Shown piece after piece: positions 1 to 64,000 of a stretch of DNA of 64,000 nt. The notes beneath the pieces were generated by a model. That model did not search any database. It worked only from the letters and a program-made list of their open reading frames with translations, and was not told where the DNA came from. Positions within the stretch are counted from its first letter, which is position 1. Each line of letters opens with the position of its first letter. Origin of the DNA: Streptomyces sp. Ag109_O5-1 (GTDB lineage: Bacteria > Actinomycetota > Actinomycetes > Streptomycetales > Streptomycetaceae); the NCBI RefSeq assembly GCF_003814875.1, contig NZ_RKQF01000001.1:4030001-4094000 (forward strand), written 5' to 3'. The position numbers were made by a program, and so were the translations under genes.

Positions 1-1611
1 TCGCTCACGCCCCGGGTCACCGCGGGCAAGGCCGAGAAGACGGCGCTGTCGGCCGCCAGGGCGCTGGGTTCCACCAAGTCGGCCGCCGACGGCGCCCGCA
101 AGGTGATCTGGGCCGGCTCCGGCACCCCCGTCCTCGCCTACGAGACGATCGTCGGCGGTTTCCAGGACGACGGCACGCCCAACCAGCTGCACGTCGTCAC
201 CGACGCGGCCACCGGCAAGAGGCTCTTCGAGTACCAGGGCATCGACACCGCGACCGGTACCGGCAACACCCAGTACAGCGGCTCGGTCTCGCTGACCACG
301 ACCCAGTCGGGCTCGACGTACAACCTGACCGACGGCGACCGCGGCGGCCACAAGACGTACAACCTGAACCACGGCACCTCGGGCACCGGCACGCTGTTCT
401 CGCAGTCGAGCAACACCTGGGGCAACAGCACCACGTCGAACGCCGCCACCGCGGGCGCCGACGCGCACTACGGGGCCGCCGAGACCTGGGACTTCTACAA
501 GAACACCTTCGGCCGCAGCGGCATCAAGAACAACGGTGTCGGCGCCTACTCCCGCGTCCACTACGGCAACTCGTACGTGAACGCGTTCTGGGACGACAGC
601 TGCTTCTGCATGACCTACGGCGACGGTTCCGGCAACGCGGACCCGCTGACCGCGCTCGACGTGGCGGGCCACGAGATGAGCCACGGCGTCACCTCGAACA
701 CGGCCGGCCTCAACTACAGCGGTGAGTCCGGCGGGTTGAACGAGGCGACCTCCGACATCATGGGCACCGGCGTGGAGTTCTACGCCAACAACTCCACCGA
801 CGTCGGCGACTACCTCATCGGCGAGAAGATCAACATCAACGGCGACGGCACGCCGCTGCGCTACATGGACAAGCCCAGCAAGGACGGCAGCTCCGCCGAC
901 TACTGGTCCTCGTCCGTCGGCGGCCTCGACGTGCACTACTCGTCCGGCGTGGCGAACCACTTCTTCTACCTGCTGAGCGAGGGCAGCGGCGCCAAGGTCA
1001 TCAACGGCGTCAGCTACAACTCGCCCACGAAGGACGGCCTTCCGGTCACCGGCATCGGCCGGGACAAGGCGCTGCAGATCTGGTACCGCGCCCTCACCAC
1101 CAAGTTCACCTCGACCACCAACTACGCGAGTGCCCGCACCGGCACCCTCGCGGCGGCGGGCGAGCTGTACGGCACCACGAGCACCGAGTACAAGACCGTG
1201 CAGGACGCCTGGGCGGCCGTCGCGGTCGGCTCGCGTTCAGGCGGTGGTGGCGGCGGTACGGGCACGTCGTTCGAGAACACCACTCCGGTGTCGATTCCGG
1301 ACAACGGGCCGGCCGTCACCTCGTCGATCACGGTCTCCGGCCGCACCGGCAACGCGCCGAGCAACTTGCAGGTAACGCCGAATATCAGCCACACCTGGCG
1401 TGGCGACCTGGTGATCGATCTCGTCGGTCCGTCCGGGACGTCGTACCGGCTGAAGAACTTCAGCTCGTCCGACTCGGCGGACGACGTGACGGACACCTAC
1501 ACGGTGAACGCCTCGTCGGAATCGGCCAATGGGACCTGGACATTGAAGGTTCAGGACCAGGCCGCACAGGACGTCGGCACGATCAACAGCTGGAAGCTGA
1601 CGTTCCCGTAA
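1..1611 (+). CDS. Secreted M4 (thermolysin-type) zinc metalloprotease with C-terminal P domain, 5' end outside window
   Basis: The frame is open from base 1, so the signal peptide and most of the propeptide lie outside the window. The visible part runs from the end of the propeptide through the M4 catalytic domain. The zinc motif HEMSH is at 670-684 and the third ligand Glu is in GGLNEATSD. After a Gly-rich linker near 1240-1260 a C-terminal domain of about 80 residues (HTWRGDLVIDLVGPSGT) looks like a P/proprotein-convertase domain. Family members are secreted and cleave extracellular proteins. The gene is a close tandem paralogue of the next one, which lacks the P domain. Specificity cannot be read from the sequence. 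Confidence 0.93.
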   Translation, partial: SLTPRVTAGKAEKTALSAARALGSTKSAADGARKVIWAGSGTPVLAYETIVGGFQDDGTPNQLHVVTDAATGKRLFEYQGIDTATGTGNTQYSGSVSLTTTQSGSTYNLTDGDRGGHKTYNLNHGTSGTGTLFSQSSNTWGNSTTSNAATAGADAHYGAAETWDFYKNTFGRSGIKNNGVGAYSRVHYGNSYVNAFWDDSCFCMTYGDGSGNADPLTALDVAGHEMSHGVTSNTAGLNYSGESGGLNEATSDIMGTGVEFYANNSTDVGDYLIGEKININGDGTPLRYMDKPSKDGSSADYWSSSVGGLDVHYSSGVANHFFYLLSEGSGAKVINGVSYNSPTKDGLPVTGIGRDKALQIWYRALTTKFTSTTNYASARTGTLAAAGELYGTTSTEYKTVQDAWAAVAVGSRSGGGGGGTGTSFENTTPVSIPDNGPAVTSSITVSGRTGNAPSNLQVTPNISHTWRGDLVIDLVGPSGTSYRLKNFSSSDSADDVTDTYTVNASSESANGTWTLKVQDQAAQDVGTINSWKLTFP

Positions 1612-1635
1612 ACCGCAGGGCAGCGGCATGAACGG

Positions 1636-1680
1636 CGGGCGCCGTCCGGGGGTCCGACTCCCCCGGACGGCGCCCGTTTT
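1636..1680 (+). terminator. Rho-independent terminator after first metalloprotease
   Basis: A perfect 17-bp stem (1636-1652 with 1660-1676), a 7-nt loop and a TTTT run at 1677-1680 lie 25 bp after the stop codon. This separates the two tandem protease genes into independent transcripts. Confidence 0.9.
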
Positions 1681-1862
1681 ACATGGCCGCAACGTTCACC
1701 CAACACCTGCTTTTCGGCCAACATCACTTCAGGGTCCTGACATGTACGCGACCTTGATGTCACTCTTCCTTCACCCGCCGCACAGCACAGCAACTTCACA
1801 TCACCACAGCCGGGCAGGTAACCCCACTCCGCCCGGACTCCCCACACCATGAAGGAGCTTGA

Positions 1863-3512
1863 GTGAGCCCCCTCTACGCGCGTCACAAGCGCACCACTCT
1901 CGCCATTGCCACCGCTGTCGCCGCCGGCGCCCTGCTCACCACGGGTCTGACCTCCAACGCCTCCGCTGCCGACAAGCAGCCGCTGGCCGCAGCCCCCGCC
2001 GCGCTCTCCAACTCCGCCCACATCGCCCTGATCCACAAGGCACAGGCGGACGTAGCCGAGACCGCGCAGCAGATAGGCCTCGGCGCCAAGGAGAAGCTGA
2101 TCGTCAAGGACGTCGTCAAGGACGCCGACGGCACGGTCCACACGCGCTACGAGCGCACCTACGCGGGCCTGCCGGTGCTCGGCGGCGACATCGTTGTGCA
2201 CACCTCCAAGGCCGGCAAGACCGAGGGCATCACCAAGGCGACCAAGGCGACCATCAAGGTGGCCTCGCTCAAGCCGCAGCTCACCGCCGCCAAGGCTGAG
2301 AAGACGGCGCTCACCGCCGCCCGGACCCTGGGCTCCACCAAGTCGGCCGCCGACGGCGCCCGCAAGGTGATCTGGGCCGGCTCCGGCAAGCCCGTCCTCG
2401 CCTACGAGACCATCGTCGGCGGCTTCCAGGACGACGGCACCCCGAACCAGCTGCACGTCATCACCGACGCGGCCACCGGCAAGAAGCTCTTCGAGTACCA
2501 GGGCATCGAGAACGCGACCGGCACCGGCAAGACGCTGTACTCCGGCACGGTCAGCCTCACCACCTCGCTGTCGGGTTCGACGTACTCCCTGACCGACGCC
2601 TCCCGCGGCGGCCACAAGACGTACAACCTGAAGCACGGCACCAGCTCCGGCACCGGCACCCTGTTCACCAACACCACCAACACGTGGGGCACCGGTACCG
2701 CTTCCAGCTCCTCCACCGACGTGACCGCGGCGGCCGACGCCGCCTACGGCGCGCAGGAGACCTGGGACTTCTACAAGAACACCTTCGGCCGCAGCGGCAT
2801 CAAGAACGACGGTGTCGGCGCCTACTCCCGCGTCCACTACGGCAGCTCGTACGTGAACGCGTTCTGGGACGACAGCTGCTTCTGCATGACCTACGGCGAC
2901 GGTGACAGCAACACCCACCCGCTCACCTCGCTGGACGTGGCCGGCCACGAGATGAGCCACGGCGTCACCGCCAACACCGCGGGCCTCGACTACAGCGGCG
3001 AGTCCGGCGGCCTGAACGAGGCGACCTCCGACATCTTCGGCACGGGCGTCGAGTTCTACGCCAACAACTCCTCCGACCCGGGTGACTACCTGATCGGCGA
3101 GAAGATCAACATCAACGGCGACGGCACCCCGCTGCGCTACATGGACAAGCCCAGCAAGGACGGCGGCTCCGCCGACTACTGGTCCTCGTCCGTCGGCAAC
3201 CTCGACGTGCACTACTCCTCGGGCGTGGCCAACCACTTCTTCTACCTGCTGTCCGAGGGCAGCGGCGCGAAGACGATCAACGGGGTCAGCTACAACTCCC
3301 CGACGAAGAACGGCTCGACCGTCACCGGCATCGGCCGGGACAAGGCGCTGCAGATCTGGTACAAGGCGCTGACCGAGTACTTCACCTCCAGCACCAACTA
3401 CTCGGGCGCCCGCGCCGGCACCCTCTCGGCGGCTGCCGCGCTGTACGGCTCCAGCAGCACCGAGTACGCGACGGTGAAGGCGGCCTGGACCGCGGTCAAC
3501 GTCACCTCGTGA
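1863..3512 (+). CDS. Secreted M4 (thermolysin-type) zinc metalloprotease
   Basis: Full-length preproenzyme of 549 residues. The GTG start is preceded by AGGAG at 1853-1857. A Sec signal peptide (Arg/Lys start, hydrophobic core, ASA-A cleavage near residue 36) is followed by an FTP/PepSY-like propeptide and the M4 domain. Zinc ligands are His362, His366 (HEMSH) and Glu386, with Glu363 as the catalytic base. The mature part is nearly identical to the upstream paralogue but ends without a P domain. The 250-bp gap and the terminator before it point to its own promoter. Expected role is extracellular protein breakdown; the substrate is unknown. Confidence 0.95.
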   Translation: MSPLYARHKRTTLAIATAVAAGALLTTGLTSNASAADKQPLAAAPAALSNSAHIALIHKAQADVAETAQQIGLGAKEKLIVKDVVKDADGTVHTRYERTYAGLPVLGGDIVVHTSKAGKTEGITKATKATIKVASLKPQLTAAKAEKTALTAARTLGSTKSAADGARKVIWAGSGKPVLAYETIVGGFQDDGTPNQLHVITDAATGKKLFEYQGIENATGTGKTLYSGTVSLTTSLSGSTYSLTDASRGGHKTYNLKHGTSSGTGTLFTNTTNTWGTGTASSSSTDVTAAADAAYGAQETWDFYKNTFGRSGIKNDGVGAYSRVHYGSSYVNAFWDDSCFCMTYGDGDSNTHPLTSLDVAGHEMSHGVTANTAGLDYSGESGGLNEATSDIFGTGVEFYANNSSDPGDYLIGEKININGDGTPLRYMDKPSKDGGSADYWSSSVGNLDVHYSSGVANHFFYLLSEGSGAKTINGVSYNSPTKNGSTVTGIGRDKALQIWYKALTEYFTSSTNYSGARAGTLSAAAALYGSSSTEYATVKAAWTAVNVTS

Positions 3513-3530
3513 CGCGCTAGCACAGTGTGC

Positions 3531-3576
3531 GGGCGGGCCCCCGGGAGCGCGACCTCCCGGGGGCCCGCCCTACCCT
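3531..3576 (+). terminator. Terminator hairpin after second metalloprotease
   Basis: A perfect 17-bp GC stem (3531-3547 with 3554-3570) and a 6-nt loop start 18 bp after the stop. There is no long T run, as is common in Streptomyces. The hairpin also sits just before the next gene's start at 3585. Confidence 0.8.
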
Positions 3577-3584
3577 TGTCTCCC

Positions 3585-4100
3585 ATGTCCTTCACGTACG
3601 ACGCGGTGGGCGCGACCCGCGAGAACCTCGCCGCCTGCCCGCCGGGCTTCCACCCCCTGCATGTGCGCACGCGCATAGGCGAGGGCCGGGAGGTCTTCCG
3701 CCGGGCCGCCGAGGCGGTCCTCACCTGGGAACTGCACCGCGCCCTGGGCGTGGGCATCGACGCCGGCGCCGACCGCGCGGCCCCCGACGTCGATGTCACG
3801 GTCACCCTGGCCGGCCTCGTCAAGGCCCCCTGCCGCATCGTCTGGGCCGTCGAGGAACCCCGCCGCGCGGGCTGGGCCTACGGCACTCTCACCGGCCACC
3901 CCGAATCCGGCGAGGAGGCCTTCGTGGTCGACCGCACGGGCGACGGCACGGTATGGCTGACGGTCGCGGCGTTCAGCAGGCCCGCCAAGTGGTACGCCCG
4001 AGCGGCCGGCCCGGCCACCCGCGGCCTCCAGCACGCGTACGCCCGCCGCTGCGGAGCGGTACTGCGACGCCTGTGCGCGGACGCGGACCCGGAGTTCTGA
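3585..4100 (+). CDS. DUF1990 family protein
   Basis: A 171-residue protein with the DUF1990 pattern: an N-terminal F-x-Y-x-x-V-G-A-T, a central W-x3-RALGVG, YGTLTGHPESGEEAF and a late AFSRPA. Function of the family is not established. ATG 3585 was chosen because an earlier in-frame GTG (3525) lies ahead of and inside the terminator hairpin. No Shine-Dalgarno is visible; TACCCT at 3571-3576 could be a -10 box for a transcript starting close to the ATG. The gene converges on the next one with a 10-bp gap. Confidence 0.85.
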   Translation: MSFTYDAVGATRENLAACPPGFHPLHVRTRIGEGREVFRRAAEAVLTWELHRALGVGIDAGADRAAPDVDVTVTLAGLVKAPCRIVWAVEEPRRAGWAYGTLTGHPESGEEAFVVDRTGDGTVWLTVAAFSRPAKWYARAAGPATRGLQHAYARRCGAVLRRLCADADPEF

Positions 4101-4110
4101 CGGTCCGCGC

Positions 4111-4602
4111 TCACTCCGGCTCCATGCTGTGGGTTTCCCGCCGGCAGGGCGACGTCACCATGGCCAGCCGCCGAGGCCGCCAGAGGTCGTCCCGTTCGTT
4201 CAGGCTGAGCTCACCGTTCCTGCGCAGCAGCCAGATGTCCTCGTACTGGAAGTGGAGGACGGCGTCGCCGTCGACCTTCTCCAGCAGGGGAGCGACCAGA
4301 CGGATCATGTCGTCCTGTTGGTCCGAGACATCGACGCCCTTGGCCATACGGAAGCCGACGCCGACCGTAGGCGTGAAGCCGAGGCCCTCGACGACGGGGT
4401 GCCACGGGTGCGGTGTCGACTGCGGGAGGACCGTGACGCTGGTTCCCAGCCTGCTGAACGCGAACACCCCCCGCTCCGTCAACCGTTCGACAGTGACCGA
4501 CGCGTCGAACACGCCGTTCCCCCTGCCGGTCTCAGCGAGCCGGGCGGCCACCTCGACCGCGGATGCCGACGTCGCGATGTCGAGGTCGTAGTCGATTGCC
4601 AT
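4111..4602 (-). CDS. Probable SitI3 family protein
   Basis: A 163-residue soluble protein with no signal peptide or membrane segment. The start MAIDYDLDIATSAS and the repeated F-G-V pattern resemble the SitI3 family, named for an immunity protein of the Myxococcus Sit polymorphic toxins; in Streptomyces these proteins are mostly standalone and uncharacterised. No partner toxin gene is next to it, so an immunity role is not supported by context. Family assignment is from memory of the N-terminal pattern. Confidence 0.6.
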   Translation of the reverse strand: MAIDYDLDIATSASAVEVAARLAETGRGNGVFDASVTVERLTERGVFAFSRLGTSVTVLPQSTPHPWHPVVEGLGFTPTVGVGFRMAKGVDVSDQQDDMIRLVAPLLEKVDGDAVLHFQYEDIWLLRRNGELSLNERDDLWRPRRLAMVTSPCRRETHSMEPE

Positions 4603-4643
4603 GTGGTCCGACGCCTATCACGAAGTCAGGGGTGAGCAGGCCG

Positions 4644-4681
4644 CGTGCCGGGGACAGGCAAAGGAACCTGCCCTCGGCACG
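4644..4681 (-). terminator. Terminator hairpin after glgP
   Basis: A 15-bp stem with one mismatch and one wobble pair (4644-4658 with 4667-4681) lies 15 bp downstream of the glgP stop on the minus strand. No T run follows. Confidence 0.6.
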
Positions 4682-4696
4682 TCGGATCGTATGCGG

Positions 4697-7321
4697 TCAG
4701 CGCATCAGTACCCCGGCCCCCTCCGCCGCTCCCGCCGAAGGGGCTGTCACCAGGCCCAGCTCGGCGCCTGAGGCGAGGAGTCGGTGGGAGGGGAGGATGC
4801 GGACCGTGTAGCCGTAGGGGCCGGTACGGTCCAGGGAGAGGGGGCCCTCGTAGGTCCAGTGGCCCTCCAGGTCGGGGCCTCCGGTCGGCTTCAGCGGGAC
4901 CGTCGCCGCGTCCGTGATGCGGTCCTCCGGGTCGACGCGGCCGGAGACGGCCTGGACCTCCACGTCGTCGGGGCCGAGGTCGCCCAGGCGGACGCGGACG
5001 CGCAGGGCGAGGGTGCTGCCCAGTTCGGCGGTGGCCGTCGCGGCCGTGGTCGCCACGTGGTCGACGGTCACGCCGTGCCAGGCCGCCCGCACCCTGCTCT
5101 TCCAGGCGGACAGTTCACGGGCCGCGTCGGAGGTCATCACCCGGTGGGCGTGGGCCGCGGGGGTGTAGAGGCGCTCCACGTACTCCCGGACCATACGGCC
5201 CGCCAGCACCTTGGGACCGAGGAGGGTGAGGGTCTGGCGGACCATCTCGATCCAGCGGTCGGGCAGGCCGGTCCGGCCGCGCTCGTAGAAGCGGGGGGTG
5301 ACGCGTTGTTCGAGGAGGTCGTAGAGGGCGGCCGCCTCGATGTCGTCGCGGCGGTCGGGGTCGGTGCCGGCGCCGTCCGCCGTGGGGATCGCCCAGCCGA
5401 AGTCCGGCTGGAACCATTCGTCCCACCAGCCGTCCAGGACCGAGAGGTTGAGGCCGCCGTTCAGCGCCGCCTTCATCCCGCTCGTCCCGCACGCCTCCAG
5501 CGGGCGAAGGGGGTTGTTCAGCCAGATGTCGCAACCCGGCAGCAGCTTCTGGGCCATCGCCATGCCGTAGTCGGGCAGGAAGACGATGCGCCGGCGTACC
5601 CGCGGGTCGTCGGTGAACCGGACCAGTTCCTGCACCAGCCGCTTGCCGCCGTCGTCCGCCGGATGCGCCTTTCCGGCCACCACGATCTGGATCGGGCGCT
5701 CGGGGTGGAGGAGCAGGTCCATCAGCCGGTCGCGGTCGCGCAGCATCAGCGTGAGGCGCTTGTACGAGGGGACCCGGCGGGCGAACCCGATGGTGAGGAC
5801 GTCCGGGTCGAGGGCCTGGTCGATCCAGCCCAACTCGGCCGTCCCCGCGCCCCGTTGCCGCCAGGATGCGCGCAGCCGCTCCCGCACCTCCAGCACCAGC
5901 TGCTCGCGCAGATCGCGGCGCAGATCCCAGATCTCCTGGTCGGCGACGTCGGCGACCGCGTCCCAGCGCTCGGCCCCGCCGACGGTCAGCGCGTCCTCGG
6001 TACGGCGGTCGCCCAGCTGCCGGGCGCCCAGCCGCACCACCTCCGGGGCCACCCAGGTCGGGGCGTGCACCCCGTTCGTCACGGAGGTGATCGGCACCTC
6101 GTCGGGGTCGAATCCCGGCCACAGCCCGGCGAACATCTCCCGGCTGACGTTGCCGTGCAGCAGCGAGACCCCGTTGGCGCGCTGGGCGAGCCGCAGCCCC
6201 ATCACGGCCATGTTGAAGAGGTTGGGCTCGCCGCCGGGGTAGGTCTCCATGCCGAGCCGCAGGATGTGTTCGACGTCGATGCCGGGGAGTTCGGCGTCGG
6301 CACCGAAGTGGCGGGCGACCAGCTCGCGGTCGAAGCGGTCGATGCCGGCCGGGACGGGGGTGTGGGTGGTGAAGACGGTGCCCGCCCGGACCGCTTCCAG
6401 GGCCGCGTCGAAGTCCAGCCCGGTGGCGGCGAGTTCGGCGATCCGCTCCAGGCCGAGGAAGCCGGCGTGCCCCTCGTTGGTGTGGAAGACCTCCGGCTCG
6501 GGGTGGCCGGTGAGACGGCAGTACGTCCGTACGGCGCGCACCCCTCCTATCCCCAGCAGCATCTCCTGGAGCAGCCGGTGTTCGCTGCCGCCGCCGTAGA
6601 GCCGGTCGGTGACCCCGCGTTCGCCGAGGTCGTTCTCCTCCACGTCGGAGTCCAGCATCAGCAGGGGCACCCGGCCCACCTGGGCCAGCCAGATCCGGGC
6701 GCGCAGCAGCCGGCCGCCGGGCAGCGCGAGGGAGACGTGCGCCGGGGTGCCGTCGGCCTCCTTCAGCAGCGCCACGGGGAGTTCGTTGGGGTCGAGGACG
6801 GGATAGTGCTCCTGCTGCCAGCCGTCCCGGGACAGGGTCTGCCGGAAGTAGCCGTGCCGGTACAGCAGGCCGACCCCGATCAGCGGGACGCCGAGGTCGC
6901 TGGCCGACTTGAGATGGTCGCCGGCCAGGATGCCGAGACCGCCGGAGTACTGGGGCAGGGCGGCCGTGATGCCGAACTCGGGCGAGAAGTAGGCGACGGC
7001 GGCCGGGAGTCCGGCGGACTCGGGCCGCAACTGGTACCAGCGGTCGCCGGTCACATAGTCGCCGAGGTCGTCGGCGACCGCGGTCAGACGGCGCAGGAAA
7101 CGACGGTCGCCGGCCAGTTCGGCGAGCCGTGCCGGGGGCACGCTGCCGAGCAGCCGCACCGGGTCGCCCTCGCAGGCGGCCCAGCGCTCGGGGTCGACGG
7201 CCTGGAAGAGGTCACGTGTCTCGGTGTGCCAGGACCAGCGCAGGTTGCGGGCCAGGTCGCTGAGCGGGCGCAGGGGTTCGGGGAGAACGGGACGGACGGT
7301 GAACCGACGGATCGCCTTCAC
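4697..7321 (-). CDS. glgP: Alpha-glucan (glycogen) phosphorylase, GT35
   Basis: An 874-residue alpha-glucan phosphorylase that releases glucose-1-phosphate from the non-reducing ends of glycogen-like glucans. The N-terminal DUF3417 region (LARNLRWSWH) typical of the actinobacterial form is present. The pyridoxal-phosphate motif GTSGMKAALNGG is near residue 615. GTG 7321 was chosen: GAGGTGG lies just upstream and the family's conserved start KAIRRFTVRP begins there, while the longer reading to 7477 adds an unconserved stretch. It is transcribed away from the GlgE operon at 8985, so glucan breakdown and synthesis genes sit side by side. Confidence 0.95.
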   Translation of the reverse strand: MKAIRRFTVRPVLPEPLRPLSDLARNLRWSWHTETRDLFQAVDPERWAACEGDPVRLLGSVPPARLAELAGDRRFLRRLTAVADDLGDYVTGDRWYQLRPESAGLPAAVAYFSPEFGITAALPQYSGGLGILAGDHLKSASDLGVPLIGVGLLYRHGYFRQTLSRDGWQQEHYPVLDPNELPVALLKEADGTPAHVSLALPGGRLLRARIWLAQVGRVPLLMLDSDVEENDLGERGVTDRLYGGGSEHRLLQEMLLGIGGVRAVRTYCRLTGHPEPEVFHTNEGHAGFLGLERIAELAATGLDFDAALEAVRAGTVFTTHTPVPAGIDRFDRELVARHFGADAELPGIDVEHILRLGMETYPGGEPNLFNMAVMGLRLAQRANGVSLLHGNVSREMFAGLWPGFDPDEVPITSVTNGVHAPTWVAPEVVRLGARQLGDRRTEDALTVGGAERWDAVADVADQEIWDLRRDLREQLVLEVRERLRASWRQRGAGTAELGWIDQALDPDVLTIGFARRVPSYKRLTLMLRDRDRLMDLLLHPERPIQIVVAGKAHPADDGGKRLVQELVRFTDDPRVRRRIVFLPDYGMAMAQKLLPGCDIWLNNPLRPLEACGTSGMKAALNGGLNLSVLDGWWDEWFQPDFGWAIPTADGAGTDPDRRDDIEAAALYDLLEQRVTPRFYERGRTGLPDRWIEMVRQTLTLLGPKVLAGRMVREYVERLYTPAAHAHRVMTSDAARELSAWKSRVRAAWHGVTVDHVATTAATATAELGSTLALRVRVRLGDLGPDDVEVQAVSGRVDPEDRITDAATVPLKPTGGPDLEGHWTYEGPLSLDRTGPYGYTVRILPSHRLLASGAELGLVTAPSAGAAEGAGVLMR

Positions 7322-7518
7322 ATTCCACCTCGGGCGTTTCGCGTTCGCGTGGGAGCCGTACGGCGGTGTGCGGCTCACGTCTGTCACGACGGTACCGGTG
7401 TCGGGGGTGCCTACGGGGGCTGCCGCCCCGGACGGACCGGTTGACGTCACGCCTCCTTGTGGGACCCGGCCGCGCACGAGACGCTGCCCTTCTGAGCTGA
7501 GGAGGGGGACTCACAGCC

Positions 7519-8721
7519 ATGTCACGGACGCGTACCCGGCGTCTGCGTCTGGCAGGGGGCTTGACCGCGGTCGTCACGGCCGCGGTGCTGTCGTCGGCCA
7601 CCCTGCCCGCGCACGCCGTACCAGAGGGGCCCGTACTCGGTGCCGGCCGGCCCGGCTCGGTCGGCGGAAGTTATCTGGTGACGCTCAAGGAAGGCATCAA
7701 GGGGCCGTCGGCGGCCGGGAAGGGGATCATCACCCGCTATGGGGCGAAAATCAGCCATACTTACGACAGTGTGCTTAACGGCTACGCCGTCAGAGCAAGC
7801 GCTGCACAGGCCAGACGCCTTGCCGCCGACTCCCGGGTCGACTCCGTCGTCCAAGACAGCCGCGTCCGCCTGGAACGCACCCAGAAGAACCCGCCGTCCT
7901 GGGGCCTGGACCGCGTCGACCAGGCGGCTCTGCCGCTCGACAAGGCCTACACCTGGCCGCAGTCGGCGGGCGCGGGCGTCACCGTCTACGTGATCGACAC
8001 CGGCGTCCGCATCAGCCACCGCGACTTCGGCGGCCGGGCGAGCTACGGCTGGAACTTCGTCGACGGCGACCGGAACGCGGACGACGGCAACGGCCACGGC
8101 ACCCATGTCGCCGGCATCATCGCGGGCACGAAGTACGGCGTCGCCAAACGGGCCAGGATCGTCTCCGTACGGGTCCTGGACAACTCCGGGGCGGGGACCA
8201 CCACCCAGGTCATCGCCGGTATCGACTGGGTCACCGCGCACGCGCGCGGACCGGCGGTCGCCAACCTCAGCCTGGGCGGCTACCACAGCGTCCAACTCGA
8301 CACCGCCGTACGGAACTCGATCAGGTCCGGGGTGACCTACACGGTCGCGGCCGGCAACGACGACCGACCCGCCGCCGGCTACTCACCGGCGGACGTACCG
8401 CAGGCCCTCACCGTCGGCGCCACGGACCGCACCGACACCCGCGCGGCCTTCTCCGACTTCGGTTCCGCGGTCGACCTGTTCGCCCCGGGCGTGGCGATCA
8501 CCTCGGACTGGAACGCGAGCGACACCGCCAAGGCGACCTGTTCGGGTACATCGATGGCGGCACCGCACGTGGCGGGCGCCGCCGCGCTCTATCTCGCCGG
8601 CCACCCGAAGGCCGGCCCGGCCCAGGTCGCCAAGGCGCTGATTGCGGGCGCGGCGAGCGGGAAGGTGTCCGATGCGGGGCCCGGCTCGCCCGACAGACTC
8701 CTGCGGGTGCCAGAGTCGTAA
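7519..8721 (+). CDS. Secreted subtilisin-like serine protease (S8)
   Basis: A 400-residue preproenzyme. The signal peptide ends in PAHA, followed by an inhibitor-I9-type propeptide (SYLVTLKEG...LNGYAVRAS) and an S8 catalytic domain. The triad is Asp160 (VIDTGV), His193 (GHGTHVAG) and Ser345 (GTSMAAPH). ATG 7519 has the strong ribosome site GAGGAGGGGG. The length matches proteinase-K-like subtilases without extra domains. It is inserted between glgP and the GlgE operon, with no evident functional tie to them. Confidence 0.95.
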   Translation: MSRTRTRRLRLAGGLTAVVTAAVLSSATLPAHAVPEGPVLGAGRPGSVGGSYLVTLKEGIKGPSAAGKGIITRYGAKISHTYDSVLNGYAVRASAAQARRLAADSRVDSVVQDSRVRLERTQKNPPSWGLDRVDQAALPLDKAYTWPQSAGAGVTVYVIDTGVRISHRDFGGRASYGWNFVDGDRNADDGNGHGTHVAGIIAGTKYGVAKRARIVSVRVLDNSGAGTTTQVIAGIDWVTAHARGPAVANLSLGGYHSVQLDTAVRNSIRSGVTYTVAAGNDDRPAAGYSPADVPQALTVGATDRTDTRAAFSDFGSAVDLFAPGVAITSDWNASDTAKATCSGTSMAAPHVAGAAALYLAGHPKAGPAQVAKALIAGAASGKVSDAGPGSPDRLLRVPES

Positions 8722-8747
8722 AGCGGTTTCTGGTATGCGATCACGCC

Positions 8748-8782
8748 ACCGGCCCCGTTCGCGCGGAACGGGGCCGGTCTTG
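8748..8782 (+). terminator. Terminator after subtilase
   Basis: A perfect 13-bp stem (8748-8760 with 8766-8778), a 5-nt loop and CTTGT downstream, 27 bp after the stop. Confidence 0.8.
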
Positions 8783-8824
8783 TGCGTAGACATACGGCTG
8801 AGTAGTTAACAAAGTGCCGGATTG

Positions 8825-8843
8825 CCCACCCGAATAGGGTGGG
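8825..8843 (+). promoter_or_regulatory. Inverted repeat over candidate glgE operon promoter
   Basis: CCCACCC-GAATA-GGGTGGG is a perfect 7-5-7 inverted repeat. It overlaps TAGGGT (8835-8840), a good candidate -10 box about 145 bp upstream of glgE. An operator for a repressor is the simplest reading; no regulator gene is adjacent. Confidence 0.45.
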
Positions 8844-8984
8844 AAGGCTCCTCCGGTACACCCCACGGACACACCACAGATGCATCCTTGGACCCATCCG
8901 CAGGATCACCCGCAGGAATCCCCCGCAGGACACCTCCCCACCACCCATCCGCCCACACCCTCGTTGCCGCGGACAGGAGCGGTC

Positions 8985-11038
8985 ATGCCCGCCACGCACC
9001 ACACGTCAGCACCCACGACACGGCGCAGCACGTCGCCCGGCGCCACACCCCCCGCGGACGAGGCCACCGCCGTCGGCCGCATACCAGTCCTCGATGTCCG
9101 CCCTCTGATCCAGCAGGGGCGCCGGCCCGCCAAAGCGGTGACCGGGGAGTCGTTCGAGGTCACCGCCACCGTCTTCCGCGAGGGCCATGACGCCGTCGCC
9201 GCCAACGTCGTACTGAAGGACCCGAAGGGCCGCCCTGGCCCCTGGACCCCGATGCGGGAGCTCGCCCCGGGCACCGACCGCTGGGGCGCCACCGTCACCG
9301 TCGACGGGAAACCGGGCCGTTGGACCTACCAGGTCGAGGCCTGGGGGGATCCGGTCGCCACCTGGCGCCATCACGCACAGATCAAGATCCCGGCGGGCAT
9401 CGACACGGATCTGGTCCTGGAGGAGGGCGCACGGCTCTACGAGCGGGCAGCCGCCGCCATACCCAAGCGCGGGAAGCGGGAGGTCCTCCTGGCCGCCGTG
9501 GAAGCCCTCCGTGACGAGGACCGGCCCGCCCCCTGGCGCCTCGCCGCCGCCCTCACCCCCGCGGTCGACAAGGTCCTGGCCCGCTACCCGCTGCGGGAAC
9601 TGGTCACCGCCTCCGAGCCGCTGCCGCTCCTCGTCGAGCGCGAACGGGCCCTGTACGGCTCCTGGTACGAGTTCTTCCCGCGCTCCGAGGGCACGCCCGA
9701 GCGGCCGCACGGCACTTTCCGGACAGCCGCCCGGCGGCTGAAGCCGATCGCCGACATGGGCTTCGACGTCGTCTACCTCCCGCCGATCCATCCGATCGGG
9801 ACCACGTTCCGCAAGGGCCGCAACAACACCCTGACCCCGGGGCCGGACGACGTGGGCGTGCCCTGGGCGATCGGCTCCCCCGAGGGCGGGCACGACGCGG
9901 TCCATCCGGACCTGGGCACCGTCGAGGACTTCCAGTGGTTCGTGGAGCAGGCGAAGGGGCACGGCCTCGAAGTCGCCCTGGACTTCGCGTTGCAGTGCTC
10001 GCCGGACCATCCGTGGGTGGAGAAGTACCCCGAGTGGTTCCACCACCGGTCCGACGGGACCATCGCCTACGCCGAGAACCCGCCGAAGAAGTACCAGGAC
10101 ATCTACCCGATCGCCTTCGACGCCGACATGGACGGCCTGGTCGCCGAGACCGTCCGCGTGCTGCGGCACTGGATGTCCTGCGGGGTGCGGATCTTCCGCG
10201 TCGACAACCCGCACACCAAACCGGTCGTCTTCTGGGAGCGGGTGATCGGGGAGATCAACGCGGCCGACCCGGACGTCATCTTCCTCGCCGAGGCCTTCAC
10301 CCGCCCCGCGATGATGCGCACCCTCGCCCAGATCGGCTTCCAGCAGTCGTACACGTACTTCACCTGGCGCAACACCAAGCAGGAACTCACCGAGTACCTC
10401 ACGGAGCTGTCGGGCGAGTCCGCCGCCTGGATGCGGCCGAACTTCTTCGCCAACACCCCCGACATCCTGCACGAGTACCTGCAGCACGGCGGCCGCCCCG
10501 CCTTCGAGACCCGCGCCGTGCTCGCCGCCACCCTCTCCCCCACCTGGGGCATCTACAGCGGCTACGAACTCTGCGAGAACACCCCGCTCAGGGAAGGCAG
10601 CGAGGAGTACCTCGACTCCGAGAAGTACCAGCTCAAGCCCCGCGACTGGGCACGCGCCGAAACGGACGGCATCGCACCGCTCATCACCCGCCTCAACACC
10701 GTCCGCCGCAACAGCCCGGCCCTGCGGCAACTGCGCGATATCCACTTCCACCACGCCGACAAGGAAGAGGTGATCGTCTACAGCAAGCGGAGCGGATCGA
10801 ACACGGTTCTGGTTGTCGTCAACCTCGACCCCCACCACACCCAGGAGGCGACGGTCTCGTTGGACATGCCGCAACTCGGCCTGAACTGGCATGAGTCGGT
10901 GCCGGTGCGCGACGAGCTCACCGGCGAAACCTACAACTGGGGCAGGGCCAACTACGTGCGCCTGGCACCGGGTCACCGGGCCGCGCACATCCTCACCGTC
11001 CTGCGACCGTCCCCGCAGATCGGAGGGTCACCCACAAT

Positions 11039-11042
<4 letters not shown>
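8985..11042 (+). CDS. glgE: Alpha-1,4-glucan:maltose-1-phosphate maltosyltransferase
   Basis: A 685-residue GH13_3 enzyme that adds maltosyl units from maltose-1-phosphate to growing alpha-1,4-glucan. The catalytic residues are Asp407 (nucleophile, [10 protein letters not shown]), Glu436 (proton donor, FLAEAF) and Asp493 (NTPDIL). All three are offset by exactly 13 from the Asp394/Glu423/Asp480 I remember for S. coelicolor GlgE1, which also supports the start. ATG 8985 follows AGGAG at 8975-8979; an earlier in-frame ATG (8880) would add a Pro/His-rich tail. It is the first gene of the glgE-treS-mak-glgB run and overlaps treS by ATGA. Confidence 0.97.
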
Positions 11043-12742
<1,700 letters not shown>

Positions 12743-12749
12743 ACGAGAG

Positions 12750-12784
12750 CCCGGGCGGGTGCGGTTTCCCCCGGCCCGCCCGGG
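12750..12784 (+). other. Hairpin between treS and mak
   Basis: A perfect 10-bp stem (12750-12759 with 12775-12784) and a 15-nt loop fill most of the 90-bp gap between treS and mak. There is no T run. It may reduce read-through or protect the upstream mRNA rather than end the operon. Confidence 0.45.
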
Positions 12785-12832
12785 GAACGCATCACCAACA
12801 CCCCCGACGACCCGGGGAAAGGACGTACCGCC

Positions 12833-14203
12833 ATGGCGGAAACGGTCACTCCCTCAACGCCCGCCCTCCTCGCCTCGCTCGATCCCCTGCTGCGCGACTG
12901 GCTGCCCCGGCAGCGCTGGTTCGCGGGCAAGGGCAGCCCGGTCACCGGCTTCTCCCCGGTGGCCGAGACCGAACTCCTCCCGTCGGACGGCAGGCTGGGC
13001 CTGCACCATCTGCTGGTCCGCGCCGAGCAGCCACCCGCCCCCGCCGAGGCCGGCGACTGCTACCAGCTGCTCATAGGGGTGCGCGAGACGCTGCCACCCC
13101 GGCTGGCGCCCGCACTGATCGGACACGTGACCGACGGCCCGCTGGCCGGACGCACGGTGTACGACGCCCTGTACGACCCCCGGCCCGCCGAGGTGCTCCT
13201 GGAGGCGCTGCGCACCCGGGCCCGCATCGGCGGGCTGCGCTTCGAGCGCGCCCCGGGCCAGGAGATACGCGACGGGCTGGTGGCCCGCCTGCTGACCGGC
13301 GAGCAGTCCAATTCGTCGGTGGTCTACGGAGATACGTTCATTCTGAAGCTGCTGCGCCGGGTCGTGCCCGGCGTCAACCCCGATCTGGAGATACCGCTCG
13401 CGCTGGCCCGCGAGGGCTGCGCCCGGGTGCCCGCACCGACCGCCTGGCTGCGGGCCGAGCTGGACGGGGACGCGTACGTCCTGGCCGTCCTCCAGCCCTT
13501 CGTACGCGGTGCGACCGACGGCTGGGAACTGGCCCTGCGCGAACTGGCCAAGGGCGAGGACTTCACGGCCGAGGCGCGGGCGCTGGGGCGGGCCACCGCC
13601 GAGGTGCACACGGCACTGGCCCGCGCCCTGCCCACCGCCACCCTCGGGCACAGCCGGCTGGAGGCAGAGGTCGCGGGCATGACCGAGCGGCTGGCGGCGG
13701 CCGCACAGGCGGTACCGGCGCTGCGGCCGTACGAGGACGGACTGCGGTCCGCCTACCAGGCGCTGGCCCAGCTCGCCGCCGAGGGCCGCACCTGGACCGC
13801 CCAGCGGGTTCACGGCGACCTGCACCTGGGCCAGTGTCTGCGCTCGCCGTCCGGTGACTGGTCGCTGATCGACTTCGAGGGCGAGCCGGCCCGTCCGCTG
13901 GCCGAGCGCCGGATGCCACAGCCGCCGGTGCGGGACATCGCCGGCATGCTGCGCTCCTTCGACTACGCGGCCCACTCGGTGACCCCGCCCGCCCCCGGCT
14001 GGGCGAGCCGGTGCCGGGCCGCCTACTGCTCCGGATACGCCGAGATCACCGGCGCCGACCCGCGCACCGATCCCGTCCTGCTGCGGGCCTACGAGACCGA
14101 CAAGGCCGTCTACGAGGTCGTCTACGAGGCCCGGCACCGCCCCGACTGGCTCCCCGTACCCCTGTCGGCCGTACACCGCCTCGCCACCACCGACCTGATC
14201 TGA
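12833..14203 (+). CDS. mak: Maltokinase (Pep2)
   Basis: A 456-residue maltokinase that uses ATP to make maltose-1-phosphate, the GlgE donor. The N-terminal cap domain ([11 protein letters not shown]) is typical of actinobacterial Mak. The kinase core has HGDLHLGQ with catalytic Asp329 and IDFEGEP with metal-binding Asp347. ATG 12833 lies 6-8 nt after GGGGAAAGGA. It sits between treS and glgB, in the order needed for trehalose to maltose to maltose-1-phosphate to glucan. Confidence 0.96.
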
Positions 14204-14220
14204 CCCCGGGAGACACGTCC

Positions 14221-16404
14221 GTGACCTCGAAGAAGCCCGAGTCCACAGCCGCCGGCGACCGCGAGCGGCTGCTGCACGGCACCCATCACGACCCGCACTC
14301 CGTCCTGGGCGCGCATCCGGTCCCGGGCGGGATCGCCGTCCGCGCGTTCCGCCCGTACGCCCGCGCGGTGACGGTCGTCGCCGGCAAGGACCTGCGGGCC
14401 GAACTGCACGACGACGGCGACGGCTTCTTCTCCGCCCTGCTCCCCCTCTCCGAGGTGCCGGTCTACCGGCTGCTGGTGGCGTACGACGGGACGGTCCAGG
14501 AGGCCGAGGACCCGTACCGTTTCCTGCCCACCCTGGGCGATCTGGACCTGCACCTGATCGGCGAGGGGCGGCACGAGCGGCTGTGGGAGGTGCTCGGCGC
14601 GCACCCGACGGCCCACCAGGGCGTGGCCGGCACCCGTTTCTCGGTGTGGGCGCCGAACGCGCGGGGCGTACGGCTGGCCGGCGGCTTCAACTTCTGGGAC
14701 GGCACCGGGTATCCGATGCGCTCGCTGGGCTCCTCCGGGGTCTGGGAGCTGTTCGTGCCGGGAATCGGCGAGGGCGAGCTGTACAAGTTCGACATCACCC
14801 GCCCCGACGGCTCCCGCACCCTGCGCGCGGACCCACTGGCCCGCCGGACCCAGGCCCCGCCGGAGACGTCGTCGATCGTGCACGCGTCCCGCCACGAGTG
14901 GGCCGACGAGGAGTGGATGGCGCACCGGGCCGACATCCCCGTCCACGAGGCGCCGTTCTCGGTCTACGAGGTGCATCTGCCGTCCTGGCGCCCCGGCCTG
15001 ACCTACCGCGAACTGGCCGAGCAACTGCCTTCGTACGTGTCCGATCTGGGCTTCACGCATGTCGAGCTGATGCCGATCGCCGAGCATCCCTTCGGCGGCT
15101 CCTGGGGCTACCAGGTCACCGGCTTCTACGCGCCGACGGCCCGCCTCGGCACCCCCGACGACTTCAAGTACCTGGTCGACGCCCTGCACCGGGCCGGGAT
15201 CGGTGTGCTGATGGACTGGGTGCCGGCGCACTTTCCGCGCGACGACTGGGCGCTGGCCGAGTTCGACGGGCGTCCGCTGTACGAGCACGAGGACCCGCAG
15301 CGGGCCGCGCACCCGGACTGGGGCACCCTGGAGTTCGACTTCGGCCGCCGCGAGGTCCGCAACTTCCTCGTCGCCAACGCCGTGTACTGGTGCGAGGAGT
15401 TCCACATCGACGGACTGCGGGTGGACGCGGTCGCCTCGATGCTCTACCTGGACTACTCGCGCGAACCGGGCCAGTGGACGCCGAACGAGCACGGCGGCCG
15501 GGAGAACCTGGACGCGGTGGCGTTCCTCCAGGAGATGAACGCGACGGTCTACCGCCGGGTCCCGGGCGTGGTGACCATCGCCGAGGAGTCGACGGCCTGG
15601 GAGGGCGTCACCCGCCCCACCGACAGCGGCGGCCTCGGCTTCGGCCTGAAATGGAACATGGGCTGGATGCACGACTCCCTCGCATACATGGCCCATGAGC
15701 CGGTCCACCGCCGCTACCACCACCATGAGATGACCTTCTCGATGGTGTACGCGTACAGCGAGAACTACGTGCTGCCCATCTCCCACGACGAGGTCGTCCA
15801 CGGCAAGCGCTCGCTCGTCTCGAAGATGCCGGGCGACTGGTGGCAGCAGCGCGCCAACCTCCGCGGCTACCTGGGCTTCATGTGGGCCCATCCCGGCAAG
15901 CAACTCCTCTTCATGGGCCAGGAGTTCGCACAGGGCGCGGAGTGGTCGGAGGTGCACGGCCCGGACTGGTGGCTCCTCGACCCGGAGTACGGCGCCGAGG
16001 CCGACCACCGGGGCGTACGCGACCTGGTGCGCGACCTCAACACCACCTACCGCGCCACCCCGGCTCTGTGGCAGCGGGACACCGATCCGAGCGGCTTCCA
16101 GTGGGTGGCCGGCGACGCGGCCGAGGACAATGTCTTCGCCTTCCTGAGGCTCGACGCCGACGACTCCCCGCTCCTCGTGGTCGCCAACCTCTCCCCCGCG
16201 GTCCGCCAGGACTACCGCCTGGGCGTCCCGGAGGAGATCCCCGCCTGGCACGAGAGCCTCAACACGGACGCGGCCGGGTACGGCGGCAGCGGTGTCACCA
16301 ACCCCGACCCGGTGAAACCGGAACACCACCCGTCCCACGGCCGCCCCACCAGCATCCGCCTGACCCTGCCCCCACTGGCCACGGTGTGGCTGCGGCCTGC
16401 CTAG
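14221..16404 (+). CDS. glgB: 1,4-alpha-glucan branching enzyme
   Basis: A 727-residue GH13_9 branching enzyme that makes alpha-1,6 branches in the glucan built by GlgE. It has an N-terminal CBM48 region, then the catalytic barrel with nucleophile Asp402 (LRVDAVASM), acid Glu455 (TIAEES) and Asp523 (SHDEVVHGK). GTG 14221 lies 17 bp after the mak stop and is preceded by GGGAG at 14208-14212; a longer in-frame extension overlaps mak and is not conserved. It closes the operon. Confidence 0.96.
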
Positions 16405-16455
16405 CTCGTACAGTGATCGGGTCAACAGTCGTGCGACACGGGGAGATTGAGGCAC

Positions 16456-17322
16456 GTGAGACCTGGCAGACCATGGGCCGCCCTGCTGTGTGCCGTCGCC
16501 GTCCTGTTACTGGGCGGCTGCGGCACAGTGGTGGCGGGACAGGGCGGAGGAGCCACACCCACGGAGACCGGACCGGTACCGTGGACCGACGTGGCGCCCT
16601 CGGCGGTCACCGGCGCCCGGCTCGCCGCCGACCACCGCACGCTGAGCCTCGACGCCAAGGTGCCCATCGGCCCACGCCCGTGTTATCGGGACCTCAAGGC
16701 GGTGGACACCGATGCCAAGTACGGTGCCGTGCCGGGCGCCGTGCATGTGCAGATCACCTACAGCACCGCCTATGGTGACCCGAGTTCCGGGTGCACCAAG
16801 GAGAAGACGGCCACCACACGGGTACGGCTGCCCGAGCCGCTGGGCGGGCGGAAGCTGGTGATCGACAACTCCACGGTCTTCACCGCCGAGGGCGCGAAGC
16901 CGCCCGCGCTGCGGCTGTGCGGGGAGCTCGGCTGCAACCCGCCGGCCACCGGCTGCACCACCGCCTCCTACGACCAGGCGATGATCGCCGTCGGCGCGCC
17001 CATGCACTCCTACCCCGACGCCGAGCACTGCGACGGCAAGTGGCTGGTGCTGGACTTCTCCTGGCGCACCGGACCGGCGTGCGGCGACGACACCAAGGAC
17101 TCCGCCTGCACGTCCCGCCTCGGCGACCGCTTCTTCCTGCGCGCCGAGCGCTCCGGCTGGCAGCCGTTCTTCGAGAGCGCAACCGGGGGCTGCACGGCGG
17201 TGCAGCACAGGCAACCGGACTTCCCGACCGCGCTGTGCGCGTCGCTGGCGCCCCTGTCCGCCGCGCTGCACCCCAGCTATCCGCCGCCGTCGCCCAGCGG
17301 GAGTCCCGCTACGGCCCGGTGA
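16456..17322 (+). CDS. Lipoprotein of unknown function
   Basis: A 288-residue lipoprotein. The signal peptide MRPGRPWAALLCAVAVLLL leads to the lipobox LGGC with Cys22. The mature part has several Cys residues, for example CYRD, CGELGCN, CTTAS and CDGKW, suggesting disulfides, and no recognised domain. GTG 16456 was chosen because GGGGAG lies 10 nt upstream, while TTG 16447 would be almost on top of it. It lies 51 bp after glgB in the same direction with no clear terminator, so read-through is possible. Its 3' end overlaps the convergent helD by 14 bp. Confidence 0.8.
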   Translation: MRPGRPWAALLCAVAVLLLGGCGTVVAGQGGGATPTETGPVPWTDVAPSAVTGARLAADHRTLSLDAKVPIGPRPCYRDLKAVDTDAKYGAVPGAVHVQITYSTAYGDPSSGCTKEKTATTRVRLPEPLGGRKLVIDNSTVFTAEGAKPPALRLCGELGCNPPATGCTTASYDQAMIAVGAPMHSYPDAEHCDGKWLVLDFSWRTGPACGDDTKDSACTSRLGDRFFLRAERSGWQPFFESATGGCTAVQHRQPDFPTALCASLAPLSAALHPSYPPPSPSGSPATAR

Positions 17323-19570
17323 CACGGGTGGCCAGCGCCTTTGGCAGCTCGTCCGTGTACAGCACGCCGAGCCGCTGGGTGGCCCGGGTCAGCGCCACGT
17401 ACAGATCGCTGGTGCCGTACCGCCCCGGTTCCACCACCAGGACCGAGTCGAACTCCAGCCCCTTGGCCTGGCGCGGGTCGAGCAGGACGACCGTGTGCGT
17501 CAGGTCGGGCTCGGCGCCGGCCGTGATGCCGTCCAGGCGGGTGGCCAGGGCGCGGTGCAGATCGCGCGGGGCGATCACCGCGAGGCGGCCCTCGGTGGGG
17601 GTGAGTTCGGCCACCGCCTTCTCGACGGCGCCGGGGAGGTCGTCGTGGGCGTGCCGGATCCATGGCGGTACGCCCGTCGAGCGGACCGAGCTCGGCGGCT
17701 CGAAGTCCGGGTTCTCGGCGCGGACCACGGCCGCGGCGAGGTCCATGATCTCGGACGGGGTGCGGTAGTTGACGCCGAGGCGGGTGTGGTCCCAGCGGTC
17801 CTCGACGTACGGTTCGAGGATCTCCGACCAGGAACCCACGCCCGCCGCCTCCGCCGTCTGGGCCGGGTCGCCGACCAGGGTCATCGAGCGGGTCGGGCTG
17901 CGGCGCATCAGCAACCGCCAGGCCATCGGGGAGAGTTCCTGCGCCTCGTCGACGATGATGTGCCCGAACGCCCAGGTGCGGTCGGCCGCCGCCCGCTCGG
18001 CCGCGCTGCGGTGGTCGTCCTCCTCCTGGCGCTCGGCGAACCGCTCGGCGTCGATGATGTCGTGCGCGGAGAGGACCTCGGAGTCCTCGTCCTCCTTGTC
18101 GTCGAACTCGTAGGTACGGGAGGCGTAGGAGACGTCCAGCACGCCCTGGGCGTACGCGATCTGCGTCTCGCGCTCGCGTTCCGCCCGGGCCCGGGCGACG
18201 CGCTCGTCGACGCCCAGCAGCTCGGCCGCCTCGTCGAGGAGCGGGACGTCCGAGACCGTCCAGGCCCGCGTCACCGGGCGGCGGATCGCGGCCGCGTCCT
18301 CGGCGTCGACGTATCCCTCGGGTGCGGCGAGGAAGTCGGCGACCAGGCGCTGCGGGGTGAGCAGCGGCCACAGCTGGTCGACGGCGGTCCAGACCTCGGG
18401 ATTCTCGGCGAGTTCGTCGCGGATCTGGGTGATGTCGGAGGCGTCGAGAAGGCTGCTGCCGTCGAAGGGGTCGGTGCCGACCCGCTCGGCGTACAGCTCG
18501 GTGAGCGTGTTGAGGATATGGCCCTCGAAGTACTCGCGGGCCGCGTTGTGCGGGAGCCGCGCGGCGCGGGTGCGTTCCCGGGCCATGTTCACCAGGCCGT
18601 CGTCGAGCATCAGCACCTCGCGGTCGTGCTCGATGGCAAGGACGGGGTCGGGCAGCGTCTGCCGGTCCCGTACGACGGCGGCGAGGACGTCGGCCATGTC
18701 CGCGCGGCCCTTCACGGCGGCCGCCTCGGGGGTGTCGGCGGCCCTCGCCTTCACCCCGGGGAACAGCTCGCCGACGGTCGCCAGCAGCACGCCCGTCTCG
18801 CCGAGCGAAGGCAGCACCTCGCCGATGTAGCCGAGGAAGGCGGGGTTGGGACCGACGATCAGGACCGCCCGCTTCGCGAGCAACTCCCGGTATTCGTAGA
18901 GGAGATAGGCGGCCCGGTGCAGCGCGACCGCGGTCTTGCCCGTCCCCGGTCCGCCCTCGACCACCAGAACCCCCCGGTGGGGTGCGCGGATGATCTCGTC
19001 CTGCTCGGCCTGGATGGTCTGCACGATGTCGTTCATCCGGCCGGTGCGGGCCGAGTTGAGCGCGGCGAGCAGCACCGCGTCACCGGTGGGGTCCTCGTGC
19101 CCGGTGCGCTCCTGGTCGCCGAGGTCGAGGATCTCGTCGTGCAGGGAGCTGACCCGGCGGCCGTCGGTGGCGATGTGCCGGCGGCGGCGCAGGCCCATCG
19201 GGGTGTGGCCGGTGGCCAGGTAGAAGGGGCGGGCGACCTCGGCGCGCCAGTCGACGAGGACCGGGGTGCGCTCGGCGTCGTCCAGGCGCAGCCCGATCCG
19301 GCCGATGTGGTGCCTGGTCCCCGAGGTCAGGTCGATGCGCCCGAAGCAGAGCGAGCCGTCCACGGCGTTCAGTGCGGCGAGCAGCCCGGAGCGCTCGGCG
19401 ACCAGGATGTCCCGCTCCAGGCGGGCCTGCATCGGCTTGTCGCCGAGGGCGAGGGCGTCCGCGACCGAGCCCTCGGTGTCGCCGCGCAGCGCGTCCACCC
19501 GTGCGTACAGTCCGTCGATGAATTCCTGCTCGTGACGCAATTCATCGTCTGGAAATTCGGTGTTTGACAA
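17309..19570 (-). CDS. helD: HelD-type ATPase/helicase acting on RNA polymerase
   Basis: A 753-residue UvrD/Rep-like superfamily 1 protein. It has an N-terminal coiled-coil arm (EQEFIDGLYARVDALR), Walker A GGPGTGKT near residue 207, Walker B VDEAQELSP and a C-terminal helicase lobe ending in VALTRATQRLGV. HelD proteins remove or recycle stalled RNA polymerase; the HelR subgroup protects it from rifamycins. TTG 19570 was chosen: GGGAG precedes it by 7 nt and the conserved start NTEFPDDELR begins there; the longer reading to 19687 crosses the upstream terminator. I see no rifamycin-associated element (GGGGCTTGC palindrome) in the 150-bp upstream gap. Confidence 0.88.
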   Translation of the reverse strand: MSNTEFPDDELRHEQEFIDGLYARVDALRGDTEGSVADALALGDKPMQARLERDILVAERSGLLAALNAVDGSLCFGRIDLTSGTRHHIGRIGLRLDDAERTPVLVDWRAEVARPFYLATGHTPMGLRRRRHIATDGRRVSSLHDEILDLGDQERTGHEDPTGDAVLLAALNSARTGRMNDIVQTIQAEQDEIIRAPHRGVLVVEGGPGTGKTAVALHRAAYLLYEYRELLAKRAVLIVGPNPAFLGYIGEVLPSLGETGVLLATVGELFPGVKARAADTPEAAAVKGRADMADVLAAVVRDRQTLPDPVLAIEHDREVLMLDDGLVNMARERTRAARLPHNAAREYFEGHILNTLTELYAERVGTDPFDGSSLLDASDITQIRDELAENPEVWTAVDQLWPLLTPQRLVADFLAAPEGYVDAEDAAAIRRPVTRAWTVSDVPLLDEAAELLGVDERVARARAERERETQIAYAQGVLDVSYASRTYEFDDKEDEDSEVLSAHDIIDAERFAERQEEDDHRSAAERAAADRTWAFGHIIVDEAQELSPMAWRLLMRRSPTRSMTLVGDPAQTAEAAGVGSWSEILEPYVEDRWDHTRLGVNYRTPSEIMDLAAAVVRAENPDFEPPSSVRSTGVPPWIRHAHDDLPGAVEKAVAELTPTEGRLAVIAPRDLHRALATRLDGITAGAEPDLTHTVVLLDPRQAKGLEFDSVLVVEPGRYGTSDLYVALTRATQRLGVLYTDELPKALATRVTGP

Positions 19571-19663
19571 TTCCGCTCCCGCCCGGATATACTGTGCCCA
19601 CTGAACTTCTTCGCGACTCGTCCGACTTTGCCATCGACTTGAAGTCGCGAACTCTTGAATATA

Positions 19664-19702
19664 CGCAAAGAAATCCCCCGAGCGCAATTGCCCGGGGGAT
19701 TC
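19664..19702 (-). terminator. Terminator after thioredoxin
   Basis: On the minus strand a 9-bp stem (19672-19680 with 19693-19701) and a 12-nt loop are followed by the T-rich stretch TCTTTGCG, 20 bp after the thioredoxin stop. Confidence 0.8.
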
Positions 19703-19720
19703 TTCATATAAGCGACCGGT

Positions 19721-20056
19721 TCAGCTCAGCACGTCGGACAGCTCCTCCAGCAGCCGCCGCTTGGGCCTGGCACCCACCATCGACCTCACCGGCTCACCGC
19801 CCTGGAAGACCAGCAGGGTCGGCGTCGACAGCACGCCGTACGCCACGGTCGTCTCCGGGTTGCGGTCCACGTCCAGCTGGACGATCTTCAGCCGGTCGCC
19901 CTCCTCGAAGGCGATGTCCTTCAGCACCGGCGCCAGCTGCCGGCACGGCCCGCACCAGTCGGCCGTGAACTGCACCAGCACCGGCAGCTCGGCGCCGATC
20001 ACCTCCGCCGCGAAAGTCTCGTCCGTCACCTCGGTCAGCGCGTCCACCATGGTCAT
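19721..20056 (-). CDS. Thioredoxin
   Basis: A 111-residue thioredoxin with the active site W34-CGPC (Cys35, Cys38) and the cis-Pro region STPTLLVF. It is cytoplasmic and acts as a protein disulfide reductase. ATG 20056 overlaps the stop of the upstream merR by 4 bp (ATGA) and has GGAGGG 8 nt upstream, so the two genes form a translationally coupled operon. Control by a MerR-type sensor suggests induction by redox stress or a thiol-reactive signal; that is inference. Confidence 0.93.
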   Translation of the reverse strand: MTMVDALTEVTDETFAAEVIGAELPVLVQFTADWCGPCRQLAPVLKDIAFEEGDRLKIVQLDVDRNPETTVAYGVLSTPTLLVFQGGEPVRSMVGARPKRRLLEELSDVLS

Positions 20057-20481
20057 CGCTCGTGCCCTCCCAGTTCGCACGTCGGTTCCGGACCCCCCGG
20101 AACCAGCGCCTCGGCGGCCAGCTCGTCCCGCGCCCGCTCGGCCCGCTCCAGCTGGGCCCCGACCGTCTCCCGCACGGCCTGCAGCTCGCCGATCAGCGAG
20201 TCCAGCTCCGCCAGCTTGCGCCGGTAGACCGCGAGCGAGGCCGGGCAGGTGTCGCCCTCCGGATGCCCGGCCCGCAGACACTCCACGAACGGCCGGGTCT
20301 CCTCCAGCTCGAACCCGAAGTCCTGCAGCGTCCGGATCTGTGTGAGCAGCTTCAGATCGCTCTCGTCGTACGTCCGGTAACCGTTCCCGGAGCGCCGCGC
20401 GGGCAGCAGCCCGCGCGCCTCGTAGTACCGCAGGGTGCGCGTGGTGGTCCCGGCCCGTGCGGCCAGCTCGCCGATTCGCAT
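20053..20481 (-). CDS. MerR family transcriptional regulator
   Basis: A 142-residue MerR regulator with the N-terminal winged HTH (MRIGELAARAGTTTRTLRYY), a long dimerisation helix and the Cys-containing segment GDTCPASL. MerR proteins typically twist an over-long promoter spacer into an active form. No Shine-Dalgarno precedes ATG 20481. The promoter must lie in the last bases of the DUF2127 gene. The protein probably controls its own operon with the downstream thioredoxin. The inducer cannot be deduced. Confidence 0.9.
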   Translation of the reverse strand: MRIGELAARAGTTTRTLRYYEARGLLPARRSGNGYRTYDESDLKLLTQIRTLQDFGFELEETRPFVECLRAGHPEGDTCPASLAVYRRKLAELDSLIGELQAVRETVGAQLERAERARDELAAEALVPGGPEPTCELGGHER

Positions 20482-20495
20482 GGATACGACCGTAG

Positions 20496-20517
20496 GCGTT
20501 GACGTCGGCGTCAACGC
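20496..20517 (-). promoter_or_regulatory. Dyad operator/promoter of merR-thioredoxin operon
   Basis: GCGTTGACG-TCGG-CGTCAACGC is a perfect 9-bp dyad ending 15 bp upstream of merR. On the minus strand TTGACG (20514-20509) is a consensus -35 box, and TCGTAT (20489-20484) follows after 19 bp, the long spacer typical of MerR-controlled promoters. A start at this -10 would give a nearly leaderless mRNA. Confidence 0.55.
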
Positions 20518-21284
20518 TAGGCCGACCGGACCCCGGCCGACTCCTCGACCTCCATCAGGGAGGCGCTGTGCCGCTCCTCGTCGAAGGCCCTGCGCCCGCC
20601 GCGCAGCCCGAACAGCCGCTTGGCGAGGGCGATATAGAGGACGGCGAGGATGTTCAGCACAAGAGTCGCGATCTTGAGATAGCTGACTTTCTCGGTGAGT
20701 TCGTAGATCTCCAGCGGCAGGAAGGCGGCGGTGGCCACCACCGTCAGATATTCCGCCCAGCGCTTGGCGTACCAGAGACCGACCGCCTCGACGAGTTCGA
20801 TCAGCGCGTACGCCAGCAGCAGTCCGGCCACCAGCAGCAGTGTGGAGTGCTTGTAGCCGAAGGCCTTCTGGATGGAACCGACGACCGGTGAATGGTCGAG
20901 GTCGTAGTGGAAGTGCTTGAAGACCGGCCGGAAGACATCCAGGTTCTCGTTGAAGAGCCTGCGCACCGCGTCCTGGCTGTTGCTGAACCTCCACACCGCG
21001 ACCGCGACCAGCACGATGAACACCCCGCGCACGGCGCGCTCGATCGCCAGGAAGCGCAGGATGAACAGGTCCCGCAGCACCTTCCCGCGCGGCACCAGCG
21101 GGGCGTCCGCGGCCGGCCCGGAGCCGTGCGGCTCGCCGAGCACGAAGTCACCGCAGCGCAGACAGCGCCAGGCCTCCCCGACCGCGGTCTGGGCGTGCAG
21201 CCGCACCCGCAGCCGCGGGTCGTCCGGGGCATAGGTCACATGCCCCTTGCGCGCGCAGTGCCGACGATCCCAGTCGATCTTCAT
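20517..21284 (-). CDS. DUF2127 family integral membrane protein
   Basis: A 255-residue membrane protein with about four hydrophobic segments (for example AVRGVFIVLVAVAVW and STLLLVAGLLLAYALIELV), plus VGLWYAKRWAEYL, which is characteristic of DUF2127. The N-terminal cytoplasmic part has CLRC and further Cys/His residues that might bind a metal. ATG 21284 was preferred over 21308 because GGAAGG sits before it. The function of DUF2127 is unknown. The stop codon overlaps the merR operator region. Confidence 0.85.
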   Translation of the reverse strand: MKIDWDRRHCARKGHVTYAPDDPRLRVRLHAQTAVGEAWRCLRCGDFVLGEPHGSGPAADAPLVPRGKVLRDLFILRFLAIERAVRGVFIVLVAVAVWRFSNSQDAVRRLFNENLDVFRPVFKHFHYDLDHSPVVGSIQKAFGYKHSTLLLVAGLLLAYALIELVEAVGLWYAKRWAEYLTVVATAAFLPLEIYELTEKVSYLKIATLVLNILAVLYIALAKRLFGLRGGRRAFDEERHSASLMEVEESAGVRSA

Positions 21285-21312
21285 CCCCCGTGCCTTCCAT
21301 GCAGACATGCCG

Positions 21313-21345
21313 ACGTGCCGTTCCGGTTGAACAGAAACGGCACGT
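21313..21345 (-). terminator. Hairpin after DHA2 exporter
   Basis: A 10-bp stem (21313-21322 with 21336-21345) and a 13-nt loop lie 34 bp downstream of the exporter stop and before the DUF2127 start. No T run; probable weak terminator. Confidence 0.5.
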
Positions 21346-21378
21346 TAGTGGATGTGGGTGACAAGCGGGGGTGAGGGG

Positions 21379-23064
21379 TCACTGCACCGCGGCGTCCACC
21401 GGCTCCCGCTCCTCGGCCTCGGCCTCCGCTGCTGCCTCCGCCTCCGCCTTCTCACGGCCCGGCAGCAACACCGCGACCAGCACGGTCCCCACGCCCAGGA
21501 TCACCGCGCCGACCAGGCTGGTGTGCGCCACGGCATGGGCGAAGGAGGAGCCGACGGCGTCGGCCATCTGCCGTGCGCCCTGCGCCAGTTGCTGGGCCTG
21601 CACCTTCAACTGGGCAGCCTGCTGTGGGTCGGTGGCCTGCGCCGCCTGGGCCGCGACCTGCTTCGCCTTCTCGCCGATGCCCTGGGCGACCGCGTAACCG
21701 GCGCCGACCGAGTCCTGGGCGGTGGCGAGCGTGCCCGCGGGCAGCTTGCTGCCGCCGGTGGCGTCGGCGAGGTGGTCGCCGTACGACGTCGACAGGAGCG
21801 AACCGAGGATGGCGATGCCGAGGGAGCCGCCGAGCTCCAGCGAGGTGTCGTTCACGGCGCCGCCGACGCCCAGTTCGGACTCCGGGAAGGCGCCCATGAT
21901 CGCGTCGGTGCAGGGCGAGAGCGCCAGCCCGATGGCGAGGCCCAGGACGATCAGCGGGGCGACGAAGTCGCCGTAGGCCGAGGATCCGTCCACACGGGTC
22001 AGCAGCGCGAGCGCGGTCGTGCCGCCGACCATGCCCGCCGTGACCGTCCACTTCATGCCGACGCGCGGGGTGAGCCAGCCGGTGAGGGCCGAGCCCACGA
22101 AGACCGCGCCGGCCAACGGCAGCATCCGCACACCGGTGCCCAGGGCGTCGTAGCCGAGGACGAACTGGAGGTGCTGGGTGAGGTAGTAGAAGGCACCGAA
22201 GACGGCGAGGAAGAAGAGGGCGACGGCGAGGTTGGAACCGGCGAAGCGGCGGTGGGCGAAGCGGCGGACGTCCAGGACCGGGCGCGGGTGGCGCAGCTCC
22301 CACAGGACGAAGGCGACGAGACCGACGCCCGCGACGACCGCCGCCGTGACGGCCCTGACGCCCCAGCCGAAGTGCGGCCCCTCGATGATCATGTAGACCA
22401 GCGAGCCGATCCAGAGCACGGAGAGCAGCCCGCCGACGTAGTCGATCCGGTCGTGGTGACCGGCCTTGGACGGCGGTACGAGGACGAGCGCGCCGACGAT
22501 GGCGACGGCCGCGATCGGCACGTTGATGAGGAAGGTCGAGGACCAGCCGTGGTCGCGCAGCAGGGCGCCGGCGACCACCGGTCCGGCGGCGATGGCGAGC
22601 CCGGCGGTGGCGGTCCAGAGCGTGATCGCCTTGGCCCGCTCGGCACGCGGGAAGGTCGCGGCCAGCAGGGAGAGGGTGGCGGGCATGATCAGGGCGGCAC
22701 CGGTGCCCATCACGGCACGGGCCGCGATCACGGTCGTGGCGCTGTCGGCGAGGTACCCGAAGACGGCCCCACCGCCGAACACGACCAGGCCCAGGATGAG
22801 CGCTCCCCGGCGGCTGTACTTGTCGCCGATCGCGCCGAGCAGCAGCATCAGGGCCGCGTACGGGACGGTGTAGCCGTCGATGACCCACTGCAGGTCGGAA
22901 CTGCTGAGCCCCAGGTCGGTGGTCATGTCGGGCGCGGCGACCGTGAGGGCGGTGTTGGCCATCACGATGATCAGCAGGCTCAGACAGAGGACGAGCAGCG
23001 CCCACCAGCGGCGCGGGTACGGCCGCTGCGTCCTCTCGACCGGTTCGTTGACGACGAGTCGCAT
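21379..23064 (-). CDS. MFS multidrug exporter, DHA2 (14-helix) family
   Basis: A 561-residue proton-coupled exporter of the EmrB/QacA type. It has the start WWALLVLCLSLLIIVMANTA, motif A GDKYSRRG, motif C in AGPVVAGALL and about 14 hydrophobic segments. The C-terminal half carries an Ala/Gln-rich loop (QAAQATDPQQAAQL) and an Ala/Glu-rich tail. ATG 23064 was chosen because the longer reading crosses the operator region. It is divergent from a TetR gene with three operators between them, the classic layout of a substrate-induced efflux pump. The substrate is unknown. Confidence 0.93.
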   Translation of the reverse strand: MRLVVNEPVERTQRPYPRRWWALLVLCLSLLIIVMANTALTVAAPDMTTDLGLSSSDLQWVIDGYTVPYAALMLLLGAIGDKYSRRGALILGLVVFGGGAVFGYLADSATTVIAARAVMGTGAALIMPATLSLLAATFPRAERAKAITLWTATAGLAIAAGPVVAGALLRDHGWSSTFLINVPIAAVAIVGALVLVPPSKAGHHDRIDYVGGLLSVLWIGSLVYMIIEGPHFGWGVRAVTAAVVAGVGLVAFVLWELRHPRPVLDVRRFAHRRFAGSNLAVALFFLAVFGAFYYLTQHLQFVLGYDALGTGVRMLPLAGAVFVGSALTGWLTPRVGMKWTVTAGMVGGTTALALLTRVDGSSAYGDFVAPLIVLGLAIGLALSPCTDAIMGAFPESELGVGGAVNDTSLELGGSLGIAILGSLLSTSYGDHLADATGGSKLPAGTLATAQDSVGAGYAVAQGIGEKAKQVAAQAAQATDPQQAAQLKVQAQQLAQGARQMADAVGSSFAHAVAHTSLVGAVILGVGTVLVAVLLPGREKAEAEAAAEAEAEEREPVDAAVQ

Positions 23065-23097
23065 GGCAGGGATCGCCTTCCTCACGCACGACAGAAC

Positions 23098-23161
23098 TTG
23101 CACAGTGGCGTGCAATTGCACAACCATGTGCAATGTAAGCCAACTGCACAGGAGTGTGCAA
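23098..23161. promoter_or_regulatory. Three 18-bp palindromic operators (TTGCAC-N6-GTGCAA)
   Basis: Perfect inverted repeats lie at 23098-23115 and 23116-23133, directly abutting. A third copy with one changed base (CTGCAC) lies at 23144-23161. They fill the gap between the divergent exporter and TetR genes and are the probable TetR binding sites. The third overlaps the possible ribosome site AGGAG and touches ATG 23162. Confidence 0.85.
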
Positions 23162-23845
23162 ATGAAGGAGGTGAAGCACTTGCGGAGGGAACGTGAGCGC
23201 GCTCGCCGGGCAGGCACAATGGCAGCCATGACCACGGGTAACACCGGCGCAGGCTCCCGCGCCGACGCGAACCGGCGCCGCATCCTCGACGTCGCCCTCG
23301 CCGAGCTGCTGCGCGACCCCGACGCCTCGATGGACCAGATCGCGCGTGCGGCAGGAGTCGTACGGCGGACCGTGTACGGCCACTTCCCCAGCCGCGAGGC
23401 GCTGATCGGCACGCTCGTCGACGAGGCGGTGGAAGCGCTGGCGGCCGCGGACGCGGGGGCTCGCAGGGAGACGGCGGGCCCGGCGGAGGCGGTGGCCCGG
23501 TCGGTGCTCGCGGTCTGGGAGATCGCCGACCGCTACCGGCTGCTGGTGGGCCTCGCCCAGCGCACGGTCACCGTGCAGGGCATCCGCGACCGGCTGGCGC
23601 CACTGCGCGAGAACAAGACGGCGGCCCTGCGACGCGGCCTCGACGAGGGCGTGTTCAGCTCACCGCTGCCGGCGCCGGCACTGGCGTATGTGCACGAACA
23701 GCTGCTGTTCGCGGTGATGGAGGCGGTGAACGACGGCCTGCTGGACGCGAAGGAGGCGGGCCGCTCCGCCGCGGTCAGCGCACTGACGGCGGCGGGCGTG
23801 CCCGCCTCCAAGGCCACCGAGCTGGTGGCCGAGTTGAGCGAGTAG
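23162..23845 (+). CDS. TetR family repressor of the adjacent exporter
   Basis: A TetR regulator with HTH MDQIARAAGVVRRTVYGHF and a C-terminal ligand-binding domain. The start is uncertain. ATG 23162 (227 residues) has AGGAG upstream but lies against the third operator; TTG 23180 follows AAGGAGG; ATG 23228 (MTTGNTGAGS, 205 residues) is where family members usually begin but lacks a ribosome site. It probably represses both itself and the divergent DHA2 exporter through the three palindromes. Confidence 0.9.
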   Translation: MKEVKHLRRERERARRAGTMAAMTTGNTGAGSRADANRRRILDVALAELLRDPDASMDQIARAAGVVRRTVYGHFPSREALIGTLVDEAVEALAAADAGARRETAGPAEAVARSVLAVWEIADRYRLLVGLAQRTVTVQGIRDRLAPLRENKTAALRRGLDEGVFSSPLPAPALAYVHEQLLFAVMEAVNDGLLDAKEAGRSAAVSALTAAGVPASKATELVAELSE

Positions 23846-23870
23846 CGGTTTTCTGCCGGCGGACATGCAT

Positions 23871-23968
23871 CCGGGCGGCTGAGCAACGGGGGGAGTTCTC
23901 AGCCGCCCGGAGAGCGGTGACCGGACGGCCGGCCCGGGTTCAGGCCGGGCCGGACGTCCGGTGTCTTT
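23871..23968. terminator. Double terminator between convergent tetR and dctA
   Basis: Two hairpins: a 13-bp stem (23871-23883 with 23898-23910), and an 18-bp stem with one mismatch (23920-23937 with 23945-23962), the second followed by GTCTTT. They separate tetR (plus) from dctA (minus). Confidence 0.8.
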
Positions 23969-23981
23969 CGGGAGGCGGCGG

Positions 23982-25352
23982 CTAGGCCTTGGCCAACTCC
24001 TCGCGCTGCTCGGGCAGTTCGGGCTTCACGTCCGCGCCCTCGTCCAGCAGTGTCGTCTCGTCGAACGGCAGCTCACCGGCGAGCACCTGCTGCATCCGGG
24101 CCTTGTCGATGTCCTTGGTCCAGGTGCCGATCAGGACGGTGGCGACGGAGTTGCCCGCGAAGTTCGTCAGGGCGCGGGCCTCGCTCATGAAGCGGTCGAT
24201 ACCGACGATCAGGCCGACACCGTCGACCAGCGCGGGCTTGTGCGACTGCAGACCACCGGCCAGCGTGGCCAGACCGGCGCCGCTGACGCCCGCCGCACCC
24301 TTGGAGGCCAGCAGCAGGAAGAGCAGCAGCGGGATCTGCTCACCGACCGACATCGGCGTACCGAGGGCGTCGGCGATGTAGAGGGACGCCATGGTCATGT
24401 AGATCATGGTGCCGTCGAGGTTGAAGGAGTAGCCGGTCGGGACGGTGATACCGACCACGGCCTTGCTGACACCCAGGTGCTCCATCTTCGCGATGAGCCG
24501 CGGCAGCGCGGACTCGGAGGAGGAGGTGGACAGGATCAGCAGGAACTCACGGGCGAGGTACTTGAACAGCGTGAAGATGTTCAGTCCGGCGACGATCCGC
24601 AGTATCGCGCCGAGCACCACGAAGACGAAGAGCACACAGGTCACGTAGAAGCCGAGCATCAGCACGGCGAGGCTCTTGAGCGCGTCGATCCCGGCGGACC
24701 CGACGACGGCCGCGATGGCGCCGAACGCACCGATCGGCGCGGCCCACATGATCATGCCCAGAATGCGGAAGACGAGCCGCTGGATGTGCTCGACACCGCG
24801 CAGCACCGGCTGCCCGACCGACCCCATGGCCTGCAGCGCGAACCCGGCGAGCAGCGCGATGAGCAGCGTCTGCAGCACCTGCCCCTCCGTGAAGGCGGAG
24901 ACGAAGGTGGTCGGAATGATCGACAGCACGAAGTCGACCGGGCCGAGCGCCTCGGAGTCCACCTGGCTGTGCCCGGAGGCCTTGATGGCGTTGGTGAGGT
25001 GCAGCCCGTCACCGGGGTGCAGGATGTTGCCGACGACGAGCCCGATGCTCAGCGCGACCAGCGACATCACCAGGAAGTAGCCGAGCGCGATACCGCCGAC
25101 GGCACCGACCTTGGCGGCCTTCCGTACGGAGCCGATACCGAGCACGATCGTGCAGAAGATGATCGGCGAGATCATCATCTTGATGAGGTTGACGAAGCCG
25201 GTGCCGAGGGGCTTGAGCTGGACACCGGCGTCGGGCCAGACGAGGCCCACGACGATACCCAGCGCCACCGCGGCGATCACCGCGATGTAGAGGTAATGGG
25301 TGCGGTCTCTCTTAACGGCGGGTGCGGCTGGTGCCGTAGGCGTCGTCGTCAC
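23982..25352 (-). CDS. dctA: Dicarboxylate:cation symporter (DctA, DAACS family)
   Basis: A 456-residue carrier for C4-dicarboxylates such as succinate, fumarate and malate. Features are the Ser-rich hairpin loop STSSSESALPRL, the helix-7 motif YSFNLDGTMIYM, the second hairpin SKGAAGVSGAG, and GIDRFMSEARALTNFAGN with the conserved Asp/Asn pair. GTG 25352 is preceded by GGAGG at 25359-25363; the longer frame to 25556 runs through the intergenic region. It is divergent from a CitA/CitB-type sensor and regulator, which probably control it, as DctB/DctD or DcuS/DcuR do elsewhere. Confidence 0.93.
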   Translation of the reverse strand: MTTTPTAPAAPAVKRDRTHYLYIAVIAAVALGIVVGLVWPDAGVQLKPLGTGFVNLIKMMISPIIFCTIVLGIGSVRKAAKVGAVGGIALGYFLVMSLVALSIGLVVGNILHPGDGLHLTNAIKASGHSQVDSEALGPVDFVLSIIPTTFVSAFTEGQVLQTLLIALLAGFALQAMGSVGQPVLRGVEHIQRLVFRILGMIMWAAPIGAFGAIAAVVGSAGIDALKSLAVLMLGFYVTCVLFVFVVLGAILRIVAGLNIFTLFKYLAREFLLILSTSSSESALPRLIAKMEHLGVSKAVVGITVPTGYSFNLDGTMIYMTMASLYIADALGTPMSVGEQIPLLLFLLLASKGAAGVSGAGLATLAGGLQSHKPALVDGVGLIVGIDRFMSEARALTNFAGNSVATVLIGTWTKDIDKARMQQVLAGELPFDETTLLDEGADVKPELPEQREELAKA

Positions 25353-25535
25353 GGCTCGCCTCCTTGACGTCTTCGTCGGTACGACCGGCGTGCGGCTCAC
25401 GTCCGGGGGATGGGGCTGGGGATGCGGCTTTCGAGGGGCGGGAAGCGATGGCCGGAACCGAGTGTCCGACTTCCGTTCATTCCTCGTTGCGGTGACTATC
25501 TCCTGCTCTGTGAGGCCGGTCACCCTTGTGTTCAT

Positions 25536-25566
25536 TGAGTACATCGGCGCGTACATCGGTGAGTAC
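25536..25566. promoter_or_regulatory. Direct repeats between dctA and the two-component system
   Basis: TGAGTAC occurs at 25536-25542 and 25560-25566, and GTACATCGG at 25539-25547 and 25551-25559. The spacings are 24 and 12 bp, close to whole helical turns. They lie 50 to 80 bp upstream of the kinase start and are a candidate response-regulator site. Confidence 0.4.
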
Positions 25567-25615
25567 CGGGTCTCTGAACGGAAGCGGCGTCAGCCCGGCG
25601 AGGCACACTGACTCC

Positions 25616-27238
25616 ATGCACTTCCCCCGTGTCCCGAGACCTCGCAGCCTGGCCGGGCAGCTCTTCGCCATGCAGGCCGTGCTCATAGCGGTGGTCGTGG
25701 CCGGGTACGCGCTGTTCACCTACGTCAGCGACCGCCACCAGGCCGAGGACGCGGCGACCCGCCAGGCGACGGCGGTGGCCCGCTCGGTCGCCGACGCGCC
25801 TTCCGTCCGTACGGCGATCCACACGAAGAACCCCTCGGCTCTGCTCCAGCCGTACGCCCTCCAGGTCATGCGGGACACCGGGGTCGACTTCATCACGATC
25901 ATGACCCCGGACGGCATCCGCTGGACGCACCCCGACCCGACCCAGATCGGCAGGCGGTACCTCGGCCACATCGACGCGGCCCAGCACGGCCACACCTTCA
26001 GCGAGACCTACAAGGGCACCCTGGGCGCGTCGGTGCGCACGGTGACCCCCGTGGAGGAGAACGGCCGGGTGATCGGCCTGGTGAGCGCCGGCATCAAGGT
26101 GGAGGCGATCAGCCAGCGGGTCCAGGAGCAGGTCACGGCGCTGCTCGGGGTGGCGGCGGGCGCCCTGCTGCTGGGCGCACTGGGCACGTACGTCGTCAAC
26201 GCCCGCCTGCGCCGCCACACCCACGGCATGAACGCGGCGGAACTGAGCCGGATGCACGACTACCACGAGGCGGCGCTGCACGCGGTGCGCGAGGGATTGC
26301 TGATGCTGGACGGGCAGTTCCGGGTGGCGCTGATCAACGACGGGGGTCGGGAGCTGCTGGGAGTGGGCTCGGAAGGGGACGTGATCGGACACTCGGTCGC
26401 CGAACTGGGCCTGCCGGCCCCGCTGACCGGAGCGCTGCTGGCCTCCGAGCCGCGGGTGGACGAGGTGCATCTGACGGCGGACCGGGTCCTGGTGGTGAAC
26501 ACCTCGCCGGTGTCGGGCGGCGAGCGCCGCGGAACGGTGGTCACCCTCCGCGACGTAACCGAACTCCAGTCCCTGATGGGCGAGTTGGACTCGGAGCGGG
26601 GCTTCACGCAGGCGCTGCGCTCGCAGGCCCACGAGGCGGCGAACCGGCTGCACACGGTCGTCTCGCTGATCGAGCTGGGGAGGGCTTCGGAGGCGGTCGA
26701 CTTCGCGACGGCGGAGCTGGAACTGGCCCAGGCGCTGACCGACCAGGTGGTGGCGGCGGTCAGCGAACCGGTCCTGGCCGCCCTCCTCCTGGGCAAGACG
26801 GCCCAGGCGAACGAGCGGGGCGTCGAGCTGGTGGTCTCGGACGAGAGCCGGCTGGATGACGGTTTGCTACCGGAGAGCCTGTCGGCGCGCGATCTGGTGA
26901 CGATTCTCGGCAACCTGATCGACAACGCGGTGGACGCGGCTCAGGGGTCGGTGGGGGCGCGTGTGACAGTGACCGCTTACGCGGAGGATGCCGAACTGGT
27001 GATGAGGGTGACGGACACGGGGACGGGCGTGGACCCCGCCCATGCGGAGCTGGTCTTCCAACGCGGCTTCTCGACAAAGCCGGCGGGGCCGGGCGGCCGG
27101 GGGCTGGGCCTGGCACTCGTACGCCAGGCGGTGACCCGCCTGGAGGGCACGCTGACCGTGACGGAGGCACCCGGGGGCGGGGCGGTGTTCGAAGTACGGC
27201 TGCCGTTGCGGGCGTCGGTGGCGGGGGGTGAGGAGTGA
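25616..27238 (+). CDS. Sensor histidine kinase, CitA/DcuS type
   Basis: A 540-residue membrane sensor. TM1 (near residues 17-37) and TM2 (near 170-192) flank an extracellular sCache/PAS domain with GVDFITIMTPDGIRWTHPDP, typical of citrate or dicarboxylate sensors. A cytoplasmic PAS follows. The phosphoacceptor His339 is in QAHEAANRLHTVVSLIELG, the CitA-family form, and the ATPase has NLIDNAVDA and DTGTGVDP. Transcribed away from dctA and coupled to the regulator gene by a TGATG overlap. Confidence 0.92.
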   Translation: MHFPRVPRPRSLAGQLFAMQAVLIAVVVAGYALFTYVSDRHQAEDAATRQATAVARSVADAPSVRTAIHTKNPSALLQPYALQVMRDTGVDFITIMTPDGIRWTHPDPTQIGRRYLGHIDAAQHGHTFSETYKGTLGASVRTVTPVEENGRVIGLVSAGIKVEAISQRVQEQVTALLGVAAGALLLGALGTYVVNARLRRHTHGMNAAELSRMHDYHEAALHAVREGLLMLDGQFRVALINDGGRELLGVGSEGDVIGHSVAELGLPAPLTGALLASEPRVDEVHLTADRVLVVNTSPVSGGERRGTVVTLRDVTELQSLMGELDSERGFTQALRSQAHEAANRLHTVVSLIELGRASEAVDFATAELELAQALTDQVVAAVSEPVLAALLLGKTAQANERGVELVVSDESRLDDGLLPESLSARDLVTILGNLIDNAVDAAQGSVGARVTVTAYAEDAELVMRVTDTGTGVDPAHAELVFQRGFSTKPAGPGGRGLGLALVRQAVTRLEGTLTVTEAPGGGAVFEVRLPLRASVAGGEE

Positions 27239-27921
27239 TGACCGGTGAACCGATCCGGGTGCTGGTGGTGGAGGACGATCCGGTCGCCGCGGACGCGCAC
27301 GTGATGTACGTGGACCGGGTGCCGGGGTTCGTGGCGGTGGGCAAGGCGCACACAGGAGCGGAGGCCCGGCGGATCCTCGACCGCACCCCGGTGGACCTGC
27401 TGCTCCTGGACCTGCACCTGCCGGACGTGCACGGCCTGCAGTTCGCCCGGTCGCTACGCGCGGCGGGCCATCAGGCGGACGTCATAGCGGTGACATCGGC
27501 GCGGGACCTGGCGGTGGTACGGGAGGGCGTCTCGCTGGGCGTAGTCCAGTACGTCCTGAAGCCGTTCACCTTCGCGACCCTCCGCGACCGCCTGACCCGG
27601 TACTCGGAATTCCGCGCGGCGGTGGGCGAGGCAAGCGGCCAGGACGAGGTGGACCGGGCGCTGGCTGCACTGCGGGCACCTTCGCCGGCGGCGCTTCCGA
27701 AGGGGTTGAGTGCGCCGACTTTGGAGCGGGTCACTGTGGCCTTGCGGGAGGCGGAGGAGGGGCTGACCGCGGCGGCGCTGGCGGAGAGCGTGGGGATCTC
27801 TCGGATCACGGCCCGGCGCTATCTGGAGCATTTGGTTGAGGCGGGGCGGGCTGGGCGGAGTCCGTTGTACGGGCAGGTGGGGAGGCCGGAGTTGGTTTAC
27901 CGGTGGGGGCGGGGGCGGTAG
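27238..27921 (+). CDS. Response regulator, CitB/DcuR type
   Basis: A 227-residue response regulator. The receiver domain has acidic Asp13/Asp14, phosphoacceptor Asp58 (LLLLDLHLPD) and Lys108 (VLKPF). The C-terminal HTH (LAESVGISRITARRYLEHLVEAG) matches the CitB/DcuR family. ATG 27238 overlaps the kinase stop (TGATG), with GAGGAG directly upstream. The likely target is dctA. Its last 116 bp lie antisense to the end of the STAND gene. Confidence 0.9.
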   Translation: MTGEPIRVLVVEDDPVAADAHVMYVDRVPGFVAVGKAHTGAEARRILDRTPVDLLLLDLHLPDVHGLQFARSLRAAGHQADVIAVTSARDLAVVREGVSLGVVQYVLKPFTFATLRDRLTRYSEFRAAVGEASGQDEVDRALAALRAPSPAALPKGLSAPTLERVTVALREAEEGLTAAALAESVGISRITARRYLEHLVEAGRAGRSPLYGQVGRPELVYRWGRGR

Positions 27922-30238
27922 GGACGGAGGTGTCGAGCTCGGCGGCGTAAGCACGGACTTCGGCTGCTTCGACGGGGGCGTTTGCGCGGGCATAGGCTTC
28001 GGCGGCCTGGAGAAAGGCGGTGCGGGCCGCAGCGAGACGATGTGCGCTCTTCTGAGTGAAGGCCAGGTTGTACAAGGCCACTCCCTCGCCGTACCAGTCC
28101 TCGAACTCCCTGCGGATCTCAATCGACTTGGTAAACGCCTCGATCGCCTCGTCGGTCCGTCCTAGCACCTGTAGGGCATTGCCAAGGTTGTTCACCGCGA
28201 TGGCCACGCGGTGACGGTCTCCAGCGGCCGCGTGCAGATCGCGGGCCCGGATGAGGGCCTCGATCGCCCCTTCTGTTCGGCCCGCCTCGTACAACGCCCA
28301 ACCGAGGCTGTTCCAGGCCATGGCCTCACGGTGTCGGTTCCCAGCGGCCGCATGCAGGTCGCGAGATCGACTCAGGGTCTCGATCGCTTCTTCGACCCGA
28401 CCTGCCTCTCTCAAAGCGCTGCCGAGGTTGTTCCACGCGTTGGCCTCGCCTTCGCGGTATTCACCGGCCTTGAACAACTCACGGGCCCGGGCGTGTGCCT
28501 CGATGGCCTCGTCTGCCCGGCCCACTTCTCTCATGGCACTGCCAAGGTTGTTCCACGCAATGCCCTCACGAACGTGGTCCCCGGTCTGGTTGCAGGCATC
28601 GCGCGCAAGCCGCGCTGTAGCGATCATGTCGTCGAAATACCGTCGCCAGTGCAGGTACTCCGCCAGGCTCAGGGCGAGGCGCACCGCATTGCCGGAGAAC
28701 CTCGCCTCCCGCGCCCACCCCACCGCCGCCACCAGACCCACACGCTCAGCGTCCAGCCACGCCAAGGCCTCCTCCCGCAGCACGAACCACTCCGGCATTG
28801 GCATCCCAGGCAGCCACCGCAATCGGATGTCAGCGGCGTTGGTCCGCCGTAGGTAGAGCCCCAGGACCCGATCCCGGGCCGCCTCCCCCTCCTCCCGCAA
28901 CCCCACATCCCCCGCCGCCACACCCACCCCATAGACCCGCACCAAGTCATGCAACCGCCACCATGCCCGGCCGCTCCCCCGCTCGACGAGGTGCGCACGA
29001 GCCAGTGCCCTCAGGTTCCGCAGCGGAGGAGCATCAGTCCCCATCAGCACGGCGGCAACCTCGTCACTCACCTCGGGCCCAGGCGCAAGGGCGAGCAGGC
29101 GCAGCAGCCGGGCCTGCTCGGGCGACAGCCGGCGGTACGACAGCTCGAAGGCGGCGCGGACACTGCGCTCGCCGTCATCGAGATGGACGAGCCGGTCGTG
29201 CGAAGCCTCCAGCTCGCCGACGAGTTCCGCGACCGGCATACCCGGGTCCTCGGCCAACAGCGCGACCGCGATCTGAAGAGCCAGGGGCAGATGTCCGCAC
29301 AGGTCGGCGAGTTGTCCGGCGGCCTCGGTGTCATCCGCCACGCGCCTGTCCTCCGGATCGGCGATCCTCAGGGCCAGGTCGAGAAGTCGCCGTGCCTCCT
29401 CGGGTGTGAGCTGATCCAACGGCACAAGCCGCGCTCCGAGTTGGGGAAGCCGGTCGCGTGACGTCACCAGCACCCGATGCCTCCCCTCCCCCGGCAGCAA
29501 TGGCCGCACCTGATCCGGCGACGAAGCATTGTCGGCCAGCACCAGCACCGCACCCCGTTCTCGCGCCCGCTCGGCGAGCACCGACCGATAGAGAACCGCC
29601 CGGTCATCGGCCGTAGCCGGGATGTGCTGCGGCAGAACTCCGAGCGCCCTCAGCAGCGACTGGAGAGCCTGGTCGGCGCTGACCGGCTGCTCGTCGTACC
29701 CGTGCAGGTCGACGAAGAGCACCCCGCCCGGGAACCACCCTTTCCCACACGCCAGATGCGCGGTCTCGACAGCGAGCGCCGTCTTGCCGATGCCGCCGAG
29801 CCCCGACAAGGCAGTGACGAGGACCGCGGCGGAATCGTCGAGCGCACGCAGCAGCTCGGACGTCTCGTCCTTCCGCCCGGTGAACCCACCGGGCCGCGGC
29901 GGCAGCGAGGCCAACGCCTCCGGCGCAGCGGGGCCCCCGCTCTGCTGGATCACGACCTGAACCCCGACCACCTCACGCAGAAAGACCCCACCACGGAAGT
30001 CGGAGTGATCACCGCCGTACCAGGTAGCAGCACTACCCGGCACATACCGCTCCATGGCAGCCGCAACGGCACCCGCAACCCTCGGATCCCCGCCGAGCAA
30101 CTCCGCAACCCGGTCACCCCAGGCCTGTAACGCCTCCGGCCTGCGCGAATCGTTCGCCGCTTCGGCCAGCACCCGTCCGGCATCGCCACCCGCGCCCTCG
30201 GCCAGGGCCGCCAGCAAAGCCGACAAAGCCGCTCTCAT
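27806..30238 (-). CDS. NB-ARC/TPR STAND protein (NLR-like), no enzymatic effector visible
   Basis: An 810-residue STAND ATPase. Residues 1-70 form a small helical, Ala-rich domain of unknown role. A short linker GGDHSDFRGGVF is followed by LPPRPGGFTGR, which opens the NB-ARC module: Walker A GLGGIGKT, VLVLADNASS, sensor TSRDRL and CGHLPLALQIAVAL. A winged-helix region and TPRs follow, with at least four repeats of exactly 40 residues (WNNLGSALREAGR). A Pro-rich tail ends the protein. Such proteins oligomerise on ligand binding to switch on an effector. The membrane protein gene just upstream in the same direction is a possible partner. Confidence 0.88.
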   Translation of the reverse strand: MRAALSALLAALAEGAGGDAGRVLAEAANDSRRPEALQAWGDRVAELLGGDPRVAGAVAAAMERYVPGSAATWYGGDHSDFRGGVFLREVVGVQVVIQQSGGPAAPEALASLPPRPGGFTGRKDETSELLRALDDSAAVLVTALSGLGGIGKTALAVETAHLACGKGWFPGGVLFVDLHGYDEQPVSADQALQSLLRALGVLPQHIPATADDRAVLYRSVLAERARERGAVLVLADNASSPDQVRPLLPGEGRHRVLVTSRDRLPQLGARLVPLDQLTPEEARRLLDLALRIADPEDRRVADDTEAAGQLADLCGHLPLALQIAVALLAEDPGMPVAELVGELEASHDRLVHLDDGERSVRAAFELSYRRLSPEQARLLRLLALAPGPEVSDEVAAVLMGTDAPPLRNLRALARAHLVERGSGRAWWRLHDLVRVYGVGVAAGDVGLREEGEAARDRVLGLYLRRTNAADIRLRWLPGMPMPEWFVLREEALAWLDAERVGLVAAVGWAREARFSGNAVRLALSLAEYLHWRRYFDDMIATARLARDACNQTGDHVREGIAWNNLGSAMREVGRADEAIEAHARARELFKAGEYREGEANAWNNLGSALREAGRVEEAIETLSRSRDLHAAAGNRHREAMAWNSLGWALYEAGRTEGAIEALIRARDLHAAAGDRHRVAIAVNNLGNALQVLGRTDEAIEAFTKSIEIRREFEDWYGEGVALYNLAFTQKSAHRLAAARTAFLQAAEAYARANAPVEAAEVRAYAAELDTSVPTAPAPTGKPTPASPPARTTDSAQPAPPQPNAPDSAGP
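28141..28620 (-). repeat. Four 120-bp tandem repeats encoding TPRs
   Basis: The TPR part of the minus-strand STAND gene is repetitive at DNA level with an exact 120-bp period. Matching segments beginning ATCGC or ATGGC and ending GAGGTTGTTC-like start near 28141, 28261, 28381 and 28501. Similarity beyond protein constraint suggests recent duplication or recombination. Confidence 0.7.
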
Positions 30239-30291
30239 GCGCCGTTCCGTTCCCCGATGCCCTCTGATGCGTGAGCATCAACGGTACGGCG

Positions 30292-30852
30292 TCAGGCCGG
30301 GGTCCGTGCCGGTCTCGCTGGCCTCATGTACAACAGGACCTGCGCCCCGAGCCCCACCACCGCGAGCGCCTCCAGCACCGACAGCCCGACCAGCAACCCA
30401 CCACCGTCCCCGCCCGCCCAGAACACCACCAGCGCCGCCAGCGGCACTGCACAGAACGCCGTCAGATCGATCACGGCCTGGATCGTCTTGCGGGTCCGCC
30501 GCCGGACGTCGGTCCGGTGATAGGCCTCCCAGCCGAAGGTGCTGAAATCCCCTTCCTCGGAAGCCAGTTGGGCGAGCCGGGGCCCCAACTCATCCCGCAC
30601 GTAGTGCCCGATCGCCGAGATCTTCTCGTCGTTGACCAGGTACGTCCACCCGAGCACGACACACACCGGCGGCAGCGCAAGCAGCATCGACGCCTGCTTC
30701 GCCTGGCCCGCCGCGGCGATGACGGCGGCCACGATCGCGAGCGCCACGTACAGCAGGTTGTCCCGGAACCCGATGCGCGCCTTCTGCTCGTCCTTGATCG
30801 TCTGGTACTCGGCGAGCAGCAACTGCCCGACGGTGACTGCTTGCTCCGGCAT
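30292..30852 (-). CDS. Four-helix membrane protein associated with STAND genes
   Basis: A 186-residue membrane protein with no recognised domain name. An amphipathic, charged N-terminus (EYQTIKDEQKARIGFRDN) precedes TM1 (about 31-48) and TM2 (about 55-72, LPPVCVVLGWTYLVNDEKIS). A cytoplasmic stretch of about 50 residues is followed by TM3 (about 125-145) and TM4 (about 150-172). The charged stretch before a TM pair resembles SLATT-type membrane effectors, but I cannot confirm that. It ends 53 bp before the STAND gene on the same strand, so they are probably an operon. The ATG has GGGGGAG upstream. Confidence 0.75.
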   Translation of the reverse strand: MPEQAVTVGQLLLAEYQTIKDEQKARIGFRDNLLYVALAIVAAVIAAAGQAKQASMLLALPPVCVVLGWTYLVNDEKISAIGHYVRDELGPRLAQLASEEGDFSTFGWEAYHRTDVRRRTRKTIQAVIDLTAFCAVPLAALVVFWAGGDGGGLLVGLSVLEALAVVGLGAQVLLYMRPARPARTPA

Positions 30853-30974
30853 ACGGCTCTCCCCCGCCCGACGGGCCGACTCCCGCCGGGCGACCCTACC
30901 CTTGCCGATCTGGTCTTATTACGGCAGTCGCCAACAGGCCTGTGGGCCGGGCAGCTTGGCGCTACCGTTGACAA

Positions 30975-31823
30975 ATGCCCCCGAAGCGACCGCGTCCCAC
31001 CGCCGCAGCCGTCATCCTCACCGCTCTGCCGGAGGAGTACGACGCCGTGCGCGCCCATCTCGTCGACGCCGAGGAGATCGTCCACCCCAAGAACGGCACC
31101 CGGGCCGAACTCGGCCGGCTCGCGGACACCGCCTGGACCGTGGCGCTCGCCGAGCTGGGCGTGGGTGCCCTGACCGCCGCCTCGCTCACCACACAGATCG
31201 TCGACTGGCTCGACCCCGAGGCGGTGCTCTTCGTCGGCGTCGCGGGCGGACTGAAGGACGACATCGAGATCGGTGACGTCGTGGTCGGGACGAAGGTGTA
31301 CGCGATCCACGGCGGCAAGCAGACCCCGGAGGGCTTCCAGGCGCGCCCCGAGATGTGGGTCGGCTCGCACCGGCTGGTGCAGGCGGCGCGCTCCGCGCTG
31401 CGGGACATGCCGGACGTACGAGGGCACCGCAAGCCGATCGCCGTCGGCGATGTCGTCCTGGCCGACGACAGATCGGCCTTCGCCGCCCACATCCGCCACC
31501 ACTACAACGACGCCTGCGCGATCGAGATGGAGGGCTCCGGTGCCGCGCACGCAGCCCACCTGAACGGCCAGTTGGACACCCTGGTGATCCGGGGCATCAG
31601 CGACCTCGCCAACGCCGACAAGCACACGGCCGACGCCTCCGGCTCGCAGATCCTCGCCGCCGAACGGGCCGCGTCGGTGGCGGTGGGGGTCCTGCGCAAG
31701 CACCAGCCCCGGGAGTCCTCCGACTCCGAGGAGGATCCCCAAGAACGGTACGGGGGCGACCACATGGACTTCAGGGGCGGCACCTTCCACGGCCCCGTCA
31801 TCGGCAAGCGGACCGGACGGTAG
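30975..31823 (+). CDS. MTAN/nucleoside-phosphorylase effector domain of a frameshifted STAND gene
   Basis: A 282-residue PNP/UDP-family domain like 5'-methylthioadenosine/SAH nucleosidase. The catalytic elements look intact: TALPEEYDAV near the start, EMEGSGAAHAA and the acid Asp in RGISDLAN. The domain ends with GGDHMDFRGGTFHGPVIGK, the same linker as in the minus-strand STAND gene. The frame then stops at TAG 31821-31823, just before the NB-ARC domain that continues one base out of frame. TACCGT lies 6 nt before the ATG and no Shine-Dalgarno is seen, suggesting a leaderless mRNA. In such proteins the domain is thought to be an effector acting on a nucleoside or nucleotide. Confidence 0.88.
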   Translation: MPPKRPRPTAAAVILTALPEEYDAVRAHLVDAEEIVHPKNGTRAELGRLADTAWTVALAELGVGALTAASLTTQIVDWLDPEAVLFVGVAGGLKDDIEIGDVVVGTKVYAIHGGKQTPEGFQARPEMWVGSHRLVQAARSALRDMPDVRGHRKPIAVGDVVLADDRSAFAAHIRHHYNDACAIEMEGSGAAHAAHLNGQLDTLVIRGISDLANADKHTADASGSQILAAERAASVAVGVLRKHQPRESSDSEEDPQERYGGDHMDFRGGTFHGPVIGKRTGR

Positions 31824-33906
31824 CGGCAAGGGCACGACCCACGGCCCAGTCCCCCACGCGACGGCCACCCTGCCGCCACGCCCGCTGGGCTTCACCGGCC
31901 GGACGACGGAACTGGAGCGCCTGCTCCCGCACCTCGCCCCGGACAAGGCCGACGGGGACGCCCTCCCCCTTCTCATCTTCGCCGTCACCGGCATGGGAGG
32001 CATCGGCAAGACCGCGCTGGCGGTGGAGGCGGCGCATCGGTCGCGGGCGGAGGGGTGGTTCCCGGGCGGCACGCTCTTCGTGGACCTGCGCGGCTACGAC
32101 GCCGACCCGGTCACCGCGGACCAGGCGGTCCTGGCCCTCCTCGACGCCCTCGGCGTCCGAGCGCAGGATCTGCCGCCGACCACGGAACGCCAGTACGACG
32201 CCTACGGCGCACTCCTCGCCGAACAGCAGAAGCGGATGCTGCTGATCCTGGACAACGCATCGGATCCGTCCCAGTACCTCCCGCTACTGCCGGGCACGGA
32301 CCACCACCGCGTGCTGATCACTTCCCGGGACCGCCCCGACGCCCTGCCGGTACGCCTCATCGACCTTGAGACCCTCGCCCCGGACGACTCTGTCGCCCTG
32401 GTCAGCCGCGCCCTGCACGACACCGACGAGCGCGACGACCGCCCCGCCCGCGAACCGGACGCCCTACGCGAGTTGACGCACCTCTGCGGCCACTTGCCTC
32501 TGGCCCTCCAGATCGGGGCCGCGATGCTGCGCCGACGCCGACACCGGAGCATCGCCTCGCTGGTCGCCGAGATCAAGGAGACCGGGGACCCGGCCACCGT
32601 CCTCGACAACGGCAGTCGCGGTACGGATCAGTACGGCCGTTCGCTCGTCCTCCGGCCTGTGCTGGAGACCTCGTATCGTCGGCTGCCCCCTGATCAGGCG
32701 CGGTTGTTGCGGCTGCTTGCCCTCGCACCGGGTACGGAGACCAGCACGGACGCCGTGGCCGCACTTGCCGACCTCGGCGAGGAGACCGCGCTGTCCCTGC
32801 TGGAGGACTTGGCCGCCACACATCTCGTCACACCGGTCCGGGAAAGCGAAGGGGCGGCTTCGGTGGAGGTGCGGTGGCGGTTGCATGACCTGGTGCGAGC
32901 CTATGGGGTGGGTGTGGTGGCGGGGGATGTGGGGTTGCGGGAGGAGGGTGAGGCAGCCCGGGAACGGGTGTTGGAGTTCTACTGCCGATGGGCCATTGCG
33001 GCTGACGACCGGTTGCAGTGGCTGCCGGGGAGGGTGGAGCCGGAGCGATTCGGGGACCGAGCAGAGGCGTTGGCGTGGCTGGACGAGGAGCGGGCGGGTC
33101 TGGTGGCGGCGGTGGGGTGGGCGCGCGAGGAGCGGTACGCGGACACTGCAGTGCGGCTGGCCGGGAACCTGGCGGTGTACCTGGGCTGGCGACGGTATTT
33201 CGACGACTGGATCGCCGTTGCGGGGACCGCCGGAGAGGCCGCCCACCAAGCCGGGCATAGTCACCGCGAGGCTATGGCGAGGAACGACCTCGCCATAGCC
33301 CTACGGCAGACGGGCCGGACAGGGGAGGCGATCGACGCCCACACCCGCGCCCGTGACCTGTGCCAGCACGTCGGAGACCGCCACAGCGAGGCCATCGTGT
33401 GGGACTGCCTTGGCAACGCCCTGCGGGAGGCGGGCCGGGCAGGGGAGGCGATCGACGCACACCGCCGCGCCGGCGACCTGTTCCAGGCCACGGGAGACCG
33501 CCATAGCGAGGCCAGGGTGTGGAACAACCTCGGCGGCGCCCTGATGGCGGCGGGCAGAGCGGAGGAGGCGATCGACGCTCACACCCGCGCCCGCGACCTG
33601 TTTCAGACCATGGGAGACCGCCATCGCGAAGCCAGGACATGGAACAACCTCGGCAGCGCCCTACTGGCCGCAGGCCGTGCGGAGGAGGCGATCACGGCAT
33701 ACGGCAAGTCCCTTGAGGACCGCCGGGACTTCGAGGACTGGTACGGCGAGGGACACACCCTCGACAACCTGGCTCGCGCTCACGTGGCCGCCCGCAGCCC
33801 CGCCGAAGCCCGCACCTCCTACCTCCAGGCCGCCGCCGCCTACACCCGAGCAAACGCTCTCACCGAAGCAGCCCGAGCCCGCACCCGGGCCGCCGAACTC
33901 GACTAG
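31824..33906 (+). pseudogene. NB-ARC/TPR half of the frameshifted MTAN STAND gene
   Basis: Open in the +1 frame relative to the upstream MTAN gene. It reads HGPVPHATATLPPRPLGFTGR, then Walker A GMGGIGKT, LLILDNASDP, TSRDRPD, CGHLPLALQIG and TPRs to Asp-Leu at 33906. No ATG, GTG or TTG exists in this frame between the stop at 31561-31563 and ATG 31993. That ATG lies inside the Walker A motif, so the half cannot be a normal free-standing gene. Either the gene is inactivated, or it needs +1 frameshifting, or there is a sequencing error. A restored protein would be about 976 residues. Confidence 0.75.
33250..33729 (+). repeat. Four 120-bp tandem repeats encoding TPRs
   Basis: GAGGCGATC recurs at 33325, 33445, 33565 and 33685, exactly 120 bp apart, within longer near-identical units. 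Each unit encodes one 40-residue repeat (GDRHSEAxxWNNLGxALxxAGR). The arrangement matches the repeats in the neighbouring minus-strand STAND gene. Confidence 0.75.
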
Positions 33907-33912
33907 TCTCCC

Positions 33913-34200
33913 TCACCACCCCCGAGCCCCCCACCCCGGCAACACCGCCCACATCCGCGTCCCACCCCCAGGCTCCCGCCCCTCCCCGAACCCCCACTCC
34001 CCCTCACACGCCCGCACCACGCACCCCAGCACCCGCAGCGCGGCCCGCCTCCGTACCTCGCAAGCCGCAGCGACCCGAGGGTGACGGTGCCGAGGATGCC
34101 CGTCGTAGAGGATCACCCTCAGCGCGTCCTCCCGGTACCGCAGCGACAGATAGACCTCCTCCGTCGGCGTGAACCGACAGGCACACGCGGCCAGTTCGCG
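33913..34200 (-). pseudogene. Remnant of an RsbW-like ATP-binding (HATPase) protein
   Basis: The minus-strand frame is open from 34200 to a stop at 33913 and reads RELAACACRFTPTEEVYLSL, then ALRVILYDGHPRHRHP and GGGTRMWAVLP. These match the second half of Streptomyces RsbW-like kinases, where the first motif is normally ELATNAxxHT. The N-terminal half is missing and an in-frame TGA sits at 34201-34203. The catalytic Asn region is altered. This looks like a decayed gene. The 130 bp between it and the next gene hold nothing I can name. Confidence 0.5.
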
Positions 34201-34330
34201 TCACGCAACGCATACTCGCGCTGGCTGCCGCCATCTGGCACAACGACCACACCGGACAATCCACCCTCCGCTCGCTCACCTCCTACGATCACTAACCCCT
34301 TGGAATTGATCATCTAGCGGCCCCAGCCTC

Positions 34331-34795
34331 TCACTCGCCCATCTCCCCCTCCAGCACCCCCGGCCGGAACGGCTCCACCCCGACCACCCGTCGCACCTTC
34401 ACCGGCTCGATCAGCAGCATCACCCGCCGTTCCCCCGGCAGCAGCCACGGATACCGGTCCTCCCCGATGTACTTCCGGGTCAAGCGGTCCATGGACCGCT
34501 CCGCCGCCTCCCCCTCCACGAACCGCACCACCCGCCCCCGGATCTCCACCCGGTCGTAGGGATTGTCCGGGTCGTGGTGCGAGAGCGAGACGCCGGGGTT
34601 GCGGCGCAGGTTCTCCTCCTTCACGCGGCCGATCGCCGTGTTGACCATGACGTGGTCGCCTTCGAGGTCCACCCACATGGGCGACACCTGCGGCGCCCCG
34701 TCCGGCCCGACGGTCGCAAGGTGCCAGAAGTTCGGCGCCAGCAGCCGCTCGCGAACGTGCTCGTCCAACTTGCCTGTGCGGTCGACGGAATACAT
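34331..34795 (-). CDS. PPOX-class F420-dependent oxidoreductase
   Basis: A 154-residue split-barrel flavin/deazaflavin-binding protein. Its N-terminal pattern FWHLATVGPDGAPQVSPMWV and DPDNPYDRVEIRGRV are typical of the actinobacterial F420-dependent PPOX group. The substrate is unknown. It is divergent from the sugar transporter operon that starts 140 bp away. Confidence 0.85.
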   Translation of the reverse strand: MYSVDRTGKLDEHVRERLLAPNFWHLATVGPDGAPQVSPMWVDLEGDHVMVNTAIGRVKEENLRRNPGVSLSHHDPDNPYDRVEIRGRVVRFVEGEAAERSMDRLTRKYIGEDRYPWLLPGERRVMLLIEPVKVRRVVGVEPFRPGVLEGEMGE

Positions 34796-34842
34796 GGGGG
34801 CATCCTCACCCGTCCCTCACACAGCAAACCCCCGCAGACGCA

Positions 34843-34872
34843 TTGACCTGACTAGACCACTCCACTTACCTT
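34843..34872 (+). promoter_or_regulatory. Promoter with DasR-like site upstream of sugar ABC operon
   Basis: TTGACC (34843-34848) and TACCTT (34867-34872) make a -35/-10 pair with an 18-bp spacer. Inside lies ACCTGACTAGACCACT (34846-34861), which matches 12 of 16 positions of the DasR site AGTGGTCTAGACCACT, with a perfect right half. DasR is the GntR-type regulator of aminosugar uptake in Streptomyces. Confidence 0.5.
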
Positions 34873-34935
34873 CACACGGCAAGCAGAGACGAACCCCCAG
34901 GCCACAGCGCAGTGCGCCCCGAGGAGGTCGTGCCC

Positions 34936-36303
34936 GTGCGCCCCACCGCCGTCAGCATCCTTGCCCTCGCCCTCGTCACCTCAGCCGCCTCCCTGACCGC
35001 TTGCAGCAGCGGATCCGGGAGCAGTCCCGACACCGTCAAGGTCTCCTTCAAGGAGTCCATGGACAACACCGTCAAGGTGACGGACAACTACCTCGCGGAC
35101 ATCAAGAAGCAGTTCGAGAAGGAGTACCCGGGGAAGAAGGTCGAGCTCGTCCCCATCAAGGCCTCGGACGCCGACTACTACACCAAGCTGGAGCAGATGC
35201 TCCGGTCGCCGAGAACCGCACCCGACCTCGTCTACGAGGACACCTTCCTCATCAACTCCGACATCACCAGCGGGTACTTGAAGCCCCTCGACTCCTACCT
35301 CGCCAAGTGGCAGGACTGGGGACAGTTCATCGACACCGCCAAGTCCGCGGCGAGAGGGGAGGACGGGAAGACGTACGGGGTGCCGGACGGGACCGACACC
35401 CGCGGGCTCTGGTTCGACAAGCGCGTGTTCGAGAAGGCCGGGCTGCCGGCCGACTGGCAGCCCAAGAGCTGGGACGACGTGCTCGCCGCCGCCCGGACCA
35501 TCAAGCAGAAGGTCCCCGGCGTCACGCCCCTCAACGTCTACACCGGCAAACCCGCCGGCGAGACCGCCACCATGCAGGGCTTCGAGATGCTGCTGTACGG
35601 CACCAACGACGGGGCCGGCGACCCGCTGTACGACAAGAGCAGCAAGAAGTGGATCGCCGGGAGTCAGGGGTTCAAGGACGCGCTGTCGTTCGTCGAGACC
35701 GTGTACAAGGACAAGCTGGGGCCGGACGTCTCCGACGCGCTCGATCCCAACTACCGGAACACCGTCTGGGGTGAGCTCATGCCCCAGGGCAAGCTGGGCA
35801 TCAACCTCGACGGGTCCTGGCTGCCGCAGTCGTGGGGCAAGAACAGCGGGCACGAGTGGCCCGACTGGTCCAAGGATCTCGGGCTGGCGTACATGCCGAC
35901 CCAGCACGGCCAGGCCCCCGGCAAGGTGAGCATGTCCGGCGGCTGGACCTGGTCCGTCCCGGCCAAGGCCGGCAACCCCGATCTCGCCTTCGACTTCATC
36001 AAGACCATGCAGACCAAGGCGAACGCAGAGAAGTGGTACATCGCCAACTCGGGGATCGCGGTGCGCAAGGACGTCGCGGGCGATCCGTCGTACGCGTCCG
36101 CCCAGCCCGGCATCAAGTTCTTCACCGATCTCGTCGCGAGCACCCACTACCGGCCCGCCTACCCGGCGTATCCGAAGGTCTCCACCGCCATCCAGGAGGC
36201 CATGGAAGGGGTGACCACCGGGGACGCGTCCGTGGAGAAGGCCGCGAGCACCTACGATTCGACGCTCAAGGACGTCACCGACGACCAAGTGGTCACCCAG
36301 TGA
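34936..36303 (+). CDS. Sugar ABC transporter substrate-binding lipoprotein
   Basis: A 455-residue family-1 solute-binding protein. The signal peptide ends in the lipobox LTAC with Cys23. The mature part has the extracellular sugar-binding fold pattern (PKSWDDVLAAA, GTDTRGLWFD, GKLGINLDGSW, SGGWTWSVPA). GTG 34936 was chosen because GAGGAGG (34921-34927) is 8 nt upstream; GTGs at 34912 and 34930 are badly spaced. It captures an unidentified sugar for the two permeases that follow. The first permease starts inside its stop codon (GTGA). Confidence 0.92.
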   Translation: MRPTAVSILALALVTSAASLTACSSGSGSSPDTVKVSFKESMDNTVKVTDNYLADIKKQFEKEYPGKKVELVPIKASDADYYTKLEQMLRSPRTAPDLVYEDTFLINSDITSGYLKPLDSYLAKWQDWGQFIDTAKSAARGEDGKTYGVPDGTDTRGLWFDKRVFEKAGLPADWQPKSWDDVLAAARTIKQKVPGVTPLNVYTGKPAGETATMQGFEMLLYGTNDGAGDPLYDKSSKKWIAGSQGFKDALSFVETVYKDKLGPDVSDALDPNYRNTVWGELMPQGKLGINLDGSWLPQSWGKNSGHEWPDWSKDLGLAYMPTQHGQAPGKVSMSGGWTWSVPAKAGNPDLAFDFIKTMQTKANAEKWYIANSGIAVRKDVAGDPSYASAQPGIKFFTDLVASTHYRPAYPAYPKVSTAIQEAMEGVTTGDASVEKAASTYDSTLKDVTDDQVVTQ

Positions 36304-37160
36304 TCGCCAGGCGAATCGGCCGCGCCCTCCCCCTCACTCCCGCACTCGTCCTGCTGCTCCTCTTCCTCGCCGGGCCCATCGTCTACTGCGCCTACATCGC
36401 CTTCACCGACCTCCAGCTCACCGGCCAGGCGCACGCCTCCTTCGTCGGGTTCGCCAACTTCCGTAGGGCGTTCCACGACGACGCCTTCCTGAACGCCGTC
36501 TGGCTGACCCTCGTCTTCACCGTGCTGTCCTCGCTGCTCGGGCAGAACACGCTGGGGCTGGCGCTCGCCGCGCTGATGCGGCGGGCGTCGAAGCCGGTGC
36601 GGACGCTCACCGGCGGGATCGTGATCACGGCGTGGGTGCTGCCGGAGGTCGTCGCCGGGTTCCTGCTGTACGCGTTCTTCCGGAGGGAGGGGACCCTCAA
36701 CGCCATCCTCGGCTTCCTCCATCTGCCGTCCCAGAACTGGCTGTTCACCCTGCCCATCCTGGCCGTGTCGTTCGCCAACGTGTGGCGGGGCGCCGCCTTC
36801 TCGATGCTCGTCTACTCCGCCGCCCTCGACGAGATACCGGACGAGATCGAGGAGTCGGCGGAGGTCGACGGCGCCGGCGGCTGGCGGCGGATGTGGCACA
36901 TCACGCTGCCGATGATCCGGCGGTCCATCGGAACGAACCTGATGCTCAACACGCTGCAGACGCTGTCCGTGTTCGGGCTGATCTGGGTGATGACCCGGGG
37001 CGGGCCGGGCGACAGGAGCCAGACACTGCCCCTCTTCATGTACGAACAGGCCTTCCAGAACAGCATGATCGGGTACGGCACTGCCGTCGCACTGCTGCTG
37101 CTTCTCGTCGGCTCGCTCTTCTCCGTCGTCTACATGCGGCTGCTGCGTACGGAGGTGTGA
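36300..37160 (+). CDS. Sugar ABC transporter permease (MalF-like)
   Basis: A 286-residue inner-membrane permease of the CUT1 type with six predicted helices. The cytoplasmic EAA loop EIEESAEVDGAGGWRRMWHI contacts the ATPase. GTG 36300 overlaps the binding-protein stop by 4 bp. There is no ATPase gene in the cluster; in Streptomyces such importers share MsiK encoded elsewhere. Confidence 0.92.
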   Translation: MIARRIGRALPLTPALVLLLLFLAGPIVYCAYIAFTDLQLTGQAHASFVGFANFRRAFHDDAFLNAVWLTLVFTVLSSLLGQNTLGLALAALMRRASKPVRTLTGGIVITAWVLPEVVAGFLLYAFFRREGTLNAILGFLHLPSQNWLFTLPILAVSFANVWRGAAFSMLVYSAALDEIPDEIEESAEVDGAGGWRRMWHITLPMIRRSIGTNLMLNTLQTLSVFGLIWVMTRGGPGDRSQTLPLFMYEQAFQNSMIGYGTAVALLLLLVGSLFSVVYMRLLRTEV

Positions 37161-37169
37161 GACAAACAG

Positions 37170-38024
37170 ATGCCCCGCTCCAGACGCGGTTCCGGACACC
37201 GCTCCAGACGCCGGTCCCGGCGCCTCGCCGCCGACCTGGGCCTGCTCGTCGTGGCCGCCGCCTTCGTGCTCCCGCTCGCCTGGGTGGTGCTCTCCGCCGT
37301 CGACCCGCACGCCGGTCTCCGGGTGAAGATCCCGGACGGGTTCACCTTCGGCAACTTCGACGCGATCCTCACCCCCGACATCACCTACACCCCGCTCCTC
37401 AACAGCCTGATCCTGTGCGGGGGCGCCACCGCGCTGACGGTCGTCTGCGCCGCCCTCGCCGCCTATCCGCTCTCCCGCTACCGGTCCCGGCTCAACCGGC
37501 CGTTCCTGCTCTCCATCCTGTTCGCGACGAGCCTGCCGATCACCGCGATCATGGTGCCGGTGTACGCGCTGTTCGTACGGATCAATCTCATCGACACCAT
37601 GCAGGGCACGATCCTGTTCTTCGCCGCCTCCCAACTCCCGTTCGCCATCTGGCTGATGAAGAACTTCATGGACGGCGTGCCGAAGGAGCTGGAGGAGGCC
37701 GCCTGGACGGACGGGGCCAACTCCGCCCAGTCGCTGGTGCGGATCGTGCTTCCGCTCATGGGACCCGGTCTCGCCGTCGTCACCGTCTTCGCCTTCGTGA
37801 TGATGTGGGGCAACTTCTTCGTCCCGTTCATGCTGCTGCTCTCGCCGGACCAGATGCCCGCCTCGGTCAGCATCAACGACTTCTTCGGCAACCGTGGCAT
37901 GGTCGCCTACGGCCAGCTCGCCGCGTTCTCCGTCATCTACTCGACGCCCGTGATCCTGCTGTACGTGCTGGTCGCACGCCGGCTGGGCGGTGGGTTCGCA
38001 CTGGGGGGCGCCGTCAAGGGATGA
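37170..38024 (+). CDS. Sugar ABC transporter permease (MalG-like)
   Basis: A 284-residue CUT1 permease. An Arg-rich N-terminus (SRRGSGHRSRRRSRR) precedes six helices, with the EAA loop ELEEAAWTDGANSAQSLVRI. ATG 37170 starts 9 bp after the first permease. It forms the channel together with that protein. Confidence 0.92.
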   Translation: MPRSRRGSGHRSRRRSRRLAADLGLLVVAAAFVLPLAWVVLSAVDPHAGLRVKIPDGFTFGNFDAILTPDITYTPLLNSLILCGGATALTVVCAALAAYPLSRYRSRLNRPFLLSILFATSLPITAIMVPVYALFVRINLIDTMQGTILFFAASQLPFAIWLMKNFMDGVPKELEEAAWTDGANSAQSLVRIVLPLMGPGLAVVTVFAFVMMWGNFFVPFMLLLSPDQMPASVSINDFFGNRGMVAYGQLAAFSVIYSTPVILLYVLVARRLGGGFALGGAVKG

Positions 38025-38124
38025 ACAGGTAAGCACCACCCGTGAATCCGTACGTTCCCACCATCCGTGTTCCTGGCCGAACGGACCGTAGTCAGCGCCC
38101 TCGCGCACCCTTACCTTGTCGGCT

Positions 38125-38838
38125 GTGCGCCGACCCCCAGCTCTGCCGAACCAGCCAGGTCCCCCCTTCAACGCCCCCGCCGCCCGCAGGCTCCGCGCCG
38201 CTCTCGGCATGGGGCCCGAGCATGTGGCCCACGATCTACGGGCGTCGTACGGACTGCCGTACGCCAGCCCCGATCTCGTGCGCGCCTGGGAGCAGGGGGC
38301 AGCGACCCCGACCAGCCCCGAACTCACCGCGCTGGCGGGGGTGTTGTGGTGTCTTCCGGGTGACCTGATCGGCCGGCCGCGGACCCTGCGCGAACACCGG
38401 ATCGCGCAGGGCATCGCCCCGGAGGAGGTGGCGTCGGCCGTCGGCCTCGATCTCCTCGGCTACCTGGAGATGGAGGAGGACGAGAACTGGCGGGGCACGG
38501 AACGCCAGTCCGCCGCCCTGGCCGAGCTGCTCCGGCTCTCCCTGGCGGACTTCATCACCGTCACGGGAAGGGAGGAGAAGCTGGCCGAGCTGCTCCGCAG
38601 CGCGGTCACCACCCGCTGGCAGGGCCAGGTCCGGCCGGTGGGCAAACTGCTCCCGCTGGACAAGCGCCTGATCGAGGACAGCCTGCGCGACCTGCACGAG
38701 GCCTACCAGGGCCAGATGACGGCAACGCTGTCATGGGGCGACTCGCCCGCATCGGCGGAGGCCGAAAGAAGGGGCCAGGAGTTCCTGGCCCAGGTGGTGG
38801 CCCACTTCTGGAGGCGGGTCGAGTACCCGGCCCCCTGA
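38125..38838 (+). CDS. XRE-type helix-turn-helix regulator
   Basis: A 237-residue protein with two HTH-like segments: AARRLRAALGMGPEHVAHDL, followed by DLVRAWEQGAATPTSPEL, and then IAQGIAPEEVASAVGLDLL. The C-terminal half is helical without a recognised domain. TACCTT (38112-38117) lies 7 nt before GTG 38125, and no Shine-Dalgarno is present, so a leaderless transcript is likely. A TTG at 38116 would overlap this box. Target unknown; it lies 100 bp after the sugar importer and could control it. Confidence 0.8.
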   Translation: MRRPPALPNQPGPPFNAPAARRLRAALGMGPEHVAHDLRASYGLPYASPDLVRAWEQGAATPTSPELTALAGVLWCLPGDLIGRPRTLREHRIAQGIAPEEVASAVGLDLLGYLEMEEDENWRGTERQSAALAELLRLSLADFITVTGREEKLAELLRSAVTTRWQGQVRPVGKLLPLDKRLIEDSLRDLHEAYQGQMTATLSWGDSPASAEAERRGQEFLAQVVAHFWRRVEYPAP

Positions 38839-38851
38839 TGTGGGGCGCCCC

Positions 38852-39877
38852 TTAGAAAACGGACTCGGCCTCGTCCATCCGGTCCTTCGGCACCGTCTTC
38901 AGTTCGGTCACCGCCTCGGCGAGCGGCACCATCACGACGTCCGTCCCCCGCAGCGCCGTCATCTTGCCGAACTCCCCCCGGTGCGCCGCCTCCACCGCGT
39001 GCCAACCGAACCGCGTCGCGAGGACGCGGTCGTACGCGGTGGGCGTGCCGCCCCGCTGGACGTGCCCGAGGATGACCGGCTTGGCCTCCTTGCCGAGCCG
39101 CCGCTCCAGCTCGTACGCGAGTGCCGTGCCGATGCCCTGGAAGCGCTCGTGGCCGTACTGGTCGATCTCGCCCTTGCCGTAGTCCATCGTGCCCTCGGCG
39201 GGGTGGGCGCCCTCCGCCACGCACACGACGGCGAACTTCTTGCCGCGGGAGAAGCGCTCCTCGACCATCTTGACCAGGTCGGCGGGGTCGAAGGGGCGTT
39301 CGGGGAGGCAGATGCCGTGCGCGCCCGCGGCCATCCCGGACTCCAGCGCGATCCAGCCCGCGTGCCGGCCCATGACCTCGACGACCATCACCCGCTGGTG
39401 GGACTCGGCAGTGGTCTTGAGCCGGTCCATCGCCTCCGTGGCGACGCCCACCGCGGTGTCGAAGCCGAAGGTGCGGTCCGTGGAGGAGATGTCGTTGTCG
39501 ATGGTCTTCGGGACGCCGACGACCGGGAGGCCGGCGTCGGACAGCATCCGCGCCGCCGTCAGCGTGCCCTCGCCGCCGATCGGGATCAGCGCGTCGATGC
39601 CGAACTGTTCCACCATGTCGGTGGCCAGCTCGCAGGCTTCGCGCAGGCGGTCCCGCTCCAGCCGCGAGGAGCCCAGGATCGTGCCGCCGCGGGCCAGGAT
39701 GCCGCCGACGTCGTCCAGGTCGAGGGTGCGGTAGTGGCCGTCGAGCAGGCCCCGGAAGCCGTCCTCGAAACCGATGACCTCGTCGTCGTACTGGGCGACA
39801 GCCCGGTGCACCACCGATCGGATGACGGCGTTCAGGCCGGGGCAGTCGCCGCCTGCGGTGAGAACTCCGATGCGCAT
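38852..39877 (-). CDS. pfkA: 6-phosphofructokinase (ATP-dependent)
   Basis: A 341-residue phosphofructokinase that commits fructose-6-phosphate to glycolysis. Motifs are GGDCPGLNAVIR, GGEGT (Gly at the position that separates ATP from PPi users), PKTIDND with the catalytic Asp, and MGRHAGWIAL. The TIDND form belongs to the actinobacterial group III, but the Gly supports ATP use. AGGAG precedes ATG 39877. Divergent from pta-ackA. Confidence 0.94.
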   Translation of the reverse strand: MRIGVLTAGGDCPGLNAVIRSVVHRAVAQYDDEVIGFEDGFRGLLDGHYRTLDLDDVGGILARGGTILGSSRLERDRLREACELATDMVEQFGIDALIPIGGEGTLTAARMLSDAGLPVVGVPKTIDNDISSTDRTFGFDTAVGVATEAMDRLKTTAESHQRVMVVEVMGRHAGWIALESGMAAGAHGICLPERPFDPADLVKMVEERFSRGKKFAVVCVAEGAHPAEGTMDYGKGEIDQYGHERFQGIGTALAYELERRLGKEAKPVILGHVQRGGTPTAYDRVLATRFGWHAVEAAHRGEFGKMTALRGTDVVMVPLAEAVTELKTVPKDRMDEAESVF

Positions 39878-39999
39878 GGGGGTGTGTCTCCTGCTCGCTT
39901 TTGTGACCGGTGAGCCGATCCGATTGTTTCATGCCGCGCGGGGGCACTGAAATCCTGACGGGCGCCTTATCCGGCGTCGGGGGTATTGTCAAGAGGGTT

Positions 40000-40025
40000 C
40001 CGCTCACCCCGGTGGGCGGTTTTTA
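40000..40025 (+). terminator. Terminator-like hairpin in the pta leader (possible attenuator)
   Basis: An 8-bp stem with one G-U pair (40000-40007 with 40012-40019), a 4-nt loop and TTTTT at 40020-40024 form a textbook intrinsic terminator on the plus strand. It lies 40 bp before pta. The gene upstream, pfkA, runs the other way, so there is no obvious transcript for it to end except the pta leader. Confidence 0.7.
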
Positions 40026-40064
40026 TGCGGCCGCACCAGTACGACACAGGGATGGAGTGCACAC

Positions 40065-42179
40065 GTGACGCGCAGCGTGTACGTGACCGGGATCGACCGC
40101 GGCGACGGCCGCCAGGTGGTCGAGCTGGGCGTGATGGAGCTGCTGACCCGGCAGGTGGACCGGGTCGGTGTGTTCCGCCCCCTTGTCCATGACCGTCCCG
40201 ACCGTCTGTTCGAGTTGCTCCGTGCGCGGTACCGCCTCTCCCAGGATCCGGCGACGGTCTACGGCATGGACTACCACGAGGCGTCCGCCCTCCAGGCCGA
40301 GCGGGGCGCCGACGAACTGGTCTCCACCCTCGTCGACCGCTTCCACCTGGTAGCGCGTGACTACGAGGTCGTCCTCGTGCTCGGCACCGACTTCGCCGAC
40401 ACCCTGGTCCCGGACGAGCTGTCCCTGAACGCCCGGCTCGCCAACGAGTTCGGCGCCTCGGTGATCCCGGTGGTGGGCGGCCGTGACCAGAGCGCGGAGT
40501 CGGTGCTCGCGGAGACCCGGAACGCCTTCCGGGCGTACGACGGTCTGGGCTGCGACGTGCTGGCGATGGTCGCGAACCGGGTGGCCCGCGAGGACCGCGA
40601 CGAGATCGCCGAGCGGATCGACGGGCGGCTGCCGGTGCCGGTGTACGTGCTGCCGGACGAGCCCGCGCTGTCCGCGCCGACGGTCGCCCAGATCACCCAC
40701 GCGCTCGGTGCGAAGGTGCTGCTCGGCGACGACTCGGGGCTGGCGCGGGACGCACTGGACTTCGTGTTCGGCGGAGCGATGCTGCCGAACTTCCTGGGCG
40801 CCCTGACCCCGGGCTGTCTGGTCGTCACCCCGGGCGACCGCGCCGACCTGGTCATCGGCTCGCTGGCCGCGCACAGCGCCGGCACCCCGCCCATAGCCGG
40901 CGTGCTGCTCACCCTGAACGAGCGGCCCACCGACGAGATCCTCACCCTGGCCGCCCGGCTCGCCCCGGGCACCCCGGTGATATCCGTGCCCGGCAACAGC
41001 TTCCCGACCGCCGCCCAGCTGTTCTCGATGGAGGGCAAGCTGAACGCGGCCACCCCGCGCAAGGCGGAGACCGCGCTCGGTCTGTTCGAGCGGTACGTCG
41101 ACACCGCCGGCCTCAACAAGCGGGTCTCGGCGCCGAGCACCGGCCGGCTCACCCCGATGATGTTCGAGCACAAGCTGCTCGAACAGGCCCGTTCCGACAA
41201 GCGAAGGGTCGTGCTGCCGGAGGGCACCGAGACGCGGGTGCTGCACGCGGCGGAGGTGCTGCTGCGCCGGGGGGTATGTGACATCACACTGCTCGGACCG
41301 GTGGACCAGATCCGCAAGAAGGCCGCCGACCTGGGCATCGACCTCGCCGACGCCCAGCTGATCGACCCGGCCACCTCCGAACTGCGCGACGGCTTCGCCG
41401 AGCAGTACGCCTTGTTCCGCGCGCACAAGGGCGTGACGGTGGAGCTGGCGTACGACGTGGTCTCCGACGTCAACTACTTCGGCACGCTGATGGTGCAGGA
41501 GGGGCTGGCGGACGGGATGGTGTCGGGGTCCGTGCATTCCACGGCCGCGACCATCCGGCCCGCCTTCGAGATCATCAAGACCACGCCGGGGTCGTCGATC
41601 GTGTCGTCCGTGTTCTTCATGTGCCTGGCCGACAAGGTGCTGGTCTACGGCGACTGTGCGGTCAACCCGGACCCGAACGCCGAGCAGCTCGCCGACATCG
41701 CCATCCAGTCCGCCGCGACCGCCGCCCAGTTCGGTGTGGAGCCGCGGATCGCGATGCTGTCGTACTCGACGGGTACGTCGGGTTCGGGGGCGGACGTGGA
41801 CAAGGTGCGGGAGGCGACCGAGCTGGCGCGCTCGCGCCGGCCCGATCTGATGATCGAGGGGCCGATCCAGTACGACGCGGCCGTGGAGCCGTCCGTCGCT
41901 GCGACCAAGCTGCCGGGCTCCGCGGTCGCCGGACAGGCCAGCGTGCTGATCTTCCCGGACCTGAACACCGGCAACAACACCTACAAGGCCGTGCAGCGGT
42001 CGGCCGGCGCGATCGCGGTGGGGCCGGTGCTGCAGGGGCTGCGCAAGCCCGTCAACGACCTGTCCCGGGGCGCCCTCGTCCAGGACATCGTCAACACCGT
42101 CGCCATCACGGCGATCCAGGCCCAGAACGCGGCCGGGTCCCCGGCCGCGTCCCCGAGCGAGAAGGCAACCGTCCAGTGA
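40065..42179 (+). CDS. pta: Phosphate acetyltransferase
   Basis: A 704-residue long-form Pta that converts acetyl-CoA and phosphate to acetyl phosphate. It has an N-terminal BioD-like domain with a degenerate P-loop (TGIDRGDGRQ), a central DRTGG domain (LVVTPGDRADLVIGS) and a C-terminal PTA_PTB domain (VLPEGTETRVLHAA, GMVSGSVHST, SYSTGTSGSGADV). GTG 40065 has GGAG upstream. Its stop overlaps the ackA start (GTGA), so both steps of acetate formation are translationally coupled. Confidence 0.95.
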   Translation: MTRSVYVTGIDRGDGRQVVELGVMELLTRQVDRVGVFRPLVHDRPDRLFELLRARYRLSQDPATVYGMDYHEASALQAERGADELVSTLVDRFHLVARDYEVVLVLGTDFADTLVPDELSLNARLANEFGASVIPVVGGRDQSAESVLAETRNAFRAYDGLGCDVLAMVANRVAREDRDEIAERIDGRLPVPVYVLPDEPALSAPTVAQITHALGAKVLLGDDSGLARDALDFVFGGAMLPNFLGALTPGCLVVTPGDRADLVIGSLAAHSAGTPPIAGVLLTLNERPTDEILTLAARLAPGTPVISVPGNSFPTAAQLFSMEGKLNAATPRKAETALGLFERYVDTAGLNKRVSAPSTGRLTPMMFEHKLLEQARSDKRRVVLPEGTETRVLHAAEVLLRRGVCDITLLGPVDQIRKKAADLGIDLADAQLIDPATSELRDGFAEQYALFRAHKGVTVELAYDVVSDVNYFGTLMVQEGLADGMVSGSVHSTAATIRPAFEIIKTTPGSSIVSSVFFMCLADKVLVYGDCAVNPDPNAEQLADIAIQSAATAAQFGVEPRIAMLSYSTGTSGSGADVDKVREATELARSRRPDLMIEGPIQYDAAVEPSVAATKLPGSAVAGQASVLIFPDLNTGNNTYKAVQRSAGAIAVGPVLQGLRKPVNDLSRGALVQDIVNTVAITAIQAQNAAGSPAASPSEKATVQ

Positions 42180-43393
42180 GCCCCAGTCCGACCCGTGTCC
42201 TCGTCCTCAACTCCGGCTCCTCGTCGGTGAAGTACCAGCTGCTGGACATGCGGGACAGCAGCCGGCTGGCGGTGGGCCTCGTCGAGCGGATCGGCGAGCA
42301 GACCTCGCGGTTCAAGCACACCTGTCTCGGCAGCGGAGACACCCGTGAGCAGAACGGGCCGATCGCCGATCACGAGGCCGCCCTGAAGGCGGTGGCGGAG
42401 GAGCTCACGAGGGACGGGCTGGGGCTCGACTCGCCGGAGCTGGCCGCGATCGGGCACCGGGTGGTGCACGGCGGGATGTTCTTCACCGAGCCGACCGTGA
42501 TCGACGATGCGGTGCTCGCCGAGATCGAGCGGCTGATCCCGGTCGCCCCGCTGCACAACCCGGCGAACCTGACCGGCATCCGCACGGCGCAGGCGCTGCG
42601 CCCGGACCTGCCGCAGGTCGCCGTCTTCGACACGGCGTTCCACACCACGATGCCGGAGTCCGCGGCCCGCTACGCGCTCGATCCGAAGATCGCCGACCGG
42701 CACCGGATCCGCCGCTACGGCTTCCACGGCACCTCGCACGCGTATGTCTCCCGGGAGACGGCCCGGCTGCTGGGCAGGGCGCCGGAGGACGTCAACGTCA
42801 TCGTGCTGCACCTCGGCAACGGGGCGTCCGCCTCCGCCGTCCGGGGCGGCCGGTGCGTGGACACCTCCATGGGGCTGACGCCTTTGGAGGGGCTCGTGAT
42901 GGGAACCCGTTCCGGCGATCTGGACCCGGCCGTCATTTTTCATTTGGCCCGAGTTGGCGGAATGTCCATGGATGAGATCGACACTCTTCTCAACAAGAGG
43001 AGTGGTTTGCTCGGGCTGTGCGGTGACAACGACATGCGGGAGATCCGGCGCCGGATCGACGAGGGCGACGAGGACGCGAAGCTCGCCTTCGACATCTACA
43101 TTCACCGTCTGAAGAAGTACATAGGCGCCTACTACGCCGTGCTCGGCCGGGTGGACGCGGTGGCGTTCACGGCGGGGGTCGGGGAGAACGCGGCGCCCGT
43201 GCGGGAGGCGGCCGTCGCCGGGCTGGAGGGGCTGGGGCTGGCCGTGGACCCGGAGCTGAACGCCGTACGGGCGGACGGGCCGCGGCTGATATCGCCGGCG
43301 GCCGCGCGGGTCGCGGTCGCCGTGGTGCCGACCGACGAGGAACTCGAGATCGCGACGCAGACGTACGCACTGGTCGACGCCGGTCGGAATTAA
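42176..43393 (+). CDS. ackA: Acetate kinase
   Basis: A 405-residue acetate kinase making ATP from acetyl phosphate. Motifs are LNSGSSSVKYQL, the catalytic VFDTAFH, RYGFHGTSHAYV, HLGNGAS and FTAGVGENA. GTG 42176 overlaps the pta stop. It is followed 80 bp later by pyk in the same direction. Confidence 0.96.
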   Translation: MSPSPTRVLVLNSGSSSVKYQLLDMRDSSRLAVGLVERIGEQTSRFKHTCLGSGDTREQNGPIADHEAALKAVAEELTRDGLGLDSPELAAIGHRVVHGGMFFTEPTVIDDAVLAEIERLIPVAPLHNPANLTGIRTAQALRPDLPQVAVFDTAFHTTMPESAARYALDPKIADRHRIRRYGFHGTSHAYVSRETARLLGRAPEDVNVIVLHLGNGASASAVRGGRCVDTSMGLTPLEGLVMGTRSGDLDPAVIFHLARVGGMSMDEIDTLLNKRSGLLGLCGDNDMREIRRRIDEGDEDAKLAFDIYIHRLKKYIGAYYAVLGRVDAVAFTAGVGENAAPVREAAVAGLEGLGLAVDPELNAVRADGPRLISPAAARVAVAVVPTDEELEIATQTYALVDAGRN

Positions 43394-43461
43394 CAGCTGA
43401 GCACATTAGCGCCCATTTGTATCTTCCACCAGACGGTATATTCCGCATCGAAACAAACCGA

Positions 43462-43467
43462 TAGGAT
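43462..43467 (+). promoter_or_regulatory. Candidate -10 box of pyk
   Basis: TAGGAT lies 6 nt before the pyk ATG, so transcription would begin at or next to the start codon. The same bases could instead act as a weak ribosome site (AGGA). No clear -35 box was found. Confidence 0.4.
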
Positions 43468-43473
43468 CGCCCC

Positions 43474-44898
43474 ATGCGCCGTTCGAAAATCGTCTGTACT
43501 CTCGGCCCCGCGGTCGACACCCACGAGATGCTGGTCTCCATGATCGAGGCCGGCATGAACGTGGCCCGGTTCAATTTCAGCCACGGCTCGCACGCCGAGC
43601 ACCAGGGACGCTACGACCGCGTCCGGGCCGCCTCCAAGGAGACCGGCCGGCCCATCGGCGTCCTCGCCGACCTGCAGGGCCCGAAGATCCGTCTGGAGAC
43701 CTTCGCCGAGGGACCGGTGGAGCTGGAGCGCGGTGACGAGTTCGTCATCACGACCGAGGACGTCCCGGGCGACAAGCACATCTGCGGTACGACCTACAAG
43801 GGCCTGCCGGGCGATGTCTCGCGCGGCGACCAGATCCTGATCAACGACGGCAACGTCGAGCTGAAGGTCCTGGACGTCGAGGGCCCGCGGGTGAAGTCGA
43901 TCGTCATCGAGGGCGGTGTCGTCTCCGACCACAAGGGCATCAACCTGCCCGGTGCGGCCGTCAACGTGCCCGCGCTGAGCGACAAGGACATCGAGGACCT
44001 GCGGTTCGCTCTGCGCATGGGCTGCGACATGGTCGCGCTGTCCTTCGTGCGGGACGCCAAGGACGTCAACGACGTCCACCGGGTGATGGACGAGGAGGGC
44101 CGCCGGGTCCCCGTCATCGCCAAGGTGGAGAAGCCGCAGGCGGTCGAGAACATGGAGGGCGTCGTGCTGGCGTTCGACGCCGTGATGGTCGCCCGTGGCG
44201 ACCTCGCCGTCGAGTACCCGCTCGAGAAGGTCCCCATGGTGCAGAAGCGGCTCATCGAGCTGTGCCGCCGCAACGCCAAGCCGGTGATCGTGGCGACCCA
44301 GATGATGGAGTCGATGATCACCAACTCCCGCCCGACCCGCGCCGAGGCCTCCGACGTGGCCAACGCGATCCTGGACGGCGCCGACGCGGTCATGCTGTCC
44401 GCCGAGTCCAGCGTGGGCGCGTACCCGGTCGAGACCGTCAAGACGATGTCGAAGATCGTCTCCGCGGCCGAGCAGGAGCTGCTGAGCAAGGGCCTGCAGC
44501 CGCTCGTCCCCGGCAAGAAGCCGCGTACGCAGGGCGGTTCGGTGGCCCGTGCCGCCTGCGAGATCGCCGACTTCCTCGGCGGCCGCGGCCTGGTCGCCTT
44601 CACGCAGTCCGGTGACACGGCCCGCCGCCTCTCCCGCTACCGCGCCCAGCAGCCGATCATCGCCTTCACCACCGACGAGAACACCCGCAACCAGCTCACC
44701 CTCAGCTGGGGCGTGGAGTCGCACGTGGTGCCGTTCGTGAACACCACGGACGAGATGGTCGACATGGTCGACATGGAGATCGCCAAGATCAACCGCTTCA
44801 ACCCGGGCGACACCGTCATCATCACGGCCGGTTCGCCCCCCGGCGTCTCCGGCACCACCAACATGCTCCGCGTCCACCACATCGGCGGCAGCAAGTGA
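43474..44898 (+). CDS. pyk: Pyruvate kinase
   Basis: A 474-residue pyruvate kinase turning phosphoenolpyruvate and ADP into pyruvate and ATP. Key parts are SKIVCTLGPA, MNVARFNFSHG, the catalytic Lys/Glu region VIAKVEKPQAVEN, VARGDLAVEYP and ATQMMESMI. The C-terminal allosteric domain is present. ATG 43474 is the only sensible start. It sits next to pta-ackA and near pfkA, grouping glycolysis with acetate overflow. Confidence 0.96.
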   Translation: MRRSKIVCTLGPAVDTHEMLVSMIEAGMNVARFNFSHGSHAEHQGRYDRVRAASKETGRPIGVLADLQGPKIRLETFAEGPVELERGDEFVITTEDVPGDKHICGTTYKGLPGDVSRGDQILINDGNVELKVLDVEGPRVKSIVIEGGVVSDHKGINLPGAAVNVPALSDKDIEDLRFALRMGCDMVALSFVRDAKDVNDVHRVMDEEGRRVPVIAKVEKPQAVENMEGVVLAFDAVMVARGDLAVEYPLEKVPMVQKRLIELCRRNAKPVIVATQMMESMITNSRPTRAEASDVANAILDGADAVMLSAESSVGAYPVETVKTMSKIVSAAEQELLSKGLQPLVPGKKPRTQGGSVARAACEIADFLGGRGLVAFTQSGDTARRLSRYRAQQPIIAFTTDENTRNQLTLSWGVESHVVPFVNTTDEMVDMVDMEIAKINRFNPGDTVIITAGSPPGVSGTTNMLRVHHIGGSK

Positions 44899-44922
44899 CA
44901 CACCCGTAAAGGGTCTTGCACG

Positions 44923-44963
44923 ACCGAGGGCGCTCCCTGCGACAGGGGGCGCCCTCGGTTCTT
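44923..44963. terminator. Terminator between pyk and convergent gene
   Basis: An 11-bp perfect stem (44923-44933 with 44949-44959) with a further paired loop is followed by TTCTTC. It lies 25 bp after pyk and before the end of the converging gene at 44974. Confidence 0.85.
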
Positions 44964-44973
44964 CGCCGTGGGA

Positions 44974-45456
44974 TCACGCGGTCGGCGGTGCTCCGACCGT
45001 TTCCCGCAGCCACGCGTTGTCGCGCAGCTCCGGATGGGCGGTGGTGATCAGCCGGAACGCTTCGGCCTTCGCCCGGTCGGTGAGCTGCCACAGCTCGGCC
45101 CAGGTCAGCTCGGCCGCACCCGGCGCGTAGTTCGTCGTCAGGGTGACGGCGTCCGATCCACGGCTGAGCGAGAACACATGCTGGGTCACGCTTGTCTCCA
45201 CCGCGATGTCACTCCGGGTCTCCAGCTCTGTTCTCGCGTACTCCAGCATCAGAGCGAAGTCGGCCACGGGCAGTCCCGGCGTGCGCAGGCTGAGATCCAC
45301 GCCGTGGACGCCGAGCCGGACGTCTGCCAGGAAGCAGCTCATGGAGAAGTCCGCGCCGGTCAGCTCCGGGTGCTCCGGGCGGTCCGGGTTGACCGGTCGC
45401 CACTCCGGGGACCAGAAGACGTCCTCGGCGCGGGGCTCGAAGGCGAAAGTGATCAT
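44974..45456 (-). CDS. Hypothetical protein
   Basis: A 160-residue soluble protein starting MITFAFEPRAEDVFWSPEWR. No domain, signal peptide or membrane segment is recognised. Composition is acidic with a Trp/Leu-rich end (LTWAELWQLTDRAKAEAF). It lies between pyk and the surface-protein module without sharing an operon with either. The function cannot be assigned. Confidence 0.7.
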   Translation of the reverse strand: MITFAFEPRAEDVFWSPEWRPVNPDRPEHPELTGADFSMSCFLADVRLGVHGVDLSLRTPGLPVADFALMLEYARTELETRSDIAVETSVTQHVFSLSRGSDAVTLTTNYAPGAAELTWAELWQLTDRAKAEAFRLITTAHPELRDNAWLRETVGAPPTA

Positions 45457-45492
45457 CTTTGCTCTCCGCTCCGCCGGAGAGTGCCGGTCAGA

Positions 45493-45530
45493 GCTGTGCC
45501 CCGCCGAGTCGGTACTCGGCGGGGCACAGC
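45493..45530 (-). terminator. Terminator after Ser-rich secreted protein
   Basis: A perfect 16-bp stem (45493-45508 with 45515-45530) and a 6-nt loop lie 37 bp downstream of the secreted protein's stop on the minus strand. No T run. Confidence 0.75.
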
Positions 45531-45566
45531 CTTCTCGCGGCTCCCGAACGGGTCTGTGGACGGAGC

Positions 45567-46934
45567 TCAGCTGGTTCCGTCGGTCGTGTAGACGTGCATC
45601 CCGGGTACGTGCAGGGTGCCGCCGAACTGCGCTGCCTGGACGACCTTCACGTTGGTGAAGTAGATCAGGGGGATGTTCAGCGGCGGCGGGTTGTCCGGGC
45701 TGAACGTGATCGGGATCAGGCCGAAGAGGTTCCCGGAGATGGACTCCGTGTACATCGTCGTGGCGCCACCGGTGATCGTCGACGTCGAACCGTTGGCCGC
45801 CTGCACGTGGTAGGTCTTGCCGATGGTCGTGTCCTTGACCGTCTGGTGCAGGTTGCCGATGTCGGTGCCACCCGAGATGACGTACTTCAGCACCTTCTTC
45901 TTCGCACCGCTGGCCGTCTTCACCTCGACCACACCCTGGTAGTCGGCACTCTTCAGCGTGAGTGAGCTGGCGCTGAGGTACCAGGGGTTGTCCGCCACCG
46001 CCTCCTTGTTGTCGACGCCGCTCACGTCGTCGGTGGCGGCCTCACAGCCGTCGGCCGAGGTGGTGGAACTAGCGGACGGGCTCGGCGAGGCGCTGGAGGT
46101 GGCGTCGGCAGCCGCCTTGGTCGCCGTGCCGGTGGTGTCCTTCACGGTGTCCGTGACCGCCTTGGTGGCCTTGGAGACCGTGTCCTTGACGGTGTCGGAG
46201 GCGGTGCTGCCGTCATCCTTGCTCGACGACTTGTCCGAAGTGGACGAAGTGGACGAAGAGGAAGAAGAGGACGACGACGAGTCCGACGACGCGGAGGCCG
46301 ACGGCGACGGCGTCGCGCTCGCCGTGGAGTCCGACGAGCCGCTCGTCGTACCGCCGCTGAGGATGCCGGTGATCGCGTCCCCGATCGTCTCCAGCAGGTT
46401 GCCGCCGCTGCTCGCGGAGGCGGACGGCGACGGGGTCGCCGTGCTGCCGGAGCCGGACGAGCCCGACGAACCGGATGAACCCGACGAGTCCGAGGACGAC
46501 GACTTGGACGCGGACGGCGTCGGCGTGGCCGTGTCGCCGGAACCTGAATCCGACGAGGACGACTTGCCCGACGACGTCGAGTGCTTCGTCGCGTCGGCCG
46601 ACGCCGTGGCGGACGGCGTGGCCGAGGACGTGGAGTCGTCGCTCGCGCTCGCGGAGGGCGAGGCGGAGTCCAGGGCGGAGACGCAGTTCTTGTACTCGTC
46701 GGCCTTCTGGCTGTTCGACGTCGACGACGTGTTGTTGGTGTCGGCGATCGCGAGCGTCGAAGTGAACCCGAAGCCCACGAGCACGGCCGTCGGCATCGCC
46801 ACGGAGGCGATCGCCTTGCCCGCCGGCATGTGGAACCTGGTGAACAGCGGCCTCTTGGGTGCCGCATGGCGCGGCCCGGTTCTCACACGGGACTCGTCCA
46901 CATCAGTCCCGTGGGTCACCTCGTCAGCCGGCAC
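45567..46934 (-). CDS. Ser/Asp-rich secreted protein of the DUF6230/DUF6114 module
   Basis: A 455-residue protein. A hydrophobic segment (ASVAMPTAVLVGFGFTSTLA) after a basic stretch is the export signal. Residues of about 65-315 are a low-complexity Ser/Thr/Ala/Asp stalk with repeats such as SASASDDSTSS and long Ser runs. The C-terminal 140 residues are folded-looking (YLSASSLTLKSADYQGVVEV ... GGTLHVPGMHVYTTDG) and unassigned. The stalk suggests exposure on the cell surface. GTG 46934 has GGGAGG upstream and overlaps the DUF6114 gene by 11 bp. Confidence 0.85.
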   Translation of the reverse strand: MPADEVTHGTDVDESRVRTGPRHAAPKRPLFTRFHMPAGKAIASVAMPTAVLVGFGFTSTLAIADTNNTSSTSNSQKADEYKNCVSALDSASPSASASDDSTSSATPSATASADATKHSTSSGKSSSSDSGSGDTATPTPSASKSSSSDSSGSSGSSGSSGSGSTATPSPSASASSGGNLLETIGDAITGILSGGTTSGSSDSTASATPSPSASASSDSSSSSSSSSSTSSTSDKSSSKDDGSTASDTVKDTVSKATKAVTDTVKDTTGTATKAAADATSSASPSPSASSTTSADGCEAATDDVSGVDNKEAVADNPWYLSASSLTLKSADYQGVVEVKTASGAKKKVLKYVISGGTDIGNLHQTVKDTTIGKTYHVQAANGSTSTITGGATTMYTESISGNLFGLIPITFSPDNPPPLNIPLIYFTNVKVVQAAQFGGTLHVPGMHVYTTDGTS

Positions 46935-47475
46935 TGTGCCTCCCGTTCGCCCCGTTCACCGGGCTTGTTCCTGACAGGTCGTTCGAGTCGGCCACGCCGT
47001 CCGAACCCGCGAAGTACGTGTCCTCGTCCGGGGTGTCGTCCCCCGCGGGCGGCACATCGCCCTCCGGCTGCGGCTGCTTGGGCGCACCCGGCCCCCAGGC
47101 CACGGCCATCGCTCCGCCGATCAGGGCGAGCAGGAAGCCCAGGACGAAGCCCCCGAAGTTGGACACGGGCAGGGACACCAGCGCGAGCAGGATCGCGGCG
47201 ACACCCGCGAAGGTGCGGATGTGCTTCTGGAACCAGAGGCTGATGCCCAGGACGACGAGCAGCACGCCGATGATCAGGGACCCGGCACCGGCGGTGGTGG
47301 CCATGGCCACCGTGAGGTTGCCGATCTGGAGGTGCGCGTACGGGAAGTACATGATCGGAAAACCGGCGAGCAGGATGTACAGACCGGCCCAGAACGGCCG
47401 CGTGCCCCGCCAGGAGCGGAACTGCAGCCTCCGGCGGGTGAACTGACCGGGTGCGGCAGGAGTCTCGGCGCTCAT
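46924..47475 (-). CDS. DUF6114 integral membrane protein
   Basis: A 183-residue membrane protein with four hydrophobic segments (RPFWAGLYILLAGFPIMYF, TAGAGSLIIGVLLVVLG, TFAGVAAILLALVSLPV, FVLGFLLALIGGAMAVAWG) and an acidic tail. It matches the DUF6114 family as I remember it, found next to DUF6230 proteins. Function unknown. It overlaps the downstream Ser-rich protein gene. Confidence 0.85.
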   Translation of the reverse strand: MSAETPAAPGQFTRRRLQFRSWRGTRPFWAGLYILLAGFPIMYFPYAHLQIGNLTVAMATTAGAGSLIIGVLLVVLGISLWFQKHIRTFAGVAAILLALVSLPVSNFGGFVLGFLLALIGGAMAVAWGPGAPKQPQPEGDVPPAGDDTPDEDTYFAGSDGVADSNDLSGTSPVNGANGRHSAG

Positions 47476-47573
47476 GGAAAACAGCTCCCTGGTGCGGCGT
47501 TGCTGTGGTGGTGATGCTGTGTGGTGCGGTGATGGTGCGTTGTACCGCGTGTGAAGACCGTGGGAAGAAGGTG

Positions 47574-47613
47574 GACGGGCGGGGGTGCCGTCGGCTCCCC
47601 CGCCCCGCCCGTC
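47574..47613 (-). terminator. Terminator after DUF6230 gene
   Basis: An 11-bp perfect stem (47574-47584 with 47603-47613) on the minus strand is followed by a pyrimidine run. It lies between the DUF6230 and DUF6114 genes and may only partly stop transcription, since the two belong to one module. Confidence 0.65.
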
Positions 47614-47622
47614 ACGGAGTGC

Positions 47623-48270
47623 TTAGTAGCACTCCGCACCCTTCGTCGAGATCGACATGTGCAGACCGCTCAGCTTGAAGGTTCCGGCGGTGGTCGCCCA
47701 CGCCGTCTGCTTCACGCCGGACAGGGAGGCGTGGTCGGCCTCCTGCGCGAACCCGTTCGGGTTCGTCTGCTTGTTGGCGACCTCGTCCGACTTGATGCCC
47801 GGACCCTTGGTCGAGCTGCCGGCCGCGACACCGATGTTGATGTTGGTGAACGTCGCGTCGGCGCTCAGGTCGTCGAGGTCGATGTACAGCTTGCTGGCCT
47901 CGACCGGCTTGCTGCTGTCGGTGCCCGCGTGCAGGATCAGGCTGACGTTGCCGAAGATCGGAACGTTCGGGGTGACCACGGACTGGCACAGGTTGGTGAT
48001 CTTCGCCGTGTTGAACGCCGAGACCGCCACCGGGTGGATCGTCTTGTCACCGGCGAGGGTGACGCCCGAGTCGACGGCACCGTACTGGACGAAGCCGTCA
48101 CCCTCGAGCTGGTCGGCCGTGACCTTGAACTGCTGGCCCGACACGCTGAACGACGCGGCGAGAGCGCCCTGCGCGAGGGCGACACCTATCGCGGCCGTAG
48201 CGGCGACGCTGGGCACCATGACCACAGCGAAGCGCTTCCATCTGGTCCCGCCACGCACCTGGGACTCCAT
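47623..48270 (-). CDS. DUF6230 secreted protein
   Basis: A 215-residue protein with one hydrophobic segment near the N-terminus (FAVVMVPSVAATAAIGVALA) and an all-beta-looking exported part (SFSVSGQQFKVTADQLEG). It fits DUF6230; some Streptomyces members were once labelled cholesterol esterase, but I see no Ser-hydrolase motif to support that. ATG 48270 has the perfect ribosome site AGAAGGAGG. It is the first gene of a module with DUF6114 and the Ser-rich protein. Confidence 0.85.
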   Translation of the reverse strand: MESQVRGGTRWKRFAVVMVPSVAATAAIGVALAQGALAASFSVSGQQFKVTADQLEGDGFVQYGAVDSGVTLAGDKTIHPVAVSAFNTAKITNLCQSVVTPNVPIFGNVSLILHAGTDSSKPVEASKLYIDLDDLSADATFTNINIGVAAGSSTKGPGIKSDEVANKQTNPNGFAQEADHASLSGVKQTAWATTAGTFKLSGLHMSISTKGAECY

Positions 48271-48645
48271 ATTTCCTCCTTCTCGGACGTACATCTCCTG
48301 GCCCGGTATCGCCACCGGCGGCGGCTCGGCCGGGCAGGGATGGGAGAAGTGCTACGTCCTCGGAAGGGGAGCGCCGAGCTCGGAGGCACGAACGGCACCT
48401 CGATCACCGGCGATCACCCCCGAGCGACAACCACTGGTCGCGCCTGACACGCATCACGCACAACCTTGCTGGACAGGCTTCGCCACAGGGCGAAGACCCC
48501 CCTGCCCAAGAGTCGGCGCCACTGCCGCCGACTCTGCTCGGTGGGGACCCAGATGAACCCACCGCACCCGATTGGCTGTCGGGGTAGGGGAATGGACCGA
48601 GCGTCGCCGATCGTGGTGCATTCTCGCCGCCCGCACAAGGGGCTT

Positions 48646-48663
48646 CGTTACTGGGTAGTAACG
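48646..48663. promoter_or_regulatory. 18-bp palindrome CGTTAC-N6-GTAACG
   Basis: A perfect 6-6-6 inverted repeat lies about 375 bp upstream of the DUF6230 gene within a 622-bp gene-free stretch (48271-48892). It contains TTACT-N4-AGTAA, related to the palindrome at 48778. The rest of the stretch holds no convincing gene; short ORFs in it lack ribosome sites and conserved features. Confidence 0.5.
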
Positions 48664-48777
48664 GGCGGATAACCGAAGGACGACCCGCTGGTCTCGGAGA
48701 GCGACTCTGGGTGGCATCCAGGGGCAGAGCAAAACCGTTTATCCCTGGACGGAATCAGACAGATCAACGCCCCTGAT

Positions 48778-48833
48778 TTACTCCGAGTAACAGCGGCCGC
48801 GATTACCAAGATTTGGTAAAGAGCGACCGCTGT
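48778..48833. promoter_or_regulatory. Clustered palindromes: TTACT-N3-AGTAA and a 44-bp nested inverted repeat
   Basis: TTACTCCGAGTAA (48778-48790) is followed by a nested dyad. The outer arms 48790-48800 and 48823-48833 pair with one mismatch; the inner TTACCAA-GAT-TTGGTAA (48803-48819) is perfect. The dyad lies 60 bp after the thioredoxin/TPR gene and about 520 bp before DUF6230. It could be a terminator or a complex operator. Confidence 0.5.
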
Positions 48834-48892
48834 GACATCACCTCGGCCAATCTTTCACTCGGGCATCACAGGACGTGACGTTTAGCGACTGG

Positions 48893-49867
48893 TCAGAACA
48901 ACGCCCGCGCCAGCGCCCTGCGCGCGCCCACGACCCGCGGATCGTCGGTGCCGACGACCTCGAAGAGCTCAAGAAGCCGCCGCCGTACGGCGTCCCGGTC
49001 GTCCCCCGCCGTCCGCTGCACGGTCTCGATCAGCCGCCCGAAGGCGTCCTCGACATGCCCGCCCACCAGATCCAGGTCGGCGGCGGCGATCTGCGCCTCG
49101 GCGTCGGCCGGCTTCTCGGCCGCCTCCTTGCGCACCTGCTGCGGATCCGAGCCCTGTACGCGCTGGAGCAACTCGGCCTGCGCGAGTCCCAGTTTGGCCT
49201 CGCTGTTGGCCGGGTCGTCGCTCAGCACGTTCCGGTAGGCCTGGATCGCACCGCCCAGGTCTCCCGCGTCCAGCGCCTGGACCGCGGCTTCGAGGAGGGC
49301 GTCGTAAGGGCCGGCCGGCACCGCTGGCCCGGCCGGGACGGCACCCGGCTGCGCGTCGGGGTCGACGACCAGTCCGGTCAGCCCGAAGCGCTCCTCGGCG
49401 ACCTGCACCAACTGGTCCAGCGTCCCCCGGATCTGCTCCTCGCTCGCCGTGCCCTGGAAGAGCGGCAGCGCCTGCCCGGCGACGACGGCGAACACCGCCG
49501 GGATGCCCTGGATCCCGAACTGCTGCATCAGCATCTGGTTGGCGTCGACATCGATCTTGGCCAGCAGGATGCGGCCGTCGTACTCGACGGCGAGGCGCTC
49601 CAGGACCGGGCTCAGCTGCTTGCAGGGCTGACACCACTCGGCCCAGAAGTCGATGACGACGGGGACTTCGGCGGACCGCTGCAGGACATCGCGCTCGAAG
49701 CCGGCTTCGTCGACGTCGATGACCAGGTCAGCGGGGGATACGGCGCCGGCCCCACCCTGCCGGACCGCTTCGGCGCGCGCCTGCTCGGCCTTGGCCTTGG
49801 CCTCCTGGGCCGCCTTCACCGCGGCGAGGTCGACGACGCCGCTCATGGACATGTTCCGTGGCTGCAT
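48893..49867 (-). CDS. Thioredoxin-domain/TPR co-chaperone (CnoX/YbbN-like)
   Basis: A 324-residue cytoplasmic protein. A charged Ala-rich N-terminus leads to a thioredoxin domain with WCQPC and GIQGIPAVFAV, then TPR-like helices (ALDAGDLGGAIQAYRNVL, SEAKLGLAQAEL). The arrangement is that of CnoX/YbbN, a holdase that hands substrates to chaperones under oxidative stress; unlike E. coli YbbN both active-site Cys are kept. ATG 49867 has GGGGGAGG 8 nt upstream. Confidence 0.88.
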   Translation of the reverse strand: MQPRNMSMSGVVDLAAVKAAQEAKAKAEQARAEAVRQGGAGAVSPADLVIDVDEAGFERDVLQRSAEVPVVIDFWAEWCQPCKQLSPVLERLAVEYDGRILLAKIDVDANQMLMQQFGIQGIPAVFAVVAGQALPLFQGTASEEQIRGTLDQLVQVAEERFGLTGLVVDPDAQPGAVPAGPAVPAGPYDALLEAAVQALDAGDLGGAIQAYRNVLSDDPANSEAKLGLAQAELLQRVQGSDPQQVRKEAAEKPADAEAQIAAADLDLVGGHVEDAFGRLIETVQRTAGDDRDAVRRRLLELFEVVGTDDPRVVGARRALARALF

Positions 49868-50043
49868 GCGTCTATCCTCCCCCGTTCCCGCGTGTGTGTG
49901 AAAAACGTTGTGAAAGCCGGGTCCGGCGAACCGCCCCAGCTTTCGCTACGACCCGTAGCGTAATACCCCCGGGAACCCCCGCGACACCACATTCCGGTGA
50001 TCTCCCTCACGGCATCACATGAACCGCCGGTTATGGTCGTGGC

Positions 50044-50679
50044 ATGCAGAGCCCTACCCCCGCCGGCCGTACCGGACGCCCGCGCAGCGCCGCCGCCGAC
50101 GCGGCGATCCTGGCGGCGACGCGCGAGGCGCTGGTCGAACTGGGCTGGTCCAAGCTCACCTTGGGAGACGTGGCGACAAGGGCCGGGGTTGCAAAAACGA
50201 CGCTCTACCGCCGCTGGGCCGGCAAGAACGAACTCGTCGTCGACGCGGTGGCGGAACTCTTCGACGAACTCGAACTCCCCGACCGCGGCAGCCTGGCCAA
50301 CGACATCGAGGGCGTGGTGCTCCAGTTCGCGGCGATCCTGGACCGCCCGGAGGCCAAGAGCGGGCTGATGGCGGCGGTGGCCGAGTCGACCCGGGACGAA
50401 GCGCTGCGGGAACGTATCCGTGCCTCCATCGTGGACCGCCAGAAGCGGCTGGTCGTGGCGGGCCGGTCCCGGGCCCAGTGCCGCGGCGAACTCCCCGCGG
50501 AGCCGGATCCGGAGGAGGCCGCCCGCACGGTGGACCTGATCTTCGACATGGTGGCGGGCGCGGTGGTCCACCGCACCCTGATGAGCGGCAAACCGGCGAA
50601 CGAGGAGTGGGTACGCGATTTCACCCGCGTACTACTACAGGGCCTCGGCTCAGAGCCCCCCGAACCAACCACCCCATAA
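50044..50679 (+). CDS. TetR family regulator
   Basis: A 211-residue TetR regulator with HTH LTLGDVATRAGVAKTTLYRRW and a C-terminal domain ending in a conserved VAGAVVHRTLMSG. TATGGT (50032-50037) lies 6 nt before ATG 50044 and no ribosome site is seen, so it may be leaderless. No transporter or enzyme gene is coupled to it; the target is unknown. Confidence 0.9.
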   Translation: MQSPTPAGRTGRPRSAAADAAILAATREALVELGWSKLTLGDVATRAGVAKTTLYRRWAGKNELVVDAVAELFDELELPDRGSLANDIEGVVLQFAAILDRPEAKSGLMAAVAESTRDEALRERIRASIVDRQKRLVVAGRSRAQCRGELPAEPDPEEAARTVDLIFDMVAGAVVHRTLMSGKPANEEWVRDFTRVLLQGLGSEPPEPTTP

Positions 50680-50717
50680 CCAACCGCCCAAGCGACCGAC
50701 GGCCACTCCTCCACCGG

Positions 50718-50917
50718 CCGAACCGACCGCGACAGCCACTCTCCCCACCCACCGAACCAGGCGCGACCGCCACTCCCCAACCGGCCGAGCCAGACACGAC
50801 GACCGCTACCCAACCGGCCGAACCGACCGAGACCGCCACTCCCCCACCCACCGAGCCGGCCACGACGGCCACTTCTCGTTTCGACCGAGTCGGCCGCGGC
50901 GGCCACTTCTCGATCGA
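50718..50917. repeat. Tandem repeat, 33-34 bp unit, six degenerate copies
   Basis: Units start at 50718, 50752, 50785, 50818, 50851 and 50885, each beginning CCGARYC and carrying CGACNGCCACT or a close variant. A worn seventh copy precedes and a partial eighth begins at 50918. The array fills the 303-bp gap between tetR and icmA. No gene is supported here. Confidence 0.8.
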
Positions 50918-50982
50918 CCGAGTCGGGTGGTGGGTGGGCAAAGGGACGGGGGTCCAGGGGGCGGAGCCCCCTGGGACGTCGG

Positions 50983-52683
50983 TCAGAAGCCCGCCGGCTC
51001 CGTGTACACCCCCCACTCGTCCCGCAGCACCCCGCAGATCTCGCCCAGGGTCGCCTCGGCCCGTACCGCGTCCAGCATCGGCCCGATCATGTTGGCGCCG
51101 GACCGGGCGGCGGCCAGCATGGCCTCCAGGGCGGCGCGCACCGCGGCGTCGTCCCGTTCGGCCTTCCGCTCGCCGAGCGTCCGCACCTGCTCCCGCTCCA
51201 CCTCGTGCGAGACCCGCAGGATCTCCAGGTCGCCGGTGACGGACCCGGTGTGGACGTTGACGCCCACCACCCGCTTGTCGCCCTTCTCCAGCGCCCGCTG
51301 GTACTGGAACGCGGACTCGGCGATCTCGCCGGTGAACCAGCCGTCCTCGATGCCCCGCAGGATCCCGGAGGTGACCGGCCCGATCGGGTGCCGCCCGTCC
51401 GGATGGGCGCGCAGCCCCCGCTCCTTGATCTGGTCGAAGATCTTCTCCGCGTCGGCCTCGATCCGGTCGGTGAGCTGCTCGACGTACCAGGAACCGCCCA
51501 GCGGATCCGCCACGTTGGCGACCCCGGTCTCCTCCATGAGCACCTGCTGGGTGCGCAGCGCGATCTCGGCGGCCTGCTCGCTCGGCAGGGCGAGGGTCTC
51601 GTCGAGGGCGTTGGTGTGCAGCGAGTTGGTCCCGCCGAGCACCGCCGCGAGCGCCTCCACGGCCGTACGCACCACGTTGTTGTACGGCTGCTGGGCGGTC
51701 AGCGAGACACCCGCGGTCTGGGTGTGGAAGCGCAGCCACTGGGACTTGTCGGACCGGGAGCCGTAGACGTCCCGCATCCACCGGGCCCAGATCCGGCGCG
51801 CGGCACGGAACTTGGCGATCTCCTCGAAGAAATCGACGTGCGCGTCGAAGAAGAAGGAGAGGCCGGGTGCGAAGACGTCGACGTCGAGGCCGCGGCTGAG
51901 GCCCAGTTCGACGTATCCGAAGCCGTCCGCGAGGGTGTACGCCAGCTCCTGCGCGGCCGTGGCCCCCGCCTCGCGGATGTGGTAGCCGGACACGGACAGC
52001 GGCTTGTACGCGGGGATGCCGGCCGCGCAGTACTCCATGAGGTCGCCGATGAGCCGCAGGTGCGGCTCGGGCTGGAAGAGCCACTCCTTCTGGGCGATGT
52101 ACTCCTTGAAGATGTCGGTCTGGAGCGTGCCGTTGAGGACCGCCGGGTCGACGCCCTGCCGTTCGGCGGCGACCAGGTACATGCAGAAGACCGGGACGGC
52201 CGGACCGCTGATCGTCATCGACGTAGTGACGTCGCCCAGCGGGATGTCCTTGAAGAGGACCTCCATGTCGGCGGCGGAGTCGATGGCGACCCCGCAGTGC
52301 CCGACCTCGCCGAGCGAGCGCGGGTCGTCGGAGTCGCGCCCCATGAGCGTCGGCATGTCGAAGGCGACGGACAGACCGCCGCCGCCGTTGCCGAGGATCA
52401 TCTTGTAGCGCTCGTTGGTCTGCTCGGCGTTGCCGAACCCGGCGAACTGGCGGATGGTCCAGGTCCGCCCGCGGTAGCCGGTCGGATACAGCCCGCGGGT
52501 GAAGGGGTACTCACCCGGCCAGCCGATCCGCTCGAATCCCTCGTACGTGTCACCCGGCCGGGGCCCGTACACCGGCTCCACGGGGTCGCCGGAGAGCGTG
52601 GTGAAGTCGGCGTCCCGCTTGCGGGCCGCGTCGTAGCGGGCCTGCCAGCGTCGGCGGCCCTCCTCGATGGCGTCAGCGTCCAT
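50983..52683 (-). CDS. icmA: Isobutyryl-CoA mutase large subunit
   Basis: A 566-residue acyl-CoA mutase catalytic subunit that, with the B12-binding IcmB, interconverts isobutyryl-CoA and n-butyryl-CoA. The residues that separate it from methylmalonyl-CoA mutase are diagnostic: Phe80 (TIRQFAGFG, Tyr in MCM) and Gln198 (KEYIAQKEW, Arg in MCM). The length equals the 566 residues I recall for S. cinnamonensis IcmA. The protein ends before any B12 domain, so IcmB must be elsewhere. The pathway links valine breakdown to butyryl-CoA and polyketide precursors. Confidence 0.95.
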   Translation of the reverse strand: MDADAIEEGRRRWQARYDAARKRDADFTTLSGDPVEPVYGPRPGDTYEGFERIGWPGEYPFTRGLYPTGYRGRTWTIRQFAGFGNAEQTNERYKMILGNGGGGLSVAFDMPTLMGRDSDDPRSLGEVGHCGVAIDSAADMEVLFKDIPLGDVTTSMTISGPAVPVFCMYLVAAERQGVDPAVLNGTLQTDIFKEYIAQKEWLFQPEPHLRLIGDLMEYCAAGIPAYKPLSVSGYHIREAGATAAQELAYTLADGFGYVELGLSRGLDVDVFAPGLSFFFDAHVDFFEEIAKFRAARRIWARWMRDVYGSRSDKSQWLRFHTQTAGVSLTAQQPYNNVVRTAVEALAAVLGGTNSLHTNALDETLALPSEQAAEIALRTQQVLMEETGVANVADPLGGSWYVEQLTDRIEADAEKIFDQIKERGLRAHPDGRHPIGPVTSGILRGIEDGWFTGEIAESAFQYQRALEKGDKRVVGVNVHTGSVTGDLEILRVSHEVEREQVRTLGERKAERDDAAVRAALEAMLAAARSGANMIGPMLDAVRAEATLGEICGVLRDEWGVYTEPAGF

Positions 52684-52691
52684 ACCCTCGA

Positions 52692-52715
52692 ATTTACTAG
52701 GACGTCCAAGTAAAT
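52692..52715. promoter_or_regulatory. 24-bp near-perfect palindrome at icmA promoter
   Basis: ATTTACT-A-GGACGTCC-A-AGTAAAT is symmetrical except for one position in each half. It lies 8 bp upstream of the icmA ATG, so it probably overlaps the promoter or start of transcription and would serve as an operator. No regulator gene is directly adjacent. Confidence 0.65.
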
Positions 52716-52775
52716 GTCGATGGAGAACCGCCGCACGGGTGTCCGTACGGCGGTGAAGCCCGGTGTTTGGGCCGG

Positions 52776-53114
52776 TCAGGCCTTGGCGGGCACCGGAGTG
52801 CCGTCCGTCACCTTGGCGTCGAGCTCACGGGTGACCTTGCGCTCCACGAAGAAGGCGGCCGTCGGGACCGTGCCCGCCAGCAGCACCCACAGCTGCTTAC
52901 CGACCGGCCACTTCGCCTTGGAGCCCAGGTCGAAGGCGAAGACCAGGTAGACGACGTAGAGCCAGCCGTGCGCGATGGCGACGACCCGGGTGACGTCGGC
53001 CGCACCGGAGATGTCCAGCCCGTACTTGGCGATCATGCTCAGGCACAGCAGCACCAGCAGCACACCGGTGACATAGGCCAGGACGCGGTAGCGGGTCAGC
53101 ACGCTCTTTTTCAT
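52776..53114 (-). CDS. DUF3817 integral membrane protein
   Basis: A 112-residue protein with three hydrophobic segments and the DUF3817 signature HGWLYVVYLVFAFDL, followed by KWPVGKQLW and FFVERKVTRE. Function unknown. It is a paralogue of the protein at 58713. ATG 53114 was chosen; TACGCT (53127-53122 on the minus strand) lies 7 nt before it and there is no ribosome site, suggesting a leaderless mRNA. Confidence 0.85.
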   Translation of the reverse strand: MKKSVLTRYRVLAYVTGVLLVLLCLSMIAKYGLDISGAADVTRVVAIAHGWLYVVYLVFAFDLGSKAKWPVGKQLWVLLAGTVPTAAFFVERKVTRELDAKVTDGTPVPAKA

Positions 53115-53213
53115 GGGGACGAGCGTAACCACCCGTTCCGGGAGATCTTGTCCCGGGTCACCGCTTGCCGGCGACCTTTTCCACTCCTCTTCTACTCCTC
53201 GGCTGCTCCTCGG

Positions 53214-53723
53214 CTACTCCTCGTCGAAGTCGTGCGCCGAGACCCGCAGCGGCCGCAGCATCGCGAAGATCTCCGCGCACTCCTCGGCGTCGTACGCCCC
53301 GAGCCCGAAGTCCATCGCCATCAGGTCGCGGGTGGCCGCCTCGACGACCTCGCGGCCCTTCTCGGTGATGGTGGCGAGCGTGCCGCGCCCGTCGTTGGGG
53401 TTGGGCCGCTTGTCGACCAGACCGGACTTCACCAGCCGGTCCACGGTGTTCGTCACCGAGGTCGGGTGCACCATCAGCCGCTCACCGATCTTCGACATCG
53501 GCAGCTCGCCGGCCTTGGAGAAGGTGAGCAGCACCAGCGCCTCGTAGCGCGCGAACGTCAGCCCGTACGGCTTGACCACCGCGTCGACCTCGGACAGCAG
53601 GATCTGCTGGGCCCGCATGATCGAGGTGATCGCGGCCATCGACGGTACGTTTCCCCAGCGCTGCTTCCAGAGGTCGTCGGCACGTGCGATGGGGTCGAAG
53701 GGAAGACTGAGAGGCTTGGGCAC
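53214..53723 (-). CDS. MarR family regulator
   Basis: A 169-residue MarR protein with the winged HTH LPMSKIGERLMVHPTSVTNTVDRLVKSGLV and wing NPNDGRGTLATITEKG. On the minus strand TAGGGT lies 7 nt before GTG 53723 with no ribosome site. TGACCG occurs twice around 53740-53755, a possible binding site. It is followed by the DUF3817 gene at 53114. Confidence 0.9.
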   Translation of the reverse strand: MPKPLSLPFDPIARADDLWKQRWGNVPSMAAITSIMRAQQILLSEVDAVVKPYGLTFARYEALVLLTFSKAGELPMSKIGERLMVHPTSVTNTVDRLVKSGLVDKRPNPNDGRGTLATITEKGREVVEAATRDLMAMDFGLGAYDAEECAEIFAMLRPLRVSAHDFDEE

Positions 53724-53786
53724 GGCACCGACCCTACCGGCCGGTCATATAACGGTCAGCTGTGTCTCGGCTTTCGGTCGGGTCCG

Positions 53787-54992
53787 CTACACCGCCGGGC
53801 GCGCCGCGCGCCGGGCCGTGACCGCGAGCGCACAGCAGCACACCACCCCGACGGCCCCCGCCCCGGCGACGGCGGCCCGCACCCCCACCAGCTCCGCCGC
53901 CATCCCGGCCAGCGTCATGCCGACCCCCTGGATGGTCATCAGCCCCGCGCTGAGCACCGTCATCGCCCGTCCGCGCAGCTCCTCGGGCACGGCCCGCACG
54001 AACCACTGGTCCAGTCCCAGCGTGTACGCCGACCCCGCCCCCGCCACCAGCAGGAGCAGCAGCGAGACCGCGAGGGACGGGTGCAGGGCGTAGCCCAGGT
54101 ACGGCACCAGGGTGAGGCAGACCAGCGGGAGGGCGATCCGCTCCCGGGCGGCCGGGCCGAGCCGGGCCCCCGCGAACAGTTCCCCGGCGACCGTGCCGAC
54201 CGGCAGCGCGCACATCAGCAGGCCGAGCCCGGGGGAACCGGCGCCGAGCGCGTCGGCGTAGGGGGCCGCGAGGGCCTCGGGGACGACGGCGAACATCGCC
54301 GGGATCCAGAAGAGGAGGAGCAGACGGCGGACGCGGGGGTCGGAGAGGAGGTGGCGGGTGCTGGTGCGCTCCCGGTCCGGGCCGCCGCGCGCGGGGCGGT
54401 GCCGGGTGCCCAGACGCAGCAGCGCGGCCGAGGCGAGGAAGGTGACGACGGTGATCAGCAGGGCGTGGCGCGGGCTGAGGACGGCGAGGAGGAGTCCGCC
54501 GAGGCCGTAGCCGACGAGCAGCGCGCTCTGTGCGACGATCCGCAGCAGGGAGCGGCCAAGGACGAACAGGTCGCCGCCGCCGAGGATGTCGGAGAGGGTC
54601 GCCATCCGGGTGCCGGCGAACACCGGCGACACGACGGCGAGCGCACAGCGCAGCGCGAGCAGCACACCGATCCCGGTCCCCGGCACCGCCATCACGGCCA
54701 CGCACCCCGCGCACACCAGGTCGCAGACCACCAGCACCCGCCGGGCCGGGTGGCGGTCGCCGACCCCGGCCAGCAGCGTCCCGCCGACCAGGTACGGCAG
54801 AAAGCCCAGCGCGAAGGTCAGCGCGCTGAGCAGCGGCGACCCGGTGAGGTCGTACACCAGCACGGACAGCGCGATCTCGCTGACGATCACACCGAGCATG
54901 GACAGGACGTGGGCGGCGAAGACGGCACGGAACTCGGGAATGGCGAGGACACGGCCGTAGCCGGCGGGCTGCTGCAGAGCGGGGGCAGACAT
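53787..54992 (-). CDS. MFS transporter (drug-efflux type)
   Basis: A 401-residue 12-helix MFS protein with motif A-like GVGDRHPARRVLVV and many Ala/Leu-rich helices. ATG 54992 (MSAPALQQPAGYGRV) was chosen over 55022, which lies close to the divergent regulator. The divergent ArsR-type gene at 55069 probably controls it. The substrate is unknown. Confidence 0.9.
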   Translation of the reverse strand: MSAPALQQPAGYGRVLAIPEFRAVFAAHVLSMLGVIVSEIALSVLVYDLTGSPLLSALTFALGFLPYLVGGTLLAGVGDRHPARRVLVVCDLVCAGCVAVMAVPGTGIGVLLALRCALAVVSPVFAGTRMATLSDILGGGDLFVLGRSLLRIVAQSALLVGYGLGGLLLAVLSPRHALLITVVTFLASAALLRLGTRHRPARGGPDRERTSTRHLLSDPRVRRLLLLFWIPAMFAVVPEALAAPYADALGAGSPGLGLLMCALPVGTVAGELFAGARLGPAARERIALPLVCLTLVPYLGYALHPSLAVSLLLLLVAGAGSAYTLGLDQWFVRAVPEELRGRAMTVLSAGLMTIQGVGMTLAGMAAELVGVRAAVAGAGAVGVVCCCALAVTARRAARPAV

Positions 54993-55068
54993 GAACGGCA
55001 GCGTGCCCGCACCGCGCCGCACGGCTTAGAGTTTCGGCACCAGCCGAATCTTCCGTCCAGGATCCGTG

Positions 55069-56058
55069 ATGCCCTCCCACCTCCACTTCGACGAGGACGA
55101 CTTCCTCCGGTGCCGGTTCGCCGTGTCGCCGCTGTGGGAGACACAGGAGGCGGTGCGCACGCTGCGGCGGCCGGACCGGCACGGGTATCACGCGCCCTGG
55201 CTGCGGCGGATCCGGGCGGTGGCCGCCGGTCTCGACCTGACCCCGCTGTGGCTGCTGATGCCCCGGCGCGGCCACACCCCCGACTGGCTGATGCCGCCGC
55301 CGACCGGCCCGGCGGCCTCCGTCGAGGAGGAACTGGCGGCGCTGCGGGCGGTGGACCCGGGGACGGCCCGCGCCGACACCGCCCGCTCGCTCGCGGACAC
55401 CCCGGGCGCGCGGGAGTCGGCGACGGCCCGCGCCTGGCTGGTCGATCCGCCGCGCATGGTGCGGGAGTTGACGGACGCGCTGGAGGAGGCCTGGGAGGTT
55501 CTGATGGCCCCGGACTGGCCCCGGCTGCGCGGCCTGCTGGAGGCGGACATCGCCTTCCACTCCCGGCGGCTCGCGGAGGTCGGCCTGGGCGGGCTGCTGC
55601 CCGAGCTGCACCCGCGGCTCGGCTGGCGGGCCGGGACGCTGACCGTGGAGTCGGCCGGTGTGTACGAGCGGCGGCTCGGCGGGCAGGGCCTGGTGCTGAT
55701 GCCGAGCGTGTTCACCTGGCCGGACGTGATCAGCACCTTCGACCCGCCCGCGCGGCCGACGCTGGTCTACCCCGCCCGGGGCATCGGCGGCCTGTGGACC
55801 GACCCGGCCGAGGACACACCCGGCTCCCTGGTACGGCTGCTGGGCCGCGGCCGGGCCACCGTCCTCACGGCACTCTCCGAACCCGCCACCACCACCGCCC
55901 TGGCCCACCGGCTGGGGCTGGCCCCCTCCTCGGTGTCGGCGCATCTCACTGTGCTGCGCGACACCGGCCTGCTCACCTCGCGCCGCTACGGCCACCAGGT
56001 GCTCTACGAACGCACCCCGCTCGGCATCGCACTGGCATCGGGGACACCGGCCGGCTGA
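55069..56058 (+). CDS. ArsR-type regulator with long N-terminal domain
   Basis: A 329-residue regulator. An N-terminal domain of about 250 residues (FRFAV-like start LRCRFAVSPLWETQEAVRTL) of the DUF5937 type precedes a C-terminal ArsR winged HTH: TTALAHRLGLAPSSVSAHLTVLRDTGLLTSRR. This architecture is common in Streptomyces beside MFS genes. ATG 55069 overlaps a GTG at 55066; either may be used. Divergent from the MFS transporter with a 76-bp gap. Confidence 0.88.
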   Translation: MPSHLHFDEDDFLRCRFAVSPLWETQEAVRTLRRPDRHGYHAPWLRRIRAVAAGLDLTPLWLLMPRRGHTPDWLMPPPTGPAASVEEELAALRAVDPGTARADTARSLADTPGARESATARAWLVDPPRMVRELTDALEEAWEVLMAPDWPRLRGLLEADIAFHSRRLAEVGLGGLLPELHPRLGWRAGTLTVESAGVYERRLGGQGLVLMPSVFTWPDVISTFDPPARPTLVYPARGIGGLWTDPAEDTPGSLVRLLGRGRATVLTALSEPATTTALAHRLGLAPSSVSAHLTVLRDTGLLTSRRYGHQVLYERTPLGIALASGTPAG

Positions 56059-56188
56059 CCCGCGCCACGACAAGACCATGCCCGAAGCCCCCGCCCCGGC
56101 CACCGCCACCGCCTGACAGCGACCGGTCGAACGACACCCACGGGAATGCGTGCCGGGCCCCGCGTCGCCGAGTCGATCCGCCGGCTTC

Positions 56189-56839
56189 CTACCCGCGGCC
56201 GGCGCGGCGCAGATGGTGTCGGACCGCGCGTTGGGCGACCGGGCCCAGTTCGTCCAACGCGGCCACCAGCGCGCCCAGTTGTTCCAGGGCGTCCAGGGCC
56301 GCCTGGGCGCCGGACGCGTCGACGCCCTCGTACAGCTCGATGCCGACGAACGACGCGGCCACCGCACGGGCGAGCCCGGCCGGGTCGGTGAACTCGCCGA
56401 ACGGGGTGGCCGCGAGGACCCGGACGAGCACCGTCTCGACCTCGGCGATCCACAGGTCGAGCCCGGCCGCCGTGGCGGGACGGAGCACCTCGTGGGTCTG
56501 GGCGCCGGCGAGCAGCTGGCCGAGCAGGGCGACATGGCCGCCCGCGCGCGCCTCCTGGTGGACCTGCCGCCCCACGGTGAGGAGTTCGGAGAGCGAGCCG
56601 ACCGCGGCGAGGCGGGGACGGAACCGGGCGACGGCCTGTTCGGCGCCGTACCGGCAGGCGGCGGCGAGGAGTTCGTCCATGGATCCGAAGTGGTAGAAGA
56701 CGAGCGCCTGGTTGACTCCGGCGGCCGCCGCCACCGTACGGGCCGACGTCTTGGCGATCCCCTGCTCGGTGAGCGTCCGCAGCGCGCCCTCCAGCAGTTT
56801 GTGCTTGGTCTCCTGGGACTTGGCGGTCTCCGGACTCAC
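56189..56839 (-). CDS. TetR family regulator
   Basis: A 216-residue TetR protein with HTH TSARTVAAAAGVNQALVFYHF. GTG 56839 overlaps the stop of the DUF4166 gene (GTGA), so it is the last gene of the three-gene operon starting at 58256. The twin TTGAGC/GCTCAA palindromes upstream of the operon are its likely targets, giving autoregulation. Confidence 0.92.
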   Translation of the reverse strand: MSPETAKSQETKHKLLEGALRTLTEQGIAKTSARTVAAAAGVNQALVFYHFGSMDELLAAACRYGAEQAVARFRPRLAAVGSLSELLTVGRQVHQEARAGGHVALLGQLLAGAQTHEVLRPATAAGLDLWIAEVETVLVRVLAATPFGEFTDPAGLARAVAASFVGIELYEGVDASGAQAALDALEQLGALVAALDELGPVAQRAVRHHLRRAGRG

Positions 56840-57516
56840 GCGCGCGACTCCTCCCGGACGGGCCGCAGCCCGGCCCGCACTCCTCGACCGCGGATGTCGG
56901 TGTACGACGCCTCGAAGGAACCCTGGTAGCCGAAGAGCGGCCCGAAGTGCCGGTTCACGACCCGCACCTGGATGCGGAAGCGGCCGGTGCGGTCGTCGTA
57001 TGACTCGCGAACCTCCGCGGTGGCGCCGATGAGTTCGGGGACCCGGACGTCCACCGGGCCCTCCCTGAACCGGTGTTCGCCGGAGCGGATCAGCAGGGAG
57101 CCGTCCGGCTCCGTGTGGAAGTGCAGTTCGCTGGCGAGGTGCTGATGGGTGCCGAGGTAGTCGAGGATGCGGTCGCCCTTGGGACTGAGCACCATCTGGG
57201 CGTCGAAGCGGCGGGCACGGCCGGGCAGGTCGAAGGTGCGCACGAAGGTCACCGTCTCACGGCCGAAGGTGTCCAGGTAGGGGACATTCTCGATCTTGAA
57301 GGGGATGTTCCTGCCCTCGCGCGGGACCAGGATGTTGCGGGTGGTGCCGAGCGACAGGAACGGCTTCACGAAGGCCCCGCCGTGCCAGATCCGGTCCATC
57401 ACCCCCCGGCCGGTACAGGCCTCGCCGCTCGCCAGACCGACCGAGAAGCGCCGCTGCAGCTGCGGGTGCAGACGCTCGAAGTCGGCGCCCAGCACGGCCC
57501 GGAACATCGAGGTCAC
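56836..57516 (-). CDS. DUF4166 domain protein
   Basis: A 226-residue soluble protein with the DUF4166 pattern: LHPQLQRRFSVG near the start, GVMDRIWHGG, the central RTFDLPGRARRFDAQMVLS and a late GYQGSFEASY. Function of the family is unknown. GTG 57516 overlaps the upstream gene's stop and the protein's own stop overlaps tetR, so all three genes are translationally coupled. Confidence 0.85.
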   Translation of the reverse strand: MTSMFRAVLGADFERLHPQLQRRFSVGLASGEACTGRGVMDRIWHGGAFVKPFLSLGTTRNILVPREGRNIPFKIENVPYLDTFGRETVTFVRTFDLPGRARRFDAQMVLSPKGDRILDYLGTHQHLASELHFHTEPDGSLLIRSGEHRFREGPVDVRVPELIGATAEVRESYDDRTGRFRIQVRVVNRHFGPLFGYQGSFEASYTDIRGRGVRAGLRPVREESRA

Positions 57517-58256
57517 GCCTGCTCCTCCAGGGTGCGCAGGATCCGGGGCGCGGTCACCCGGACGGGCGGGGTGCGCAGACAGCGGCGGGCCGCGGGGGTG
57601 GTGGCGAGGGGCGACTTGAACAGGGCCAGGAAGAGGGTGACGACGAGGAGGAGCGGGAGCGGGAAGGCGACGGTCGGGGAGAGCGCGCCGAGCACCGGGC
57701 CCTGGCCCAGGCCGACTCCGCAGCCGACGATCACCAGCGCCCGTACCGCCAGCTCGGCCAGCCAGTTCCGGCGCGCCCGTTCCGGGGTGATCCCGTGCTC
57801 CAGCCAGAGCCGCAGCCGGTCGAAGGACCAGGCGGTCGCCCAGCCCATCAGAGGGCGGAAGAGCAGCCGGTCGGCGAGCGCCCCGAAGGCGCCCCAGCGG
57901 GGCCGGTAGTCGTAGCCGGTGAGGAAGCGGACGCCGTCGGCGACGGGGACGTAACGCCAGTAGCCGCTGCCCTCGGCGAGCAGCGAGAGCGGGTGCGGGG
58001 AGGCGAAGCGCAGGGCGGAGGTGCGGGTGCCGTCCGGGCGCTCCTTGTCCCCCGCCGAGACACCGGTGCCCGTGATGGTCAGGAACGGCAGCACACGCGT
58101 GGCGTAACGGAAGCGCTGTGGTTCGCCCTCCGCGCGCGGGAGGCACTCGATCTCGGTGAACCTCAGGTCCCAGCGCTGGTGCCGGGCCGGGTCCTGGCTG
58201 CGGTTCCACAGTTCGTCGAGGTCGGCGCGGATGTGCGCCTCTATGTAGAGCCCCAT
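57513..58256 (-). CDS. SRPBCC-like membrane protein
   Basis: A 247-residue protein. The first 140 residues look like a START/SRPBCC lipid-binding fold (GLYIEAHIRADLDELWNRSQ, HQRWDLRFTEIECL), followed by hydrophobic helices near LAVRALVIVGCGVGLG and TVAFPLPLLLVVTLFLALF. It may bind a lipid or small hydrophobic ligand at the membrane; that is inference. The first gene of the operon with DUF4166 and tetR. ATG 58256 was preferred over GTG 58277. Confidence 0.75.
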   Translation of the reverse strand: MGLYIEAHIRADLDELWNRSQDPARHQRWDLRFTEIECLPRAEGEPQRFRYATRVLPFLTITGTGVSAGDKERPDGTRTSALRFASPHPLSLLAEGSGYWRYVPVADGVRFLTGYDYRPRWGAFGALADRLLFRPLMGWATAWSFDRLRLWLEHGITPERARRNWLAELAVRALVIVGCGVGLGQGPVLGALSPTVAFPLPLLLVVTLFLALFKSPLATTPAARRCLRTPPVRVTAPRILRTLEEQA

Positions 58257-58307
58257 TGGTGTCGTAACCCCCGTCACCTGGTCTTCTGAGTGTCCGTCAA
58301 GCGCTTT

Positions 58308-58366
58308 TTGAGCGAGTGCTCAAACCCTCTGGTGATGACGGTAGCTCTTTTTGAGCGATCGCTCAA
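58308..58366. promoter_or_regulatory. Twin TetR-type operators TTGAGCGA-NN-GCTCAA
   Basis: TTGAGCGAGTGCTCAA (58308-58323) and TTGAGCGATCGCTCAA (58351-58366) are 16-bp palindromes with centres 43 bp apart, about four helical turns. They lie 52 and 95 bp upstream of the SRPBCC-DUF4166-tetR operon. Confidence 0.8.
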
Positions 58367-58374
58367 TCGGGCGG

Positions 58375-58408
58375 CAGAAGAAAACCCCGGCCCTGAAGGG
58401 CCGGGGTT
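58375..58408 (-). terminator. Terminator after thiamine-binding protein gene
   Basis: An 11-bp perfect stem (58383-58393 with 58398-58408) and a 4-nt loop are followed on the minus strand by TTTTCTTCT, 15 bp after the stop. Confidence 0.9.
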
Positions 58409-58422
58409 CCGGGGGGAGTTGG

Positions 58423-58716
58423 CTAGCCGGCGAGGTACCGCTCGACCGTCTCCACCTTGCTGGTGAGCCCGTCGGTGACACTGGGCCGGATGTCCGCCTT
58501 GAGGACCAGGGAGACCCGCGGGGCACGATCCTCGACGGCGGCGACGGCACGCTTGACGACGTCCATGACCTCGTCCCACTCGCCCTCGATCGAGGTGAAC
58601 ATCGCGTCGGTGCGGTTGGGCAGCCCGGACTCGCGGACCACCCGGACGGCGTCGGCGACGTACTCCCCCACGTCCTCGCCCACGCCCAGCGGCGTCACGG
58701 AGAAGGCGACGATCAT
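58423..58716 (-). CDS. MTH1187 family thiamine-binding protein (DUF77)
   Basis: A 97-residue protein with the family start [20 protein letters not shown], the central [19 protein letters not shown] and [11 protein letters not shown]. These small ferredoxin-like proteins bind thiamine; the physiological role is unclear. ATG 58716 overlaps the stop of the DUF3817 gene (ATGA). Confidence 0.9.
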
Positions 58717-59057
58717 GCGTTCACGACCCCTTCATTGCGGGCGCGGGCCGCGATGAGCGCGTCCTCGGCCTCCCGGCGCAGCTTGCGCTCGGCGAAGAAG
58801 CCGCCGGTCGGCAGGACGGAGAGGACGAAGTAGAGGAGGCCGGTCTTCAGAGGCCACTTGGTGCGGTTCCAGGCGTCGACCCAGAAGATCACGTAGAGGA
58901 TGAACAGGACACCGTGGATCGCGCCCATCACGGGCACCGCGTTGAAGTCCGTGGTCCGCTTGAGCACCGAGCAGACGAGGAGGATCAGGAAGGACACGGC
59001 CTCCGGGGCGGAGACCAGGCGGAGGCGGCGGATGGCGGTGGCGGTCTTGATGTCCAC
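58713..59057 (-). CDS. DUF3817 integral membrane protein
   Basis: A 114-residue protein with three hydrophobic segments, [27 protein letters not shown] and the terminal [15 protein letters not shown]. Paralogue of the protein at 52776. It is coupled to the thiamine-binding protein by a 4-bp overlap. Function unknown. Confidence 0.88.
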
Positions 59058-59193
59058 GGGTCACCTTCGGTGGGAGAGACGTCCACTCTTTGTGAACGCG
59101 AGCACAAACGTTCCACCATTGTGGCAAAGGAGCCTCGCGGGTCCGGCGCGGGGGTGGCAGGCTGGGGCCCCGAGACGGAGGGGACGCCCAGGG

Positions 59194-59532
59194 ATGCAGT
59201 TCGTCTTCTTCATGACCCTGCCGGGACTGGTGGTGCTGCTCACCGTCCTGGCCTTCGTGGACCAGCTGCTGATGCGGGCCGGGCGGGCCGGGGCGCTGCC
59301 CTGGCGCAATGCCGGGCGCCGGGGCCAGATCTCCGCGACCGGCTTCGAGCAGCTGCACGCGGCGCTCTCCGCGGGCAAGCAGAACGAGCTCAAGCAACGG
59401 CAGAGCGCGCTGGTGCTGCGCGACGACGAGGAGGACGGGGCGCCGCCGAGGTCGACCGTCGACCTCACGGCCGGGACGGCCGTCATACGGATCCCGGGCG
59501 ACCGGAAGACGCACCGCAGGACGCACCCCTAA
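59194..59532 (+). CDS. Small membrane-anchored protein, DUF6191-like
   Basis: A 112-residue protein with an N-terminal anchor (MTLPGLVVLLTVLAFV) and a soluble part with ATGFEQLHAALSAGKQNELK and VLRDDEEDGAPP. It resembles DUF6191 from memory. Function unknown. ATG 59194 follows GGAGGGG by about 14 nt; a longer frame from 58900 crosses the divergent gene's region and is not credible. Confidence 0.7.
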   Translation: MQFVFFMTLPGLVVLLTVLAFVDQLLMRAGRAGALPWRNAGRRGQISATGFEQLHAALSAGKQNELKQRQSALVLRDDEEDGAPPRSTVDLTAGTAVIRIPGDRKTHRRTHP

Positions 59533-59560
59533 GGGGTGGATCCGGGTCCGGGTCCACCCA
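59533..59560 (+). terminator. Weak hairpin after DUF6191-like gene
   Basis: GGGTGGA (59534-59540) pairs with TCCACCC (59553-59559) with partial pairing inside. Directly after the stop codon, without a T run. Confidence 0.4.
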
Positions 59561-59602
59561 CGGGACCTGTCGCCGCCATCGGCCTGCGGCTACCTTCGCT
59601 GC

Positions 59603-60241
59603 GTGGCGATGTTCCGACTTCAAGGAAGCAAGGTGCTCGCCGTCGAGATGACCGGGGACGCCGTGAAGGCGAAGAACGGCTCGATGGTCGCGTACGACGG
59701 GCAGATGGCGTTCAAGAAGCTGACCGGCGGGGGCGAGGGGCTGCGGGGAATGGTGACCCGGCGGCTCACCGGTGAGCAGATGACCGTGATGGAGGTGAAG
59801 GGGCACGGGACCTGCTGGTTCGCGGACCGGGCGTCCGAGATCAACCTGGTCGGCCTGCAGGGCGACAAGCTGTACGTCGAGTCGAGCAACCTGCTCGCGA
59901 CCGACGCGGGGCTGCGCACCGGCACGACCTTCACCGGCCTGCGCGGCGCCTCCCAGGGCAACGGCCTGTTCACCACCACGGTCGAGGGCCACGGCCAGGC
60001 GGCGATCATGTCCGACGGCCCCGCGGTGGTGCTCCGGGTCAGCCCGCAGTACCCGCTCACCGTCGACCCGGGCGCCTACATCGCCCACCAGGGCAACCTC
60101 CGCCAGTCCTTCCAGTCAGGTGTGACATTCCGCACCTTCCTGGGCGAGGGCGGCGGCGAGGCCTTCCAGATCCGGTTCGAGGGGGACGGGCTGGTGTACG
60201 TACAGCCGAGCGAGCGGAACACGATCGCGGGGGATGTGTGA
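59603..60241 (+). CDS. AIM24 family protein (first of three)
   Basis: A protein of about 212 residues built of beta repeats. Features include KNGSMVAYDGQMAFKK, LRGMVTRRLTGEQMTVMEVK and EAFQIRFEGDGLVYVQPSE, the AIM24 (TRAP-like beta) pattern. Start is GTG 59603 or ATG 59609; TACCTT (59591-59596) lies 6 nt before the GTG, and no ribosome site is present. Heads a run of three related genes with almost no spacing. Bacterial AIM24 proteins have no settled function. Confidence 0.85.
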   Translation: MAMFRLQGSKVLAVEMTGDAVKAKNGSMVAYDGQMAFKKLTGGGEGLRGMVTRRLTGEQMTVMEVKGHGTCWFADRASEINLVGLQGDKLYVESSNLLATDAGLRTGTTFTGLRGASQGNGLFTTTVEGHGQAAIMSDGPAVVLRVSPQYPLTVDPGAYIAHQGNLRQSFQSGVTFRTFLGEGGGEAFQIRFEGDGLVYVQPSERNTIAGDV

Positions 60242-60242
60242 G

Positions 60243-60893
60243 ATGGCCCTGCGCGAGGTGAACTCCAAGATGGTCGAGGCGACCGTCGTCCCGGGGCAGC
60301 GGCTGTACAGCCAGCGCGGGGCGATGCTCGCATACAAGGGCGAGGTGTCCTTCACGCCCAACATCCAGGGCGGCCAGGGCGGGGTGATGTCGATGCTCGG
60401 CCGCCGGGTCGCCGGCGAGGCGACCCCCCTGATGACGGTCGAGGGCAGCGGCACGGTCTTCTTCGGGCACGGCGGCCACCACGTCCACGTGATCAACCTC
60501 TCCGGCGACACCCTCTACGTCGAGGCGGACCGGCTGCTCGCCTTCGAGGGCACCCTCCAGCAGGGCACGATGTTCATGGGCTCCCAGGGCGGGGTGATGG
60601 GCATGGTGCGCGGCCAGGTCACCGGCCAGGGCCTGTTCACGACCACCCTCAAGGGCCGGGGCGCGGTCGCCGTGATGGCGCACGGCGGGGTCTTCGAGAT
60701 CCCGATCACCCCGCAGCGCCCGGTCCATGTCGACCCGCAGGCCTACGTCGCCCACCACGGCGACGTCCGCAACAAGCTGTCGGCCGCGCTCGGCTGGCGG
60801 GACATGGTGGGCCGCGGCTCCGGCGAGGCGTTCCAGCTGGAGCTCAGCGGCAACGGCACGGTGTACGTCCAGGCCTCGGAGGAGAAGCTTTGA
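60243..60893 (+). CDS. AIM24 family protein (second of three)
   Basis: A 216-residue AIM24 protein, with YSQRGAMLAYKGEVSF, VMSMLGRRVAGEATPLMTVE and EAFQLELSGNGTVYVQASE. It starts one base after the first gene's stop and is more Gly-rich, with MGSQGGVMGMVRGQVTGQG. It probably assembles or works with its two neighbours; that is inference. Confidence 0.88.
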   Translation: MALREVNSKMVEATVVPGQRLYSQRGAMLAYKGEVSFTPNIQGGQGGVMSMLGRRVAGEATPLMTVEGSGTVFFGHGGHHVHVINLSGDTLYVEADRLLAFEGTLQQGTMFMGSQGGVMGMVRGQVTGQGLFTTTLKGRGAVAVMAHGGVFEIPITPQRPVHVDPQAYVAHHGDVRNKLSAALGWRDMVGRGSGEAFQLELSGNGTVYVQASEEKL

Positions 60894-61687
60894 ACGGATA
60901 CGGCGCCGCCGGCCCGGTCGTGTACGACCCCATGACCCTCCCGGCCGACGACAACGTCAACAAGTACACCTTCTGCGTGGAGCTCAAGAGCGGCCAGTGG
61001 TTCCTGCAGAAGGGGAAGATGATCGCCTACTACGGCTCGATCGACTTCAACGGCGTCGGGCACGGCCGCCTCGACCGTCTGGTCCGCACTTCCTTCCATT
61101 CGCCTCTGCACGCGAGCGACTGGGTGGTGGCGGAGGGCTCGGGCAAGATGCTCCTCGCCGACCGGGCCTTCGACGTGAATTCGTACGACCTGGAGGACGG
61201 CAACCTGACCATTCGCTCCGGCAACCTGCTCGCTTTTCAGCCAAGTCTCGCTCTGAAGCAATCAATCGTTCCGGGTTTTCTGACCCTTATCGGAACCGGA
61301 AAGTTTGTGGCGGCGTCTAACGGTGCGGTGGTGTTCATGGAACCCCCGATCCGGGTGGACCCGCAGGCGCTGGTGGGATGGGCCGACTGCCCCTCCCCGT
61401 GCCACCACTACGACCACGGTTACCTGACCGGCGTATGGGGCGGTCTACGTGCGATGACGGGCCTCGGCGGGGCCTCCGGGGAGGAGCACCAGTTCGAGTT
61501 CGTGGGGGCGGGCACGGTCCTGCTCCAGTCCACCGAGACCCTGATGGCCGAGCAGGCCACGGGAGCGGTTCCGCACGAGCCCGGAGTGCCCGGCGGAGGG
61601 GGGCCTTTCACAGGCCATCCACAGCAATCGGGCGCACCGCGCCTTCCCGGACAGCTGGGGGACCTCCAGCGTCGCTTCGGGCTGTGA
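60890..61687 (+). CDS. AIM24 family protein (third of three)
   Basis: A 265-residue AIM24 protein with the family end HQFEFVGAGTVLLQSTE followed by an extra Pro/Gly-rich tail of about 50 residues. TTG 60890 overlaps the stop of the second gene (TTGA), implying coupling. Bases 61230-61330 are noticeably less GC-rich than the surroundings. It carries WADCPSPCHHYDHGYL, a Cys/His cluster absent from the other two. Confidence 0.85.
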   Translation: MNGYGAAGPVVYDPMTLPADDNVNKYTFCVELKSGQWFLQKGKMIAYYGSIDFNGVGHGRLDRLVRTSFHSPLHASDWVVAEGSGKMLLADRAFDVNSYDLEDGNLTIRSGNLLAFQPSLALKQSIVPGFLTLIGTGKFVAASNGAVVFMEPPIRVDPQALVGWADCPSPCHHYDHGYLTGVWGGLRAMTGLGGASGEEHQFEFVGAGTVLLQSTETLMAEQATGAVPHEPGVPGGGGPFTGHPQQSGAPRLPGQLGDLQRRFGL

Positions 61688-61767
61688 GCGGTAGTCTGCG
61701 GAGTGTGACATCGAACGCGTGCGCACAGTCACACCACCCTCACTAGTTCGCCTTTCAACATTTTAGG

Positions 61768-61773
61768 TAGACT
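61768..61773 (+). promoter_or_regulatory. Candidate -10 box of marR at 61780
   Basis: TAGACT lies 6 nt before ATG 61780 inside an AT-rich stretch (TTTTAGGTAGACTTCATAC). No ribosome site is present, so transcription probably starts at the ATG. Confidence 0.5.
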
Positions 61774-61779
61774 TCATAC

Positions 61780-62256
61780 ATGGAGACCGAGACGGCCACG
61801 CGCTGGCTGACCGATGCGGAGCAGTGCGCCTGGCGCACCCACCTGGAGGTCAACAGGCTGTTGACGTACCAGCTCGAAAAGGATCTGCAGCCGTTCGGCC
61901 TGACAATGAACGACTACGAGATCCTGGTGAACCTGTCCGAGTCGGAGGACTATCGGATGCGGATGAGCGACCTCGCGTCCGCGACCCTCCAGTCCAAGAG
62001 CCGGCTCTCGCACCAGATCACCCGTATGGAGAACGCGAACCTGGTCCGCCGCGAGAACTGCGAGTCCGACCGCCGGGGGCTGTTCGCCGTCCTCACCGAG
62101 CACGGCATGGAGACGATGAAGAAGGTGGCGCCACATCATGTCGCCTCCGTGCGACGGCATTTCATCGATCTGCTGTCGCCGGAGGCACTCATAGAGCTGG
62201 ACAAGGGCCTGAAGCCGATCGCCGAGCACCTGCGGGGGCAGCGCGGGCGCCCGTGA
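61780..62256 (+). CDS. MarR family regulator
   Basis: A 158-residue MarR protein with an early Trp-containing helix (AWRTHLEVNRLLTYQLEKDL), HTH MRMSDLASATLQSKSRLSHQI and wing CESDRRGLFAVLTEHG. ATG 61780 is likely leaderless. The AT-rich promoter is a probable autoregulatory site. It converges on an MFS gene. Confidence 0.92.
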   Translation: METETATRWLTDAEQCAWRTHLEVNRLLTYQLEKDLQPFGLTMNDYEILVNLSESEDYRMRMSDLASATLQSKSRLSHQITRMENANLVRRENCESDRRGLFAVLTEHGMETMKKVAPHHVASVRRHFIDLLSPEALIELDKGLKPIAEHLRGQRGRP

Positions 62257-62275
62257 CGACAGACGGCATCTGAAG

Positions 62276-62308
62276 GCGGCGGACAAGGGTTCAGGTCTTG
62301 TCCGCCGC
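62276..62308. terminator. Terminator between marR and convergent MFS gene
   Basis: A perfect 12-bp stem (62276-62287 with 62297-62308) with a 9-nt loop lies between the two convergent stops. Confidence 0.75.
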
Positions 62309-62323
62309 TTGCCGTGGTGCCCC

Positions 62324-63592
62324 TCAGAGGCGCGGGGCCGTATCCGATGTGCGGCTACCGCCGCGTGGGCGCGACCAGCCCCCACCCAGCCGCAGCCGGG
62401 AGACGGTCCGCACCCCTACGGCGGCCACGACCGCGACGCCACCCGACAGCGCGAAGCACACCCACAGCGGTACCGACCCCACCAGCACCCCCGCCACCAC
62501 CGACCCACCCGAAGTCCCGGCGTTCACCGCCGCGTTCACCCACGCCCCGGCCCGTGTCCGCTCCTCCTCCGCCGCCGTCTCGTCGGCCAGCAGATACGCC
62601 GTGGTCAGGGTCGGTGCCACGAACGCCCCCGCCAGCGCCATGGCACCGGCGAGCGTCCACAGCCCGGGTGCGAACCCGGCGGCCACCAGGACCGCCCCCA
62701 GCCCCACCGACAGCCACGCCAGCCGCTCCCCCGCCGGACGGCGCCACTCCACCGCCCCGTTCAGCAGCCCTCCCACCGCGCTGCCCGCGGAGAGCGCGGC
62801 CAGCACCCAGGGGACGACCCCGTCGCCGTACGACCGCTGCTCCGCGAACGCCATCACCAGCAGGTCCGCCGCGCTCAGCGCCAGGCCGAGACCGGCGGCC
62901 GCGACCACCGGGGCCGCCGGGAAGCGACCGGACGCGCGGCCCTTCTCCCGCTTCGGCGGCACCACCCCCCGCACCGCCGGCGACATCACGAACACACACG
63001 TGCCGGCCAGCATCAGCACCGCGCTCAGCAGCAGCCCCGCCGGGGGCGGGCCGAACCGCAGCAGCAGGCCCACCAGGGCCGGGCCCGACACGAACAGCAG
63101 TTCCTCGGCGACGCCGTCCAGGCTGTACGCCCGTCGCAGCAGCGCGGGGTCGTCGACCAGCCGGCCCCACACGGCCCGCATCGTGGGGCCGAGCGGCGGC
63201 GCGACGCAGCCGGTGAGCGCGGCGGCCGCGGCGAGGACCGCCGGTGGTGCGCCGGGTCGCCAGGTCAGGGCGGCCAGGAGGCAGAGCAGCACGCTGTAGA
63301 CCGCCGCCAGCGGCGGCAGTGCGCGCCGTGGGCCGTAGCGGTCCACCAGGGTCGCCCGGACGGGCAGCAGGACGACCATCGTGCCGCCGAAGAGGGCCAT
63401 CACCAGACCGGAGACGGCGTAGGAGCCGGTCGCCCTGGTGACGGACAGCAGCACGGCCAGCGAGACCGTGCCGTAGGAGAGCCGGGCCGCGAGGGCGGCC
63501 AGGAAGGTGCGGCGCGCGTGCGGGACGCGCAGGACGGCGGCGTAGGAGGGCCGCTGGGCAGGCGAAGGGCGCGATGAGGTCAGCGCGGACAT
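62324..63592 (-). CDS. MFS transporter
   Basis: A 422-residue 12-helix MFS protein: PHARRTFLAALAARLSYGTV at the first helix, VDRYGPRRALPPLAA as motif A, and many Ala/Leu helices. ATG 63592 has GAGGAACC upstream; an earlier GTG at 63640 has no support. Unknown substrate. Confidence 0.88.
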   Translation of the reverse strand: MSALTSSRPSPAQRPSYAAVLRVPHARRTFLAALAARLSYGTVSLAVLLSVTRATGSYAVSGLVMALFGGTMVVLLPVRATLVDRYGPRRALPPLAAVYSVLLCLLAALTWRPGAPPAVLAAAAALTGCVAPPLGPTMRAVWGRLVDDPALLRRAYSLDGVAEELLFVSGPALVGLLLRFGPPPAGLLLSAVLMLAGTCVFVMSPAVRGVVPPKREKGRASGRFPAAPVVAAAGLGLALSAADLLVMAFAEQRSYGDGVVPWVLAALSAGSAVGGLLNGAVEWRRPAGERLAWLSVGLGAVLVAAGFAPGLWTLAGAMALAGAFVAPTLTTAYLLADETAAEEERTRAGAWVNAAVNAGTSGGSVVAGVLVGSVPLWVCFALSGGVAVVAAVGVRTVSRLRLGGGWSRPRGGSRTSDTAPRL

Positions 63593-63768
63593 GAGGGTTC
63601 CTCGGGCAGAGGCGGAAGAGGGGACACCTGAGCGCGCCACGGCACGGGGTCTTCACGTGCCGGTGGCGGCGCCGGGTGCGCTCTTACGCCAAGGAGAGGA
63701 ACATGCCGGTCAAGTTAGCAGCGGCAAGGGAGGGTTGGCCATCGTCAGGGCCTGCGACGGGGCCGCCG

Positions 63769-64000
63769 TCAGGCCTCCGTCAGGCTCGCCACCAGTTCGT
63801 CCGCCGCGCGGTAGGGGTCGAGCTCGCCGGCCACGATGCGTTCCGCGAGGGCGCCCAGGTGGCGGTCCCCGTGCAGGTCGCCGATGCGTTCGCGCAGGGC
63901 CGTGACCGCGATCGTCTCGACCTCGCGGGAGGCGCGGGACAGGCGGCGTTCCGCCAGGACGCCGTGCTCCTCCATCCACGCGCGGTGTTTCTCCAGGGCC
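63769..64000 (-). CDS. meaB: C-terminal end of probable MeaB GTPase, cut by window edge
   Basis: Only the last 76 residues are visible, starting ALEKHRAWMEEHGVL and continuing RRLSRASREVETIAVTALRE to a stop at 63769. This resembles the C-terminal dimerisation arm of MeaB/ArgK, the G3E GTPase that guards B12-dependent acyl-CoA mutases. The GTPase domain is outside the window, so the call rests on this tail and on the presence of icmA 11 kb away. Confidence 0.6.
   Translation of the reverse strand, partial: ALEKHRAWMEEHGVLAERRLSRASREVETIAVTALRERIGDLHGDRHLGALAERIVAGELDPYRAADELVASLTEA

What the first reader, a model, noticed from the sequence alone, without database searches (positions are those of the whole stretch)
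45567..48270. Uncharacterised surface module: DUF6230, DUF6114 and a Ser/Asp-rich stalk protein
Three linked genes encode an anchored beta protein, a four-helix membrane protein and an exported protein with a stalk of about 250 low-complexity residues topped by a conserved domain. The architecture suggests an assembled cell-surface structure in a mycelial organism, with no known function.
Basis: inference. Interest (0 to 1): 0.5.

Follow-up and report, generated by a model that had tools for sequence, protein, structure and literature searches.

The report
Fatty-acid-linked surface lipid-handling module
Three neighbouring genes of an antibiotic-producing soil bacterium encode secreted and membrane proteins that look switched on together with the fat-burning genes, so they may catch or handle fatty or oily molecules at the cell surface; this is predicted from sequence and not yet tested.

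Summary
In detail: three linked genes (DUF6230, DUF6114, stalk protein) lie on the minus strand of a 12-Mb Streptomyces-type genome. The pair is nearly inseparable (113 of 116 DUF6230 hits in 60 genomes), and the triad is in 80 of 80 close loci. In other families DUF6114 and the stalk-tip protein are one polypeptide (28 of 36 tip-bearing loci). The tip domain is a distant relative of DUF6230. The "stalk" is bracketed by two conserved cysteines and carries an amphipathic motif plus an 11/3 amphipathic helix. The strongest functional evidence is regulatory: palindromes TTACT-N3/4-AGTAA sit upstream in 74 and 76 of 80 orthologues; in five genomes the same rare palindrome also marks acyl-CoA ligase, acyl-CoA dehydrogenase and fabG/thiolase promoters (6 of 15 other sites). 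Published data agree: SCO5420 (orthologue by synteny) rose about 37-fold on Tween 40, and probable Geobacillus relatives are alkane-induced. Best reading: a fatty-acid-responsive envelope module that handles long-chain lipids. "Cholesterol esterase" looks wrong. Uptake itself is inferred. A held-out gene-neighbourhood test did not replicate (3 of 20 vs 1 of 20), and no solved fold matched.

The parts
47623..48270 (-). DUF6230 protein, 215 aa, signal peptide plus beta domain, invariant Cys95 and Cys214
   Evidence: PF19741 198.6 bits; both Cys invariant in 70 aligned sequences; AlphaFold2 mostly beta, pLDDT 68, pTM 0.64
47573..47610 (-). GC-rich hairpin just after the DUF6230 stop codon, without a U-tract; possible partial terminator or mRNA stabiliser
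   Evidence: 80 loci: mean MFE of the first 60 nt -35.8, against -26.6 kcal/mol for mononucleotide shuffles of 40 of them; RNAalifold on 28 sequences: 14 pairs, 3 with changes on both sides
46924..47475 (-). DUF6114 multi-helix membrane protein, 183 aa
   Evidence: PF19609 121 bits; 11-bp overlap with the next gene in 80 of 80 loci
45567..46934 (-). Stalk/tip protein, 455 aa (GTG start), one N-terminal hydrophobic segment (residues 39-64)
   Evidence: present in 80 of 80 loci; hydropathy; no library hit at E<=1
46047..46682 (-). Stalk between Cys84 and Cys297, rich in Ser, Ala, Thr, Asp, Gly
   Evidence: Cys pair in 81 of 81, length 192-263 aa
46359..46397 (-). Conserved 13-residue amphipathic motif LLETIGDAITGIL inside the variable stalk
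   Evidence: pattern in 75 of 81 sequences; same type seen in two fused proteins of family f8, L127 and L144
46113..46211 (-). 11/3-periodic amphipathic helix segment in the second half of the stalk
   Evidence: this 33-residue window is the best one; test against whole-region shuffles: 78 of 81 at p<=0.01, first 90 aa of the stalk 0 of 81; highest mean moment at 98.2 degrees among ten angles tried on 40 sequences
45570..45989 (-). Tip domain, a distant DUF6230-like beta domain
   Evidence: AlphaFold2 pLDDT 90, pTM 0.83; hhalign to DUF6230 probability 87%, score 40.1 against at most 19.8 in 100 column shuffles
48648..48661 (.). Operator-like palindrome TTACT-N4-AGTAA
   Evidence: 76 of 80 upstream regions, 0 in one shuffle of each; genome search
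48778..48790 (.). Operator-like palindrome TTACT-N3-AGTAA
   Evidence: 74 of 80 upstream regions, 0 in one shuffle of each
48803..48819 (.). Second palindrome type, TTACCAAGATTTGGTAA
   Evidence: TTACC-N3-8-GGTAA in 63 of 80 upstream regions; regulator unknown

Best explanation
A fatty-acid-responsive cell-envelope module that handles long-chain lipids. Shown by computation: the three genes travel together; DUF6114 and the stalk-tip protein are one protein in other families; the tip domain and DUF6230 are distant homologues; the operon carries conserved palindromes that also mark fatty-acid activation and beta-oxidation genes. Inferred: DUF6230 is secreted after signal cleavage; the tip domain is held at the membrane through DUF6114; the amphipathic helix on the arm and the two beta domains bind long-chain fatty acids or other hydrophobic molecules at the surface; DUF6114 passes them into or along the membrane, where acyl-CoA ligases induced by the same signal trap them. 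A TetR-type repressor that releases DNA when acyl-CoA is present would switch on the module together with fadD/fadE/fadA; its identity is inferred (candidate: the TetR beside fabG/fadA).
For: Operators: TTACTN3AGTAA in 74 and TTACTN4AGTAA in 76 of 80 upstream regions, 0 in one shuffle of each. In five genomes that I picked there are 24 sites against 2 for the reversed pattern. Nine lie at the DUF6230 operon and 15 elsewhere, of which 6 are at fatty-acid genes: fabG/thiolase three times, acyl-CoA ligase twice, acyl-CoA dehydrogenase once (Pfam, for one fabG/thiolase pair, both ligases and the dehydrogenase; the other two pairs read from sequence). In family f88 (L165) genes that read as acyl-CoA ligase, thiolase and fabG, a TetR and an acyl-CoA dehydrogenase (these two Pfam-confirmed) and the DUF6114-tip and DUF6230 genes lie in one stretch with an exact operator. 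One-mismatch sites lie upstream of DUF6230 in L141, L151, L163 and L227. Expression: SCO5420 rose almost 37-fold on Tween 40 vs glucose (PMC7494193, passages). Relatives: alkane-inducible Geobacillus membrane proteins P21/P16 (PMC2676291, passages and one section); the P21 N-terminal peptide matches DUF6230 proteins of L123/L171 (10 of 17) and L212 (11 of 17) above all 500 shuffles. Neighbourhoods: AlkB-like gene with rubredoxin, beta-oxidation genes, OleABCD-like genes, KshA. Assembly: fusion. Helix.
Against: The frozen neighbourhood test failed on held-out loci: 3 of 20 vs 1 of 20 controls, p=0.30, and two of the three are P450 genes only. The earlier 27 of 54 vs 3 of 40 used queries picked from those same neighbourhoods and related genomes. 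Nine of the 15 non-module operator sites are not at fatty-acid enzymes (TetR/exported pair 4, LLM oxidoreductase 3, NYN protein 2), and G006 has only the module's own site. No operator within one mismatch at the three paralogous copies in the same genome, nor in the loci of the other class or of most other families. The window itself has no beta-oxidation gene beside the module. Palmitic acid did not induce P21/P16; over the full length their similarity to the S. lavendulae enzyme was negligible; P21-N does not beat shuffles against the Streptomyces copies, and three internal peptides match nothing. The haloarchaeal locus shows no DUF6114. No fold match at E<=0.001. The searches made found no transport, binding or mutant data.
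Confidence: 0.55

Rival explanations
1. Tolerance or export: the module protects the envelope against free fatty acids and hydrocarbons, or moves home-made lipids outwards, rather than importing them.
For: OleA/B/C/D-like long-chain olefin biosynthesis genes lie beside DUF6230 in three genera; P21/P16 were proposed for uptake, tolerance or degradation; the same operator logic would fit detoxification.
Against: The fatty-acid genes that share the operator are activation and breakdown genes, and the reported inductions are by external lipid.
Confidence: 0.25
2. Secreted cholesterol esterase or lipase, as the old annotation says; the gene product would cut Tween or sterol esters.
For: Annotated so in S. 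coelicolor, S. venezuelae and SirexAA-E; similarity of P21/P16 N-termini to an S. lavendulae cholesterol esterase is stated in PMC2676291.
Against: GxSxG in only 9 of 166 family members; the best His column reaches 63% and the next 30%; P21/P16 were judged by their authors not to be cholesterol esterases.
Confidence: 0.05
3. Surface structure for adhesion or aerial growth.
For: Exported protein with a long Ser/Asp-rich arm; DUF6230 in 58 of 60 genomes of the order.
Against: DUF6230 also occurs in a class with about 3-Mb genomes and on a haloarchaeal plasmid; regulation points to fatty acids; no cell-wall sorting motif is visible at the C-terminus.
Confidence: 0.1

Closest known systems
Pfam DUF6230 (PF19741) and DUF6114 (PF19609)
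   Same: Both window proteins are clear members, in the usual gene order.
   Different: Both families are listed as of unknown function; here they gain a third partner, a fusion, and a regulatory link.
Alkane-inducible membrane proteins P21/P16 of Geobacillus thermoleovorans B23 (PMC2676291, passages and section 8)
   Same: About 200-aa exported proteins; the post-signal motif of P21 matches the DUF6230 proteins of L123 and L212.
   Different: Induced by alkanes and not by palmitate; no DUF6114 or tip partner is described in what I read; the match to the window copy itself is not above shuffles.
Streptomyces 'cholesterol esterase' (Nishimura and Sugiyama 1994; paper not seen, known from a reference list)
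   Same: Probable source (inference) of the label that DUF6230 proteins carry.
   Different: No conserved hydrolase motif in the family.
FadL and Mce lipid-uptake systems (recalled)
   Same: Proposed job: bring hydrophobic molecules to the membrane of lipid-eating bacteria.
   Different: No match to such families for any of the three proteins.
11-mer amphipathic helices of apolipoproteins, alpha-synuclein, perilipins or LEA proteins (recalled)
   Same: 11/3 periodicity with a hydrophobic face.
   Different: No Pfam match at E<=1 for the window protein; lipid binding untested.

Membership tests
DUF6230 (PF19741) | Score over the curated cut-off of 27.5 bits | tested here: met
   198.6 bits
DUF6114 (PF19609) | Score over the curated cut-off of 27.9 bits | tested here: met
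   121.1 bits
DUF6230 superfamily (tip domain) | Direct Pfam match | tested here: not met
   No hit for P0001 at E<=1
DUF6230 superfamily (tip domain) | Profile-profile similarity over the whole domain | tested here: met
   Broad profiles: hhalign probability 87.4%, E 3.6e-6 for one comparison; reversed and shuffled controls score at most 19.8 vs 40.1. With narrow alignments only 1.1%
Serine-hydrolase type cholesterol esterase | Conserved GxSxG and catalytic His | tested here: not met
   GxSxG in 9 of 166; no His column above 63%
Geobacillus P21/P16 alkane-inducible proteins | Post-signal motif like AFPLSGVGGFTISADLI | tested here: inconclusive
   Met for DUF6230 of L123, L124, L170, L171, L212; not above shuffles for the window copy; C-terminal peptide just above shuffles for L123, L124, L212
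Geobacillus P21/P16 alkane-inducible proteins | Induction by long-chain alkane | not testable with these tools
   Needs cultures
Fatty-acid catabolism regulon (TTACT-N3/4-AGTAA) | Operator conserved upstream | tested here: met
   74 and 76 of 80 upstream regions
Fatty-acid catabolism regulon (TTACT-N3/4-AGTAA) | Bound and regulated by one regulator | not testable with these tools
   Needs binding assay and mutant
Known solved folds | Structural match to a solved protein | tested here: inconclusive
   No Foldseek match at E<=0.001; best Z 2.7 and 3.3; the DUF6230 model is of moderate quality

The most novel reading that the evidence does not exclude
DUF6230, DUF6114 and the DUF6230-like tip form a previously unrecognised long-chain-lipid uptake apparatus of Gram-positive actinobacteria, with relatives of DUF6230 in Bacillota and haloarchaea. 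It would do the job that FadL or Mce systems do elsewhere, using two homologous beta domains and an apolipoprotein-like amphipathic arm on a small membrane hub, under direct control of the fatty-acid breakdown regulator.
Probability: 0.35. Interest if true: 0.8.

Novelty: new variant of a known kind. Interest (0 to 1): 0.6.

Why it matters
How Streptomyces and other Gram-positive actinobacteria bring long-chain fatty acids and hydrocarbons through the wall to the membrane is, to my knowledge (recalled), not settled. DUF6230 is in 58 of 60 genomes of the order sampled, and the module now has a testable job, candidate operators, a candidate regulator and a published 37-fold response to Tween. 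It would also correct a misleading 'cholesterol esterase' label, and it offers a handle on lipid feeding in antibiotic producers.

Tried and rejected
Fold searches: no usable match for either model. Solved-structure sequence searches: nothing credible. Profile comparison with narrow alignments gave only 1.1%; it became strong only with broad ones. The neighbourhood enrichment looked strong (27 of 54 vs 3 of 40) but used queries chosen from those loci; with queries frozen, 20 held-out loci gave 3 vs 1 of 20 (four of the 20 stretches, L216, L220, L225 and L226, are shortened by contig ends or by my request, L225 to 3 kb). OleABCD-like genes found there were noticed afterwards and are not counted. 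Response-regulator, kinase and ABC-F neighbours recur in control regions too and were dropped as signals. First helix test picked its own best window; replaced by a whole-region shuffle. A first motif pattern found 0 of 81 because I had written it wrongly; the mended pattern gave 75 of 81 and was fitted to sequences already seen. No sigma-70-like promoter in the stretch. Four joined P21 peptides found nothing in plasmids. The S. coelicolor glycoproteome main text names none of SCO5420-5422 (term search of the main text). 'SCO5420 = DUF6230' rests on its label and on its place between trxA SCO5419 (recalled) and pyk2 SCO5423, matched by synteny in L093, L049 and L055; SACTE_4612 and SVEN_0933 were not checked. 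Literature searches for DUF6230 and DUF6114 found one and no papers; SCO5421/5422 none. One of the 81 upstream regions was dropped for lack of sequence, by its coordinates L033, leaving 80.
Full report
WHAT IS THERE. The window lies at 4,030,001-4,094,000 of the main contig of a 12-Mb genome. On the minus strand lie DUF6230 (47623-48270), DUF6114 (46924-47475) and a 455-aa stalk/tip protein (45567-46934). Upstream are a thioredoxin-like gene, a TetR gene and a mutase gene; downstream, on the other strand, are genes that read as phosphotransacetylase, acetate kinase and pyruvate kinase (names of these neighbours by inspection, no library run). The same order is seen in the three named Streptomyces loci that I gene-called.

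LINKAGE. A scan of named genomes kept the best 80 loci; all 80 carry all three genes in order, with an 11-bp overlap of DUF6114 and the stalk gene in 80 of 80. In a wider sample of 60 genomes of the order, 58 have DUF6230, 58 DUF6114 and 55 the tip domain. From their coordinates, 113 of 116 DUF6230 hits have DUF6114 just downstream on the same strand, 115 of 116 DUF6114 hits have DUF6230 within 1.5 kb, and 59 of 61 tip hits have both within 3 kb. 57 of the 116 DUF6230 copies have no tip hit nearby, so the pair is the core and the tip an addition. The window's own genome has four pairs, three with a tip.

FUSION. Outside the window's family, DUF6114 and the tip often form one open frame: DUF6114, linker, a further hydrophobic segment, a Pro/Ser/Glu-rich arm, then the tip with its TPDFPPPLLLP-type motif. 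In 75 loci from diverse genomes 36 carry the tip, and in 28 of these it is fused to DUF6114. In that sample seven families (f1, f3, f8, f10, f77, f86, f88) have the tip. This is the best evidence that the two proteins act as one unit.

DOMAINS. The tip was predicted with high confidence (pLDDT 90, pTM 0.83), DUF6230 with moderate confidence (68, 0.64); the first is all beta, the second mostly. Neither matched a solved structure at E<=0.001; best Z were 2.7 and 3.3. Broad profiles (166 DUF6230 and 116 tip sequences) align over the whole tip: probability 87%, E 3.6e-6 for the one comparison, score 40.1. Reversed profiles scored 14.7 and 17.1, and 100 column shuffles at most 19.8. I take the tip as a distant DUF6230-like domain.

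STALK. In all 81 sequences (window and 80 loci) two cysteines bracket the stalk, 192-263 aa apart; many open frames show further cysteines upstream, where in most the mechanical start codon lies too far out. If the two pair, the arm is a closed loop and not a mast; this is inference. A 13-residue amphipathic motif sits mid-stalk in 75 of 81. The part after it has an 11/3-periodic hydrophobic face: 78 of 81 beat whole-region shuffles at p<=0.01, with the highest mean moment at 98.2 degrees among ten angles tried on 40 sequences; the first 90 residues give 0 of 81. Such helices often bind lipid surfaces in other proteins (recalled), but they also occur in dehydration proteins. No such Cys pair is seen in the fused proteins of L141, L163 and L165.

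NOT AN ESTERASE. Annotations call DUF6230 proteins cholesterol esterase. Among 166 members, GxSxG occurs in 9 and the best-kept His column reaches 63%. One Cys column is kept in 95%; with the second invariant Cys of the close set this suggests a structural disulphide.

REGULATION. Upstream of DUF6230 are palindromes TTACT-N4-AGTAA (48648-48661), TTACT-N3-AGTAA (48778-48790) and TTACCAAGATTTGGTAA (48803-48819). In 80 upstream regions (window plus 79 loci) these types occur in 76, 74 and 63, at fixed places and, for the first two, with variable centres; none in one mononucleotide shuffle of each region. The exact pattern TTACTN3-4AGTAA has 5, 6, 1, 6 and 6 sites in five genomes that I picked, against 1, 0, 1, 0, 0 for the reversed pattern. 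Of these 24 sites, 9 are at the module. The other 15 are: fabG/thiolase divergent promoter 3, acyl-CoA ligase 2, acyl-CoA dehydrogenase 1, TetR with an exported protein 4, LLM oxidoreductase 3, NYN protein 2. Pfam confirmed one fabG/thiolase pair with its neighbours, both ligases and the dehydrogenase; the rest are read from sequence. In family f88 (L165) genes that read as ligase, thiolase and fabG, a Pfam-confirmed TetR and acyl-CoA dehydrogenase, and the DUF6114-tip and DUF6230 genes lie together with an exact site; its TetR is 47% identical to the TetR beside fabG/fadA in G001. With one mismatch allowed, sites lie upstream of DUF6230 in L141, L151, L163 and L227 (in L163 some 380 bases upstream); 60 control regions hold two such sites in 1.19 Mb, the 74 test loci other than the window 12 in 1.34 Mb, not all of them near DUF6230. 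The three paralogous copies in the window's genome have none.

PUBLISHED DATA. In S. coelicolor, 'cholesterol esterase' SCO5420 rose almost 37-fold on Tween 40 vs glucose (PMC7494193, passages); one comparison, sampled once in mid-exponential phase. SCO5420 as the DUF6230 gene is inferred from label and place. In Geobacillus thermoleovorans, membrane proteins P21 and P16 rise with alkanes, more with longer chains, and not with palmitic acid; their mature N-termini were sequenced (PMC2676291, passages and section 8). The P21 N-terminal peptide matches DUF6230 proteins of L123/L171 at 10 of 17 and of the haloarchaeal L212 at 11 of 17 residues, at the expected place after the signal peptide, above all 500 shuffles, but not the Streptomyces copies. 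Its C-terminal peptide is just above 300 shuffles for L123, L124 and L212; three internal peptides match nothing. The authors found full-length similarity to the S. lavendulae enzyme negligible.

NEIGHBOURHOODS. Elsewhere the pair lies beside an AlkB-like gene (Pfam: fatty-acid desaturase family) with rubredoxin (L155 by Pfam, L130 by clustering), beta-oxidation genes (L123, L124, L170, L171), a fatty-acid desaturase (L122), KshA (L011) and, in family f86, a GMC gene that resembles cholesterol oxidase below its cut-off, with FMO and AurF genes; DUF6230 without DUF6114 lies near acyl-CoA dehydrogenase and ligase genes on a haloarchaeal plasmid. Counted with 13 queries, 27 of 54 loci vs 3 of 40 controls had such a gene within 7 kb, but the queries came from these loci and the genomes are related. 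With queries frozen, 20 new loci of one order gave 3 vs 1 of 20 (p=0.30). I therefore give this line little weight. In the same new loci OleA/B/C/D-like genes adjoin DUF6230 in two, and in one earlier locus.

TAXONOMIC RANGE. DUF6230 was found in 84 of 394 genomes of the class, 19 of 296 of the phylum and 6 of 39 of another class.

VERDICT. A real, conserved module whose control and company point to fatty-acid or long-chain-lipid metabolism. That it belongs to a fatty-acid regulon is likely (about 0.8, my estimate); that it imports lipid is a reasonable but untested step.

Noticed in passing
L122, L130, L155, L156 and one locus of family f82 (L157 or L158): A type I signal peptidase gene near DUF6230/DUF6114 in five families and none of its cluster in 60 control regions; L122, L130, L155 and L156 carry tandem DUF6230/DUF6114 arrays.
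   Followed up: partly
L140 4949-9615; L220 6578-11447; L228 10547-15130: OleA/B/C/D-like genes for long-chain olefins next to DUF6230 in three genera; the OleC-type ligase is over the cut-off of NF006754 in L220 and L228, OleD below its cut-off in L220; L140 by clustering only.
   Followed up: partly
L212 8917-11404: Haloarchaeal plasmid with a DUF6230 gene followed by an open frame that weakly matches the apolipoprotein family (E 1.1e-9, below its cut-off).
   Followed up: partly
48803-48819: Second palindrome type TTACCAAA[TA]CTTGGTAA conserved upstream of the module; regulator unknown.
   Followed up: no
L271 5100; L272 4832; L273 4887; L274 4955: The same operator type lies between a TetR gene and an exported protein gene in four genomes (read from sequence).
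   Followed up: no
44974-45456: 160-aa gene between the tip gene and pyruvate kinase with no Pfam match over cut-off; not called there in L093, L049 or L055.
   Followed up: no
L133 8465-9154: Exported 229-aa protein of unknown kind right after DUF6114 where the tip would be; relatives near DUF6230 in four genera of f86, their exact place not checked.
   Followed up: no
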